Shown here piece by piece: positions 1-40,720 of a stretch of 40,720 bases of DNA (positions are counted from its first letter, which is position 1; every line of letters begins with the position of its first letter). The DNA is from Chitinophagaceae bacterium (GTDB lineage: Bacteria > Bacteroidota > Bacteroidia > Chitinophagales > Chitinophagaceae), in assembly GCA_027484165.1 (NCBI GenBank), contig JAIXWH010000144.1, forward strand, positions 1 through 40,720, read 5' to 3'. The notes beneath the pieces were generated by a model. It had not been told where the DNA came from and ran no database searches. It saw only the letters and a list, made by a program, of their open reading frames with translations. The position numbers and the translations under genes were made by a program.

Positions 1-627
1 ACAGTAATTATAGACAAGCATAACATTCAACAAGCTCTTGACAAAGCAAAAAGTATTCCTGGTTATATTCGTACTAATGAAAGAAATCCAGACACAGATA
101 ATTTGGGATATAAAGGACAAGCTATTATTTTCAAAACAAAAAATGGTATGTATGGCGAGGTTCAAATCAATACCCCTGAAATTATTTATGCAAAAGAAAC
201 TGAAAGCAGTGGAAGAAAAATGTTAGGAGATAAAAAGTATGATGAAATTGCAAAAAGAATTGGAGTAAAGGGTGGGTTAGGTCATAAATTATTTGAAGAA
301 TGGAGAATTTTAAAAAAGAAATCTGATGAAGAGAGAAAAAAGTCCATCGAAATACAATCAAAAAATTATTATACTCATTTCTTCAAACTCATTTCAGGTA
401 TGACAAATTATGATATAATTACGCGAGAAATATTAAACGATAAGATAGTTTATTTTGAGTGGGAATTCGAAGAAATAGCTTTCAAATATGTAAATGATGA
501 TAATATTGAGGCTAAGAACAAAGGATATGGTGGACCATTCGCTGTTAGGTATGACGCTATGTTATTAGCAGAAGCATTTTTAAATAATCCTAGAATTATC
601 ACAAAAGAGGAGTATGATAATTATTGA
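1..627 (+). CDS. RelA/SpoT-like nucleotidyltransferase-fold protein, C-terminal part (5' truncated by window)
   Basis: The reading frame is open from the first base, so the gene begins upstream; about 208 residues are visible. A segment reading NLGYKGQ followed some 12 residues later by GEVQINTPEIIYAKE resembles the GY...H...EVQIRT signature of the RelA/SpoT nucleotidyltransferase fold, as found in small alarmone synthetases and in C-terminal domains of phage or polymorphic toxins. The canonical H after GY is replaced by Q. The tail (about 70 residues, ending KEEYDNY) is not recognised. No membrane segment or signal is visible in this part. The gene lies directly before a tRNA, a common place for mobile or toxin cargo. 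The fold assignment is inference from one motif region; it could also be an unrelated hypothetical protein. Confidence 0.5.
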   Translation, partial: TVIIDKHNIQQALDKAKSIPGYIRTNERNPDTDNLGYKGQAIIFKTKNGMYGEVQINTPEIIYAKETESSGRKMLGDKKYDEIAKRIGVKGGLGHKLFEEWRILKKKSDEERKKSIEIQSKNYYTHFFKLISGMTNYDIITREILNDKIVYFEWEFEEIAFKYVNDDNIEAKNKGYGGPFAVRYDAMLLAEAFLNNPRIITKEEYDNY

Positions 628-657
628 CATATTTTCAACGTTAAAACTGTTAAGCTA

Positions 658-680
658 CAAATCCGCCAATGGCGGATTTG
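658..680. repeat. Perfect 10-bp inverted repeat (hairpin)
   Basis: CAAATCCGCC, loop AAT, GGCGGATTTG. The arms are perfectly complementary. It lies between the end of the RelA/SpoT-like gene and the 3' end of tRNA-Arg, where the two transcripts converge. Neither side has a T-tract, so it is not a standard intrinsic terminator, though it may stop or protect both transcripts. Confidence 0.7.
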
Positions 681-686
681 GTTGGG

Positions 687-758
687 TAGTCCCGCCAAGA
701 ATCGAACTTGGATCTAAAGTTTAGGAAACTTCTATTCTATCCATTGAACTACGGGACC
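687..758 (-). tRNA. tRNA-Arg (anticodon CCT)
   Basis: The reverse complement folds as a complete cloverleaf. The acceptor stem is GGTCCCG with CGGGACT (G-U at the first pair), the D stem GTTC/GAAT, the anticodon stem GAAGT/ACTTT with loop TTCCTAA giving anticodon CCT, a four-base variable loop, and the T arm CCAAG-TTCGATT-CTTGG. The discriminator base is A. The 3' CCA is not encoded (CCCAA follows). Length is 72 bases including the discriminator. It decodes AGG arginine codons. Confidence 0.93.
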
Positions 759-827
759 AATATTAATTTATCTTCTAACAAACGTTGCAAATCCTCTTTC
801 CTATCTCTGTATATCTGCAGGCAGACT

Positions 828-842
828 TTGAACTACAGGACC
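828..842 (-). repeat. Fragment matching the 5' end of tRNA-Arg
   Basis: TTGAACTACAGGACC matches TTGAACTACGGGACC at 744-758, the 5' acceptor and D-stem end of the neighbouring tRNA, in 14 of 15 bases and in the same orientation. The rest of a tRNA cannot be folded from the adjacent sequence. It may be a relic of a duplicated tRNA or an old recombination scar. Confidence 0.45.
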
Positions 843-878
843 GAATTTTGGAAAGCAAAAGTAAGATTTTATTACCCA

Positions 879-909
879 AAAAAAAGGCAGACTCTTTTCG
901 AAGTCTGCC
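879..909 (-). terminator. Intrinsic terminator, minus strand
   Basis: The stem AGGCAGACT/AGTCTGCCT encloses an eight-base loop. Read on the minus strand it is followed by a run of eight or more T. It lies just downstream of the T9SS-tail remnant at 933-1046 and probably once ended that gene. Confidence 0.8.
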
Positions 910-932
910 TCACTATTTTAATTCATTATTAA

Positions 933-1046
933 TTACAATTTCTGAAATCTTGAAATAAACACTCCGTTCGCTGTGTATATTCTGATCGTATAATATCCTG
1001 AAGGTAATGCTACAACATTAAAAGTAAGTAAATTATTACTCTGCAT
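933..1046 (-). pseudogene. Remnant of a type IX secretion (Por) C-terminal sorting domain
   Basis: A 37-codon frame reads MQSNNLLTFNVVALPSGYYT and then IRIYTANGVFISRFQKL before the stop. The pattern LPSGYY-x-IRIY...G...SRFxK is the classic end of a T9SS type A sorting domain, normally fused to a large secreted protein. No coding sequence continues upstream: the frame is closed beyond 1046 and the next gene's promoter begins at 1112. The ATG here is probably incidental. A terminator follows at 879-909. I read this as the tail of a deleted secreted-protein gene; a functional micro-protein is unlikely. Confidence 0.65.
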
Positions 1047-1111
1047 ACACTTAAAAAACAAGAACAATATTTTGTTTCATTAATCTAAAAATTTTCTCCT
1101 GCAAAATTGAT

Positions 1112-1119
1112 TATCTTTG
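1112..1119 (+). promoter_or_regulatory. -7 promoter element (TATCTTTG)
   Basis: TATCTTTG matches the Bacteroidota sigma-ABfr -7 consensus TAnnTTTG and lies 18 bases before the ATG at 1138. No clear -33 TTTG was seen. Confidence 0.55.
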
Positions 1120-1137
1120 CAATCAAATATTTTGAAT

Positions 1138-1791
1138 ATGAAATGGTTAAATTTTTATATTAAGTATCGTCTTTGGCTAGGTATATTATTATTGGCTTTA
1201 GCAATTTATGTGAATATGAGCGCAGGTTTTTGGCCCTCATTTATATTATATCTGTTAGCAGTAATCGGTATTTTAGGTCATTTTTTATTGGGACCAATGC
1301 GCTTAATTCAAAATGCAATGGAAACTGGAGATATGGTTGCTGCAAAAGCAATTGTTGACTCTATAAAATTTCCAAAACTACTCATCAAGCCTATCCGTTC
1401 TGCTTACTATACAATCCAAGGCAATATGGCTATGGTAAGTCAAGATTATGAAGGTGCGGAGAAATTGATGAAGAAAGGATTGTCGCTTGGAGGTTCATTA
1501 ACCAAACAAGCTGAAGGACCTAATTTGCTTCAACTTGGAATGTTAAGCATTCAAAAAGGCGATATGAAACAAGGCGAATCTTATATCCGTCAGGCCATCA
1601 GAGCAGGTTTACCTGATAATGAAAATAATGCTGCGGCTTATTTACAAATGTGTTCCATCATGATGAACAAAAGAGAATTCAGGGCCGCTAAAGAATTTTT
1701 CAGAAAAGCAAAAGGATTCAAACCTACTACTCCGCAAATTGTAGATCAAATCAAACAGATTGAAAAGTACATCACCAGAATGCCCGGGTAA
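1138..1791 (+). CDS. TPR-repeat membrane protein
   Basis: 217 residues. The N-terminus (about residues 10-55) holds two hydrophobic segments that should form a membrane hairpin. The remainder is helical with tetratricopeptide-like units, for example AYYTIQGNMAMVSQDYEGAEKLM and a later unit around LLQLGMLSIQKGDMKQGESYI, and a third ending in KREFRAAKEFFRKAK. TPR units usually scaffold protein-protein contacts, here on the cytoplasmic face. The ATG at 1138 was preferred over an in-frame TTG at 1117 because that TTG lies inside the -7 promoter element. The gene appears monocistronic, converging on the SRPBCC gene. The specific partner is unknown. Confidence 0.85.
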   Translation: MKWLNFYIKYRLWLGILLLALAIYVNMSAGFWPSFILYLLAVIGILGHFLLGPMRLIQNAMETGDMVAAKAIVDSIKFPKLLIKPIRSAYYTIQGNMAMVSQDYEGAEKLMKKGLSLGGSLTKQAEGPNLLQLGMLSIQKGDMKQGESYIRQAIRAGLPDNENNAAAYLQMCSIMMNKREFRAAKEFFRKAKGFKPTTPQIVDQIKQIEKYITRMPG

Positions 1792-1812
1792 TTCGATTTG
1801 GAGATGTGATAA

Positions 1813-2289
1813 TTAGATGGTCGACTTATTATTAAACAAACGCTCTGTTACTTCATACCTGTGGTCAAAAATTCCTTGGAGTTGGCTTTTCACAAATAGG
1901 GAATGAGCCATATCGCCCAGTATCCACAACGGCAACTTATAGTGAACGATATCTGTCATCTCAACACCTTCTGACACCTCTCTGAAATGGTGTTGATGAT
2001 GCCACATTGAATAAGGGCCAAAACGCTGTTCATCTACAAAATATTTCTTGTCTTCAACATGAGTAATTTCCGTCATCCAATACAATGGAATTCCCATAAC
2101 AGGCTTTACCTTGTACTCTATAATTTGACCAGCATACATTTTTTCACCATGATGTTGTGAAATGATTTGAAATCCTAATTTTTGTGGCGTGATTTTTTGA
2201 AGATTTTTGGGACTGCTGAAAAAATCCCAGGCTTCATCAAGACTCACTTTTAAAATTTGTACGGTTTTTAAGCTATAAACTTTACTCAT
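1813..2289 (-). CDS. SRPBCC (START-like) family protein
   Basis: About 158 residues from the chosen ATG (an upstream in-frame ATG at 2307 would add six residues). It begins with YSLKTVQILKVSLDEAWDFF, then FSSPKNLQKITPQ and GQIIEYKVKPVMGIPLYWMT, and has the FVDEQRFGPYSMWHHQHHF segment typical of the COG4276-like SRPBCC group. These are helix-grip proteins with a deep hydrophobic ligand pocket. There is no signal peptide, so it should be cytoplasmic. The ligand is not known from sequence. It converges on the TPR gene with a 21-base gap. Confidence 0.82.
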   Translation of the reverse strand: MSKVYSLKTVQILKVSLDEAWDFFSSPKNLQKITPQKLGFQIISQHHGEKMYAGQIIEYKVKPVMGIPLYWMTEITHVEDKKYFVDEQRFGPYSMWHHQHHFREVSEGVEMTDIVHYKLPLWILGDMAHSLFVKSQLQGIFDHRYEVTERLFNNKSTI

Positions 2290-2474
2290 ATCTAAACAAC
2301 AAATCAATACATAAATTGTTTGGTTAAATTCAACTAAAACAACAATTGCATAGACAAAACTTTGTTTTAAATATGGTGTGCAAAAAATAGAGAGAAAAAT
2401 AAAATAGACAGGAACTATTATTGGTTAATCAGTTTCAGAAATTAATATTCTAAATAATCATCAATAACATTGAT

Positions 2475-2482
2475 TAATTTTG
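2475..2482 (+). promoter_or_regulatory. -7 promoter element (TAATTTTG)
   Basis: TAATTTTG fits TAnnTTTG and lies 22 bases before the ATG of the Ig-like lipoprotein gene. The divergent spacer 2290-2504 otherwise shows only AT-rich sequence. Confidence 0.5.
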
Positions 2483-2504
2483 TGTTCGCAGAAAACAGTA
2501 CAAC

Positions 2505-3893
2505 ATGTATAAAAAATTAACCGGTTTATTGTTCCTACTCATCGTTAACTATCTTATCTCCATGTTTTTTATGGGTTGTGCGCAAATCGGTGCTCCTTCA
2601 GGTGGCCCAAAAGATACTGTTGCTCCTATATTGGTAAAGTCGATTCCAAATGACAAAACAATAAATTTTAAGGGTAATAAAATCACGCTGAGCTTTAACG
2701 AATATGTTGAACTTCAAGATTTGCAAAATAACCTTTTGGTTTCTCCAACACAAAAATCTAGTCCTACTATATCCAATAAATTAAAATCTGTTACAATAAA
2801 ATTTAAGGATACTTTATCTCCTAACACCACTTACACCATCAACTTCGGCAATGCAATCAAAGACATCAACGAAGGAAATGTAGTAAATAATTTTACATAT
2901 ACTTTTTCTACAGGAAACGAAATCGATTCATTACAACTCAAAGGAAAAGTGTTGATAGCTGAAACCAATTTAGTAGACAGCACATTGATGGTACTTTTAT
3001 ACAAAAACGCTCACGATACGTCAGTAATTACAAGAAAGCCTGATTATATCGCAAGGTTAAAAGGAGATGGCTCTTACGTTTTTAACAATCTTCCTGATGC
3101 TAACTTTAACGTATATGCGCTTAAAGATGGCGATGGAAATAAATGGTATAATGCTAAAACGGAAGTTTTTGCTTATAATAATGAAGAAGTTAATACCGGC
3201 AAAACAAACAAAGTACCCACTCTTTTTGCTTTTGCAGAAAAAAAACCAGATCCTTCTCCAGAGCCTGCTTTAAAGAAAAAAACAGAAAAGTATTTAAAAT
3301 ATAACAGCAACATTTTTAGTGGAGAACAAGATTTATTGGAACCCATGAATTTGACTTTTCAAACGCCATTGAAAAAAATCGATTTTGATTCTATTGTTTT
3401 ATGCGACAGTAATTATAAGATTATCACTCATCCAAAATTCAACATCGACAGCACCAAAAAGAAAATAGTTTTAGTTAATACCTGGATTCCTGACCAATAT
3501 CTGAATTTGTTGGTTTTTACCGGAGCTTTTGAAGACTCAAATAATTTAAAATTGAAAACCACTGATACCATTCCTTTTAAAACAAAAAGTATCAGTCAAT
3601 ATGGCTCTTTGAAAATCACTTTCACCAATCTTGATTTATCAAAATACCCTATCTTAATATTTATGAATGGTCAGGAGTTGAAATATAAATTTCCTCTGCT
3701 GTCAAATGTTTGGAAAACAGATTTAATGGCTCCTGCCGAATACGAGGTTAGAATCTTGTATGATGATAACAACAATGGCCAATGGGATCCGGGAAATTAT
3801 GATAAAAAAATTCAACCGGAAAAAGGAATAGTTCTTCCGCAAAAAATCTCAATTAAAGCCGATTGGGAAAACGAAAGAGACATCACTTTATAA
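2505..3893 (+). CDS. Ig-like (Big_5/SbsA-type) domain lipoprotein
   Basis: 462 residues. An N-terminal hydrophobic segment ends in a lipobox FMGC, so Cys25 should be lipidated and the protein anchored in an envelope membrane. Next comes a PSGGPKDTVAPILVKSIP stretch leading into a bacterial Ig-like domain (about residues 38-135) with the signatures ITLSFNEYVEL, LSPNTTYTINFG and NFTYTFSTG. The following part (about 145-220) resembles a carboxypeptidase-regulatory-like fold (SYVFNNLPDANFNVYALKDGDGN). A C-terminal ILYDDNNNGQWDPGNY segment looks calcium-binding. This architecture is widespread and uncharacterised in Bacteroidota. It lies 71 bases ahead of recR but the two seem separately transcribed. 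Confidence 0.85.
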   Translation: MYKKLTGLLFLLIVNYLISMFFMGCAQIGAPSGGPKDTVAPILVKSIPNDKTINFKGNKITLSFNEYVELQDLQNNLLVSPTQKSSPTISNKLKSVTIKFKDTLSPNTTYTINFGNAIKDINEGNVVNNFTYTFSTGNEIDSLQLKGKVLIAETNLVDSTLMVLLYKNAHDTSVITRKPDYIARLKGDGSYVFNNLPDANFNVYALKDGDGNKWYNAKTEVFAYNNEEVNTGKTNKVPTLFAFAEKKPDPSPEPALKKKTEKYLKYNSNIFSGEQDLLEPMNLTFQTPLKKIDFDSIVLCDSNYKIITHPKFNIDSTKKKIVLVNTWIPDQYLNLLVFTGAFEDSNNLKLKTTDTIPFKTKSISQYGSLKITFTNLDLSKYPILIFMNGQELKYKFPLLSNVWKTDLMAPAEYEVRILYDDNNNGQWDPGNYDKKIQPEKGIVLPQKISIKADWENERDITL

Positions 3894-3952
3894 CAATTGG
3901 GAATTCTTAATAAAAAAGCGTTGATTATTGATTGATGCTTGTTACTATACTC

Positions 3953-3960
3953 TATTTTTG
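3953..3960 (+). promoter_or_regulatory. -7 promoter element (TATTTTTG) abutting the recR start
   Basis: TATTTTTG fits TAnnTTTG. Its last base is only four bases before the recR ATG at 3965, so transcription would begin at or next to the start codon. A TTG near 3932 is at an acceptable distance for a -33 element. Confidence 0.5.
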
Positions 3961-3964
3961 CTGA

Positions 3965-4588
3965 ATGATTTTTTCATCTACTTTATTAGAAAACGCGGTA
4001 AATGAGTTTGCGAAGCTTCCCGGCATTGGAAAGAAAACAGCGTTAAGACTGGTTTTACATCTGATCAAACAAGATGAAAAAGAAGTTGCACATTTCAGCA
4101 ACACCATTGCCTTGATGCGAAATCAAATTAAATTTTGCAATCGTTGCTTCAATATATCTGATAAAGAACTATGTAATATCTGTAGCAACTCTTCGCGAAA
4201 ACAAGATATCATTTGTGTTGTTGAAAATATAAGAGATGTGATTGCTATTGAAAGCACACAACAATTTAATGGTACATTTCATGTTTTGGGCGGAATCATT
4301 TCTCCTTTGGATGGTATCGGACCCGAGCAGTTAAATATAGAACCCCTTATTAGCAGAGTTCAAAATGAAAAAACACAGGAAATAATTTTCGCTTTGAATC
4401 CTAACATTCAGGGTGATACCACCGTTTATTATATTGGAAGAAAACTAAAAGAAACACCGGTTAAAATTACCACGATTGCCAGAGGTATTGCGTTTGGGGG
4501 AGAATTGGAATACGCCGATGAGATGACCTTAGCCAAAAGCATCAGCAATAGAATTCCTATCGAAAATTATATCACTTCTATCAACTAA
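3965..4588 (+). CDS. recR: Recombination mediator RecR
   Basis: 207 residues, matching the usual length of about 200. RecR works with RecF and RecO to load RecA onto SSB-coated single-stranded gaps. An N-terminal helix-hairpin-helix reads [21 protein letters not shown] four-cysteine zinc finger follows with C58, C61, C70 and C73. A Toprim domain starts near [15 protein letters not shown], with [19 protein letters not shown] as the typical next block. The start at 3965 gives the family-typical N-terminus. The -7 element ends four bases before it, so the mRNA may be leaderless. Confidence 0.96.
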
Positions 4589-4606
4589 AATCAATACCAT
4601 ATTAGT

Positions 4607-4637
4607 TTTGAACTAATAAAATCATATTGTATCTTTG
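4607..4637 (+). promoter_or_regulatory. Bacteroidota promoter of the methionine synthase pair
   Basis: A -33 element TTTG (4607-4610), a 19-base spacer and a -7 element TATCTTTG (4630-4637) form a near-ideal promoter. Transcription should begin near 4641, leaving a leader of about 195 bases before the ATG at 4835. Confidence 0.75.
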
Positions 4638-4643
4638 TGCTCG

Positions 4644-4740
4644 TTGCAAGGGCGGATTTGTTTATTGTTCACCCCCTGCAATTTTTATCTTACTGAACTA
4701 ATAAACGAAAACCATCTCCCCTCTCTGTTCAGGATTTGCA
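4644..4740 (+). promoter_or_regulatory. Structured leader with terminator-like hairpin before metH
   Basis: TTGCAAGGG (4644-4652) pairs with CCCTGCAA (4674-4681) with one bulged A, and the hairpin is followed at once by ATTTTTATC: a weak intrinsic terminator. Further on CTGAAC (4694-4699) pairs with GTTCAG (4728-4733), and a GTTCA at 4667-4671 could compete for the same TGAAC. This is the arrangement expected of an attenuator. I do not recognise a SAM or cobalamin riboswitch core, so the ligand, if any, is unknown. Confidence 0.45.
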
Positions 4741-4834
4741 AATCGTTTAATGTATAAGTAAGATTAAGTTACTATCAACTTCATTAATTAATCATTGAAT
4801 TGAAAGTAAAATTGTTAATCTGAAAATAAAAGTA

Positions 4835-5842
4835 ATGTACAATATCAAAGAAATTTTAAAAGAGCGTATTCTCATTATTGATGGTGCTATGGGAACGATG
4901 ATTCAGCGGCATAAATTGGAAGAAACGGATTACCGCGGAGAACGTTTTAAAGACTGGCCTAAAGATGTGAAAGGAAACAATGATTTGTTGAGCATCACCC
5001 AACCCGAAATCATTATTGGTATTCACAAACAATATCTTGATGCTGGTGCCGATATCATCGAAACCAATACTTTCAGCAGCACCACTATCGCTCAGGCAGA
5101 TTATGATATGCAATCGCTGGCTTACGAAATGAATGTGGCTTCTGCAAAATGCGCAAGAGCTGCTGCAGATGAATATTCAAAAAACAATCCGAACAAACCC
5201 AGATTTGTAGCAGGAGCTATCGGACCATTAAATAAAACCTTATCTCTTTCTCCTGATGTAAACAATCCTGGCTACAGGGCTGTAACTTTTGATGAAGTTG
5301 TAGAAGCCTACACAGAACAAGTAAAAGGCCTGGTGGAAGGCGGTGTTGATGTATTGTTGGTTGAAACCATATTTGATACTTTGAATGCTAAGGCTGCTAT
5401 TTACGCAATTAAAAATTTCTTTGCTCAAAATAATTTACCCGAACTACCGATAATGATTAGTGGCACCATCACCGATGCGAGTGGTAGAACATTAAGCGGC
5501 CAAACTCTTGAAGCGTTTTATGTTTCATTGGTTCATGCCAATCCGTTAAGTATTGGTTTAAACTGTGCTTTGGGTGCAAAAGAAATGCGTCCTCATATTG
5601 AAGAGCTTTCGTCTATTGCTAAATGTTATACCTCAGCGTATCCTAATGCCGGATTACCCAATGCCTTTGGAGAGTATGACGAGCAACCGCACGAAACGGC
5701 ACATATCATTGAAGAGTGGGCAAAAAATGGATTTTTAAATATTGTAGGAGGATGTTGCGGTACAACGCCAGATCATATCAGACATATTGCAGAAGAAGTG
5801 AAGAATTATAAACCGAGGGTATTGCCAATCGTAAGTACTTAG
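4835..5842 (+). CDS. metH: Methionine synthase, homocysteine-binding module (split MetH, N-terminal part)
   Basis: 335 residues, equal to the first (homocysteine S-methyltransferase) barrel of cobalamin-dependent methionine synthase. It binds homocysteine through zinc and transfers the methyl group from methylcobalamin. Visible signatures are [15 protein letters not shown] at the N-terminus, [17 protein letters not shown], and the zinc-binding cysteines C244 (LNCALG) and C307-C308 (GGCCGTT). The other modules are on the next gene, 80 bases downstream. The end is a proper stop followed by a hairpin spacer, so this is a stable two-gene arrangement seen in other Bacteroidota rather than a frameshift. 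The gene is preceded by a good promoter and a structured leader. Confidence 0.94.
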
Positions 5843-5850
5843 TTTAAAAG

Positions 5851-5895
5851 GTTCAAAAGTTCAGTAGGTTCATCAACCTCTTGAACATTTTGAAC
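5851..5895. repeat. Long imperfect palindrome between the two metH genes
   Basis: GTTCAAAAGTTCA (5851-5863) pairs with TGAACATTTTGAAC (5882-5895) with one extra base, and inside it AGGTT (5866-5870) pairs with AACCT (5875-5879) around the loop CATC. Words such as AGTAGGTTC and AGGTTCA recur in the palindrome at 31174-31247, suggesting a dispersed family. Confidence 0.65.
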
Positions 5896-5922
5896 TTACG
5901 AAACCTCTCAAACTTTATTAAC

Positions 5923-8625
5923 ATGATACAACACATACAACCTTATCTCCGATTAAGTGGTTTAGAGCCCCTTATCATCAGACCCGAAACCAATTTTGTG
6001 AATGTTGGTGAACGTACTAACGTTACCGGTAGTAAAAAATTCGCACGCCTGATCAGAGACGCGCAATATGAAGAAGCTTTATCGGTTGCCAGACAACAAG
6101 TAGAAAATGGTGCGCAAGTATTGGATATAAATATGGACGACGCTTTGCTGGAAGGTGTAAATGCAATGACCACCTTCCTAAATTTATTACAAGCCGAACC
6201 TGATATCGCCAAGATTCCCATCATGATTGACAGCAGTAAGTTTGAAATCATTGTAGCGGGATTGAAATGTGTACAGGGAAAATGTATTGTGAATTCAATA
6301 TCAATGAAAGAAGGTGAGGCCAAGTTTATTGAGCAGGCAATCATTTGTAAAAATTTTGGAGCTGCGGTTATTGTAATGGCTTTCGATGAAGTAGGACAAG
6401 CCGACACCAAAGCAAGAAAAGTGGAGATTTGTCATCGTGCATATAAAATACTAACCCAACAAGTTGGATTTGCTCCAGAAGACATCATCTTCGATCCTAA
6501 CATTTTTGCTATCGCAACCGGAATTGAAGAGCATAATAATTATGCAGTTGATTTTATAGAAGCTACAAGAGAAATAAAAAAACTAATGCCACTTGCTAAG
6601 GTCAGCGGTGGTGTGAGTAATGTATCTTTTTCTTTTCGTGGTAATGATCATGTGAGAGAAGCCATACACAGTGTTTTCCTTTATCATGCCATCAGAGCAG
6701 GAATGGATATGGGAATTGTAAATGCAGGTCAACTGGTAGTGTATGATGAAATAGAGCCTCAATTAAAGCAGTTATGCGAAGACGTCATCTTAAACATCAA
6801 TAATGATGATAATGGTACTACCGAAAAATTGATTGCTTTTGCCGACACTGTAAAAGCAAAAGGGAAAGAATTGGTTAAAGATGAAAGCTGGAGAAATCAG
6901 GAAGTAGAAAAGAGAATGGAACATGCCTTAATCAACGGTATAACTGAATACATAGATGCAGATACTGAAGAAGCAAGATTAAAGTATCCAAAACCATTAG
7001 ATGTGATTGAAGGCCCATTAATGGATGGAATGAATGTGGTGGGTGATTTGTTTGGTGCAGGAAAAATGTTTTTACCTCAGGTGGTTAAAAGTGCTCGTGT
7101 GATGAAAAAAGCCGTTGCAGTATTAACTCCATTTATAGAACAAGAAAAAGAAGAAAGAAGAAATAATCCTAATCAATCAAACAATCCTGCCGACGAAAAA
7201 GGACCTGCAAAAATTTTGCTTGCTACTGTTAAAGGAGATGTTCATGATATCGGTAAAAATATTGTGGGGGTGGTTCTCGGATGTAATGGTTATGATATTA
7301 TTGATTTAGGGGTGATGGTTTCTGCAGATAAAATTCTATCAGAGGCGCAAAAACATAATGTTGACATTATAGGATTGAGCGGCTTGATTACTCCTTCTCT
7401 TGATGAGATGGTTCATATCGCCAAAGAAATGAAGCGTTTGGATTTAAAAATTCCTTTGATGATTGGTGGAGCTACAACCAGCAGAATGCATACCGCTGTA
7501 AAAATTGCTCCTGAGTTTGACAAAGGTGTTATCCATGTGCTTGATGCTTCTCGAAGTGTAACCGTTGCCGGTAGTTTATTAAACAAAGAAAGTAAACCCG
7601 TATTCTTAGGAGACATCAAAACTGAATATGAAAAGTTAAAAGCAGATTTCGGAAATAAAAAATCTGCTAAACAAAATCTTGATTTTATTGATGCACAAAA
7701 AAATGCAGCAAAAATCAATTGGAGTAACTATAATGTTGTTAAGCCTAAATTTACAGGCACTAAGGTTTTGAACAATTACAACCTAAGCGAAATTGCTGAT
7801 TATATAGATTGGCAACCCTTTTTCATTGCCTGGGAAATGCATGGAAAATTCCCTGCAATATTATCAGACAGTGTTATTGGAACGGAAGCAACCAAACTTT
7901 ATAATGATGCGCAAATATTATTAAAACAAATCATTGAGGAAAACTGGCTTACCGCCAAAGGGGTTGTTGGTTTTTGGAAAGCAAATAAAACTAATCCAGA
8001 CAGTATTACTATTGACAATAACAATAATAAAGTTGCGCTTGAATTTTTAAGACAACAAATAAAAAAAGCAGAAGGACAACCAAATCTTTCTTTGGCTGAT
8101 TTTATTCATCCAACAGAAAGTGATTACATGGGAGCTTTTTCTGTAACTATTGAGGGAATTGAAAAACACATCAAACGCTTTGAAGACAATCTGGATGATT
8201 ATAATAAAATCATTTTACAAGCACTCGCCGACAGACTTGCTGAAGCTTTTGCAGAGTTGCTTCATCAAAAAACAAGAATTGAATATTGGGGTTATGCTAA
8301 AGAAGAACAGCTTTCCAATGAAGAATTGATCAAAGAAGGTTATCAGGGTATTCGACCTGCTCCTGGATATCCCGCTTGTCCTGATCATACCGAAAAGTAT
8401 AAGCTGTTTGAATTATTAGGCGGCGAAGATGCAACAGGAATTCACCTTACCGAATCTTTAGCTATGTATCCGGCATCATCAGTTTGTGGTTGGTATTTTG
8501 CAAATCCTGAAAGTAAATATTTTGGAGTGGGAAAAATCGAAAAAGACCAGTTGGCAGATTATGCAAAGCGAAAAGGCATGAATATAGAAGATGCAACAAA
8601 ATGGTTAAGACCCATTTTAGAATAA
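5923..8625 (+). CDS. metH: Methionine synthase, folate/B12/reactivation modules (split MetH, C-terminal part)
   Basis: 900 residues. The domains in order are: pterin (methyltetrahydrofolate)-binding barrel starting at [20 protein letters not shown]; four-helix cap and cobalamin-binding domain with DVHDIGK (His441, the lower cobalt ligand) and [15 protein letters not shown] plus [11 protein letters not shown]; and the C-terminal S-adenosylmethionine-dependent reactivation domain with [17 protein letters not shown] and [19 protein letters not shown]. Together with the upstream gene it makes a full MetH (about 1235 residues, as in E. coli). The ATG at 5923 was chosen; an in-frame TTG at 5881 lies inside the palindromic spacer. 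The presence of reactivation and cap domains shows an authentic cobalamin enzyme. Confidence 0.95.
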
Positions 8626-8672
8626 TGATTCATTTTCTATCTAATTTCATCTCTCATTTTAATTAATATAAC

Positions 8673-9440
8673 ATGCGAATTATAAGCTATAATGTTAATG
8701 GTATTCGTGCTGCCATAAAAAAGGGATTTTTTGATTGGTTAAAAACAAATCCTGCAGATGTGATTTGTTTACAGGAAACCAAAGCTCATGAGGGAGATGT
8801 TGATGTAAAGGAACTTGAAAAATTAGGTTTTGAACATCATTGGTTCAGTGCTAATAAAAAAGGATATAGCGGAGTGGCCATCTTTTCTAAAATTAAACCT
8901 ACTGCAGTAAAAAAAGGAAATGGTTATGCCACCAGTGATTTTGAAGGCAGAGTTATTGAAATGCAATTTGGTGATATTAAATTGATTAATGCATATTTCC
9001 CTTCCGGCACTTCAGGTGATGAAAGACAGCAATATAAATACCAATGGCTTGATGAGATTTTTGATTATCTGGAGCAAGAGAAAAAGAAAAATCCTAAAAT
9101 CATTTTATGTGGCGATTATAATATAGCACATGAAGAAATAGATATTCACGATCCTAAGGGAAATAAAAAATCATCAGGATTTTTACCGGAAGAGAGAGAA
9201 TGGATGACTAAATTTTTGAATGCCGGATGGATAGATACTTTCAGAGTATTTCATCAGGAGCCGCATCGCTACAGCTGGTGGAGTCAGCGATTTCCAAGTG
9301 TGCGATTAAATAATAAGGGATGGAGAATCGATTACTTTACGGTTACAGAGCCGCTAAAAAAACAATTAGTTGATGCTGACATCTTTCCGGATGTTAAGCA
9401 TAGCGATCATTGTCCGATATATATTGAAATTAAAAAGTAA
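8673..9440 (+). CDS. xth: Exodeoxyribonuclease III / AP endonuclease
   Basis: 255 residues, the usual size. This metal-dependent endonuclease/exonuclease/phosphatase-fold enzyme cuts DNA at abasic sites in base excision repair. Motifs seen: RIISYNVNGIRAAIKKGF at the N-terminus, CLQETKA (catalytic Glu), NAYFPSG, CGDYNIAHEEIDIHDPK (catalytic Asp and Asn), SWWSQRFPSVRLNNKGWRID and the closing SDHCPIYIEI (catalytic Asp-His). It follows metH by 47 bases and may share its transcript; DUF4286 follows 14 bases later. Confidence 0.95.
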   Translation: MRIISYNVNGIRAAIKKGFFDWLKTNPADVICLQETKAHEGDVDVKELEKLGFEHHWFSANKKGYSGVAIFSKIKPTAVKKGNGYATSDFEGRVIEMQFGDIKLINAYFPSGTSGDERQQYKYQWLDEIFDYLEQEKKKNPKIILCGDYNIAHEEIDIHDPKGNKKSSGFLPEEREWMTKFLNAGWIDTFRVFHQEPHRYSWWSQRFPSVRLNNKGWRIDYFTVTEPLKKQLVDADIFPDVKHSDHCPIYIEIKK

Positions 9441-9454
9441 AACCTGCTTCTTTT

Positions 9455-9760
9455 ATGTTTATTTATAATGTTACCATAAAGGTTAAAAACGAAATTCACA
9501 GCCAATGGATAGACTGGTTAAAAAATGAGCATGTACCTGAAGTGCTTGCTACTGGATGTTTTCAAGACGCTCGTATATTGCAATTATTGGAAGTGGATGA
9601 TACCGAAGGACCAACTTTTGCGATACAATATTTTGCTGAAAGCAAGGGTGCATATAATCAATATATTGAAAAACATGCCCCACAGCTTCGTCAGAAATCA
9701 TTTGATAAATGGGGCGACAATTTCATTGCCTTCAGGTCATTCATGCAAATTGTTAACTAA
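9455..9760 (+). CDS. DUF4286 family protein
   Basis: 101 residues. The sequence starts FIYNVTIKVKNEIHSQWIDW and continues LKNEHVPEVLATGCF, then GPTFAIQYF and a C-terminal FIAFRSFMQIV: this is the DUF4286 pattern, a small ferredoxin-like/dimeric barrel-like fold of unknown function common in Bacteroidota. It lies 14 bases after the exonuclease gene, so co-transcription is likely. There is no signal or membrane segment. Confidence 0.85.
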   Translation: MFIYNVTIKVKNEIHSQWIDWLKNEHVPEVLATGCFQDARILQLLEVDDTEGPTFAIQYFAESKGAYNQYIEKHAPQLRQKSFDKWGDNFIAFRSFMQIVN

Positions 9761-9820
9761 TTGTGCAAAACAAAAAAAAGAAATTTATTTGAATGGATTT
9801 TTTTTGTATAGCGCTTAACC

Positions 9821-9872
9821 CTTATCTACAAAGGGTTTTAACGTTTTTCTTCCGAAACCCTTTGCAGATAAG
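9821..9872. repeat. 18-bp near-perfect inverted repeat
   Basis: CTTATCTACAAAGGGTTT (9821-9838) pairs with AAACCCTTTGCAGATAAG (9855-9872) with a single mismatch around a 16-base loop. No T-tract follows on the plus strand. It ends the metH-xth-DUF4286 group and precedes the HU promoter. The length and symmetry exceed an ordinary terminator; it may be a small mobile palindrome. The rest of 9761-10013 shows only AT-rich sequence. Confidence 0.8.
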
Positions 9873-9991
9873 CATTTCAGCTATTTATCCTTCTATATAA
9901 TTTGCTGTTCCAAAAGTTATTTTTCTTCTAAAATCCAATGAAATAGGGTATTGGAGAAGATTTACAGCGTTTTTATTTTTGAAAAATATTT

Positions 9992-10021
9992 TTTGTTGGA
10001 AATAAAAACCTTCTATATTTG
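9992..10021 (+). promoter_or_regulatory. Promoter of the HU gene
   Basis: A TTTG at 9992-9995, 18 bases, then TATATTTG at 10014-10021 fit the Bacteroidota -33/-7 pattern. Transcription should start about 10025, giving a leader of about 27 bases. Confidence 0.65.
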
Positions 10022-10051
10022 TTGCAGTTAAAAAATTTCAAAATTTTCATT

Positions 10052-10321
10052 ATGAACAAAGCTGAATTAATTGCAAAAATTGCTGATGATGCTGGCATCA
10101 CAAAAACCCAAGCTAATGCTACTGTAGATTCTTTTATCGAAGCAGTAACAAAAACTTTGAAAAGTGGTAACAAAGTTACTTTAGTTGGATTTGGAACTTT
10201 CTCAGTTTCAAAAAGAGCTGCACGTAACGGTCGTAACCCACAAACTGGTGCTGTGATCAAAATCAAAGCAAAAAAAGTTGCGAAGTTTAAAGCAGGTAAA
10301 GAATTGTCTGCTAAAATCTAA
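10052..10321 (+). CDS. HU family DNA-binding protein
   Basis: 89 residues, typical for HU. It is a dimeric, histone-like protein that bends DNA and compacts the nucleoid. It begins [20 protein letters not shown], has the [12 protein letters not shown] core strand region and the arm [19 protein letters not shown] with the intercalating Pro, and ends [11 protein letters not shown]. The ATG at 10052 matches the family start; an upstream TTG at 10019 lies within the -7 promoter element. A strong terminator follows 14 bases after the stop. Confidence 0.96.
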
Positions 10322-10335
10322 TTTGCAAAAAGCAG

Positions 10336-10368
10336 AAAGCAAGACGCTCTATTGCGTCTTGCTTTTTT
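10336..10368 (+). terminator. Intrinsic terminator after HU
   Basis: AAAGCAAGACGC, loop TCTATT, GCGTCTTGCTTT, then more T. It is a perfect 12-bp stem merging into a T-tract. Confidence 0.92.
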
Positions 10369-10401
10369 ATTATGTAATCAATCAATTAAAATATAGTAAC
10401 T

Positions 10402-10560
10402 ATGGGACGTGGAGATATTAAAACAAAAAAAGGTAAAATATTTGCAGGAAGTTTTGGGAAATCAAGACCAGCCAAGGCAAAACCTGTTGTAAAAAGTGCT
10501 GCAAAATCTGAAGGCGAAGCACCAGCTAAGAAAAAAGCTGCAGCAAAAAAAAGTAAATAA
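10402..10560 (+). CDS. Small ribosomal subunit protein bTHX
   Basis: 52 residues: MGRGDIKTKKGKIFAGSFGK, then SRPAKAKPVV and a Lys/Ala-rich tail. The start MGRGDxKTxxGKIFxGSxGKSRP is the signature of ribosomal protein Thx/bTHX, a basic peptide that sits in the head of the 30S subunit in Thermus and many Bacteroidota. It is longer than the Thermus protein (about 26 residues) because of the Lys/Ala tail. It follows the HU terminator and has its own terminator-like hairpin behind it. Confidence 0.88.
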   Translation: MGRGDIKTKKGKIFAGSFGKSRPAKAKPVVKSAAKSEGEAPAKKKAAAKKSK

Positions 10561-10565
10561 TTTTT

Positions 10566-10598
10566 AAGAAGGGTTGATTAAAGTCACCCTTTCTTTTT
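10566..10598. terminator. Terminator between bTHX and pdxH
   Basis: AAGAAGGGT pairs with ACCCTTTCTT (one bulge) across a short loop, followed by TTTTTTA on the plus strand. On the minus strand the hairpin is followed by AAAAA-complement T's (TTCTTAAAAAT), so it could also help end pdxH, whose stop is at its edge. Confidence 0.7.
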
Positions 10599-11239
10599 TA
10601 TGGGGCAAGTCTGACGAATATCCAGTTTCCTTCTCTGTCTTTTGAATAGGCTATTCTATCATGTAAACGCCCTGGCCTACCCTGCCAAAATTCAATCTTA
10701 TTTGGAACAACAAGATATCCCCCCCAATGAGGTGGTCTCTTTATCACTTGATCTTTAAAATCCATTTCAGTTTTTCTGAAATTATTTTCAAGTAATTCTC
10801 TTGATTCAATTTTTTGAGACTGAGGAGAAGCCCAAGCACCTATCTTACTTTCTGTTGGGCGGGAATTGAAATAATCATCGCTTTGTTGTTCACTTATTTT
10901 TTGTGCAACACCTTGTATTCTGATTTGTCGCTCCAGCTCTTTCCAAAAGAATACCAGCGCTACATTGGGATTGTTATGAATATTGTCTCCTTTAGCGCTT
11001 TGATAGTTGGTGAAAAATACAAAACCTTTTTCGTCATACTCTTTTAATAACACTATTCTTGCGGATGGATAGCCCTCTTTATTAACTGTTGCAAGCGTCA
11101 TTGCGTTTACCTCATCAATATTACTTTCTATTGCTTGTTGCCACCATTTATCAAATTGCTTTACTGGCTCTGAATCCACATCCGATTCGAGAAGCGATTG
11201 AAGCATGTACTCTTTTCTTATTGATGAAATATTTGACAT
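10598..11239 (-). CDS. pdxH: Pyridoxamine 5'-phosphate oxidase
   Basis: 213 residues, the usual length. This FMN enzyme oxidises pyridoxine or pyridoxamine 5'-phosphate to pyridoxal 5'-phosphate. Signatures: AMTLATVNKEGYPSARIVLL, GFVFFTNYQSAKGDNI, VALVFFWKELERQIRIQG (FMN and substrate contacts), FNSRPTESKIGAWASPQSQ, and the C-terminal PHWGGYLVVPNKIEFWQG with GRLHDRIAYSK, which includes the RxH active-site motif. It lies 14 bases downstream of the coiled-coil gene, so the two are probably co-transcribed. Confidence 0.95.
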   Translation of the reverse strand: MSNISSIRKEYMLQSLLESDVDSEPVKQFDKWWQQAIESNIDEVNAMTLATVNKEGYPSARIVLLKEYDEKGFVFFTNYQSAKGDNIHNNPNVALVFFWKELERQIRIQGVAQKISEQQSDDYFNSRPTESKIGAWASPQSQKIESRELLENNFRKTEMDFKDQVIKRPPHWGGYLVVPNKIEFWQGRPGRLHDRIAYSKDREGNWIFVRLAP

Positions 11240-11253
11240 GGCTTGTAGATAAA

Positions 11254-11748
11254 TTATGAATTAGGTTTTTTAATCTGAGACAATTCTTCTTTTAAAAACT
11301 GATTGTCTAAATTAACAATCTCAAGGTTGCTTTCTAGCTCTGCAACTTTTTTCTTAAAAGTAACCAACTGCTGATAAATACTGGCCGCTTCATTCATTTG
11401 TTCATTGATATCATGAAGTGCGGTTTTTGTACTATCAAACGCTTCTTTTATTTCGTAGTAAGATTTTTCGATCTCAATAGCATCAATAAGTTCCTGTTCC
11501 ATTGAAGCTTCTCTCTTTAATGCCCCCATCAGCTTATGTTGTTCATCACTGATATGAAGTTGCATTTGTTCGAACTGGTATAAATTCTGATCTATTTTGC
11601 TTTGAAGTTCAGCTAAATGTTGAGAAGCTTTTTTTAAATCTGCAAGTTCTTCTTCTTTTAATTGAATGAGATATTCCAAGTCCTTCAATTGAAACTGAAG
11701 GTCTTCATTTTCCTGTTTTAGATTTTTTATATAATCTTCATGCTGCAT
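11254..11748 (-). CDS. Coiled-coil protein of unknown function
   Basis: 164 residues with almost continuous heptad periodicity, rich in Glu, Gln, Leu and Lys; for example DYIKNLKQENEDLQFQLKDL near the N-terminus and FKKKVAELESNLEIVNLDNQ near the C-terminus. It has no signal peptide, membrane segment or recognisable catalytic motif. It should be a cytoplasmic elongated dimer. It sits between pyrH (50 bases away) and pdxH. I do not recognise a family. Confidence 0.75.
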   Translation of the reverse strand: MQHEDYIKNLKQENEDLQFQLKDLEYLIQLKEEELADLKKASQHLAELQSKIDQNLYQFEQMQLHISDEQHKLMGALKREASMEQELIDAIEIEKSYYEIKEAFDSTKTALHDINEQMNEAASIYQQLVTFKKKVAELESNLEIVNLDNQFLKEELSQIKKPNS

Positions 11749-11798
11749 AAAATAAAATTGGAAATCAAATGCTCATAGAGTGTTCTTCTATTCGAAAA

Positions 11799-12512
11799 TT
11801 ATTTGGTGACTATTGTTCCCACATTTTCGCCAATAATTACACTCATTAAGTTACCGGGCTTGTTCATATCAAAAACAATAATCGGAAGATTATTTTCCAT
11901 ACAAAGCGTGAATGCTGTCATATCCATTACGTTCAGCTTTTTATCAATACACTCTGCAAATGAGATTTTTTGAAACTTTTTTGCAGAAGCATCTTTTTCA
12001 GGATCTGCAGTGTAAATTCCATCAACCCTGGTTCCTTTTAAAATAATATCTGCTTTGATTTCAATTGCTCTTAACGAACCTGCGGTGTCGGTAGTAAAAT
12101 AGGGATTCCCTGTTCCTGCTCCAAAAATCACAACACGGCCTTTTTCTAAATGTCTGATAGCTCTTCTTCTGATGTAAGGCTCTGCAATTTGCTCCATGTT
12201 AATGGCACTTTGTAGTCGGGTATACACACCTGCTTTTTCCAAACCACTTTGTAGTGCCATACCATTAATCACTGTTGCAAGCATTCCCATATAATCACCT
12301 TGTGCTCTTTCAATTCCTGTTTCGGCTTCATTCATTCCTCTGTAAATATTTCCACCACCAATCACCAACGCAACCTGTACACCCATTTCGGTGATTTGTT
12401 TGATTTCTTTTGCATATTGAGCAATGACATTTGAATCTAATCCAAAATTTTTGTCGCCCATTAATGATTCACCTGAAAGTTTTAGTAATACTCTTTTGTA
12501 TTTTGGTAACAT
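11799..12512 (-). CDS. pyrH: UMP kinase
   Basis: 237 residues, standard for bacterial PyrH. It phosphorylates UMP to UDP in pyrimidine nucleotide synthesis and is an amino-acid-kinase-fold hexamer. Signatures: [63 protein letters not shown] and [16 protein letters not shown]. The start is the first ATG, giving the family N-terminus. It follows tsf in the conserved order, but a good terminator at 12551-12573 lies between them, so pyrH expression may depend on readthrough. frr, the usual next gene, is absent here. Confidence 0.96.
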
Positions 12513-12548
12513 GGAATTGAGGTTTTTAATTTATTAAGCAATATGCAT

Positions 12549-12573
12549 AAAAAAACCCGGTTAAAACCGGGTT
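12549..12573 (-). terminator. Intrinsic terminator between tsf and pyrH
   Basis: AACCCGG, loop TTAAAA, CCGGGTT: a perfect G+C-rich stem. Read on the minus strand it is followed by a T7 run. It lies just past the tsf stop codon. Confidence 0.9.
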
Positions 12574-12584
12574 GATTAAATTTT

Positions 12585-13406
12585 TTATCCTAGAGCCACT
12601 CTTTTGAACTCGGTAACTTTTAAATCAGCATGAATACCTTTTAAATATTCAGCAACAGATTTGTTACCATCTTTTACAAAAGCCTGAGCCATTAAAGTAT
12701 TGTCTTTGAAAAACTTGTTTAGTTTTCCCATTGCAATTTTTTCAGCCATTTCAGCTGGTTTACCTTCAGCTTTGATCAATTCAATTGCGATATCCTTTTC
12801 TCTTGCGATTACATCAGCAGGGATTGAAGTTTCGTCAACAGCCAATGGATTCATCGCTGCAATTTGCATCGCAACATCTTTTCCTGCTTCTTCAGCTTCT
12901 GAAGTTAATCCTACTAAAACACCCATACGGTTTGCACCATGAATATAACTTGCAACATAAGGAGCTTCAACTCTTTCGAATTTAGATACACCTATTTTTT
13001 CACCAATCGCTGCTAATTTATCGTTGATCAAATCTGATACTTTAGCCCCATTGATTTGTACTTCATTTAGTTCTTCTGCAGATTTTACATTGTGTGCAAT
13101 TGCTGCATCTGCAATACTTTGAGCAAATGCTACGAAGTCTGCATTCTTACTTACGAAATCAGTTTCGCAACTGATACAAAGTACGATACCTGATTTATGA
13201 TCTGCTGTTGTTTTTGCTAAAACAACGCCTTCTTTAGCTTCACGATCGCTACGTTTTGCAGCTACTTTCTGTCCTTGCTTACGTAACCAATCGATAGCTG
13301 CTTCAAAATCTCCGTTACTTTCTGTCAATGCTTTACGGCAATCCATCATTCCTGCGCCTGTAGCCTGACGTAATTTATTAATGTCTGATGCTGTAATAGT
13401 ACTCAT
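12585..13406 (-). CDS. tsf: Translation elongation factor Ts
   Basis: 273 residues. EF-Ts recycles EF-Tu by exchanging GDP for GTP. The N-terminal UBA domain reads ITASDINKLRQATGAGMMDC then RKALTESNGDFEAAIDWLRK; the core has GIVLCISCETDFVSKNADFV, the TDFV motif that displaces Mg from EF-Tu. The ATG at 13406 is preferred over the upstream frame to 13469 because AGGAGGA, a strong Shine-Dalgarno sequence, precedes it at the right distance. That is unusual in this window. A palindrome ACTCCAA-a-TTGGAGT (13424-13438) sits right before this site. Confidence 0.96.
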   Translation of the reverse strand: MSTITASDINKLRQATGAGMMDCRKALTESNGDFEAAIDWLRKQGQKVAAKRSDREAKEGVVLAKTTADHKSGIVLCISCETDFVSKNADFVAFAQSIADAAIAHNVKSAEELNEVQINGAKVSDLINDKLAAIGEKIGVSKFERVEAPYVASYIHGANRMGVLVGLTSEAEEAGKDVAMQIAAMNPLAVDETSIPADVIAREKDIAIELIKAEGKPAEMAEKIAMGKLNKFFKDNTLMAQAFVKDGNKSVAEYLKGIHADLKVTEFKRVALG

Positions 13407-13412
13407 TTTATA

Positions 13413-13438
13413 TTCCTCCTTTGACTCCAAATTGGAGT
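13413..13438 (-). promoter_or_regulatory. Strong ribosome-binding site and adjacent palindrome before tsf
   Basis: On the minus strand the palindrome ACTCCAATTTGGAGT is followed by CAAAGGAGGAATATAAA and the tsf ATG. The AGGAGGA is a near-perfect anti-SD match, which decides the start. The 7-bp stem next to it could modulate access or mark a processing point between rpsB and tsf. Confidence 0.6.
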
Positions 13439-13475
13439 TTGAATTTTTTATTTTTAAATAATTAAACAAACAGAA

Positions 13476-14351
13476 TTATTTTCCTGCTGGTCTTCTTCCT
13501 GCTCCTGCACTTGCCGGACGACGTTTAGCTGGTGCTGCACTTCCTGCACCTCTTGAACGTTTTCCTTTATCGTCGCCTCCGTCTACTCTTTCTTCGAAGC
13601 GAGCTGCTTTTGCTTCTGCACTTTCTTCTACATCGCTGTTATCATCTTCGTCTTTATCTGCCTGACGCTCTTGCAAACCTTCTGCAATTGCAGCAGTGAT
13701 ATAGTTAACAATAATTGCGATAGATTTAGTTGCATCGTCATTTGCAGGGATAGCGAAATCAACTTTGTTTGGATCGCAGTTGGTATCCACCATTCCGAAA
13801 GTACCGATGTTCAAACGCTTTGCTTCAGCTAATGCAATGTGCTCATGACCTATATCAACCATAAATAAAGCAGCAGGAATACGACTGATTTGAGAGATAC
13901 CACCCAAAACTTTTTCCATTTTATCCTTATCTCTGGTTAATGTTAATCTTTCTTTTTTGGTTAAGTTTTCAGCACTGCCATCACCTAACAATTTTTCGAT
14001 GCTTTGCATTTTCTTCACGCTCTTACGAACGGTATTGAAATTGGTAAGCATACCACCTAACCAACGTTCAGTAACAAAAGGCATGTTTACTCTTTTTGCG
14101 CTTTCCTGAACAATTTCTTTTGCTTGTTTTTTAGTTGCAACAAACATGATTTTTTTACCGCTACGAGCAATTGCTTTCATAGCAGCAGCAGCTTCTTGCA
14201 AACCTTCAACAGTTTTGTTAAGATCGATAATGTGAATACCTTTCTTTTCTGCAAAGATGTATGGAAGCATTTTAGGGTTCCATTTTTTCTTCAAGTGACC
14301 GAAGTGAACACCTGCTTCTAAAAGTTGCTGTTGTAATGATGTATTTTCCAT
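13476..14351 (-). CDS. rpsB: 30S ribosomal protein S2 with basic C-terminal extension
   Basis: 291 residues, about 50 more than E. coli S2. The conserved body runs to about residue 225: LLEAGVHFGHLKKKWNPKML, RSGKKIMFVATKKQAKEIVQ, RWLGGMLTNFNTVRKSVKKM, and the DTNCDPNKVDFAIPANDDA block. From about residue 226 a low-complexity tail follows, first acidic (DKDEDDNSDVEES) then rich in Gly, Arg, Lys, Ala and Pro (GKRSRGAGSAAPAKRRP). Such tails occur in S2 of related Bacteroidota; its role is unknown. The gene is between rpsI and tsf in the conserved order. Confidence 0.96.
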   Translation of the reverse strand: MENTSLQQQLLEAGVHFGHLKKKWNPKMLPYIFAEKKGIHIIDLNKTVEGLQEAAAAMKAIARSGKKIMFVATKKQAKEIVQESAKRVNMPFVTERWLGGMLTNFNTVRKSVKKMQSIEKLLGDGSAENLTKKERLTLTRDKDKMEKVLGGISQISRIPAALFMVDIGHEHIALAEAKRLNIGTFGMVDTNCDPNKVDFAIPANDDATKSIAIIVNYITAAIAEGLQERQADKDEDDNSDVEESAEAKAARFEERVDGGDDKGKRSRGAGSAAPAKRRPASAGAGRRPAGK

Positions 14352-14392
14352 TTATAATTACTTTATGTTTTATATTGAATGTTGGTGATTTA

Positions 14393-14426
14393 TAGTTTAT
14401 GATTTGAAAATGCAAACCATAAACTA
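14393..14426 (-). promoter_or_regulatory. Hairpin between rpsI and rpsB
   Basis: TAGTTTATGATTTG (14393-14406), six-base loop, CAAACCATAAACTA (14413-14426). In the minus-strand RNA the only non-Watson-Crick pair is a G-U, so the stem is 14 pairs. There is no T-tract. It may be a processing site or a regulatory site for rpsB. Confidence 0.6.
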
Positions 14427-14440
14427 CAAACAACTTGATA

Positions 14441-14830
14441 TTAACGCTTGCTGAACTGGAAGCTTCTTCTTGCTTTCTTACGTCCTGGCTTCTTACGCTC
14501 AACTGAACGAGGATCACGTTTTAATAATCCTGCTGCTTTTAAAAGTGGGCGATAGTCTGCGCTAACTTCAATTAGGGCTCTTGAGATTCCCAATTTAGCT
14601 GCTTCTGCCTGACCTTTTACACCACCACCTGTTGCGTTAACAACAATATCAAACTTGTCTGTTGCTTCTGCTATTTTAAGAGGTGCTTCTAGTTGATTTT
14701 GTAAATAAACTAGAGGAAAATAAGTTTTATAGTCTTTGCCGTTAACAGTGATTTTACCGTCTCCTTTAGAAAGGAAAACACGAGTAACCGCTTCTTTTCT
14801 ACGACCGACTGCGTTTTTTTGCTTTTCCAT
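14441..14830 (-). CDS. rpsI: 30S ribosomal protein S9
   Basis: 129 residues, standard length. It begins NAVGRRKEAVTRVFL, has GKITVNGKDYKTYFP, and GGGVKGQAEAAKLGISRALIE, and ends with the invariant basic tail DPRSVERKKPGRKKARRSFQ then FSKR, which reaches the P-site tRNA. It is 37 bases downstream of rplM, as in almost all bacteria, and should be co-transcribed with it. Confidence 0.98.
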   Translation of the reverse strand: MEKQKNAVGRRKEAVTRVFLSKGDGKITVNGKDYKTYFPLVYLQNQLEAPLKIAEATDKFDIVVNATGGGVKGQAEAAKLGISRALIEVSADYRPLLKAAGLLKRDPRSVERKKPGRKKARRSFQFSKR

Positions 14831-14867
14831 TTATTATACTTTTTAGTATCGGATGATACTGGTTGAA

Positions 14868-15323
14868 TTATTTAATTTTATTGAAAACTAGTTCTTTAGG
14901 TTGTTGAGCACCATGTGGATGATTTGCTCCTGCGTATACAAACATTTTTTTGTACATCTTACGACCCAAACGATTTTTAGGCAACATCCCTTTAATAGCT
15001 CTCTCGATAACTACTTCCGGACGACGCTTTAATAAATCCTGAGCAGCTTCACCTTTTTGTCCACCTGGGTAGCCACTGTAGGTTAAGTACTCTTTATCTT
15101 CCATTTTGTTACCTGTGAATTTTACTTTTTCACAGTTAATAACAATAACGAAATCTCCGCAATCAACGTGAGGAGTGTAATAGGCTTTGTTCTTACCACG
15201 GAGAACAGACGCAATTTTTGCGCACATACGACCAACGGTTTGATTAGTACCGTCTACAACGTACCAATTACGCTGCACAGTAGCCTCGTTCGCATGTTTA
15301 GTGGTGAAATGTAGTTTACTCAT
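14868..15323 (-). CDS. rplM: 50S ribosomal protein L13
   Basis: 151 residues, slightly longer than the 142 of E. coli. Signatures: RNWYVVDGTNQTVGRMCAKI, ASVLRGKNKAYYTPHVDCGD, VIVINCEKVKFTGNKMEDKE, YLTYSGYPGGQK and MLPKNRLGRKMYKKMFVYAG, closing with HPHGAQQPKEL. It is the first gene of the minus-strand translation cluster, behind a -7 element and a leader with a 7-bp hairpin. Confidence 0.98.
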   Translation of the reverse strand: MSKLHFTTKHANEATVQRNWYVVDGTNQTVGRMCAKIASVLRGKNKAYYTPHVDCGDFVIVINCEKVKFTGNKMEDKEYLTYSGYPGGQKGEAAQDLLKRRPEVVIERAIKGMLPKNRLGRKMYKKMFVYAGANHPHGAQQPKELVFNKIK

Positions 15324-15343
15324 TGTTCTTTTTTTTAGATGAT

Positions 15344-15390
15344 GTTAGGGCTATCCCCCTAACAATTTTAAATTTTGGAGTGCGAAGGTA
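15344..15390 (-). promoter_or_regulatory. rplM promoter and leader hairpin
   Basis: On the minus strand TACCTTCG (15383-15390) resembles TAnnTTTG with one change. In the leader GTTAGGG-ggatag-CCCTAAC (15344-15363) is a perfect 7-bp hairpin about 20 bases before the rplM ATG. Ribosomal protein leaders often carry an autoregulatory binding site; this hairpin is a candidate. The remaining plus-strand spacer up to 15545 shows no gene. Confidence 0.5.
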
Positions 15391-15545
15391 GGGTTATCCA
15401 TTCGTTTTTTAAAACAAAAATCCAATTATTTTTTATAGCGCGTTTATAACTTATTGATTTTCAGTAATAATTTTGTCCTAATTTTTAGTTTATCGGAGTT
15501 TTCAGTTTAAAATGACAAGCATTAAAATGAAGGGTCTCCGTCCCG

Positions 15546-17171
15546 TTAATATACCCTTTCACCATTTATATAAGTACGCTCAACCTTCGTCTTTAATATT
15601 TTATACGAATTGCATTTTATCAAATCCTGATCAAGTATGATAAAATCTGCTGCCTTTCCTATCTCTAAACTTCCTTTATCTTTTTCCTCAAAAGCGCCTT
15701 TTGCTGCCCAAATGGTCATCCCTCGTAATGTCTGTTCTCTGGTTAAAGCATTCTCCATTTGAAAACCATTTTTCGGATAGGCATTAACGTCTTGTCGTGC
15801 AACTGCTGCATAAAAAGTTTTAAAGGGGCTGATATATTCTACTGGAAAGTCCGTTCCCAAAGGCATCCAACCATTTTGTTGCAATAATTTTTGATAAGCA
15901 TAAGCATTTTTAATTCTGCTTTCACCTAATCTGTCGCCCGCCCAATACATGTCACTTGTGGCATGTGTTGGTTGAACGGAAGGAACGATATTATACTCTC
16001 CAAATATTTTAAAATCATTTTCATCAACCACCTGGGCGTGTTCAATTCTCCATCGCTTATCATTTTTACCTTTTAACGTGGTCGCATAAACGCTTAGAAT
16101 TTCTCTGTTTCCACTATCGCCTATGGCATGGGTACACATCTGAAAAGGGGTGTTTATTAATTGATGTGCAACCTCATCAAAATGTAATTTAGTTTTTAAT
16201 AAAAAACCCTTCCATTTTGGCTTATCGCTATACTCTTTCAATAAACATGCTCCCCTCGAACCCAACGCCCCATCAGCATAAAGTTTAAATCCACCCACAT
16301 GTAATCGCTCTGTTTTGTACGGACCTTTTTTAATCCAACGTGGATAATAAACTGCACTGTCTGATAACAAAGCAAAGATTTTCATTTTTAATACTCCATC
16401 CTTTTGGACCTCGTCAACAAGCTGTATCGTATGTTCACTAACACCGCAATCGTGCACTCCGGTCAGTCCCTGTGAAAAACATTCTTGTTGTAATTGAACA
16501 AAATATTTTTTTGCCAAACTATCCGAAATAGGTGGAATATTTTTTTCAACTAAATCCATGGCATTATCAATAAGCATTCCGGTTAGTTTACCATTTACTT
16601 TCTCGATGCTACCTCCTTCGATAGTTGAAGAAAGAGTTATTCCTGCCATATCGATTGCTTTCTGATTGGCTAGTGCGGCATGACCATCAATGCGTTTTAA
16701 AAAAACAGGTCTGTTGGGAAATAAACTGTCTAAGATTTTTTTATCAGGGAAAGATTTTTCTTGCCAATCATTTTGATCCCAACCATGGCCATAAATCCAT
16801 TGCATGGGCGCGGTTTTGCTGTATTCAATAATTTTGTTGGTAATTTCTTCGAAAGAAGTTGTTCCCACCAAATGACATTTCCATGAATCGGTAGCATATC
16901 CTGTAAAATGACAATGCGCATCAATAAATCCTGGATAAACAGCCTTTCCTTTAACATCTAAAACGCTGTCGGAACTGAAGTTATTTAAAATTGAATCGAT
17001 TTTACCAATAGCCACAATCTTGCCGTCTTGTATTGCCATGGCGTCAGCTATTGAAAAGCTACTATCTACAGTATAGATGACTGCATGATGTAAAATTAAA
17101 TCAACACGTGTTTTAGGTGAGCAGGAAAATAGGAGAATTGAGAAAAATGAAAAAGAAAAAAATATTTTCAT
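15546..17171 (-). CDS. Amidohydrolase family lipoprotein (YtcJ-like)
   Basis: About 541 residues from MKIFFSFSFF; in-frame alternatives at 17195 (ATG) and 17201 (TTG) would add 8 or 10 residues. The signal sequence ends in a lipobox LLFSC (Cys17). The mature part is an amidohydrolase of the YtcJ type: KGKAVYPGFIDAHCHF supplies the HxH metal ligands, GHGWDQNDW and FLKRIDGHAALANQKAI are typical of this family, TGVHDCGV follows, then QMCTHAIGDSGNREI and WRIEHAQVVDENDF with the later metal-site His residues, and PLGTDFPVEYISPF with the catalytic Asp. The family hydrolyses amide or cyclic C-N bonds, but the substrate is not predictable. It should act in the envelope. It is divergent from ligA. Confidence 0.88.
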   Translation of the reverse strand: MKIFFSFSFFSILLFSCSPKTRVDLILHHAVIYTVDSSFSIADAMAIQDGKIVAIGKIDSILNNFSSDSVLDVKGKAVYPGFIDAHCHFTGYATDSWKCHLVGTTSFEEITNKIIEYSKTAPMQWIYGHGWDQNDWQEKSFPDKKILDSLFPNRPVFLKRIDGHAALANQKAIDMAGITLSSTIEGGSIEKVNGKLTGMLIDNAMDLVEKNIPPISDSLAKKYFVQLQQECFSQGLTGVHDCGVSEHTIQLVDEVQKDGVLKMKIFALLSDSAVYYPRWIKKGPYKTERLHVGGFKLYADGALGSRGACLLKEYSDKPKWKGFLLKTKLHFDEVAHQLINTPFQMCTHAIGDSGNREILSVYATTLKGKNDKRWRIEHAQVVDENDFKIFGEYNIVPSVQPTHATSDMYWAGDRLGESRIKNAYAYQKLLQQNGWMPLGTDFPVEYISPFKTFYAAVARQDVNAYPKNGFQMENALTREQTLRGMTIWAAKGAFEEKDKGSLEIGKAADFIILDQDLIKCNSYKILKTKVERTYINGERVY

Positions 17172-17242
17172 ACTGTTATTTTTATTTAGCTGCATATTCA
17201 AAGTTTTTTCAAATTTACTTCAATTAGCGGTTAGAGATTTTT

Positions 17243-17250
17243 TAACTTTG
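17243..17250 (+). promoter_or_regulatory. -7 promoter element (TAACTTTG) of ligA
   Basis: TAACTTTG fits TAnnTTTG, 16 bases before the ligA ATG. No clear -33 element was seen. Confidence 0.55.
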
Positions 17251-17266
17251 GAGTAATCTATTATCA

Positions 17267-19351
17267 ATGTATAACAACGAACAGGTAAAACATTTTCAGC
17301 AGCTTTCACATAAATGGTTATCGAACAAAGGAGACATCCATAATGAAATTGATGAACTCCGAGATCTTCTTCGTTTCCATGAACACAGGTATTATGTGGA
17401 GAATGACCCCTTAATCAGTGACTACGAATACGACTCCCTGTATAAAGTTCTGGAGACTTACGAAAAAAAACATCCAGAGTTCATTACAAAAGATTCGCCT
17501 ACACAAAGAGTGGGAAGTGGCTTAATCAAAGATTTTCCGAAAACACAGCATCTTGTTCCTATGTTGTCTTTGGAAAATTCATACAATGACGAAGATTTGC
17601 AGGACTGGGACCGAAAAGTAAAGGAATTATCTGGACTTGAAGAAGTTGAATATTCAGTTGAACCCAAATTTGACGGCGCAAGTATTTCATTAATTTATGA
17701 AAATGATTTGCTGGTTCGTGGGGTTACCAGAGGCGATGGAGAAACAGGCGATGACATTACTCCAAATGTTCGTCAGATAAAATCCATTCCTCTTTCTGCC
17801 GATTTCAGCAAACACAATATTAGTCAAATAGAAATCAGAGGTGAGATTTTGATGAACAAAATCAATTTCAAAAAATACAACGACTCACTAATGGAAGAAG
17901 GCTTGCCTCCATTGGCCAATCCAAGAAATGCTGCCGCAGGGTCATTGAGAATAAAAGATACGGCAATCGTTAGACGAAGAAATCTTGAAGGTTTTTTATA
18001 CCATGTTAGTTTTATTTCTCCTCTCGATAAAAACAATAAGATATCCATAGAGAGTCATACAGAAATGCTCAAATTACTTTGGGATCTGGGTTTTAGAAGT
18101 CCCCAAAAAGAAATAAAAAAAGTAAAAGGAATTCAGGAAGTTATTAAAATGATAAATGAGTTTGAGAAAGAGCGAGATAATTTACCTTATGAAATTGATG
18201 GGATGGTAATCAAAGTAAATCAATTGGATTTACAAGAAAAGCTGGGCATAACTTCTCATCATCCCAGGTGGGCAATTGCTTTCAAATTTAAAGCGCGTCA
18301 GGCAACCAGCAAACTGATTGGTGTTGAGTTTCAATTAGGTAGAACCGGAGCTGTGACTCCTGTTGCAAAAATTCTACCCGTTCATGTGGGAGGCGTTACC
18401 GTTAGTAGTATCTCCATTCATAACGAAGATTACATTCAAGAGAAGAATTTAAAGATCGGCGATCAGATTTTAATTGAAAGAAGTGGAGATGTAATCCCAC
18501 AAATTGTAAAGTCATTAACCGAATTGAGAAGTGGAGAAGAAACCGATATTGATTTTCCAAAGAATTGTCCGATTTGTAATCATACACTACATAAAACAGA
18601 AGATGAAGCAGTATGGAGATGCATCAACTTTAATTGTAGAGCTCAAGTAGTTGAAAGAATCATTCACTTTGTGAGCAAAGATGCAATGGATATAAAAAGT
18701 TTGGGCGAAGCCAATATCCGAAAGTTTTACGAATTGGGATTATTAAAAGATGTTCCCAGTATTTATGAGTTTGACATTGAAGGTTTAAAAAACACAGAAG
18801 GCTTTGGTGTAAAATCAATATCCAACTTAAAAGATGCTATTGAAAAAAGTAAAACCCAGCCTTTACACCGACTCATTTATGCGCTTGGAATTCGATATGT
18901 TGGAGAGACTACAGCAAAAACAATCGCTCAAAAAATAACAGATCTATTTGAACTCAAGAATAAAACCGAAGAAAATTTGATGGAAATGGAAGATGTTGGA
19001 GTAAAAGTGGCTAAAAGTATTTATGAATTTTTCCACAACGAAGACAATATCGCATTGTTGAATCGCTTAAAATCATTCGGTTTACAAATGGAAGGCAAAG
19101 TGCACGAAAAGTGTGAGGGGGGGCTAACGGGACAAACGTTTTTATTTACCGGCACCCTCTCCAAAATGAAGAGAAGCGAGGCTGAGCAAAAGGTTGAGGA
19201 CCATGGAGGTGAGATACTGGGTGGCGTTAGTAGCAAATTAAACTTCCTTGTTGCTGGCGAGGATGCTGGAAGCAAGCTAGAGAAGGCCAAAAAAATCCCA
19301 AGCATAAAGATTCTCACAGAAGAAGAATTTTTAAACATGTTGGCTATTTAG
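17267..19351 (+). CDS. ligA: NAD-dependent DNA ligase
   Basis: 694 residues, normal for LigA with a 20-residue N-terminal extension. It seals nicks in replication and repair using NAD. Domain order: Ia (LRFHEHRYYVENDPLISDYE), adenylation domain with the KxDG lysine K134 (VEPKFDGASI) and RGDGETGDDIT, ANPRNAAAGSLRIKD and LPYEIDGMVIKV; OB fold; four-cysteine zinc finger (CPIC...CINFNC); helix-hairpin-helix repeats (LIYALGIRYVGETTAKTIAQ); and a C-terminal BRCT domain starting at GQTFLFTGTLSKMKRSEAEQ. All catalytic motifs are present. Confidence 0.97.
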   Translation: MYNNEQVKHFQQLSHKWLSNKGDIHNEIDELRDLLRFHEHRYYVENDPLISDYEYDSLYKVLETYEKKHPEFITKDSPTQRVGSGLIKDFPKTQHLVPMLSLENSYNDEDLQDWDRKVKELSGLEEVEYSVEPKFDGASISLIYENDLLVRGVTRGDGETGDDITPNVRQIKSIPLSADFSKHNISQIEIRGEILMNKINFKKYNDSLMEEGLPPLANPRNAAAGSLRIKDTAIVRRRNLEGFLYHVSFISPLDKNNKISIESHTEMLKLLWDLGFRSPQKEIKKVKGIQEVIKMINEFEKERDNLPYEIDGMVIKVNQLDLQEKLGITSHHPRWAIAFKFKARQATSKLIGVEFQLGRTGAVTPVAKILPVHVGGVTVSSISIHNEDYIQEKNLKIGDQILIERSGDVIPQIVKSLTELRSGEETDIDFPKNCPICNHTLHKTEDEAVWRCINFNCRAQVVERIIHFVSKDAMDIKSLGEANIRKFYELGLLKDVPSIYEFDIEGLKNTEGFGVKSISNLKDAIEKSKTQPLHRLIYALGIRYVGETTAKTIAQKITDLFELKNKTEENLMEMEDVGVKVAKSIYEFFHNEDNIALLNRLKSFGLQMEGKVHEKCEGGLTGQTFLFTGTLSKMKRSEAEQKVEDHGGEILGGVSSKLNFLVAGEDAGSKLEKAKKIPSIKILTEEEFLNMLAI

Positions 19352-19380
19352 TTTGATTTTTTATTATATTTATATCCATG

Positions 19381-19398
19381 CACAATTATCAAATTGTG
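19381..19398. repeat. 7-bp inverted repeat downstream of ligA
   Basis: CACAATT, loop ATCA, AATTGTG, in the 87-base spacer between ligA and the HNH-type gene. It may be a regulator site for the latter or a weak end for ligA. Confidence 0.4.
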
Positions 19399-19438
19399 TA
19401 AATAATTAAACATAACCTAACAATTAAAACCAAGTACG

Positions 19439-20002
19439 ATGATTAAAAAAATTCCAGGAGAAATTTGGAAACAAATGCAATTCTCAGGTCACAAAAACCT
19501 AAAAAAGAAATATGCAATCTCAAATCATGGCCGTGCTGCGAGCTACACCGAATCTGTTGCTAAAGATGGTAATCTTTTAAACGGATCGCTCACATCAGGT
19601 TATCGTACCCTAAATCTACATGTTGAAAATGGCAATGGAACTATTTATTTACACCGTGAGGTTGCAAAATTATTTTGCAATAAAAAATCTCCGAAAGCCA
19701 AATTTGTAATTCATGTAAATCATAAAAAAACTGACAATACCTCTAAAAACTTAAAATGGGCAACACTTGAAGAAGTTAGTACTCATCAACAAAAAAGTCC
19801 TTTAAAGATTGCTTACAAAAAACGTCAGGCAGCTCGTACTGTAGGTTTGAAACTTACACTGGCTCAGGTGAAAGCAATCAAAGACACCATTAACAATCCA
19901 AAAAGAAAATTAACCTACAAACAATTAGCTACTAAATATAAGGTAAGCGAAATGACCCTCTATCGTATTAAAAGCGGTGAAAACTGGGGAAAGGTAAAAT
20001 AA
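19439..20002 (+). CDS. NUMOD4 / HNH-type protein with C-terminal helix-turn-helix
   Basis: 187 residues, strongly basic. Residues about 5-45 (GEIWKQMQFSG then YAISNHGRAASYTE) form a NUMOD4 module, a DNA-binding module of homing endonucleases. Residues about 60-125 look like an HNH_3 domain: YLHREVAKLFC, then HVNHKKTDNTSKNLKWATLE. A C-terminal segment (LTLAQVKAIKDTINN and LTYKQLATKYKVSEMTLYRI then KSGENW) is a helix-turn-helix. Free-standing homing endonucleases have this layout, but no intron or intein is seen nearby, and such genes also occur as stable chromosomal genes. It could act as a nuclease or as a DNA-binding regulator. A terminator follows. Confidence 0.8.
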   Translation: MIKKIPGEIWKQMQFSGHKNLKKKYAISNHGRAASYTESVAKDGNLLNGSLTSGYRTLNLHVENGNGTIYLHREVAKLFCNKKSPKAKFVIHVNHKKTDNTSKNLKWATLEEVSTHQQKSPLKIAYKKRQAARTVGLKLTLAQVKAIKDTINNPKRKLTYKQLATKYKVSEMTLYRIKSGENWGKVK

Positions 20003-20020
20003 AGTCTCTTTAAATTTTTC

Positions 20021-20052
20021 AAAAAGGAATCAGAAAACTGGTTCCTTTTTTA
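20021..20052 (+). terminator. Intrinsic terminator after the HNH-type gene
   Basis: AAAAAGGAATCAG, loop AAAA, CTGGTTCCTTTTT: a 13-pair stem with one G-U and a T-tract. Confidence 0.9.
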
Positions 20053-20057
20053 TGCTC

Positions 20058-20256
20058 AAAAAAATGGCCCATGATAGAAATCAAGGGCCTTGCTTACCTC
20101 TGAAACCACAAGAAAATCTTTAGAAGGTAATCTATTAGTATGTAATCTGTGTTAAGCAGAACAATGTCAAATCAGTCATGTTTGTGCTACTTACACATGA
20201 AATTCCGCATTAAAAGCTTTTGATAAGATAATTTGAGAGGATTAATTCCGAAGTCG
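20058..20256 (-). ncRNA. Candidate structured small RNA of about 200 bases
   Basis: This 454-base gap (20003-20456) has no convincing reading frame. On the minus strand TAATTTTG (20261-20268) is a -7 element, and about 195 bases downstream GGCCC (20085-20089 complement) pairs with GGGCC (20066-20070 complement), with an inner GAT/ATC, followed by ATTTTTTTG: an intrinsic terminator. Between them CCTCT-c-AAATT (near 20240-20230) can pair with GGTTT-c-AGAGG (near 20107-20097) to close the molecule, TCATGT/ACATGA (20176-20200) forms a hairpin, and TCTG/CAGA (20146-20160) another. I do not recognise a known RNA family; 6S RNA was considered and cannot be supported. The rest of the gap, 20269-20423, shows only AT-rich sequence. 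Confidence 0.45.
20060..20089 (-). terminator. Minus-strand intrinsic terminator of the candidate small RNA
   Basis: On the minus strand GGCCC-tt-GAT-ttct-ATC-at-GGGCC is followed by ATTTTTTTG. It faces the plus-strand terminator of the HNH-type gene 8 bases away and has no protein-coding gene upstream of it on its own strand nearby. Confidence 0.75.
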
Positions 20257-20423
20257 AATACAAAATTAACATTCGTGTTCGCATCACATAATTTTTTGAC
20301 ATTTATTTTTCAAATAATTTTTTCTGGGCTCCTTAAATTCATAATGTATTATATTCATAACTCTTTGTTTTTAATGACTATATGCTATTAAAAGAACATT
20401 TTTCACTTTATTAAAAATAAAAA

Positions 20424-20443
20424 ACTAATAAGTGTTAGTTTTG
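20424..20443 (+). promoter_or_regulatory. Palindromic operator overlapping the regulator promoter
   Basis: ACTAATAAGTGTTAGT (20424-20439) is an imperfect palindrome that matches the site at 22135-22150 (ACTAACGATTGTTAGT). It overlaps a -7 element TAGTTTTG (20436-20443) of the TetR gene, whose ATG is at 20457. This implies autoregulation by the TetR protein. Confidence 0.75.
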
Positions 20444-20456
20444 ATAAAATTTTGCA

Positions 20457-21047
20457 ATGGCAAAAATTATCGCAACCAAAAACAGCTCAAAAAAAGAAGT
20501 AATCGCAAAAAAGGCAGCAGCACTTTTCAGAAATAAAAGTTTTGCTGCTACCTCTATGAGAGAACTTGCCGAAAATATTGGAGTGGAAGCTTCAAGCCTC
20601 TACAATCATATCGGATCAAAAAATGAATTACTCCAAACTATCTGCTTTAAAGTTGCTAACGATTTTACCATTCACTTAAATGAGGTTGAAAAAAATACAA
20701 ACAGTTCCATCATCAAACTTGAAGAGCTGATACGTTTCCATATCAATATGATGCTATCGCATTCGGATGAAGTCTTTGTTGCCAATCACGAATGGAAACA
20801 ATTATCTGAACCTTTTCTCAGCAATTTTATGAACCAGCGTAAGTCTTATGAAAACAGGTGGGTTGAAATCATTAAAGATGGAATCAGAAAAAAAGAATTA
20901 AAAAATCTAAATCCTCATATTACAGTGTTAACCATTTTGTCTGCTGTAAGAAGTGTTGAGTTTTGGCAACGACATAAAAAAAGCATTGAAAGCAATGATT
21001 TAGAAAGCAACATTATCGATCACCTTTTAAATGGTCTTATTAAATAA
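20457..21047 (+). CDS. TetR family regulator of the paa cluster
   Basis: 196 residues. The N-terminal TetR DNA-binding domain covers about residues 12-60: VIAKKAAALFRNKSFAATSM then RELAENIGVEASSLYNHIGS with KNELLQTIC, a canonical helix-turn-helix. The C-terminal ligand-binding part is helical and typical of regulators sensing acyl- or aryl-CoA. It probably represses its own operon and the paaABC promoter through the two matching palindromes, and phenylacetyl-CoA is the likely inducer by analogy with PaaR-type TetR regulators. paaE starts five bases after its stop, so regulator and reductase form one transcript. Confidence 0.9.
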   Translation: MAKIIATKNSSKKEVIAKKAAALFRNKSFAATSMRELAENIGVEASSLYNHIGSKNELLQTICFKVANDFTIHLNEVEKNTNSSIIKLEELIRFHINMMLSHSDEVFVANHEWKQLSEPFLSNFMNQRKSYENRWVEIIKDGIRKKELKNLNPHITVLTILSAVRSVEFWQRHKKSIESNDLESNIIDHLLNGLIK

Positions 21048-21051
21048 ATTT

Positions 21052-22131
21052 ATGGCTACACATTTTCATTCTCTACAAATTAAAGAGCTCAAAAAAGAAA
21101 CCGCAGATTGCATTTCCATTTATTTTGATGTACCTAAAAATTTGTCTGCTGATTTTCTATACAAAGAAGGACAAAACATCACCATAAGAAAAATGATTAA
21201 TGGAGAAGATATCAGACGCTCCTATTCTATTTGTTCGGCTCCACATGAAAACAAATTGAAAGTTGCTATCAAAAAAGTTGAAGGTGGTTTGTTCTCTACT
21301 TTTGCAAATGATTCATTGCAACAAAATGAGGTATTGGAAGTTATGCCACCCTCTGGTAGATTCAATGCTCATCTTAGCAAAAACGAGAATCCTCATTACT
21401 TAGCTATCTCAGCAGGTAGTGGCATCACTCCCATCATCGCCATTATTAAACATACACTCCAAACTCAAAGTAACAGCAGCTTTACTCTAATTTATGGCAG
21501 CAAGAATAGAAGCGCCATTATCTTTTTTGAAGAGCTTGAAGATTTGAAAAATAAATACATGGAAAGATTCACACTTATCAATGTATTAAGTCGTGAAAAA
21601 ATTGATGCGGAAATATTTCATGGAAGAATTAATAAAACAAAATTGGCTGCTCTCGAAAAATTAATCAATTATAAAAAAATTGATGCCGCTTATTTATGCG
21701 GACCTGAAGAAATGATTTTCAGCTCATCTGAGTTTTTGCAGGAACAGGGGTTGGATAAAAATAAAATTCACTTCGAATTATTTACAACTCCTGGACAAAG
21801 TTCAAATGAAACAAAAGCTACAAAAACAGAGGCCGTTTCATCCGGACCAAAAAGCAATATTACGATTCGTTTGGACGGACGAACTTTTGCTTTTGATTTG
21901 GCCTACAACGGAGCAAGTATTTTAGATGCTGCTTTACAAAATGGTGCGGATTTGCCCTATGCATGTAAAGGTGGCGTATGCTGCACCTGCAGAGCTAAGC
22001 TTTTGGAAGGTGAAGTGAAAATGGATGTCAATTATGCACTTGAAGAAGAAGAAGTTCAACAGGGCTTTGTGCTTACTTGCCAGTCGCACCCAACAACAGA
22101 AAAAGTGTTTATTGATTTTGACCAGAAATAA
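21052..22131 (+). CDS. paaE: Phenylacetyl-CoA epoxidase reductase subunit PaaE
   Basis: 359 residues. PaaE passes electrons from NADPH through FAD and a [2Fe-2S] cluster to the PaaAC monooxygenase. The N-terminal FAD domain has RRSYSICSAP, the NAD domain LAISAGSGITPIIAIIKHTL and AAYLCGPEEMI, and the C-terminal plant-type ferredoxin domain has cluster ligands C305, C310, C313 and C343 (ACKGGVCCTCRAKLLEG ... TCQSHP). The start MATHFHSLQIKELKKET at 21052 is preferred over an in-frame upstream ATG at 21031, which lies inside the regulator gene. A second promoter and operator follow the gene, so paaABC are controlled separately. Confidence 0.95.
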   Translation: MATHFHSLQIKELKKETADCISIYFDVPKNLSADFLYKEGQNITIRKMINGEDIRRSYSICSAPHENKLKVAIKKVEGGLFSTFANDSLQQNEVLEVMPPSGRFNAHLSKNENPHYLAISAGSGITPIIAIIKHTLQTQSNSSFTLIYGSKNRSAIIFFEELEDLKNKYMERFTLINVLSREKIDAEIFHGRINKTKLAALEKLINYKKIDAAYLCGPEEMIFSSSEFLQEQGLDKNKIHFELFTTPGQSSNETKATKTEAVSSGPKSNITIRLDGRTFAFDLAYNGASILDAALQNGADLPYACKGGVCCTCRAKLLEGEVKMDVNYALEEEEVQQGFVLTCQSHPTTEKVFIDFDQK

Positions 22132-22134
22132 AAT

Positions 22135-22176
22135 ACTAACGATTGTTAGTTTTTATAGATAATTTGATTACTTTTG
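22135..22176 (+). promoter_or_regulatory. Operator and promoter of paaA
   Basis: ACTAACGATTGTTAGT (22135-22150) is a palindrome with 6-base arms. A TTG inside it (22143-22145) is 23 bases from a -7 element TACTTTTG (22169-22176), so a bound TetR dimer would cover the -33 region. The paaA ATG is at 22196. The site matches the one before the TetR gene. Confidence 0.8.
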
Positions 22177-22195
22177 AATACCTAAATTTTAATTT

Positions 22196-23143
22196 ATGTC
22201 GTTACATGATTTAGAAAAATTGTTTCAGGAAAAAATTGACAAGGAAATCAAAATTGAGCCTAAGGATTGGATGCCTGATGCTTATCGCAAAACCAACCTG
22301 CGTCAAATCAGTCAGCACGCACATAGTGAAATTGTGGGAATGTTACCCGAAGGTAACTGGATTAGTCGTGCACCTTCTTTAAAAAGAAAAGCAATTTTGA
22401 TTGCGAAAGTTCAAGATGAGGCAGGACATGGTTTGTACTTATATTCTGCAGCGGAAACGTTGGGAACTAGCAGAGAGCAAATGATTGATGACCTTCATTC
22501 CGGTAAAGCAAAATACTCTTCGATATTTAATTACCCTACACTAACGTGGGCGGATATGGGCGCTGTGGGATGGCTGGTTGATGGCGCTGCAATTTTAAAT
22601 CAGGTGATGTTGTGCCGAACTTCTTACGGACCTTATGCACGTGCAATGGTGCGCATCTGTAAAGAAGAGAGCTTCCACCAAAGACAAGGCTTTGAAACCT
22701 TATTGGTATTGAGCAAAGGAACTGATGAACAAAAAGCCATGTGTCAGGATGCAATCAATCGTTGGTGGTGGCCGAGCTTAATGATGTTTGGACCTAAAGA
22801 CAGCGAAAGCACCAACAGTGATCAAAGCATCAAATGGAAAATTAAAAGAAAAACCAACGATGAACTTCGCCAGCAATTTGTAGATATGATTGTGGAGCAG
22901 GTAAAGTTGTTGGGAATGACACTTCCTGATCCCGAATTAAAATGGAATGAGGATAGAAAACATTATGACTTCGGAGAAATCAACTGGGATGAATTTTGGA
23001 ATGTAGTGAAAGGAAACGGTCCTTGCAATAAACAAAGATTGGAAGCAAGAAAAAAAGCTCATGAGGAAGGTGAATGGGTAAGAGCGGCCGCATTAGCTTT
23101 CGCAGAAAAAAGAAAAAATAAATTAAATACCAAAGCAGCTTAA
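22196..23143 (+). CDS. paaA: Phenylacetyl-CoA epoxidase catalytic subunit PaaA
   Basis: 315 residues, the family size. PaaA is the di-iron subunit that forms ring 1,2-epoxyphenylacetyl-CoA from phenylacetyl-CoA. Iron-ligand regions are visible: [38 protein letters not shown] and the second pair [18 protein letters not shown]. The substrate-region [17 protein letters not shown] and [17 protein letters not shown] are also conserved. It starts the paaABC run; paaB follows seven bases after its stop. Confidence 0.97.
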
Positions 23144-23149
23144 TTTTTA

Positions 23150-23515
23150 ATGATGAATATTCAAATTAAAAAGTTTTATTACGGTGATATACCCGATAGC
23201 AGTCCTTCTTCATCAAATGATGTAAGAAGTACCGAAAACCCTTGGCCTTTGTGGGAAATTTTTATTCGTAGCAAACAAGGTCTCGATCATAAACATGCGG
23301 GTAGTCTGCATGCAGCAGATGCACAAATGGCAATTGAAAATGCAAGAGATGTATATACAAGAAGACAAGAAGGCCTAAGCATCTGGGCTGTTGAAAGCAA
23401 ATTCATTCATGCAAGTAATCCTGATGATGCCGAAATGTTTTACGAACCCTCAACAGACAAGGTATATCGTCATCCTACTTTTTATGATTTGCCTGATGAA
23501 GTGAAGCATATGTAG
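23150..23515 (+). CDS. paaB: Phenylacetyl-CoA epoxidase structural subunit PaaB
   Basis: 121 residues, longer than the E. coli protein (95). The conserved core reads WPLWEIFIRSKQGLDHKHAG then SLHAADAQMAIENARDVYTR, RQEGLSIWAV and, at the end, YRHPTFYDLPDEVKHM. PaaB bridges PaaAC heterodimers. Two adjacent ATG codons (23150 and 23153) are possible starts. It is translated just after paaA. The N-terminal 25 residues, rich in Ser (SSPSSSND), are an extra segment. Confidence 0.93.
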   Translation: MMNIQIKKFYYGDIPDSSPSSSNDVRSTENPWPLWEIFIRSKQGLDHKHAGSLHAADAQMAIENARDVYTRRQEGLSIWAVESKFIHASNPDDAEMFYEPSTDKVYRHPTFYDLPDEVKHM

Positions 23516-23533
23516 AAAATGTTTCAGGTTTGA

Positions 23534-23548
23534 TGTTTAAACGTTTAA
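23534..23548. repeat. Palindrome in the paaB-paaC spacer
   Basis: TTAAACGTTTAA is a perfect 12-base palindrome within GTTTAAACGTTTAAGG. The 101-base gap also holds ACAATATTTTGT-like symmetry. It could be a processing or regulatory site, or a degenerate relative of the palindromes at 5851 and 31174. Confidence 0.4.
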
Positions 23549-23616
23549 GGTTTTTAAATGAACAACAAATCAGTCTGCAAAACAATATTTTGTTCGCTAT
23601 TTAATATTCTGATAGA

Positions 23617-24384
23617 ATGGATTCAAATCAACAAATCTCCAAATCAACAAATCTTCAAATCAACCAAACCCTCCACTTAGCCGACACCGCCTTAATCCTC
23701 GGACAGCGCAATAGTGACTGGTGTGCACATGGCCCGATTCTTGAACAGGATATTGCCATCACTAATATTACATTGGATTTGATTGGGCAGGCAAGGAATT
23801 TTTATCAGTATGCCGCAACATTAATTAATAATGCAGAAAACAAAAATGAAACGGAAGATTCCCTAGCTTATTTAAGAAATGAAAGAGAATTTAAAAACTT
23901 TTTGATATGCGAATTGCCCAACGGCAACTGGGCGCAAACTATTTTACGTCAGTTTTTGTTTAGTGTTTATCAGGAATTACTCTTTGAAAAATTGATAGCT
24001 TGTAATGATCAACAACTATCTGCTATAGCAGCAAAATCAATCAAAGAAACCAAGTACCATGTGAAATGGAGCAGCGAATGGGTAATCCGTTTGGGCGATG
24101 GAACAGAAGAAAGTAAAACAAAAATGGAACAAGCTATTGATGAAATTTGGATGTATACAGGTGAGTTTTTTATTGCTAACGATTATGACATCATTGATGT
24201 TACTTCTATAAAATCGAAATGGCTTGAAAAAATTAATGAAATTTTTGAAGAGGCAACACTCTCTGTTCCTGAAAATACATTCATGCAATCAGGAGGAAAA
24301 AATGGAATTCACACCGAATACCTAGGATTCCTCCTTTCTGAAATGCAGGTATTGCAAAGAACATATCCTGGTGCAAACTGGTAA
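23617..24384 (+). CDS. paaC: Phenylacetyl-CoA epoxidase structural subunit PaaC
   Basis: 255 residues. PaaC is a catalytically inactive di-iron-like partner that stabilises PaaA. The family core begins at LHLADTALILGQRNSDWCAH, continues GPILEQDIAITNITLDLIGQ then ARNFYQYAATL, and has KSIKETKYHVKWSSEWVIRL, and ends in LLSEMQVLQRTYPGANW. The first 18 residues (MDSNQQISKSTNLQINQ) are extra relative to E. coli and are coded by a 16-base tandem repeat. No other ATG, GTG or TTG is available nearer the core, so the ATG at 23617 is taken. Confidence 0.93.
   Translation: MDSNQQISKSTNLQINQTLHLADTALILGQRNSDWCAHGPILEQDIAITNITLDLIGQARNFYQYAATLINNAENKNETEDSLAYLRNEREFKNFLICELPNGNWAQTILRQFLFSVYQELLFEKLIACNDQQLSAIAAKSIKETKYHVKWSSEWVIRLGDGTEESKTKMEQAIDEIWMYTGEFFIANDYDIIDVTSIKSKWLEKINEIFEEATLSVPENTFMQSGGKNGIHTEYLGFLLSEMQVLQRTYPGANW
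23628..23670 (+). repeat. 16-base tandem repeat inside the paaC 5' end
   Basis: TCAACAAATCTCCAAA (23628-23643) and TCAACAAATCTTCAAA (23644-23659) differ at one base, and a third partial copy TCAACCAA follows. Sixteen is not a multiple of three, so gain or loss of a unit would shift the paaC frame. Confidence 0.75.
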
Positions 24385-24396
24385 CAACTACTATAA

Positions 24397-24891
24397 TTGA
24401 CAAATACTAAAGAACATATTTTATCTCTGCTTGAACAGGTTTCTGATCCGGAAATTCCTGTATTATCAATCTTAGATTTGGGTATTGTAAGAGATATTGT
24501 TTGTACTAGCGATAAAGATGTCGTAATAACGATTACGCCTACCTATTCTGGTTGCCCTGCTATGGACGCCATTGCATTTGATATCAAATTGAAACTCATA
24601 GAAAACGGTTTCGAAAATGTAAATATTATATACTCCCTAAGTCCTGCATGGACTACAGATTGGATGAGCGAAGAAGGAAAAAAGAAACTGCAATCTTATG
24701 GCATAGCCCCTCCGCAAAACATGTCTTCAAGAATTGAGAAATTATTGTTCGAAGAAGAAAGTCATATTAAATGTCCGCGCTGTCATTCTACCAACACTAA
24801 ATTGCTAAGCCAGTTTGGGTCTACAGCATGCAAAGCGCTCTATCAATGCTCAAACTGTAAAGAACCTTTCGACTATTTTAAATGTCATTAA
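24397..24891 (+). CDS. paaD: Phenylacetate degradation protein PaaD (iron-sulfur assembly-like)
   Basis: 164 residues. The MIP18/DUF59 domain covers the first 100 residues: LLEQVSDPEIPVLSILDLGI and TITPTYSGCPAMDAIAFDIK with the conserved Cys. A four-cysteine rubredoxin-like cluster closes the protein: IKCPRCHSTNTKLLSQFGST and ACKALYQCSNCKEPF. PaaD is needed for maturation of the epoxidase metal centres. The start is TTG: an in-frame TAA directly precedes it (24394-24396) and no in-frame ATG occurs until the PAMDAIA segment, so the TTG is forced. Confidence 0.93.
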   Translation: MTNTKEHILSLLEQVSDPEIPVLSILDLGIVRDIVCTSDKDVVITITPTYSGCPAMDAIAFDIKLKLIENGFENVNIIYSLSPAWTTDWMSEEGKKKLQSYGIAPPQNMSSRIEKLLFEEESHIKCPRCHSTNTKLLSQFGSTACKALYQCSNCKEPFDYFKCH

Positions 24892-24927
24892 TATGCTTAA
24901 CTTTAATAGTCAGCAAATCTTTTCATC

Positions 24928-25572
24928 ATGAATATCAATATTTACATTGAAGAAGCAGCGCAGGTTTCGATATCATTTATGATTGGAGCAATCTTAGGTA
25001 TTGAAAGAGAATTCAGAAGTAAACCCGCTGGATTTAGAACCATGATTTTAATTTGTGTAGGCTCTTGTTTATACACTATTTTATCTCAAGAACTAGGAGG
25101 AGCAGCAAGTACTGATCGTGTGGCTAGCAACATTGTTACAGGTATCGGGTTTATTGGTGCGGGTGTTATTTTTAAAGAGGGCATTTCTGTAAATGGTTTA
25201 ACAACTGCAGCATTGATATGGGTTACAGCTGCCTTAGGAATGGCAGTAGGTTATAAAAATTATCCGATTGCAATTGTAGTTACTATTATTGTGGTGGTAG
25301 TTCTATTTATTTTAGAACCCGTTCAACGCTACATCATTAAATTTCATAAAGTAAAAGATTACCGAATCAGATTTGCAGAAAACGGTTCAGAATTTAAAAA
25401 AGACCTAGCTGTTTTTGTCAAAAACAATAACCTTACATTCAGACCAATGAAAGTGATTAAAGAAAATGGAGACGCTATTTATATTTACAGAATCAGTTCA
25501 CCCAAAAGAAACTATGATGTAGTTAATCAGTTTCTATTAGACCATAAAGAAGTTAAAAGCTTTGATGTATAA
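24928..25572 (+). CDS. MgtC/SapB family membrane protein
   Basis: 214 residues. Four to five hydrophobic segments fill residues about 10-130, with family signatures SFMIGAILGIEREFRSKPAG, FRTMILICVGSCLYTILS, VTGIGFIGAGVIFKEGISVN and GLTTAALIWVTAALGMAVGY. A C-terminal soluble ACT-like domain of about 80 residues follows. MgtC proteins adapt cells to low Mg, often by acting on the F1Fo ATPase. Its place between paaD and paaG on the same strand (36 bases after paaD, 17 before paaG) is unexpected for the phenylacetate pathway; no promoter was recognised before it. Confidence 0.92.
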   Translation: MNINIYIEEAAQVSISFMIGAILGIEREFRSKPAGFRTMILICVGSCLYTILSQELGGAASTDRVASNIVTGIGFIGAGVIFKEGISVNGLTTAALIWVTAALGMAVGYKNYPIAIVVTIIVVVVLFILEPVQRYIIKFHKVKDYRIRFAENGSEFKKDLAVFVKNNNLTFRPMKVIKENGDAIYIYRISSPKRNYDVVNQFLLDHKEVKSFDV

Positions 25573-25589
25573 TTTAATCTATGTAATAA

Positions 25590-26366
25590 ATGTCAAGTGT
25601 ATTATTAGAAATTAAAAACAAGGTGGCTTACGTCACCTTGAATCGTCCTGAAAAATTTCATTCATTTAACAGAGAGATGGCTTTATTGCTGCAACAAATT
25701 CTCGATGAATGTGAGGCCAATAAAGAGGTGAGATGTATTTACATAACGGGAAGCGGTAAAGCTTTTTGCGCAGGACAAGATTTAAGCGAAGTCACAGGTC
25801 CCAATCCAGCAACCTTCGACAAAATATTATTGGAGCACTACAATCCCATCATCATGAGGATTAGAAATATTGCCAAACCAATTGTTGGTGCTGTAAACGG
25901 AGTTGCTGCTGGAGCGGGCGTAAATATTGCTTTATGTTGTGATATTGTTGTTGCGAGTGAGAATGCTTCATTTATTCAGGCCTTTTCTAAAATCGGTTTA
26001 ATTCCTGATTGCGGTGGCACTTATTTTTTACCAAGATTAATCGGCTTTCAGAAAGCAACAGCATTGATGATGTTAGGAGATAAGGTTGGTGCTGTTGAAG
26101 CCGAAAGAATAGGAATGATTTACAAATATTTTTCCGCAGAAACATTTACTGAAGAATCAATAAAGATTGCTGAAACGCTCGCACAAATGCCTACTAAAGC
26201 ATTTGCTTATACTAAGCTCGCATTAAATCATTCTTTACAAAATAACCTGGAGCAACAGTTACAGTTTGAAGACAAGCTTCAATACAAAGCTGCTCATACC
26301 GAAGATTATAAAGAAGGCGTTGCCGCATTTATAGAAAAAAGATCTCCAATTTTCAAAGGCGAATAA
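25590..26366 (+). CDS. paaG: Epoxyphenylacetyl-CoA isomerase PaaG (enoyl-CoA hydratase/isomerase family)
   Basis: 258 residues, a crotonase-fold enzyme. PaaG converts ring epoxyphenylacetyl-CoA to an oxepin-CoA. Signatures: VAYVTLNRPEKFHSFNREM, ITGSGKAFCAGQDLSEV, KPIVGAVNGVAAGAGVNIAL (oxyanion hole), and SKIGLIPDCGGTYFLPRLIG with the acidic residue D140 where PaaG has its catalytic Asp. Hydratases have a Glu pair instead, so PaaG rather than PaaF is preferred. The next gene begins one base after the stop. Confidence 0.88.
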   Translation: MSSVLLEIKNKVAYVTLNRPEKFHSFNREMALLLQQILDECEANKEVRCIYITGSGKAFCAGQDLSEVTGPNPATFDKILLEHYNPIIMRIRNIAKPIVGAVNGVAAGAGVNIALCCDIVVASENASFIQAFSKIGLIPDCGGTYFLPRLIGFQKATALMMLGDKVGAVEAERIGMIYKYFSAETFTEESIKIAETLAQMPTKAFAYTKLALNHSLQNNLEQQLQFEDKLQYKAAHTEDYKEGVAAFIEKRSPIFKGE

Positions 26367-26367
26367 C

Positions 26368-26793
26368 ATGAATAACGAAAAAGATAAACACGCAAACAAT
26401 GTGGTAAATCACATGATGCATCATGATTTGTTTAGTCAGTGGTTAGGTATTGAAGTTGTTGAAATCAAAGAAGGTTACAGCAAAATAAAAATGACCATCA
26501 GACCTGAAATGATCAATGGTTTAGGCATCATCCATGGTGGAGTTACTTTTTCTTTTGCCGACAGTGCCTTTGCGTTTGCTTGCAACAACAGAAATAATCT
26601 TTCAGTTGCGTTAGACACTTCGATTAATTTTTTAAAGCCCGTTCACGTAAACGATGTATTAATTGCTGAAGCAACTGAAATACATAATGGCAAATCAACC
26701 GGCCTTTACCATATCCACATCAAAAATCAGCACGATCATAATGTTGCGGTATTCAAAGGCACATGCTATAGAACCGGAAAAACATTGATTTAA
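26368..26793 (+). CDS. paaI: Phenylacetyl-CoA-pathway thioesterase PaaI
   Basis: 141 residues, hotdog fold. PaaI removes CoA from dead-end ring-hydroxylated or other aryl-CoA products, freeing trapped CoA. The motifs GLGIIHGGVTFSFADSAFAF (His57 with Asp65 as the catalytic acid) and VALDTSINFLKPV are typical, as is YHIHIKNQHDHNVAVFKG near the end. It is nearly contiguous with paaG (one-base gap) and ten bases from paaY, so all three should be on one transcript. Confidence 0.9.
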   Translation: MNNEKDKHANNVVNHMMHHDLFSQWLGIEVVEIKEGYSKIKMTIRPEMINGLGIIHGGVTFSFADSAFAFACNNRNNLSVALDTSINFLKPVHVNDVLIAEATEIHNGKSTGLYHIHIKNQHDHNVAVFKGTCYRTGKTLI

Positions 26794-26802
26794 AATTTTA
26801 TC

Positions 26803-27393
26803 ATGATCTATCAATTTAACGATATCATTCCTGTTGTACATCCAAGCGCTTTCGTTCATCCACAAGCCTGTGTAACCGGAAATGTGGTTATTGGAAAAGA
26901 GGTGTACGTTGGTCCTGGCGCGGCAATACGTGGCGACTGGGGTCAAATTATTATTGAAGACGGATGCAATATTCAGGAAAACTGCACCATACACATGTTT
27001 CCAGGAACAACAGTTTTACTGAAGGAAGGCGCTCATGTTGGACACGGCGCTATCGTACATGGTGCAACGTTAGGAAGAAATTGTTTGATTGGAATGAATG
27101 CAGTCATCATGGATAATGTTCAACTAGGTGATGAATGTATTGTTGGTGCTCTGGCATTTATCAAAGCTGATGCTGTTTTTGAAAGAAGAAGTTTGATTGT
27201 AGGAAACCCTGCACAAAAAATTAAAGAGGTAAGCGATGAAATGATGAAATGGAAAACCGAAGGAACAAAATTGTATCAACAACTTCCCCAACAACTACAC
27301 CAGAGTTTGAAGGAATGTCAACCTCTCACGTCCATTCCCAAAAACAGAGAAATAAAATATCCTGAATATAAAACTTGGAATGAAATAAAGTAG
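26803..27393 (+). CDS. paaY: Thioesterase-associated hexapeptide protein PaaY
   Basis: 196 residues, left-handed beta-helix with hexapeptide repeats from about residue 12 to 150 (FVHPQACVTGNVVIGKEVYV, GPGAAIRGDWGQIIIEDGCN, IQENCTIHMFPGTTVLLKEG). The His residues in TIHMF and GHGAIVHG fit the gamma-carbonic-anhydrase-like metal site. In paa clusters PaaY acts as a thioesterase that recycles the 2-hydroxycyclohepta-trienone-CoA side product. The C-terminal KIKEVSDEMMKWKTEGTKLY tail matches PaaY. It is the last gene of the paa group here. Confidence 0.9.
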   Translation: MIYQFNDIIPVVHPSAFVHPQACVTGNVVIGKEVYVGPGAAIRGDWGQIIIEDGCNIQENCTIHMFPGTTVLLKEGAHVGHGAIVHGATLGRNCLIGMNAVIMDNVQLGDECIVGALAFIKADAVFERRSLIVGNPAQKIKEVSDEMMKWKTEGTKLYQQLPQQLHQSLKECQPLTSIPKNREIKYPEYKTWNEIK

Positions 27394-27415
27394 CCCAAGA
27401 TTTAAACCGTGCGCA

Positions 27416-27454
27416 AGAAGGTTTGACCCTTAAGCTAACCACACCTCCTTTTTA
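27416..27454 (+). terminator. Weak terminator-like hairpin between paaY and obgE
   Basis: AAGAAGG pairs with CCTCCTT (one mismatch) around an inner GGTT/AACC, and TTTTAAG follows. It may end the paa transcript. Confidence 0.35.
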
Positions 27455-27459
27455 AGTAT

Positions 27460-27467
27460 TACCTTTG
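27460..27467 (+). promoter_or_regulatory. -7 promoter element (TACCTTTG) abutting the obgE start
   Basis: TACCTTTG fits TAnnTTTG. Its last base lies five bases before the obgE ATG at 27473, so the predicted transcript would be leaderless or nearly so. No -33 TTG at the right distance was seen. Confidence 0.5.
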
Positions 27468-27472
27468 CACAA

Positions 27473-28477
27473 ATGGAAAAATCAAATTTTGTTGATCAGA
27501 TAAAAATATTTTGCAGAAGCGGTCATGGTGGTGCGGGAAGCAAACATTTCATGCGCAACAAATTAACAGCGATGGGCGGACCCGACGGTGGTGATGGTGG
27601 AAGAGGTGCTCATATCATTTTAAAAGGCAACTCGCAACTTTGGACCTTGCTACATCTTCGATATTTTAAAAATGTATTAGCAGAAAATGGGGGTAATGGC
27701 GGAGGTAATAATTGCACTGGCAGATATGGAAAAGATATCATCATTGAAGTTCCATTAGGAACCATCGCCAAGTCGGAGGATTCTGATGTTATTGAAGCCG
27801 AGATTTTGGAGCACGGACAAGAGATCATTTTAATGAAGGGCGGTCGTGGTGGATTGGGAAACAGTAATTTTAAAACGGCTACCAATCAGGCTCCTGAATA
27901 CGCACAGCCTGGAGAAGAAGGTGAAGAAGGAATAAAAGTGCTTGAACTCAAAGTGCTTGCTGATGTAGGTTTGGTGGGTTTTCCCAACGCAGGAAAATCA
28001 ACATTGCTTTCAAGTATCACTGCTGCGAAACCTAAGATTGCCGATTATGCTTTTACTACGCTCGTTCCTCAGTTAGGAATGGTTGAATACAGAGACTCTC
28101 GAAGTTTTTGTATGGCCGATTTGCCTGGAATCATAGAAGGTGCCGCCGAAGGAAAAGGATTGGGACATCGATTTTTAAGGCATATAGAAAGAAACTCGGT
28201 TTTACTTTTTTTAATTCCTGCAGATAGCAAAGACCATCGTGAGGAGTTTGATATTTTAAGATCTGAACTGGAAAAATACAATCCCGAAATGTTGCAAAAA
28301 GATTTTGTAATCGCCATCAGCAAATCAGATATGCTTGATGATGAATTAAAAGAAGCCATTTCAAAAGAGCTTCCCAAAAACATTCCTCACGTTTTCATTT
28401 CATCGGTGACTGGTTATCAGTTGCAACAACTGAAAGATTTACTTTGGAACACCATCAATGCAACAAGAGTAGATTAA
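27473..28477 (+). CDS. obgE: GTPase Obg (ObgE/CgtA)
   Basis: 334 residues. Obg is a ribosome-associated GTPase required for 50S maturation. The N-terminal glycine-rich Obg domain is clear ([56 protein letters not shown]). The G domain has G1 at [12 protein letters not shown] (from residue 169), G3 at [16 protein letters not shown], and a G4 reading SKSD in place of NKxD, a change also common in this phylum. There is no C-terminal extension domain. A TACCTTTG -7 element ends five bases before the ATG. Confidence 0.96.
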
Positions 28478-28542
28478 ATAATGAACAGCTGTGAATAACA
28501 ATTATTTGCTTTTTGTTCAAACTTGTGCGTATTTCGTGCTTG

Positions 28543-29115
28543 ATGTTTTACTCCTCTGCCTTATTCAAAAATAAATTCAGCATTTTACCTTTATTTTTAT
28601 TGGGGTTTTTTATCGTTTTTATTTTGAGTGGATGCCCATATCGCTCTGTTTATTCCATCGATACAGAACCTCAATTACCTATTAATGAATCTTATTTAGG
28701 AACCTGGGAAACCATGGCTATTGATGCTAACGCTAAACCCATTAAGGTTACATTGAATCTTTCTAAAAATACCGACTCTGTTTACAATGTTGAATTTTCG
28801 GGTTATTTCGGAAGAGTAAATAAAAAGAAAAAGCCAGTAATGGATACTATAGCAGGTACTTCATACTTAAGTAATATTTCTTCCCGTGAATTCATGAATA
28901 TCAAAGTTAGAAATCTCGTATTTATTGCTCAGGTGATCTACAAAAATGATGAACTATCAATGCTGGCGATGACCGAAAACTTTACCAATAAAATGATAAA
29001 ATACGATGAACAATTACGTAATGCACTTGCCTATCATTTCAGAACACGACTAAATCCTCTTTATGATGATGATTTCTGTTTAAAAAACATGAAAAGAGTT
29101 TCCGTTAAAAACTAA
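28543..29115 (+). CDS. Hypothetical lipoprotein
   Basis: About 190 residues from the ATG at 28543; an in-frame TTG at 28513 would add ten. A hydrophobic segment FSILPLFLLGFFIVFILSGC ends in a lipobox (SGC, Cys31). The mature part starts PYRSVYSIDTEPQLPINESY, with LGTWETMAIDANAKPIKVTL next, and looks like a small beta-rich lipocalin-like or uncharacterised domain. No function is recognised. It is between obgE and a lipid kinase gene. Confidence 0.7.
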   Translation: MFYSSALFKNKFSILPLFLLGFFIVFILSGCPYRSVYSIDTEPQLPINESYLGTWETMAIDANAKPIKVTLNLSKNTDSVYNVEFSGYFGRVNKKKKPVMDTIAGTSYLSNISSREFMNIKVRNLVFIAQVIYKNDELSMLAMTENFTNKMIKYDEQLRNALAYHFRTRLNPLYDDDFCLKNMKRVSVKN

Positions 29116-29179
29116 TTCTCTTATTTATCTGTAATTTGCTTCTTTTATTAAGATTCTTTCCAATCAATAATAAGCGTTC

Positions 29180-30085
29180 ATGCAAAGGAATTTACTTTAT
29201 TTTATTAATCCCATCTCAGGAACAAAAAATAAACAGGCATTGGTTGAGCTCATTCATCAAGAAACTACAAATCGCAATATTTCTTATCAAATCATTCATA
29301 CTAACAAAGAAGGTGATTATCAGTACTTGCCAGATAAAATTGAAAATGAAAATATTTCTGATGTTATTGTTTGCGGAGGCGATGGTACCATTAGTCAGAT
29401 TGCCTCTTTTTTATTAAACACAAACGTAAACATTGGTATTATTCCTGTTGGATCTGGTAATGGATTGGCTTTTGCTGCTAATATAAGCAGAGACTTTAAA
29501 AAAGCTATGCAAATTATTTTTGCGGGTACTGCAAAATATATTGACGGATTTTCTTTCAACAATAAATTCGGATGTATGCTTGCTGGCTTTGGCTTTGATG
29601 CTAAAGTGGCTCATGATTTTTCTAAACAAAAGAAAAGAGGTTTGATAACCTATATTTTGTTGTGTATCAAAAACTTTTTCTCGATAAAATCCTACTCGTT
29701 TACTATTGAAATTAACCAACAAAAGATTAAAACCAATGCTTTATTTATAAGCATTGCAAACAGTAATCAATTCGGAAACCACGTAACTATTGCGCCTATG
29801 GCATCTTTAAATGATGGCTTGTTCGATGTAGTAGTGGTAAACAAAATGAATAAATTGATAACGATGTTATCTCTGATCCGACAAATTAGTGTTGGAAAGA
29901 TTAAATCCGATATCATTGAAAAAAATAAAATCAGTAAAGGGATTGGTTATTTTCATTGTGATAAAATAACAATTGAGAATCACGATAATGCACCGCTGCA
30001 TTTAGATGGAGAGCCGATTACAACAGGAACTAAAATTGAAATTAAAATTATACCCAGCGCATTTAAACTGCTTCAACCTTGTTAG
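29180..30085 (+). CDS. Diacylglycerol kinase family lipid kinase
   Basis: 301 residues, the size of YegS/DagK-type lipid kinases. The N-terminal nucleotide-binding part has LLYFINPISGTKNKQA and the kinase signature VIVCGGDGTISQIASFLL (GGDGT, residues 66-70), then IGIIPVGSGNGLAFAANIS. The C-terminal beta-sandwich has FGFDAKVAHDFSKQKKRGLI and APLHLDGEPI. It phosphorylates a lipid alcohol such as diacylglycerol at the membrane. The 3' end overlaps the end of ctaA by 23 bases. Confidence 0.93.
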   Translation: MQRNLLYFINPISGTKNKQALVELIHQETTNRNISYQIIHTNKEGDYQYLPDKIENENISDVIVCGGDGTISQIASFLLNTNVNIGIIPVGSGNGLAFAANISRDFKKAMQIIFAGTAKYIDGFSFNNKFGCMLAGFGFDAKVAHDFSKQKKRGLITYILLCIKNFFSIKSYSFTIEINQQKIKTNALFISIANSNQFGNHVTIAPMASLNDGLFDVVVVNKMNKLITMLSLIRQISVGKIKSDIIEKNKISKGIGYFHCDKITIENHDNAPLHLDGEPITTGTKIEIKIIPSAFKLLQPC

Positions 30086-31127
30086 TCTTTTTTACTACAA
30101 ACAAAAGTGTAACCATACAAAGCACAAGCAACATAGCCGTAAACTGATGTGAAACTCCTATGATAACAAACATGCTTCCTGAAGTAGCGGTTAACAAAGC
30201 AGATATTCCCAACAACACCTGAATAGTAATCAAGGAAAGAAAAGTTATTCTTAATTTTTTAAATACGGAATGATTGATCAAAATTTTTGTTTGAAAATAA
30301 AATAACATGGCTAACGCAAACAGCATGTATGCAATGCCGCGATGAATGAAATGGATGGTAATTTTATTATTGATTAAGTTTTGTATCCACGGAGAAAGCT
30401 CATTCATAGCTGAAGGTATCATTGCTCCATTGATTGAAGGCCATGTTGGCGCTGTTACGGCTGCTTTCATTCCTGCCATAAATCCTCCGTAAATTAATTG
30501 TATAAACAATATTGATATTATCGCTATTAATAACTTTCTTGTTTTTGAATGAAAAACTTTTTCTTTGAAGGTTGGTAGTAAACTTAAAGCAAACCAGAAG
30601 GTATACGACAATAAGATCAATGCTGCAATGAAATGGGTAGTCAACTCAACATGTCCTACAAAATATTTCTCAGGTACTAATCCACTCTTCACCATAAACC
30701 AACCAATCGCCCCTTGCATGGCTCCCAAAAAAAATAAAATCACCATTGGCAAAATCATGGTGCGATTGAATTTCTTTTTAATTATGAAATATACAAAGCC
30801 GATTAAAAAAACGACTCCTAAAAATCTTGCCCATAAACGATGAAACCATTCCCAGAAAAAAATAAACTTGAATTCTTTTAAAGAAAAATACTGATGCACA
30901 TATTTAAACTGATCGGTGTGTCTGTATTTATCAAACTCTAATTGCCAGTCTGCATTAGTTAATGGAGGAAGGGCTCCTGTAATCGGTTTCCACTCAGTAA
31001 TAGATAAACCCGATTCGGTTAATCTAGTTATGCCACCTATCAGCACTTGAATAACAATCATACCAACCCCAATTAACAACCATGTTGCTACCTGACGATT
31101 ATTTTTTTGTTGTTGCATCAAATCCAT
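30063..31127 (-). CDS. ctaA: Heme A synthase (COX15/CtaA family)
   Basis: 354 residues, eight predicted membrane helices. It oxidises the C8 methyl of heme O to a formyl group for cytochrome oxidase. Heme-binding His residues are visible at EWFHRLWARFLGVVF, FVGHVELTTHFIAAL, FIHRGIAYMLFALAM and IGVSHQFTAMLLVL. The N-terminal GGITRLTESGLSITEWKPIT is the family signature. The start ATG at 31127 is the first; a second at 31118 is possible. It points away from rnhB and its 3' end overlaps the lipid kinase. Confidence 0.95.
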   Translation of the reverse strand: MDLMQQQKNNRQVATWLLIGVGMIVIQVLIGGITRLTESGLSITEWKPITGALPPLTNADWQLEFDKYRHTDQFKYVHQYFSLKEFKFIFFWEWFHRLWARFLGVVFLIGFVYFIIKKKFNRTMILPMVILFFLGAMQGAIGWFMVKSGLVPEKYFVGHVELTTHFIAALILLSYTFWFALSLLPTFKEKVFHSKTRKLLIAIISILFIQLIYGGFMAGMKAAVTAPTWPSINGAMIPSAMNELSPWIQNLINNKITIHFIHRGIAYMLFALAMLFYFQTKILINHSVFKKLRITFLSLITIQVLLGISALLTATSGSMFVIIGVSHQFTAMLLVLCMVTLLFVVKKTNKVEAV

Positions 31128-31173
31128 AGAACAGCAAAGTTAGTGATGTTTTGAATTTAGTAAAGAAATGTTT

Positions 31174-31247
31174 AGTAGGTTCTGAAGGTTTTGAATGTTA
31201 TGAAGGTTCAAGTCAACTCATAACCTACCAAACGTGCAAAACCTACT
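31174..31247. repeat. Imperfect palindrome between ctaA and rnhB
   Basis: The left arm AGTAGGTT...GGTTTTG (31174-31193) pairs with CAAAACCTACT (31237-31247), and inside it GTTATGA (31197-31203) pairs with TCATAAC (31218-31224). The wording (AGTAGGTTC, AAGGTTCA) recalls the palindrome at 5851-5895, so both may belong to one dispersed family. Confidence 0.6.
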
Positions 31248-31290
31248 CAACAATTTTTAAACATTTTTACTGACCTTTGTTTTACTTTTT

Positions 31291-31875
31291 ATGTTAGAAA
31301 ACTCTTTTGATATCAACAAAATTGAGGCTGGACTTGATGAGGCTGGGCGAGGTTGTTATGCAGGACCTGTTTTTGCAGCTGCGGTAATTTTACCGAAAGA
31401 TTTTTATCACCCTTTATTAAACGACAGTAAAAAGCTCACTGAAAAAAATAGAGATTTATTAAGACCCATCATAGAAAAAGAAGCCATCGCATTTGGTGTG
31501 GCAAGGGTGGATCATAACGAAATTGATCAAATCAATATTTTACAGGCGTCATATAAAGCCATGCACCTGTCGATTGATCAACTCAAAAAAAAGCCTGAGC
31601 TCTTGTTAATTGATGGAAACAGATTTAAGGCTTATAAAAAAATTCCTCATCAGTGTATTATTAAAGGTGATGGAAAATACAGCAATATTGCCGCTGCAAG
31701 TATTTTAGCAAAGACTTACCGTGACGAATACATGCAAATCATCCATCTGAAATATCCACATTATTGCTGGAATAAAAACAAGGGTTACGGAACAGCCGAT
31801 CACAGAAGAGCAATTGAAGAGTTTGGCTTATGCAAGTATCACCGTAAAACTTTTAATATACTTCCTTCAAAATAA
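31291..31875 (+). CDS. rnhB: Ribonuclease HII
   Basis: 194 residues. It removes single ribonucleotides and RNA primers from DNA. The catalytic motif GLDEAGRGCYAGPVFAAAVI carries D16 and E17; ALLLIDG-like KPELLLIDGNRFK has the second Asp, and the IIKGDGKYSNIAAASILAKT motif is the family signature, with YGTADHRRAIEEFGLCKYHR toward the end. The start is the first ATG after the palindromic element. The opposite-strand tsaC/ywlC-type gene ends 22 bases away. Confidence 0.95.
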   Translation: MLENSFDINKIEAGLDEAGRGCYAGPVFAAAVILPKDFYHPLLNDSKKLTEKNRDLLRPIIEKEAIAFGVARVDHNEIDQINILQASYKAMHLSIDQLKKKPELLLIDGNRFKAYKKIPHQCIIKGDGKYSNIAAASILAKTYRDEYMQIIHLKYPHYCWNKNKGYGTADHRRAIEEFGLCKYHRKTFNILPSK

Positions 31876-31896
31876 AAATGTTGCAAGTAAAAAATA

Positions 31897-32505
31897 TCAA
31901 TCCATAAAAGAGCCCGCTCCTTCTCTGATTACAATACATTCTCCTGATGTACAATCCACAACCGTTGAAGGCGTCATCCCGCCAATACCTCCATCTATTA
32001 CCATGTGTAATCTGTTTTCAAAATTTTCGTGGATGATTTCTGGGTCGGTATAATCTTCAACATTATCGCCAGGAAGAGAAGTGCTCAAAATGGGATTTCC
32101 CAGTTCTTCAAGAATTCGCTGACAAATAATATTATCAGGAATCCTCAGTCCTATGGTTGACTTTTTATTTTGTAACAGTTTGGGTACCTGCTTACTTGCC
32201 GGTAATATGAAAGTAAAAGGACCAGGCAAATGACTTTTCAGCGTACGATAGATTGGTGTGTCTATGGGTTTGGTGAAGTCACTTAAATGGCTCAGGTCTC
32301 TGCAAATGAAAGAAAGCATCGCTTTGGAAGGCTGTATATTTTTAATCTGACAGATTTTTTCTATGGCTTTAGGTTGAAAAATATCGCATCCCAATCCATA
32401 AATAGTATCGGTGGGATAAACGATAACGCCACCCGATTTCAGGCATTCTACAACTTGTTTGATGAGGCGTTCCTGTGGATTTTGAGGGTGAATTTGTAGA
32501 ATCAT
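31897..32505 (-). CDS. L-threonylcarbamoyladenylate synthase (TsaC/YwlC/Sua5 YrdC domain)
   Basis: 202 residues, a YrdC-domain protein. It makes threonylcarbamoyl-AMP, the first step of t6A37 formation in tRNA. Motifs: GGVIVYPTDTIYGLGCDIFQ, KNIQPSKAMLSFICRDLSHL, GPFTFILPASKQVP, TIGLRIPDNIICQRIL, GNPILSTSLPGDNVEDYTDP and STVVDCTSGECIVIREGAGS. There is no Sua5 C-terminal domain. Divergent from the PfkB kinase gene. Confidence 0.92.
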   Translation of the reverse strand: MILQIHPQNPQERLIKQVVECLKSGGVIVYPTDTIYGLGCDIFQPKAIEKICQIKNIQPSKAMLSFICRDLSHLSDFTKPIDTPIYRTLKSHLPGPFTFILPASKQVPKLLQNKKSTIGLRIPDNIICQRILEELGNPILSTSLPGDNVEDYTDPEIIHENFENRLHMVIDGGIGGMTPSTVVDCTSGECIVIREGAGSFMD

Positions 32506-32562
32506 ATCCTACAATTTAAAACAAATAATCTTGAAGAAGAAAGAAATGAAGATTTTATGTCC

Positions 32563-32570
32563 TACTTTTG
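32563..32570 (+). promoter_or_regulatory. -7 promoter element (TACTTTTG) of the kinase gene
   Basis: TACTTTTG fits TAnnTTTG and lies 34 bases before the chosen ATG at 32605. It argues against translation from the upstream in-frame ATG at 32557. Confidence 0.55.
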
Positions 32571-32604
32571 CTCGGTTTTTTTCAAATTTTCAAAACTCTT
32601 TTAT

Positions 32605-33528
32605 ATGTCATTAATTACAGTTGGTACGATGGCTTTTGATGCTATTCAAACTCCTTTCGGAAAAGTAGACAGAATTGTTGGTGGTTCTGCAACCTATGTT
32701 GCCTATGCTGCGAGCAATTTTATCAACGATGTAAAGCAAATTTCAATCATTGGAAATGATTTTCCTGCAGAAGAAATTCAATCTCTTGAAAAAAGAGGTG
32801 TCAATCTTGATGGCGTTGAAAGAGTTGCAGATAAAAAATCTTTTTTTTGGAGTGGGAAGTACCATATGGACATGAACACAAGAGATACGCTTGTAACCGA
32901 CTTGAATGTATTAGCTGATTTTAATCCAATCGTTCCTGAAAGCTATCAGGGAAGCGAATTTTTAATGTTGGGAAATTTGATGCCTAAATTACAATTGAGT
33001 GTGATCAACCAATTAAAAGTAAAACCAAAGTTAATCGTAATGGATACGATGAACTTTTGGATGGATATTGCTTTGGATGATTTGAAAGAAGTGTTGAAAA
33101 AAGTAGATGTGTTATTAGTGAATGATAGTGAGGCGCGTCAGTTAAGTGGAGAGTTTTCTTTGGTGAAAGCTTCGCGTAAAATTATGGAAATGGGACCTCA
33201 ATTCTTAATTATTAAGAAAGGAGAACATGGTGCATTGTTGTTCCATAAAAATCATGTATTTCACGCACCTGCGTTACCGTTAGAAGAAGTGTTTGATCCA
33301 ACAGGTGCCGGCGACACTTTTGCCGGAGGGTTTATTGGTCATATTGCAAAAACAAACGACATCAGCTTTGATAATATGAAAACTGCAATCATTGTAGGTA
33401 GTGCGTTAGCAAGCTTTTGTGTTGAAAAATTTGGACCAGAAAGAATGAAGGAAATTACAAAAGAAGATATCGATGCAAGAATAAGCGAGTTTGTGCAATT
33501 AGTGAGTTTTGATATCGATTTAGTTTAA
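32605..33528 (+). CDS. PfkB family carbohydrate kinase
   Basis: 307 residues. The ribokinase fold is visible: LITVGTMAFDAIQTPFGKVD then RIVGGSATYVAYAASNF at the N-terminus, and FDPTGAGDTFAGGFIGHIAK with the catalytic Asp237 in the DTFxGG anion hole. PfkB kinases phosphorylate sugars or nucleosides; the substrate is not clear. The start at 32605 is preferred because an upstream ATG (32557) precedes the -7 element. The small membrane protein gene starts two bases after its stop. Confidence 0.88.
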   Translation: MSLITVGTMAFDAIQTPFGKVDRIVGGSATYVAYAASNFINDVKQISIIGNDFPAEEIQSLEKRGVNLDGVERVADKKSFFWSGKYHMDMNTRDTLVTDLNVLADFNPIVPESYQGSEFLMLGNLMPKLQLSVINQLKVKPKLIVMDTMNFWMDIALDDLKEVLKKVDVLLVNDSEARQLSGEFSLVKASRKIMEMGPQFLIIKKGEHGALLFHKNHVFHAPALPLEEVFDPTGAGDTFAGGFIGHIAKTNDISFDNMKTAIIVGSALASFCVEKFGPERMKEITKEDIDARISEFVQLVSFDIDLV

Positions 33529-33530
33529 TT

Positions 33531-33833
33531 ATGCTCGACATTATTATTTTATATTTTCTGTTGAAAAAAATTGGATTGCTTGCCAAGGAAAAAGGTGTAA
33601 GCAGTGTAAAGTGGAAAATCCTGACTGTACTTTCATGGTTTGTATTTGAAGGCATAGGTGTTGATTTTGCACTTGCATGGGCGGGGTTGGGCGAAATTAA
33701 AAGTGTTACTCAGTTCAGCTCAATTATAATTTCTAATCCTGGCGTTATGTTGTTTGCTTATTTCTGTGCTTTCGGTGGCTATCTTTTAGTTAGATATCTG
33801 TTGGAAAGAAAGCCGAATCAACAAGAGCAATAG
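33531..33833 (+). CDS. Small membrane protein, uncharacterised
   Basis: 100 residues with hydrophobic stretches about residues 3-14 (DIIILYFLLKKIGLL), 30-48 (LTVLSWFVFEGIGVDFALAW) and 66-90 (IISNPGVMLFAYFCAF). It looks like a two- or three-helix integral membrane protein. No family is recognised. It begins two bases after the PfkB kinase stop, so the two genes form an operon. Confidence 0.75.
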   Translation: MLDIIILYFLLKKIGLLAKEKGVSSVKWKILTVLSWFVFEGIGVDFALAWAGLGEIKSVTQFSSIIISNPGVMLFAYFCAFGGYLLVRYLLERKPNQQEQ

Positions 33834-33846
33834 TTTTCAAATCCAA

Positions 33847-35583
33847 TCATCCTTTTACTACAATAGTATTTTTGAATTTGCGAACCCTTCCTTTCAGATT
33901 AAACACTTCTGTATAGATAATGTAAATTCCTTTGGATAGCTTTTGGTTTTGTTCGTTAAGCCCGTCCCACATGAACTGTCCTGATCTTCCACACAAGGCT
34001 CTGCGCTGAATTTGTTTTACTAATCTTCCGTTTACATCAAACAACGAAATGTTTGCAACATATCCGGGTTCATCAAAATTATATTTTATAGCAGCCATAT
34101 CATCAACACCATCGTTATTCGGCGAAATTATTTTAGGTTCAACATGAATCATTCCTTCGTAAGCGCCATCAGTATATGATTGTGAATTTTTATAAGTTGG
34201 TGTTCCATAACCCATACTGCTCGAAGCGGAATGCCAATTCTGTTCATCGTTTGATGTGCTGTTTGCGTTTATCCTTTCCAGTGAAACACCTTCAGCATTG
34301 TCGATCAGTTTAAAATGCCAATCATCTTTGTAATCAACCCTGTCAATTATTTTTCCTTGTTCGTTCATTACAATAACATGGCCTTGATCGTCATTCATTG
34401 ATGGAATCGAGTTGACTTTAATGATATTATCGGGTTGTTTTACCAAATAATGACTCTTAACAATTGAAGGACTTTCGGTTAAAACAATATAATCGTCTGG
34501 AAACAAAAGAAAATTCTGTTCAGAAATAGCAGTGATGTTATCGATGTTTCCAAGCGAATTTAAGTTTGCGATATACAGGTTTTTTAGATTAAGAATATCC
34601 CGGCTTCGATTGTACAACTCTACATAATCAACTCCATCAGCTTTAGGATTAAATAAAATTTCATTTACTACCACATCCAAACTATCAGCATGTTCAAATA
34701 ATCCTGTTTGTGAGTGATTGTATGATCCTATTTCGTTTAAAACACAATCCACAACACCGCTTACCGAAATACTATAGGTTTTATTTCTATTTAGAGGCGT
34801 AGGTAACTCCAGCAAAATTTTATCGAACAATGGGGAAAGCGGTTTTGCTACAAGTGGATTTCCGATTCCATCATTTATACTATAATGTGAGATATTGGAT
34901 GCTTCTGCACTATCGAGAGGTTCATTAAAATATAAAATCAAATGGGTGCTGTCGATTGCAAATGTTCTTACAAGTTTAGGATAAGTAATATCGCTATTAA
35001 AAGCATCCACGCTATTCATCTGGCCTGGTGTTCCACCTGCTATTGCATTGCTTGCGGTCCAATTATCAAATCGCGAACAGGGATTATTCAAGTCAACCAT
35101 TTCCAAACTCCATCCACCTTGTTTTTTAAAATCACTCTGGTACCATTCATCAGAGTAATCAACCGCATGAATGGTTCTGCCATCAGGAGCAATGAGTATA
35201 ATCAAATCACCAGTGTTAGAAAGAGAAGGAAAGCTGGTCACGCTAATTACGCTTCCAAAAACACTCATCTCTGGTACCGATCCACTACTGCAAATAATTA
35301 TGCTACTATCGGGTTTTAAAATAAAAGATCGCATAGGTCCGCTAGTGGCGGATGATTTTCCTATTCGCCAGTTTTGCAGATTAATTTCATTGAGAGATTT
35401 GTTTCTTAATTCTAACCACTCACAATTGGGTAAGCCAAATGAAGGAGTTGGATCTGCCATAATTTCATCAATTACAATATCATATCTGTTTACCAAAGAG
35501 TAGGGAATGATGGAATCTAATTTATTAAATGCATTTGACGAATGAATAATCATCATTAAAATGATGGTTGGTATTGCTTTCAT
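33847..35583 (-). CDS. Lamin-tail-domain secreted protein with gliding-motility/T9SS C-terminal domain
   Basis: 578 residues. A signal peptide covers about residues 1-19 (MKAIPTIILMMIIHSSNAF). A first lamin-tail-domain-like module (DIVIDEIMADPTPSFGLPNC, EWLELRNKSLNEINLQNW) and a second (VVVNEILFNPKADGVDYVEL, YNRSRDILNLKNLYIANLNS) flank an Ig-like middle with YNDSTHLILYF-like TFAIDSTHLILYFNEPLDSA. The C-terminal segment (EPKIISPNNDGVDDMAAIKY then NFDEPGYVANISLFDVNGRL) is a CHU_C or gliding-motility-associated domain, the type used for export by type IX secretion. It is expected on the cell surface. The exact role is unknown; it is convergent with the small membrane gene. Confidence 0.85.
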   Translation of the reverse strand: MKAIPTIILMMIIHSSNAFNKLDSIIPYSLVNRYDIVIDEIMADPTPSFGLPNCEWLELRNKSLNEINLQNWRIGKSSATSGPMRSFILKPDSSIIICSSGSVPEMSVFGSVISVTSFPSLSNTGDLIILIAPDGRTIHAVDYSDEWYQSDFKKQGGWSLEMVDLNNPCSRFDNWTASNAIAGGTPGQMNSVDAFNSDITYPKLVRTFAIDSTHLILYFNEPLDSAEASNISHYSINDGIGNPLVAKPLSPLFDKILLELPTPLNRNKTYSISVSGVVDCVLNEIGSYNHSQTGLFEHADSLDVVVNEILFNPKADGVDYVELYNRSRDILNLKNLYIANLNSLGNIDNITAISEQNFLLFPDDYIVLTESPSIVKSHYLVKQPDNIIKVNSIPSMNDDQGHVIVMNEQGKIIDRVDYKDDWHFKLIDNAEGVSLERINANSTSNDEQNWHSASSSMGYGTPTYKNSQSYTDGAYEGMIHVEPKIISPNNDGVDDMAAIKYNFDEPGYVANISLFDVNGRLVKQIQRRALCGRSGQFMWDGLNEQNQKLSKGIYIIYTEVFNLKGRVRKFKNTIVVKG

Positions 35584-35737
35584 ATTGGGAGATTTTTGAC
35601 AAAACTATTTATTGAAAATAGTTCAACATCGGAATTGGAGTTTTATGAGAACTTAAATGTTTACAAACGATTTTCTTTACTGTATTAAATTTTATCTATT
35701 TTTTATCGGGTTACTTCGATTCCCCTTTATTATGAGT

Positions 35738-35745
35738 TATTTTTG
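35738..35745 (+). promoter_or_regulatory. -7 promoter element (TATTTTTG) of asd
   Basis: TATTTTTG fits TAnnTTTG, 15 bases before the asd ATG. The divergent spacer 35584-35737 otherwise shows nothing notable. Confidence 0.5.
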
Positions 35746-35760
35746 TAAAAATTTATTTTT

Positions 35761-36750
35761 ATGAGAGTTGCAGTTGTAGGCGCTACTGGTTTGGTAGGAA
35801 CAAAAATGTTACAGGTGTTGGCAGAAAGAAATTTTCCTGTGAGTGAATTGATTCCAGTAGCATCTGAAAAATCGGTAGGAAAGAAAATTACCTATAAAGC
35901 AAAAGAATATACAATTGTAAGTATGCAGTCTGCAATTGACGCTAAACCCAACGTGGCTATCTTTTCTGCTGGAGGAAGTACGTCTTTAGAGTGGGCTCCA
36001 AAATTTGCAGAGGCGGGGATAACAGTAATTGACAACTCAAGTGCCTGGAGAATGGACCCTGATAAGAAACTGGTAGTTCCGGAAGTTAATGCAGAAGTGT
36101 TAACACCAAACGATAAAATCATTGCCAATCCAAATTGCTCAACCATTCAACTGGTGGTGGTATTGAAGCCTCTTCATGAGAAATATAAAATCAAAAGAGT
36201 AGTAGTAAGCACTTATCAAAGTGTTACGGGTACTGGTGTTAAAGCGGTTAATCAGTTGATGAATGAGAGAAAGGGAATTGAAGGCGAGATGGCTTATAAA
36301 TATCCGATAGATTTAAATGCAATTCCTCATATAGATGTGTTTTTGGATAATGGTTATACCAAAGAAGAGATGAAGATGACCAATGAAACTAAAAAAATTA
36401 TGGGGGATGAAAGTATTTCACTAACGGCAACCTGTGTACGCATTCCAACAATTGGAGGCCATAGCGAATCAGTGAATATTGAATTTGAGAATGATTTTGA
36501 AGTGGAGGAAGTGAAAGCTCTTTTATCAAAAACTCCCGGAGTTGTTTTGCATGATGATGTTGCTAATTTCGTTTATCCCATGCCAATAAACGCTCACGAT
36601 AAGGATGATACTTTTGTAGGAAGAATCAGAAGAGACGAGACTCAGCCTAAAACGATGAATTGCTGGGTGGTGAGCGATAACCTTCGTAAAGGAGCTGCTA
36701 CCAATGCAGTTCAAATTGCAGAGTATTTGATGGAGAAGAAGTTCATTTAA
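35761..36750 (+). CDS. asd: Aspartate-semialdehyde dehydrogenase
   Basis: 329 residues. It reduces aspartyl phosphate to aspartate semialdehyde, the branch point to lysine/diaminopimelate, threonine and methionine. The NADP fold starts RVAVVGATGLVGTKMLQVLA; the catalytic Cys126 is in IIANPNCSTIQLVVVL; the acid-base His234 in TIGGHSESVNIEFE; and YQSVTGTGVKAVNQLMNE is a substrate-binding segment. It is monocistronic and its product feeds methionine synthesis, the pathway of the metH pair. Confidence 0.96.
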   Translation: MRVAVVGATGLVGTKMLQVLAERNFPVSELIPVASEKSVGKKITYKAKEYTIVSMQSAIDAKPNVAIFSAGGSTSLEWAPKFAEAGITVIDNSSAWRMDPDKKLVVPEVNAEVLTPNDKIIANPNCSTIQLVVVLKPLHEKYKIKRVVVSTYQSVTGTGVKAVNQLMNERKGIEGEMAYKYPIDLNAIPHIDVFLDNGYTKEEMKMTNETKKIMGDESISLTATCVRIPTIGGHSESVNIEFENDFEVEEVKALLSKTPGVVLHDDVANFVYPMPINAHDKDDTFVGRIRRDETQPKTMNCWVVSDNLRKGAATNAVQIAEYLMEKKFI

Positions 36751-36763
36751 AATGTTATAACTT

Positions 36764-36782
36764 GAGGCTTTAGCCTTTTAAA
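36764..36782 (+). terminator. Possible asd terminator
   Basis: AGGCT, loop T, AGCC(T), then TTTAAAAA: a short stem followed by T-rich sequence, 14 bases past the asd stop. Confidence 0.5.
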
Positions 36783-36800
36783 AAATTATGTTTTTTTCCG

Positions 36801-36815
36801 CCGGTCTGCGACCGG
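36801..36815. repeat. Perfect hairpin CCGGTC-tgc-GACCGG after asd
   Basis: A 6-bp G+C-rich stem with a three-base loop, after an AGGCTttAGCCttttaa hairpin at about 36766-36781 that resembles a terminator of asd. The 225-base gap 36751-36975 contains these and the palindrome at 36962-36982 and no credible gene. Confidence 0.55.
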
Positions 36816-36958
36816 TGTGTTTTACACAAAGAAATCACTTTGGCATCTAGACCCGACACTATTACAAAAAAATTATAAATACAAAAAGGAAAAATCTTTT
36901 TTATCAGAAAGAATAAAACAGTTTTTTAACGTGGAAATGGTACAAAATTTCCTTTGTC

Positions 36959-36977
36959 ACCATTTAAATGGTGGGCT
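36959..36977. repeat. Palindromic element copy 1 (CACCATTTAAATGGTGGGCTA)
   Basis: CACCATTTAAATGGTG is a perfect 16-base palindrome and is followed by GGCTA. The same string ACCATTT(A)AAATGGTGGGCTA recurs at 37984-38010, with one base more in the loop. It lies at the 3' edge of the oxidoreductase gene. Confidence 0.65.
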
Positions 36978-37659
36978 ACTTGCAATTTTCAATAGTAGAA
37001 GCAAGCTTTATCATTTCATCATTTTCAAAAGCTGTCTGATGCTGCTCTCTCACACCCATTACAAACATCGCTTTTGCTAACTGTACAGATGTGATGCTTA
37101 GATTTTTTCCCAGGTATTTTATAATAGGATATACAAGTCTAAATAACCTGTACATGAAATTGGGTTCTTTTCTTTTATTAACAGGATAAATATATCCGGG
37201 TCTGGCGCTGTGAAAATTAGATTTGAAAATATCGTAGAGTTGATTTTCTGCCAAGCCCTTATATTTGGCAAACAACACCCTGCTCTTTTCTGTTCTATCG
37301 GCACCAGCGCCGCTTAATAATATAAATTTGGATGAAGGCCAATGTGATATGATTTCCTTGCCTAATGCCGTTGGATAATCAACTGTTATTTGTTTAAATA
37401 AACTTTTATCTACAGCACCCGTGTAAACTCCAATACAAAAAAACACAACATCTATTTGATCCGATATTGAAGAAAGAATATTGTAATCCAAAAAATTATT
37501 AATGACAACCTCTTGAATTTTTTGATTTTTATGTTGAGTGGGGTTTCTGGAAAGCAAATAAATTTTGTTGATCTCTTTCGATTCCATACAAATCTGCACC
37601 AATTCATTGCCTACCATTCCGGATGAGCCGGCAATTAAAATATTTTTAGGAGCAGACAT
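36976..37659 (-). CDS. NAD(P)-binding oxidoreductase (SDR-like, NAD_binding_10)
   Basis: 227 residues. An N-terminal Rossmann fold: APKNILIAGSSGMVGNELVQ with GSSGMVG (GxxGxxG), then KIYLLSRNPTQ and VVFFCIGVYTGAVDKSLFKQ, VDYPTALGKEIISHWPSSKF, ILLSGAGADRTEK, and KYKGLAENQL with RPGYIYPVNKRKEP. The pattern matches the HTATIP2/NAD(P)H-binding subgroup of atypical SDRs in Bacteroidota. The catalytic step and substrate are not known. It is on the minus strand facing asd, and its 3' end abuts a copy of the palindromic element. Confidence 0.85.
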   Translation of the reverse strand: MSAPKNILIAGSSGMVGNELVQICMESKEINKIYLLSRNPTQHKNQKIQEVVINNFLDYNILSSISDQIDVVFFCIGVYTGAVDKSLFKQITVDYPTALGKEIISHWPSSKFILLSGAGADRTEKSRVLFAKYKGLAENQLYDIFKSNFHSARPGYIYPVNKRKEPNFMYRLFRLVYPIIKYLGKNLSITSVQLAKAMFVMGVREQHQTAFENDEMIKLASTIENCK

Positions 37660-37712
37660 TTATTATTTCCTTTCTAATAAAATTTAGACATTTCTTTTGC
37701 AGGATCGACAGA

Positions 37713-37892
37713 TTATTCATTATCATCACTTTTTTCTTCCCAATACCTACAATAAAAAAACTCCCCTAATTCATCTATTAACTCTTTAGGATATCCATTT
37801 TCAACAAGCCATTTATTTACATCTTTTACATCATCTGGAATAGACTTTGGAAAACCATATCTCCAACCAGATGGCGGGTCTATCATTCTCAT
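37713..37892 (-). CDS. Small uncharacterised protein (59 residues)
   Basis: A 59-codon frame from ATG at 37892 (or ATG at 37886), reading MRMIDPPSGWRYGFPKSIPD then DVKDVNKWLVENGYPKELID and a C-terminal GEFFYCRYWEEKSDDNE. The PPSGWRYGFPKxIPDDV pattern and acidic character look like a real compact protein; no signal or membrane segment is present. It lies in the 361-base gap between the oxidoreductase and korB, which is otherwise AT-rich. I do not recognise a described family; similar short genes occur next to mobile elements, but that is an inference. Confidence 0.6.
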   Translation of the reverse strand: MRMIDPPSGWRYGFPKSIPDDVKDVNKWLVENGYPKELIDELGEFFYCRYWEEKSDDNE

Positions 37893-37983
37893 TTCTTACT
37901 ATTTTCAAATAAATATTTTACTTTGAAGTATACACACCACTTTTATCTTTAATGGTTTCGGGTTGCAGTGTTTATGATCTTCT

Positions 37984-38010
37984 AGCCCACCATTTAAAAT
38001 GGTGGGCTAT
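37984..38010. repeat. Palindromic element copy 2 (TAGCCCACCATTTAAAATGG...)
   Basis: TAGCCCACCATT, loop TAA, AATGGTGGGCTA: 12-bp perfect arms. It is a longer version of the element at 36959-36977 and lies just after the korB stop. The two copies bracket the oxidoreductase and the 59-residue gene. Confidence 0.75.
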
Positions 38011-38020
38011 GATAATATAA

Positions 38021-39052
38021 TTATGCTATCGTCCAAGTTTCATTACCCCTCAATAATTTATCCAAATCACCCTTTCCCTTTTGTGCGATTATTTCTTCAA
38101 CTTGCATGGTCATCACGTCTTCATAACAAGCTCTATCGGTTTCATAAAAAACACCAAAAGGTCTTGGAAGATGACCTTGCAAAGAAGGGTCATCAAACAT
38201 TCTCACTAATATCTGAGCTTTATAAAAATCCCTTTCATCGTGTATCCATAAATCAGCTGTGCTTGATCCTTCAGTCAAATCAACAATAACAGGCTTAAAG
38301 CCATCAAGCTTAATTCCTTTATTTTGATTGGCGCCAAAAACCAACGGTTTTCCATGCTCCAAAAACAACGCTTCTTCCATTTTTGATCCCTTCTCTGTAA
38401 ACACTTCAAAAGCGCCATCATTAAAGATGTTACAGTTTTGGTAGATCTCTAAAAACGAAGTTCCCTTATGCGCATTGGCTCTTAATAACATAGCCTGCAA
38501 ATGTTTTGGATCTCTGTCCATCGATCTGGCAATAAAGCTTCCATCTGCTCCCATAGCTAATGCTAAAGGATTAAAAGGATGATCGATACTTCCGAAAGGA
38601 GTGCTCTTGGTTACTTTATGTTCTTCTGATGTTGGTGAATACTGACCTTTGGTTAAACCGTAAATCTGATTGTTGAACAACAATACATTTACATCAAAGT
38701 TTCTTCTCAATAAATGAATGGTATGATTTCCACCTATACTCAATCCATCTCCATCACCTGTTACAATCCAGATGCTCAATTCAGGACGAGCAGCTTTTAA
38801 TCCGCTGGCTACTGCTGTTGCTCTTCCATGAATGCTGTGCATGCCGTAGGTATTCATGTAATAAGGAAAACGACTGCTGCAACCTATACCCGACACAATC
38901 ACAATATTCTCACGTGGTATACCAAGTGTAGGCATTACCTTCTGAACCTGAGCCAAAATAGAATAGTCGCCGCAACCCGGACACCAGCGAACTTCCTGGT
39001 CGGTTGCAAAATCTTTGGCAGTTAATGGGGCTATTGTAGTAGAGTCACTCAT
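38021..39052 (-). CDS. korB: 2-oxoacid:ferredoxin oxidoreductase beta subunit
   Basis: 343 residues. It decarboxylates a 2-oxoacid (2-oxoglutarate in KorAB) with thiamine diphosphate and reduces ferredoxin. A CPGC motif (C24, C27) in EVRWCPGCGDYSIL and C58 in GIGCSSRF are the usual cluster ligands, and the ThDP site is IWIVTGDGDGLSIGGNHTIH with LLFNNQIYGLTKGQYSPTSE. The family normally has the alpha subunit gene korA directly upstream; here the upstream neighbour is a divergent transporter, so the alpha partner is elsewhere or missing. A TAACTTTG -7 element (39072-39079) lies just upstream on the minus strand. Confidence 0.93.
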   Translation of the reverse strand: MSDSTTIAPLTAKDFATDQEVRWCPGCGDYSILAQVQKVMPTLGIPRENIVIVSGIGCSSRFPYYMNTYGMHSIHGRATAVASGLKAARPELSIWIVTGDGDGLSIGGNHTIHLLRRNFDVNVLLFNNQIYGLTKGQYSPTSEEHKVTKSTPFGSIDHPFNPLALAMGADGSFIARSMDRDPKHLQAMLLRANAHKGTSFLEIYQNCNIFNDGAFEVFTEKGSKMEEALFLEHGKPLVFGANQNKGIKLDGFKPVIVDLTEGSSTADLWIHDERDFYKAQILVRMFDDPSLQGHLPRPFGVFYETDRACYEDVMTMQVEEIIAQKGKGDLDKLLRGNETWTIA

Positions 39053-39071
39053 AATTAAATAATTGTAGATG

Positions 39072-39079
39072 CAAAGTTA
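39072..39079 (-). promoter_or_regulatory. -7 promoter element (TAACTTTG) of korB
   Basis: On the minus strand TAACTTTG fits TAnnTTTG about 20 bases before the korB ATG. The divergent spacer 39053-39266 shows no gene. Confidence 0.5.
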
Positions 39080-39266
39080 CTATTAAATCTGTCAAATTGA
39101 GGTAAGAAGAGCATCTGGTAAGCGTAATACTTATGTATATTATTTGTACTGCTGTCGTAATATTGCAAAATCTCAGTATCATCAATTTTAAAAGATTGAT
39201 TTTACAATAAAAATCATCCCTAATTAATTCAATCTTAATTATATTTAATCCACTAATTTTCCACCT

Positions 39267-40720
39267 TTGAAAAGTTTTTTCTCCCTTCATAAAAAACAAA
39301 TTGCATTAATAATAGGAGTTTTATTATTCCTTTTCTTTTTTTTAATAAATCCTCTTGCGCTTTTACCCAAAGCCAAAATCGTTTTAGCCATCGCGTCATT
39401 AATGATCAGCTGGTGGATTTTTGATGCGCTGCCTCTCGCTGTAGTTGCGTTATTGCCAATCATTTTATTTCCGCTTTTTGATATTAGTCCCATTAAAGAA
39501 GTAACCAAATCATACGCCGACTCCATCATCTTTTTGTTTATGGGGGGATTCTTTATTGGGATTGCTATTGAGAAATGGAAGTTACATAAACGAATTGCCC
39601 TAAACCTCATCAAAAAAACTGGAACCAACGGGAATAAAATTATATTAGGCTTCATCATATCAACTGGATTTTTAAGTCTTTGGTTAAGCAACACTGCTAC
39701 CACTATGATGATGTATCCCATAGCCTTATCCGTTATTCACATCATTGATTTGAATGAGCCTAACGAAAAAAGCAAAAAAAACTTTTCAGTGGTATTGATG
39801 TTATGTATTGCCTATGCATCAAACTTTGCGTTGGGTACAATTATAGGAACTCCGCCAAATGTGGCTTATGTAAATTATATCTCCGAAAAATTCAACTATA
39901 ATATTGGTTTTACCGATTGGATGATTGTATTTATGCCTCTCACCATTCTTTTACTTTTAGCATTGTACTGGGTTATGGTAAGATGGCTCTTCCCTAATAA
40001 TATTAAACACAGTGAAAGCGGATCTGAATATATTAATGAAGAGGTAAACAAACTTGGGAAGATGTCATTGGCTGAAAAAAGAACTTGTTATGTTTTTGTG
40101 ATAACGGTGTTGCTATGGATTTTTAAAGATCTTATTAATGCCATGCAAAACATAATTGAGTTAGATGATACCATTATTGCATTAATGGGAGCGGTATCGC
40201 TTTTTATTATTCCTGCTGATGAAAAACATGAACAATCCTTATTATCTTGGGAAGACACCTCTAAAATGGCTTGGGGAATATTAATATTATTTGGAGGAGG
40301 TATTGCCTTAGCGAAAGCATTGGAAGATGTGAAATTGATGGACCAATTAGGCGGATTTATTGCATCCTATTCCACTGGTAATGTTTTAATGATGATATTG
40401 ATTGTTACTACATTTTCTATTTTTCTAAGCGAGGTTATGGGAAATGTTGCACAGGTGATTGTTATGACTCCTGTTGTTTCTTCAGTTGCCGTTTCTTTAC
40501 ACATGGATCCTTTAATGCTCGGAATACCTATGACTTTAGCCGCGAGCTGTGCAAGTATGTTGCCTATGGGTACTCCTCCTAATGCAATTGTATTTGCTAG
40601 TGGTCATATCAAAATGAAAAATATGATTAGGTCAGGATTTGTGTTGAATCTCATTTCAATTATCATTATTACCCTCTTTTGTTATTTCATTCAGCCTTTG
40701 ATCATGAGATTGGCGATATA
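39267..40720 (+). CDS. DASS/SLC13 family dicarboxylate-type transporter (3' end beyond window)
   Basis: At least 484 residues, still open at the window end with only one or two bases left of a codon starting TA. The start is TTG at 39267 (KSFFSLHKKQIALIIGVL): an in-frame TAA is at 39246 and no ATG appears before residue about 46. Ten or more membrane helices are visible. The first ion-binding motif is WLSNTATTMMMYPIALSVI (SNT), and IIGTPPNVAYVNYI is also conserved. The second SNT position reads SEVMGNVAQVIVMTP. SLC13 carriers move di- and tricarboxylates with Na+. The substrate is not determined. It is divergent from korB, which could share a C4/2-oxoacid context. Confidence 0.9.
   Translation, partial: MKSFFSLHKKQIALIIGVLLFLFFFLINPLALLPKAKIVLAIASLMISWWIFDALPLAVVALLPIILFPLFDISPIKEVTKSYADSIIFLFMGGFFIGIAIEKWKLHKRIALNLIKKTGTNGNKIILGFIISTGFLSLWLSNTATTMMMYPIALSVIHIIDLNEPNEKSKKNFSVVLMLCIAYASNFALGTIIGTPPNVAYVNYISEKFNYNIGFTDWMIVFMPLTILLLLALYWVMVRWLFPNNIKHSESGSEYINEEVNKLGKMSLAEKRTCYVFVITVLLWIFKDLINAMQNIIELDDTIIALMGAVSLFIIPADEKHEQSLLSWEDTSKMAWGILILFGGGIALAKALEDVKLMDQLGGFIASYSTGNVLMMILIVTTFSIFLSEVMGNVAQVIVMTPVVSSVAVSLHMDPLMLGIPMTLAASCASMLPMGTPPNAIVFASGHIKMKNMIRSGFVLNLISIIIITLFCYFIQPLIMRLAI

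Follow-up and report, generated by a model that had tools for sequence, protein, structure and literature searches.

A putative small RNA gene of Chitinophagaceae with a near-constant core next to its terminator

The closest described systems are GibS and FopS, which the accessible parts of two reports present as intergenic small RNAs (sRNAs) of Bacteroides, each combining an intrinsic terminator with an extended seed that is unpaired and highly conserved (PMC7366714, PMC11697453). According to the same parts, the sRNAs act through these seeds on the start regions of mRNAs such as those of susC homologues and are bound by the RRM-1 protein RbpB, and FopS occurs as 12–15 paralogous copies per genome and is also phage-borne (PMC7366714, PMC11697453).

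Here we describe an RNA gene in a 40,720-nt stretch of DNA from a Chitinophagaceae bacterium (contig JAIXWH010000144.1; hereafter the window), whose genome measures 2.5 Mb and is spread over 158 contigs. As far as the available text on GibS and FopS allows the comparison, which is one of architecture and not of sequence, this too is a Bacteroidota intergenic sRNA in which a conserved stretch is combined with an intrinsic terminator; paralogous copies and phage copies are found, and Chitinophagaceae genomes hold RRM_1 genes and no Hfq. Judged by that text, the seed of GibS and FopS lies at the 5′ end, whereas in the window's sRNA a ~140-nt leader comes first and the conserved stretch is next to the terminator, and the window's sRNA is mostly present as one copy per genome, in contrast to the 12–15 copies of FopS. 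To our knowledge, trans-acting sRNAs have barely been characterised in Bacteroidota outside Bacteroides, and among the matches listed in a search of the open-access literature there was no sRNA of Ferruginibacter or Chitinophagaceae. Since the sRNA is found across many genera, mostly in single copy and with a kept gene order, results obtained in one species would speak for Chitinophagaceae.

Locus and predicted parts of the sRNA gene

The gene lies in a gap of 454 bases (20003–20456) between a NUMOD4/HNH-like gene and a TetR gene, and only one ORF of at least 40 aa falls wholly within this gap, a TTG frame of 52 aa on the plus strand. The original prediction had described the gap as free of a credible frame and had proposed in it, from a minus-strand −7 element and a strong minus-strand intrinsic terminator, an independent RNA for which it recognised no family. 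All of these points found support: the −7 element has TTATG 18 nt upstream, the hairpin is followed by a T-run, and the two ends bound a unit of ~197 nt (Table 1), the 5′ end of which was assumed to lie ~7 nt past the −7 element (near 20254). The last GG of the core supplies the first two bases of the terminator stem. An inverted repeat that adjoins the gene probably terminates the HNH-type gene and may double as a back-up terminator on the minus strand. Taken together with the conservation and covariation described below, the sequence argues that the gap holds a genuine, uncatalogued sRNA gene that is under selection as RNA.

Table 1. Features in and around the sRNA gene (window coordinates)
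Feature	Position	Strand	Basis
Promoter: TTATG (20291-20287), 18-nt spacer, −7 element TAATTTTG (20268-20261)	20261..20291	-	Sequence and recurrence in copies
Predicted sRNA transcript, ~197 nt, frame-free	20058..20254	-	5′ end assumed, 3′ end within T-run
Variable leader, ~140 nt	20113..20254	-	46% mean pairwise identity, 42 copies
Core CUUGUGGUUUCAGAGGUAAGCAAGG (CTTGTGGTTTCAGAGGTAAGCAAGG)	20088..20112	-	Taken as unpaired seed or binding site
Intrinsic-terminator hairpin, DNA GGCCCTTGAT-TTCT-ATCATGGGCC, RNA GGCCCUUGAU-UUCU-AUCAUGGGCC	20066..20089	-	Sequence, covariation
T-run of seven, one A after hairpin	20058..20064	-	Sequence
Inverted repeat AAAAAGGAATCAG/CTGGTTCCTTTTT adjoining sRNA gene	20021..20050		Repeat search (I3)
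Convergent 187-aa NUMOD4/HNH-like gene	19439..20002	+	Two Pfam matches just below cut-off
Divergent TetR-family regulator adjoining paa-type genes	20457..21047	+	Pfam

Searching Rfam 15 (4227 families) at gathering and at lax thresholds yielded no family above gathering for the window's sRNA or for the sister RNAs scanned, and in the whole window only a tRNA at 687–758 reaches an Rfam gathering score. The best below-threshold match, ncr1015 (RF02449; E 0.0036, 34 bits versus a gathering score of 60), spans two neighbouring terminator hairpins with the core aligned only loosely, and was judged to be due to chance. RNAs of the 6S type are similar in that the window's sRNA could be a housekeeping RNA without a frame; this candidate was rejected, as the sequence lacks a long closing stem with a central bubble and matched none of the 6S families in Rfam at E up to 10.

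Conservation and distribution

We found that conservation is concentrated in a 19–25-nt stretch adjoining the terminator, an element absent from the original prediction. Among 33 aligned copies, 32 were identical at all 25 positions of the core, the exception being one tandem copy with a G to A change; these copies are BLAST finds from 30 of 32 matched genomes, made with a 221-nt query that leans towards well-kept parts. Omitted from the alignment were G007, which has one core change, G031, which was unread, and short second matches in G014 and G022 that belong to another RNA. In the strong loci read from other genera the 19-mer GTGGTTTCAGAGGTAAGCA was present in 17 of 17, with both flanks slightly different. 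Both the set of at least 120 19-mer copies and the 42-copy set were selected for the 19-mer (with AGG behind it), and since the copies were chosen in this way the 100% core identity of the 42-copy set arises mostly by construction and the 33-copy figure is the fairer one. At the level of sequence, a near-constant 25-nt core beside fast-changing flanks, with a leader that is only 46% identical on average, is an unusually sharp signal of selection.

The terminator stem shows compensatory change in four of its ten pairs, with 99.2% of cells paired, and its covariation of 0.215 compares with 0.075 ± 0.015 in shuffled controls, while slid partners reach no more than 0.084. Covariation in relatives, which had been suggested at the outset as a check on the RNA, is thus seen in this stem. 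In copies from named genomes, a hairpin stands directly behind the 19-mer in 119 of 120 among the matches listed, and a hairpin with a T-run (at least six T in 12) in 111 of 120 among the matches listed versus 7 of 1200 shuffles. An automatic terminator scan did not list the terminator at 20089–20066, a miss that we read as the effect of an uninterrupted-stem rule, because a single T-T mismatch interrupts the stem.

Folded on its own, the sRNA sequence exceeds chance only mildly (z −1.75; 9 of 200 shuffles did equally well). The original prediction had envisaged one closed molecule containing two internal hairpins; this proved to be the minimum free energy form of that sequence alone and is not conserved: besides the terminator, no conserved variable helix was present in 42 full-length copies. 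RNAalifold placed a small helix within the core, in invariant columns where covariation neither confirms nor excludes it. Pairing between leader and core averaged −12.6 kcal/mol versus −12.3 kcal/mol in shuffled sequences, and 5 of the 42 copies beat 90% of their shuffles. What sets the sRNA above chance is its conservation in 31 of 35 other same-genus genomes together with the covariation of the terminator helix.

A promoter pattern, T[AT]T[GA]-N17-19-TAnnTT[TA][GA] at 90–220 nt upstream of the core, which was written after viewing the sequences, was found in 42 of 66 genus-type copies versus 4.9 ± 2.0 in shuffled sequences. A stricter form was present in 25 of the 66, and 23 of these 25 have an 18-nt spacer. 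Among the other copies the pattern was found in 9 of 77 versus 3.0 ± 1.4 shuffled; a promoter outside genus-type copies is weakly supported. From promoter box to terminator, 42 full-length copies measure 162–235 nt. The genus leader bears a recurrent 5′ motif, CUCCAAU ... AUCUUAU ... AAAGC; within the first 75 nt of 42 leaders, CUCCAAU was found in 18 (versus 0.4), UCUUAU in 22 (versus 2.6) and AAAGC in 22 (versus 2.2), a recurrence that shared ancestry can explain.

Using the 221-nt query in a BLAST search of 59 genomes, we found matches in 31 of 35 other genomes of the same genus (32 matched genomes including the window's own) and in none of the 23 genomes from the rest of the order. Four of the 35 same-genus genomes gave no match to this query, and the same-genus genome G233, complete in a single contig, had no sRNA match either. 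A covariance model (R1) was built on the final 61 nt of the sRNA; among 298 genomes of the order, it matched 33 at E ≤1e-3; the 25 strong matches (E ≤8e-10) were all in Chitinophagaceae, and those of the weaker matches that were read were a sister RNA. Among 295 genomes of the class R1 gave five matches, of which two were strong and lay in the window's own genus and the other three had no core. Within the family, R1 matched 71 of 294 Chitinophagaceae genomes and 22 of 101 genera at E ≤1e-6, with one match each in 64 of the 71 positive genomes; the other 79 of the 101 sampled genera had no match at E up to 1e-6. We saw no convincing copies outside Chitinophagaceae in these samples of the order (298 genomes) and the class (295 genomes), and the original suggestion of an RNA of the phylum was not supported. 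Of 80 titles among the 19-mer matches listed, 79 were Bacteroidota (Chitinophaga, Sphingobacteria and unplaced Bacteroidetes) and one was an 'uncultured bacterium'. Tandem copies of the sRNA module, ~140–160 nt apart, were observed in G005 (two copies, L006) and G011 (three copies, L007).

Gene order was read around 34 genus loci, in flanks of up to 1.5 kb on both sides, with one member of each group of neighbours named by Pfam, and the counts are lower bounds because the loci are short. HNH-type relatives were found in at least 24 of the 34, TetR genes in at least 26 and a DUF2461 gene in at least 26; a cupin gene in the same direction lies just upstream in at least 15 of the 34 and in at least 15 of 17 loci from other genera. 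Because neighbouring genes are kept across loci, comparison of the loci indicates that the sRNA gene is inherited mainly in place. The NUMOD4/HNH-like gene at 19439–20002 resembles a stable resident rather than a stray homing endonuclease, as its relatives occupy the same place in 24 of the 34 genus loci.

Sister RNAs and copies on viral contigs

Weak R1 matches led to a sister RNA, here called type 2, which consists of GGUGUUUUUCAUAGGUUAGCA and a hairpin and is found in several Chitinophagaceae genera (host loci L056–L060, L258, L259, L261–L263 and L335–L339; viral contigs L264–L271); we know of no name for it. The type-2 hairpin covaries, with six of nine pairs changed on both sides and 94.8% paired across 15 sequences. 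Like the window's sRNA (type 1), type 2 has about 20 constant letters followed by a covarying hairpin, and by eye the hairpin tip (UUUCUA or close variants) seems common to both. Type 2 differs in the letters of its core and, in several hosts, in having the core directly after the promoter with no long leader. A covariance model built from type 2 alone (R2) and searched against 296 genomes of the phylum found the window's sRNA at E 3.8e-5; the kinship of the two types is suggestive only, because this search also gave a match outside the family, at E 2.0e-5, that is probably due to chance. Type 2 contains UUUUUCAUAG, the antisense of CUAUGAAAAA, a sequence similar to a common start region.

Eight viral contigs carry type 2, and by eye the hairpin is present in each. 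Two of them, L267 and L271, look like one phage, and L268 is close to it; in L264, L269 and L270, type 2 begins 4 nt after a tmRNA gene. For type 1, positions 252–310 of the viral contig L183 comprise the window's 19-mer and a hairpin unlike the window's. This element lies ~100 nt behind a stretch that Rfam matches as tRNA and ARAGORN leaves uncalled, and the phage genes of the contig are those for a DnaB helicase, terminase, portal and head. The case for type 1 on phages is thin, consisting of this one contig. A relaxed 18-mer was found in 19 viral contigs and was rejected as chance, as a hairpin with a T-run was present in 0 of the 18 besides L183; a variant 18-mer was found in one viral contig, by eye without the hairpin. 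The window's element was unmatched in a collection of phage records and a relative's copy of the sRNA was unmatched in a collection of plasmid records, while type 2 gave one short weak match to such collections.

It is conceivable, although we consider it doubtful, that types 1 and 2 make up a class of Chitinophagaceae RNAs in which the constant core of ~20 nt and the hairpin tip jointly serve as a handle for one host factor. Phages would have captured both versions behind tRNA or tmRNA genes, from which the RNAs would be freed by tRNA 3′-end processing, either to occupy this factor or to mimic the host regulator. Whether phages borrow a host riboregulator could be tested directly on these copies.

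Another RNA of same-genus genomes (L244, L246–L248, L250 and L251, and partly L245) contains GUGGUUUCAGGGGUAA, or sequences close to it, in the same orientation as part of a longer, differently folded structure. Its fold beats shuffles in L248 (z −3.09), while z is −2.20 in L246 and only −0.74 in L244. The three of these RNAs that were scanned were unmatched in Rfam. In one genus (L255, L256 and L257), the variant units CUAGGACUUCAGGGCUAAA and GUUAAGGUUUCAGAGCUAAA, each followed by a hairpin, stand in tandem ~100 nt apart.

A proposed regulator and alternative readings

We put the probability that the sRNA is a trans-acting, base-pairing regulator with the core as its seed at roughly 55%. RNA polymerase would begin at the Bacteroidota-type promoter on the minus strand, cross the fast-changing leader and end at the covarying intrinsic terminator, steps to which comparison lends strong support. 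The near-constant core before the terminator would remain single-stranded. As an extended seed, the core would pair in trans with target mRNAs and alter their translation or stability, and the weaker conserved motif near the 5′ end of the leader may hold a second contact site. Transcription of the sRNA, the unpaired state of the core and action in trans by pairing are what we infer from the sequence. A possible partner is an RRM-1-type RNA-binding protein rather than Hfq: RRM_1 genes were present in 10 of 10 Chitinophagaceae genomes and Hfq in 0 of 10, which led us to reject an Hfq-dependent sRNA. Of the two roles first offered for the RNA, regulator or housekeeping, the former is the better reading, albeit with no target found, and the latter is unlikely because 79 of the 101 sampled Chitinophagaceae genera have no match.

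Complementarity of the core to start regions was not in excess among 633 start regions in 800 kb of G026 or 319 in 400 kb of G205, 5 of 20 shuffles being as strong in each. Many of the top start-region matches in these two genomes were TTACCTTTG boxes upstream of the start codon, which resemble promoter −7 elements, and target prediction is confounded because these boxes nearly complement the core (CAGAGGUAA). For the type-2 core the share of strong duplexes at starts was 0.147 versus 0.077 ± 0.021 and 0.176 versus 0.104 ± 0.025 shuffled, but this pairing was rejected as start-specific since coding windows were equally high (0.167 and 0.246). In 19 same-genus genomes we found no perfect 18-mer complements besides the RNA genes themselves; 16 susC-type starts, inspected by eye without a control, had no common site; and complementarity to 16S and 23S rRNA was not above that of shuffles.

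The lack of enrichment at starts or in rRNA would also fit a second reading, possible but tentative, in which core and hairpin are a protein-binding module through which the RNA titrates or guides either an RNA-binding protein (RRM-type or other) or RNA polymerase, with mRNA pairing not its main role. This would suit a core that is near constant over 25 nt, which is longer than the usual pairing seed, as well as a hairpin tip that looks kept between both RNA types (by eye) and the occurrence of GUGGUUUCAGGGGUAA in the same sense in the differently folded RNA of relatives. However, the leader of such an RNA should be dispensable, yet it carries a recurrent motif, and the module has no known partner. 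Also against this reading, a pairing seed of 30–50 nt is described for Bacteroides GibS in the accessible part of its report (PMC7366714).

We consider it improbable that the core is a cis element of termination or 3′-end processing without any function in trans, even though the hairpin follows it directly in 119 of 120 copies among the matches listed and the sister element lies 4 nt behind tmRNA genes in three viral contigs. A loose scan for motif plus hairpin over 1.2 Mb of two genomes, the hairpin rule of which missed the one known gene in that stretch, gave one match that is probably due to chance, which argues that the core is no general terminator. The kept gene order and the gene's own promoter also speak against a purely terminating role.

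That the RNA is no independent gene and is instead processed from the cupin gene upstream as its 3′ UTR appears very unlikely: a same-direction cupin gene does precede the RNA in at least 15 of 34 loci of the genus and at least 15 of 17 from other genera, and the promoter is weak outside the genus type, but the window has no upstream cupin gene, its neighbour being the divergent TetR gene, and the promoter pattern is present in 42 of 66 genus-type copies. A tiny peptide encoded by the core can practically be dismissed, since the frame that is readable by eye (TTG TGG TTT CAG AGG TAA) has no conserved start region that we could see, its codon positions are all equally constant, and variation in the hairpin follows pairing and not codons.
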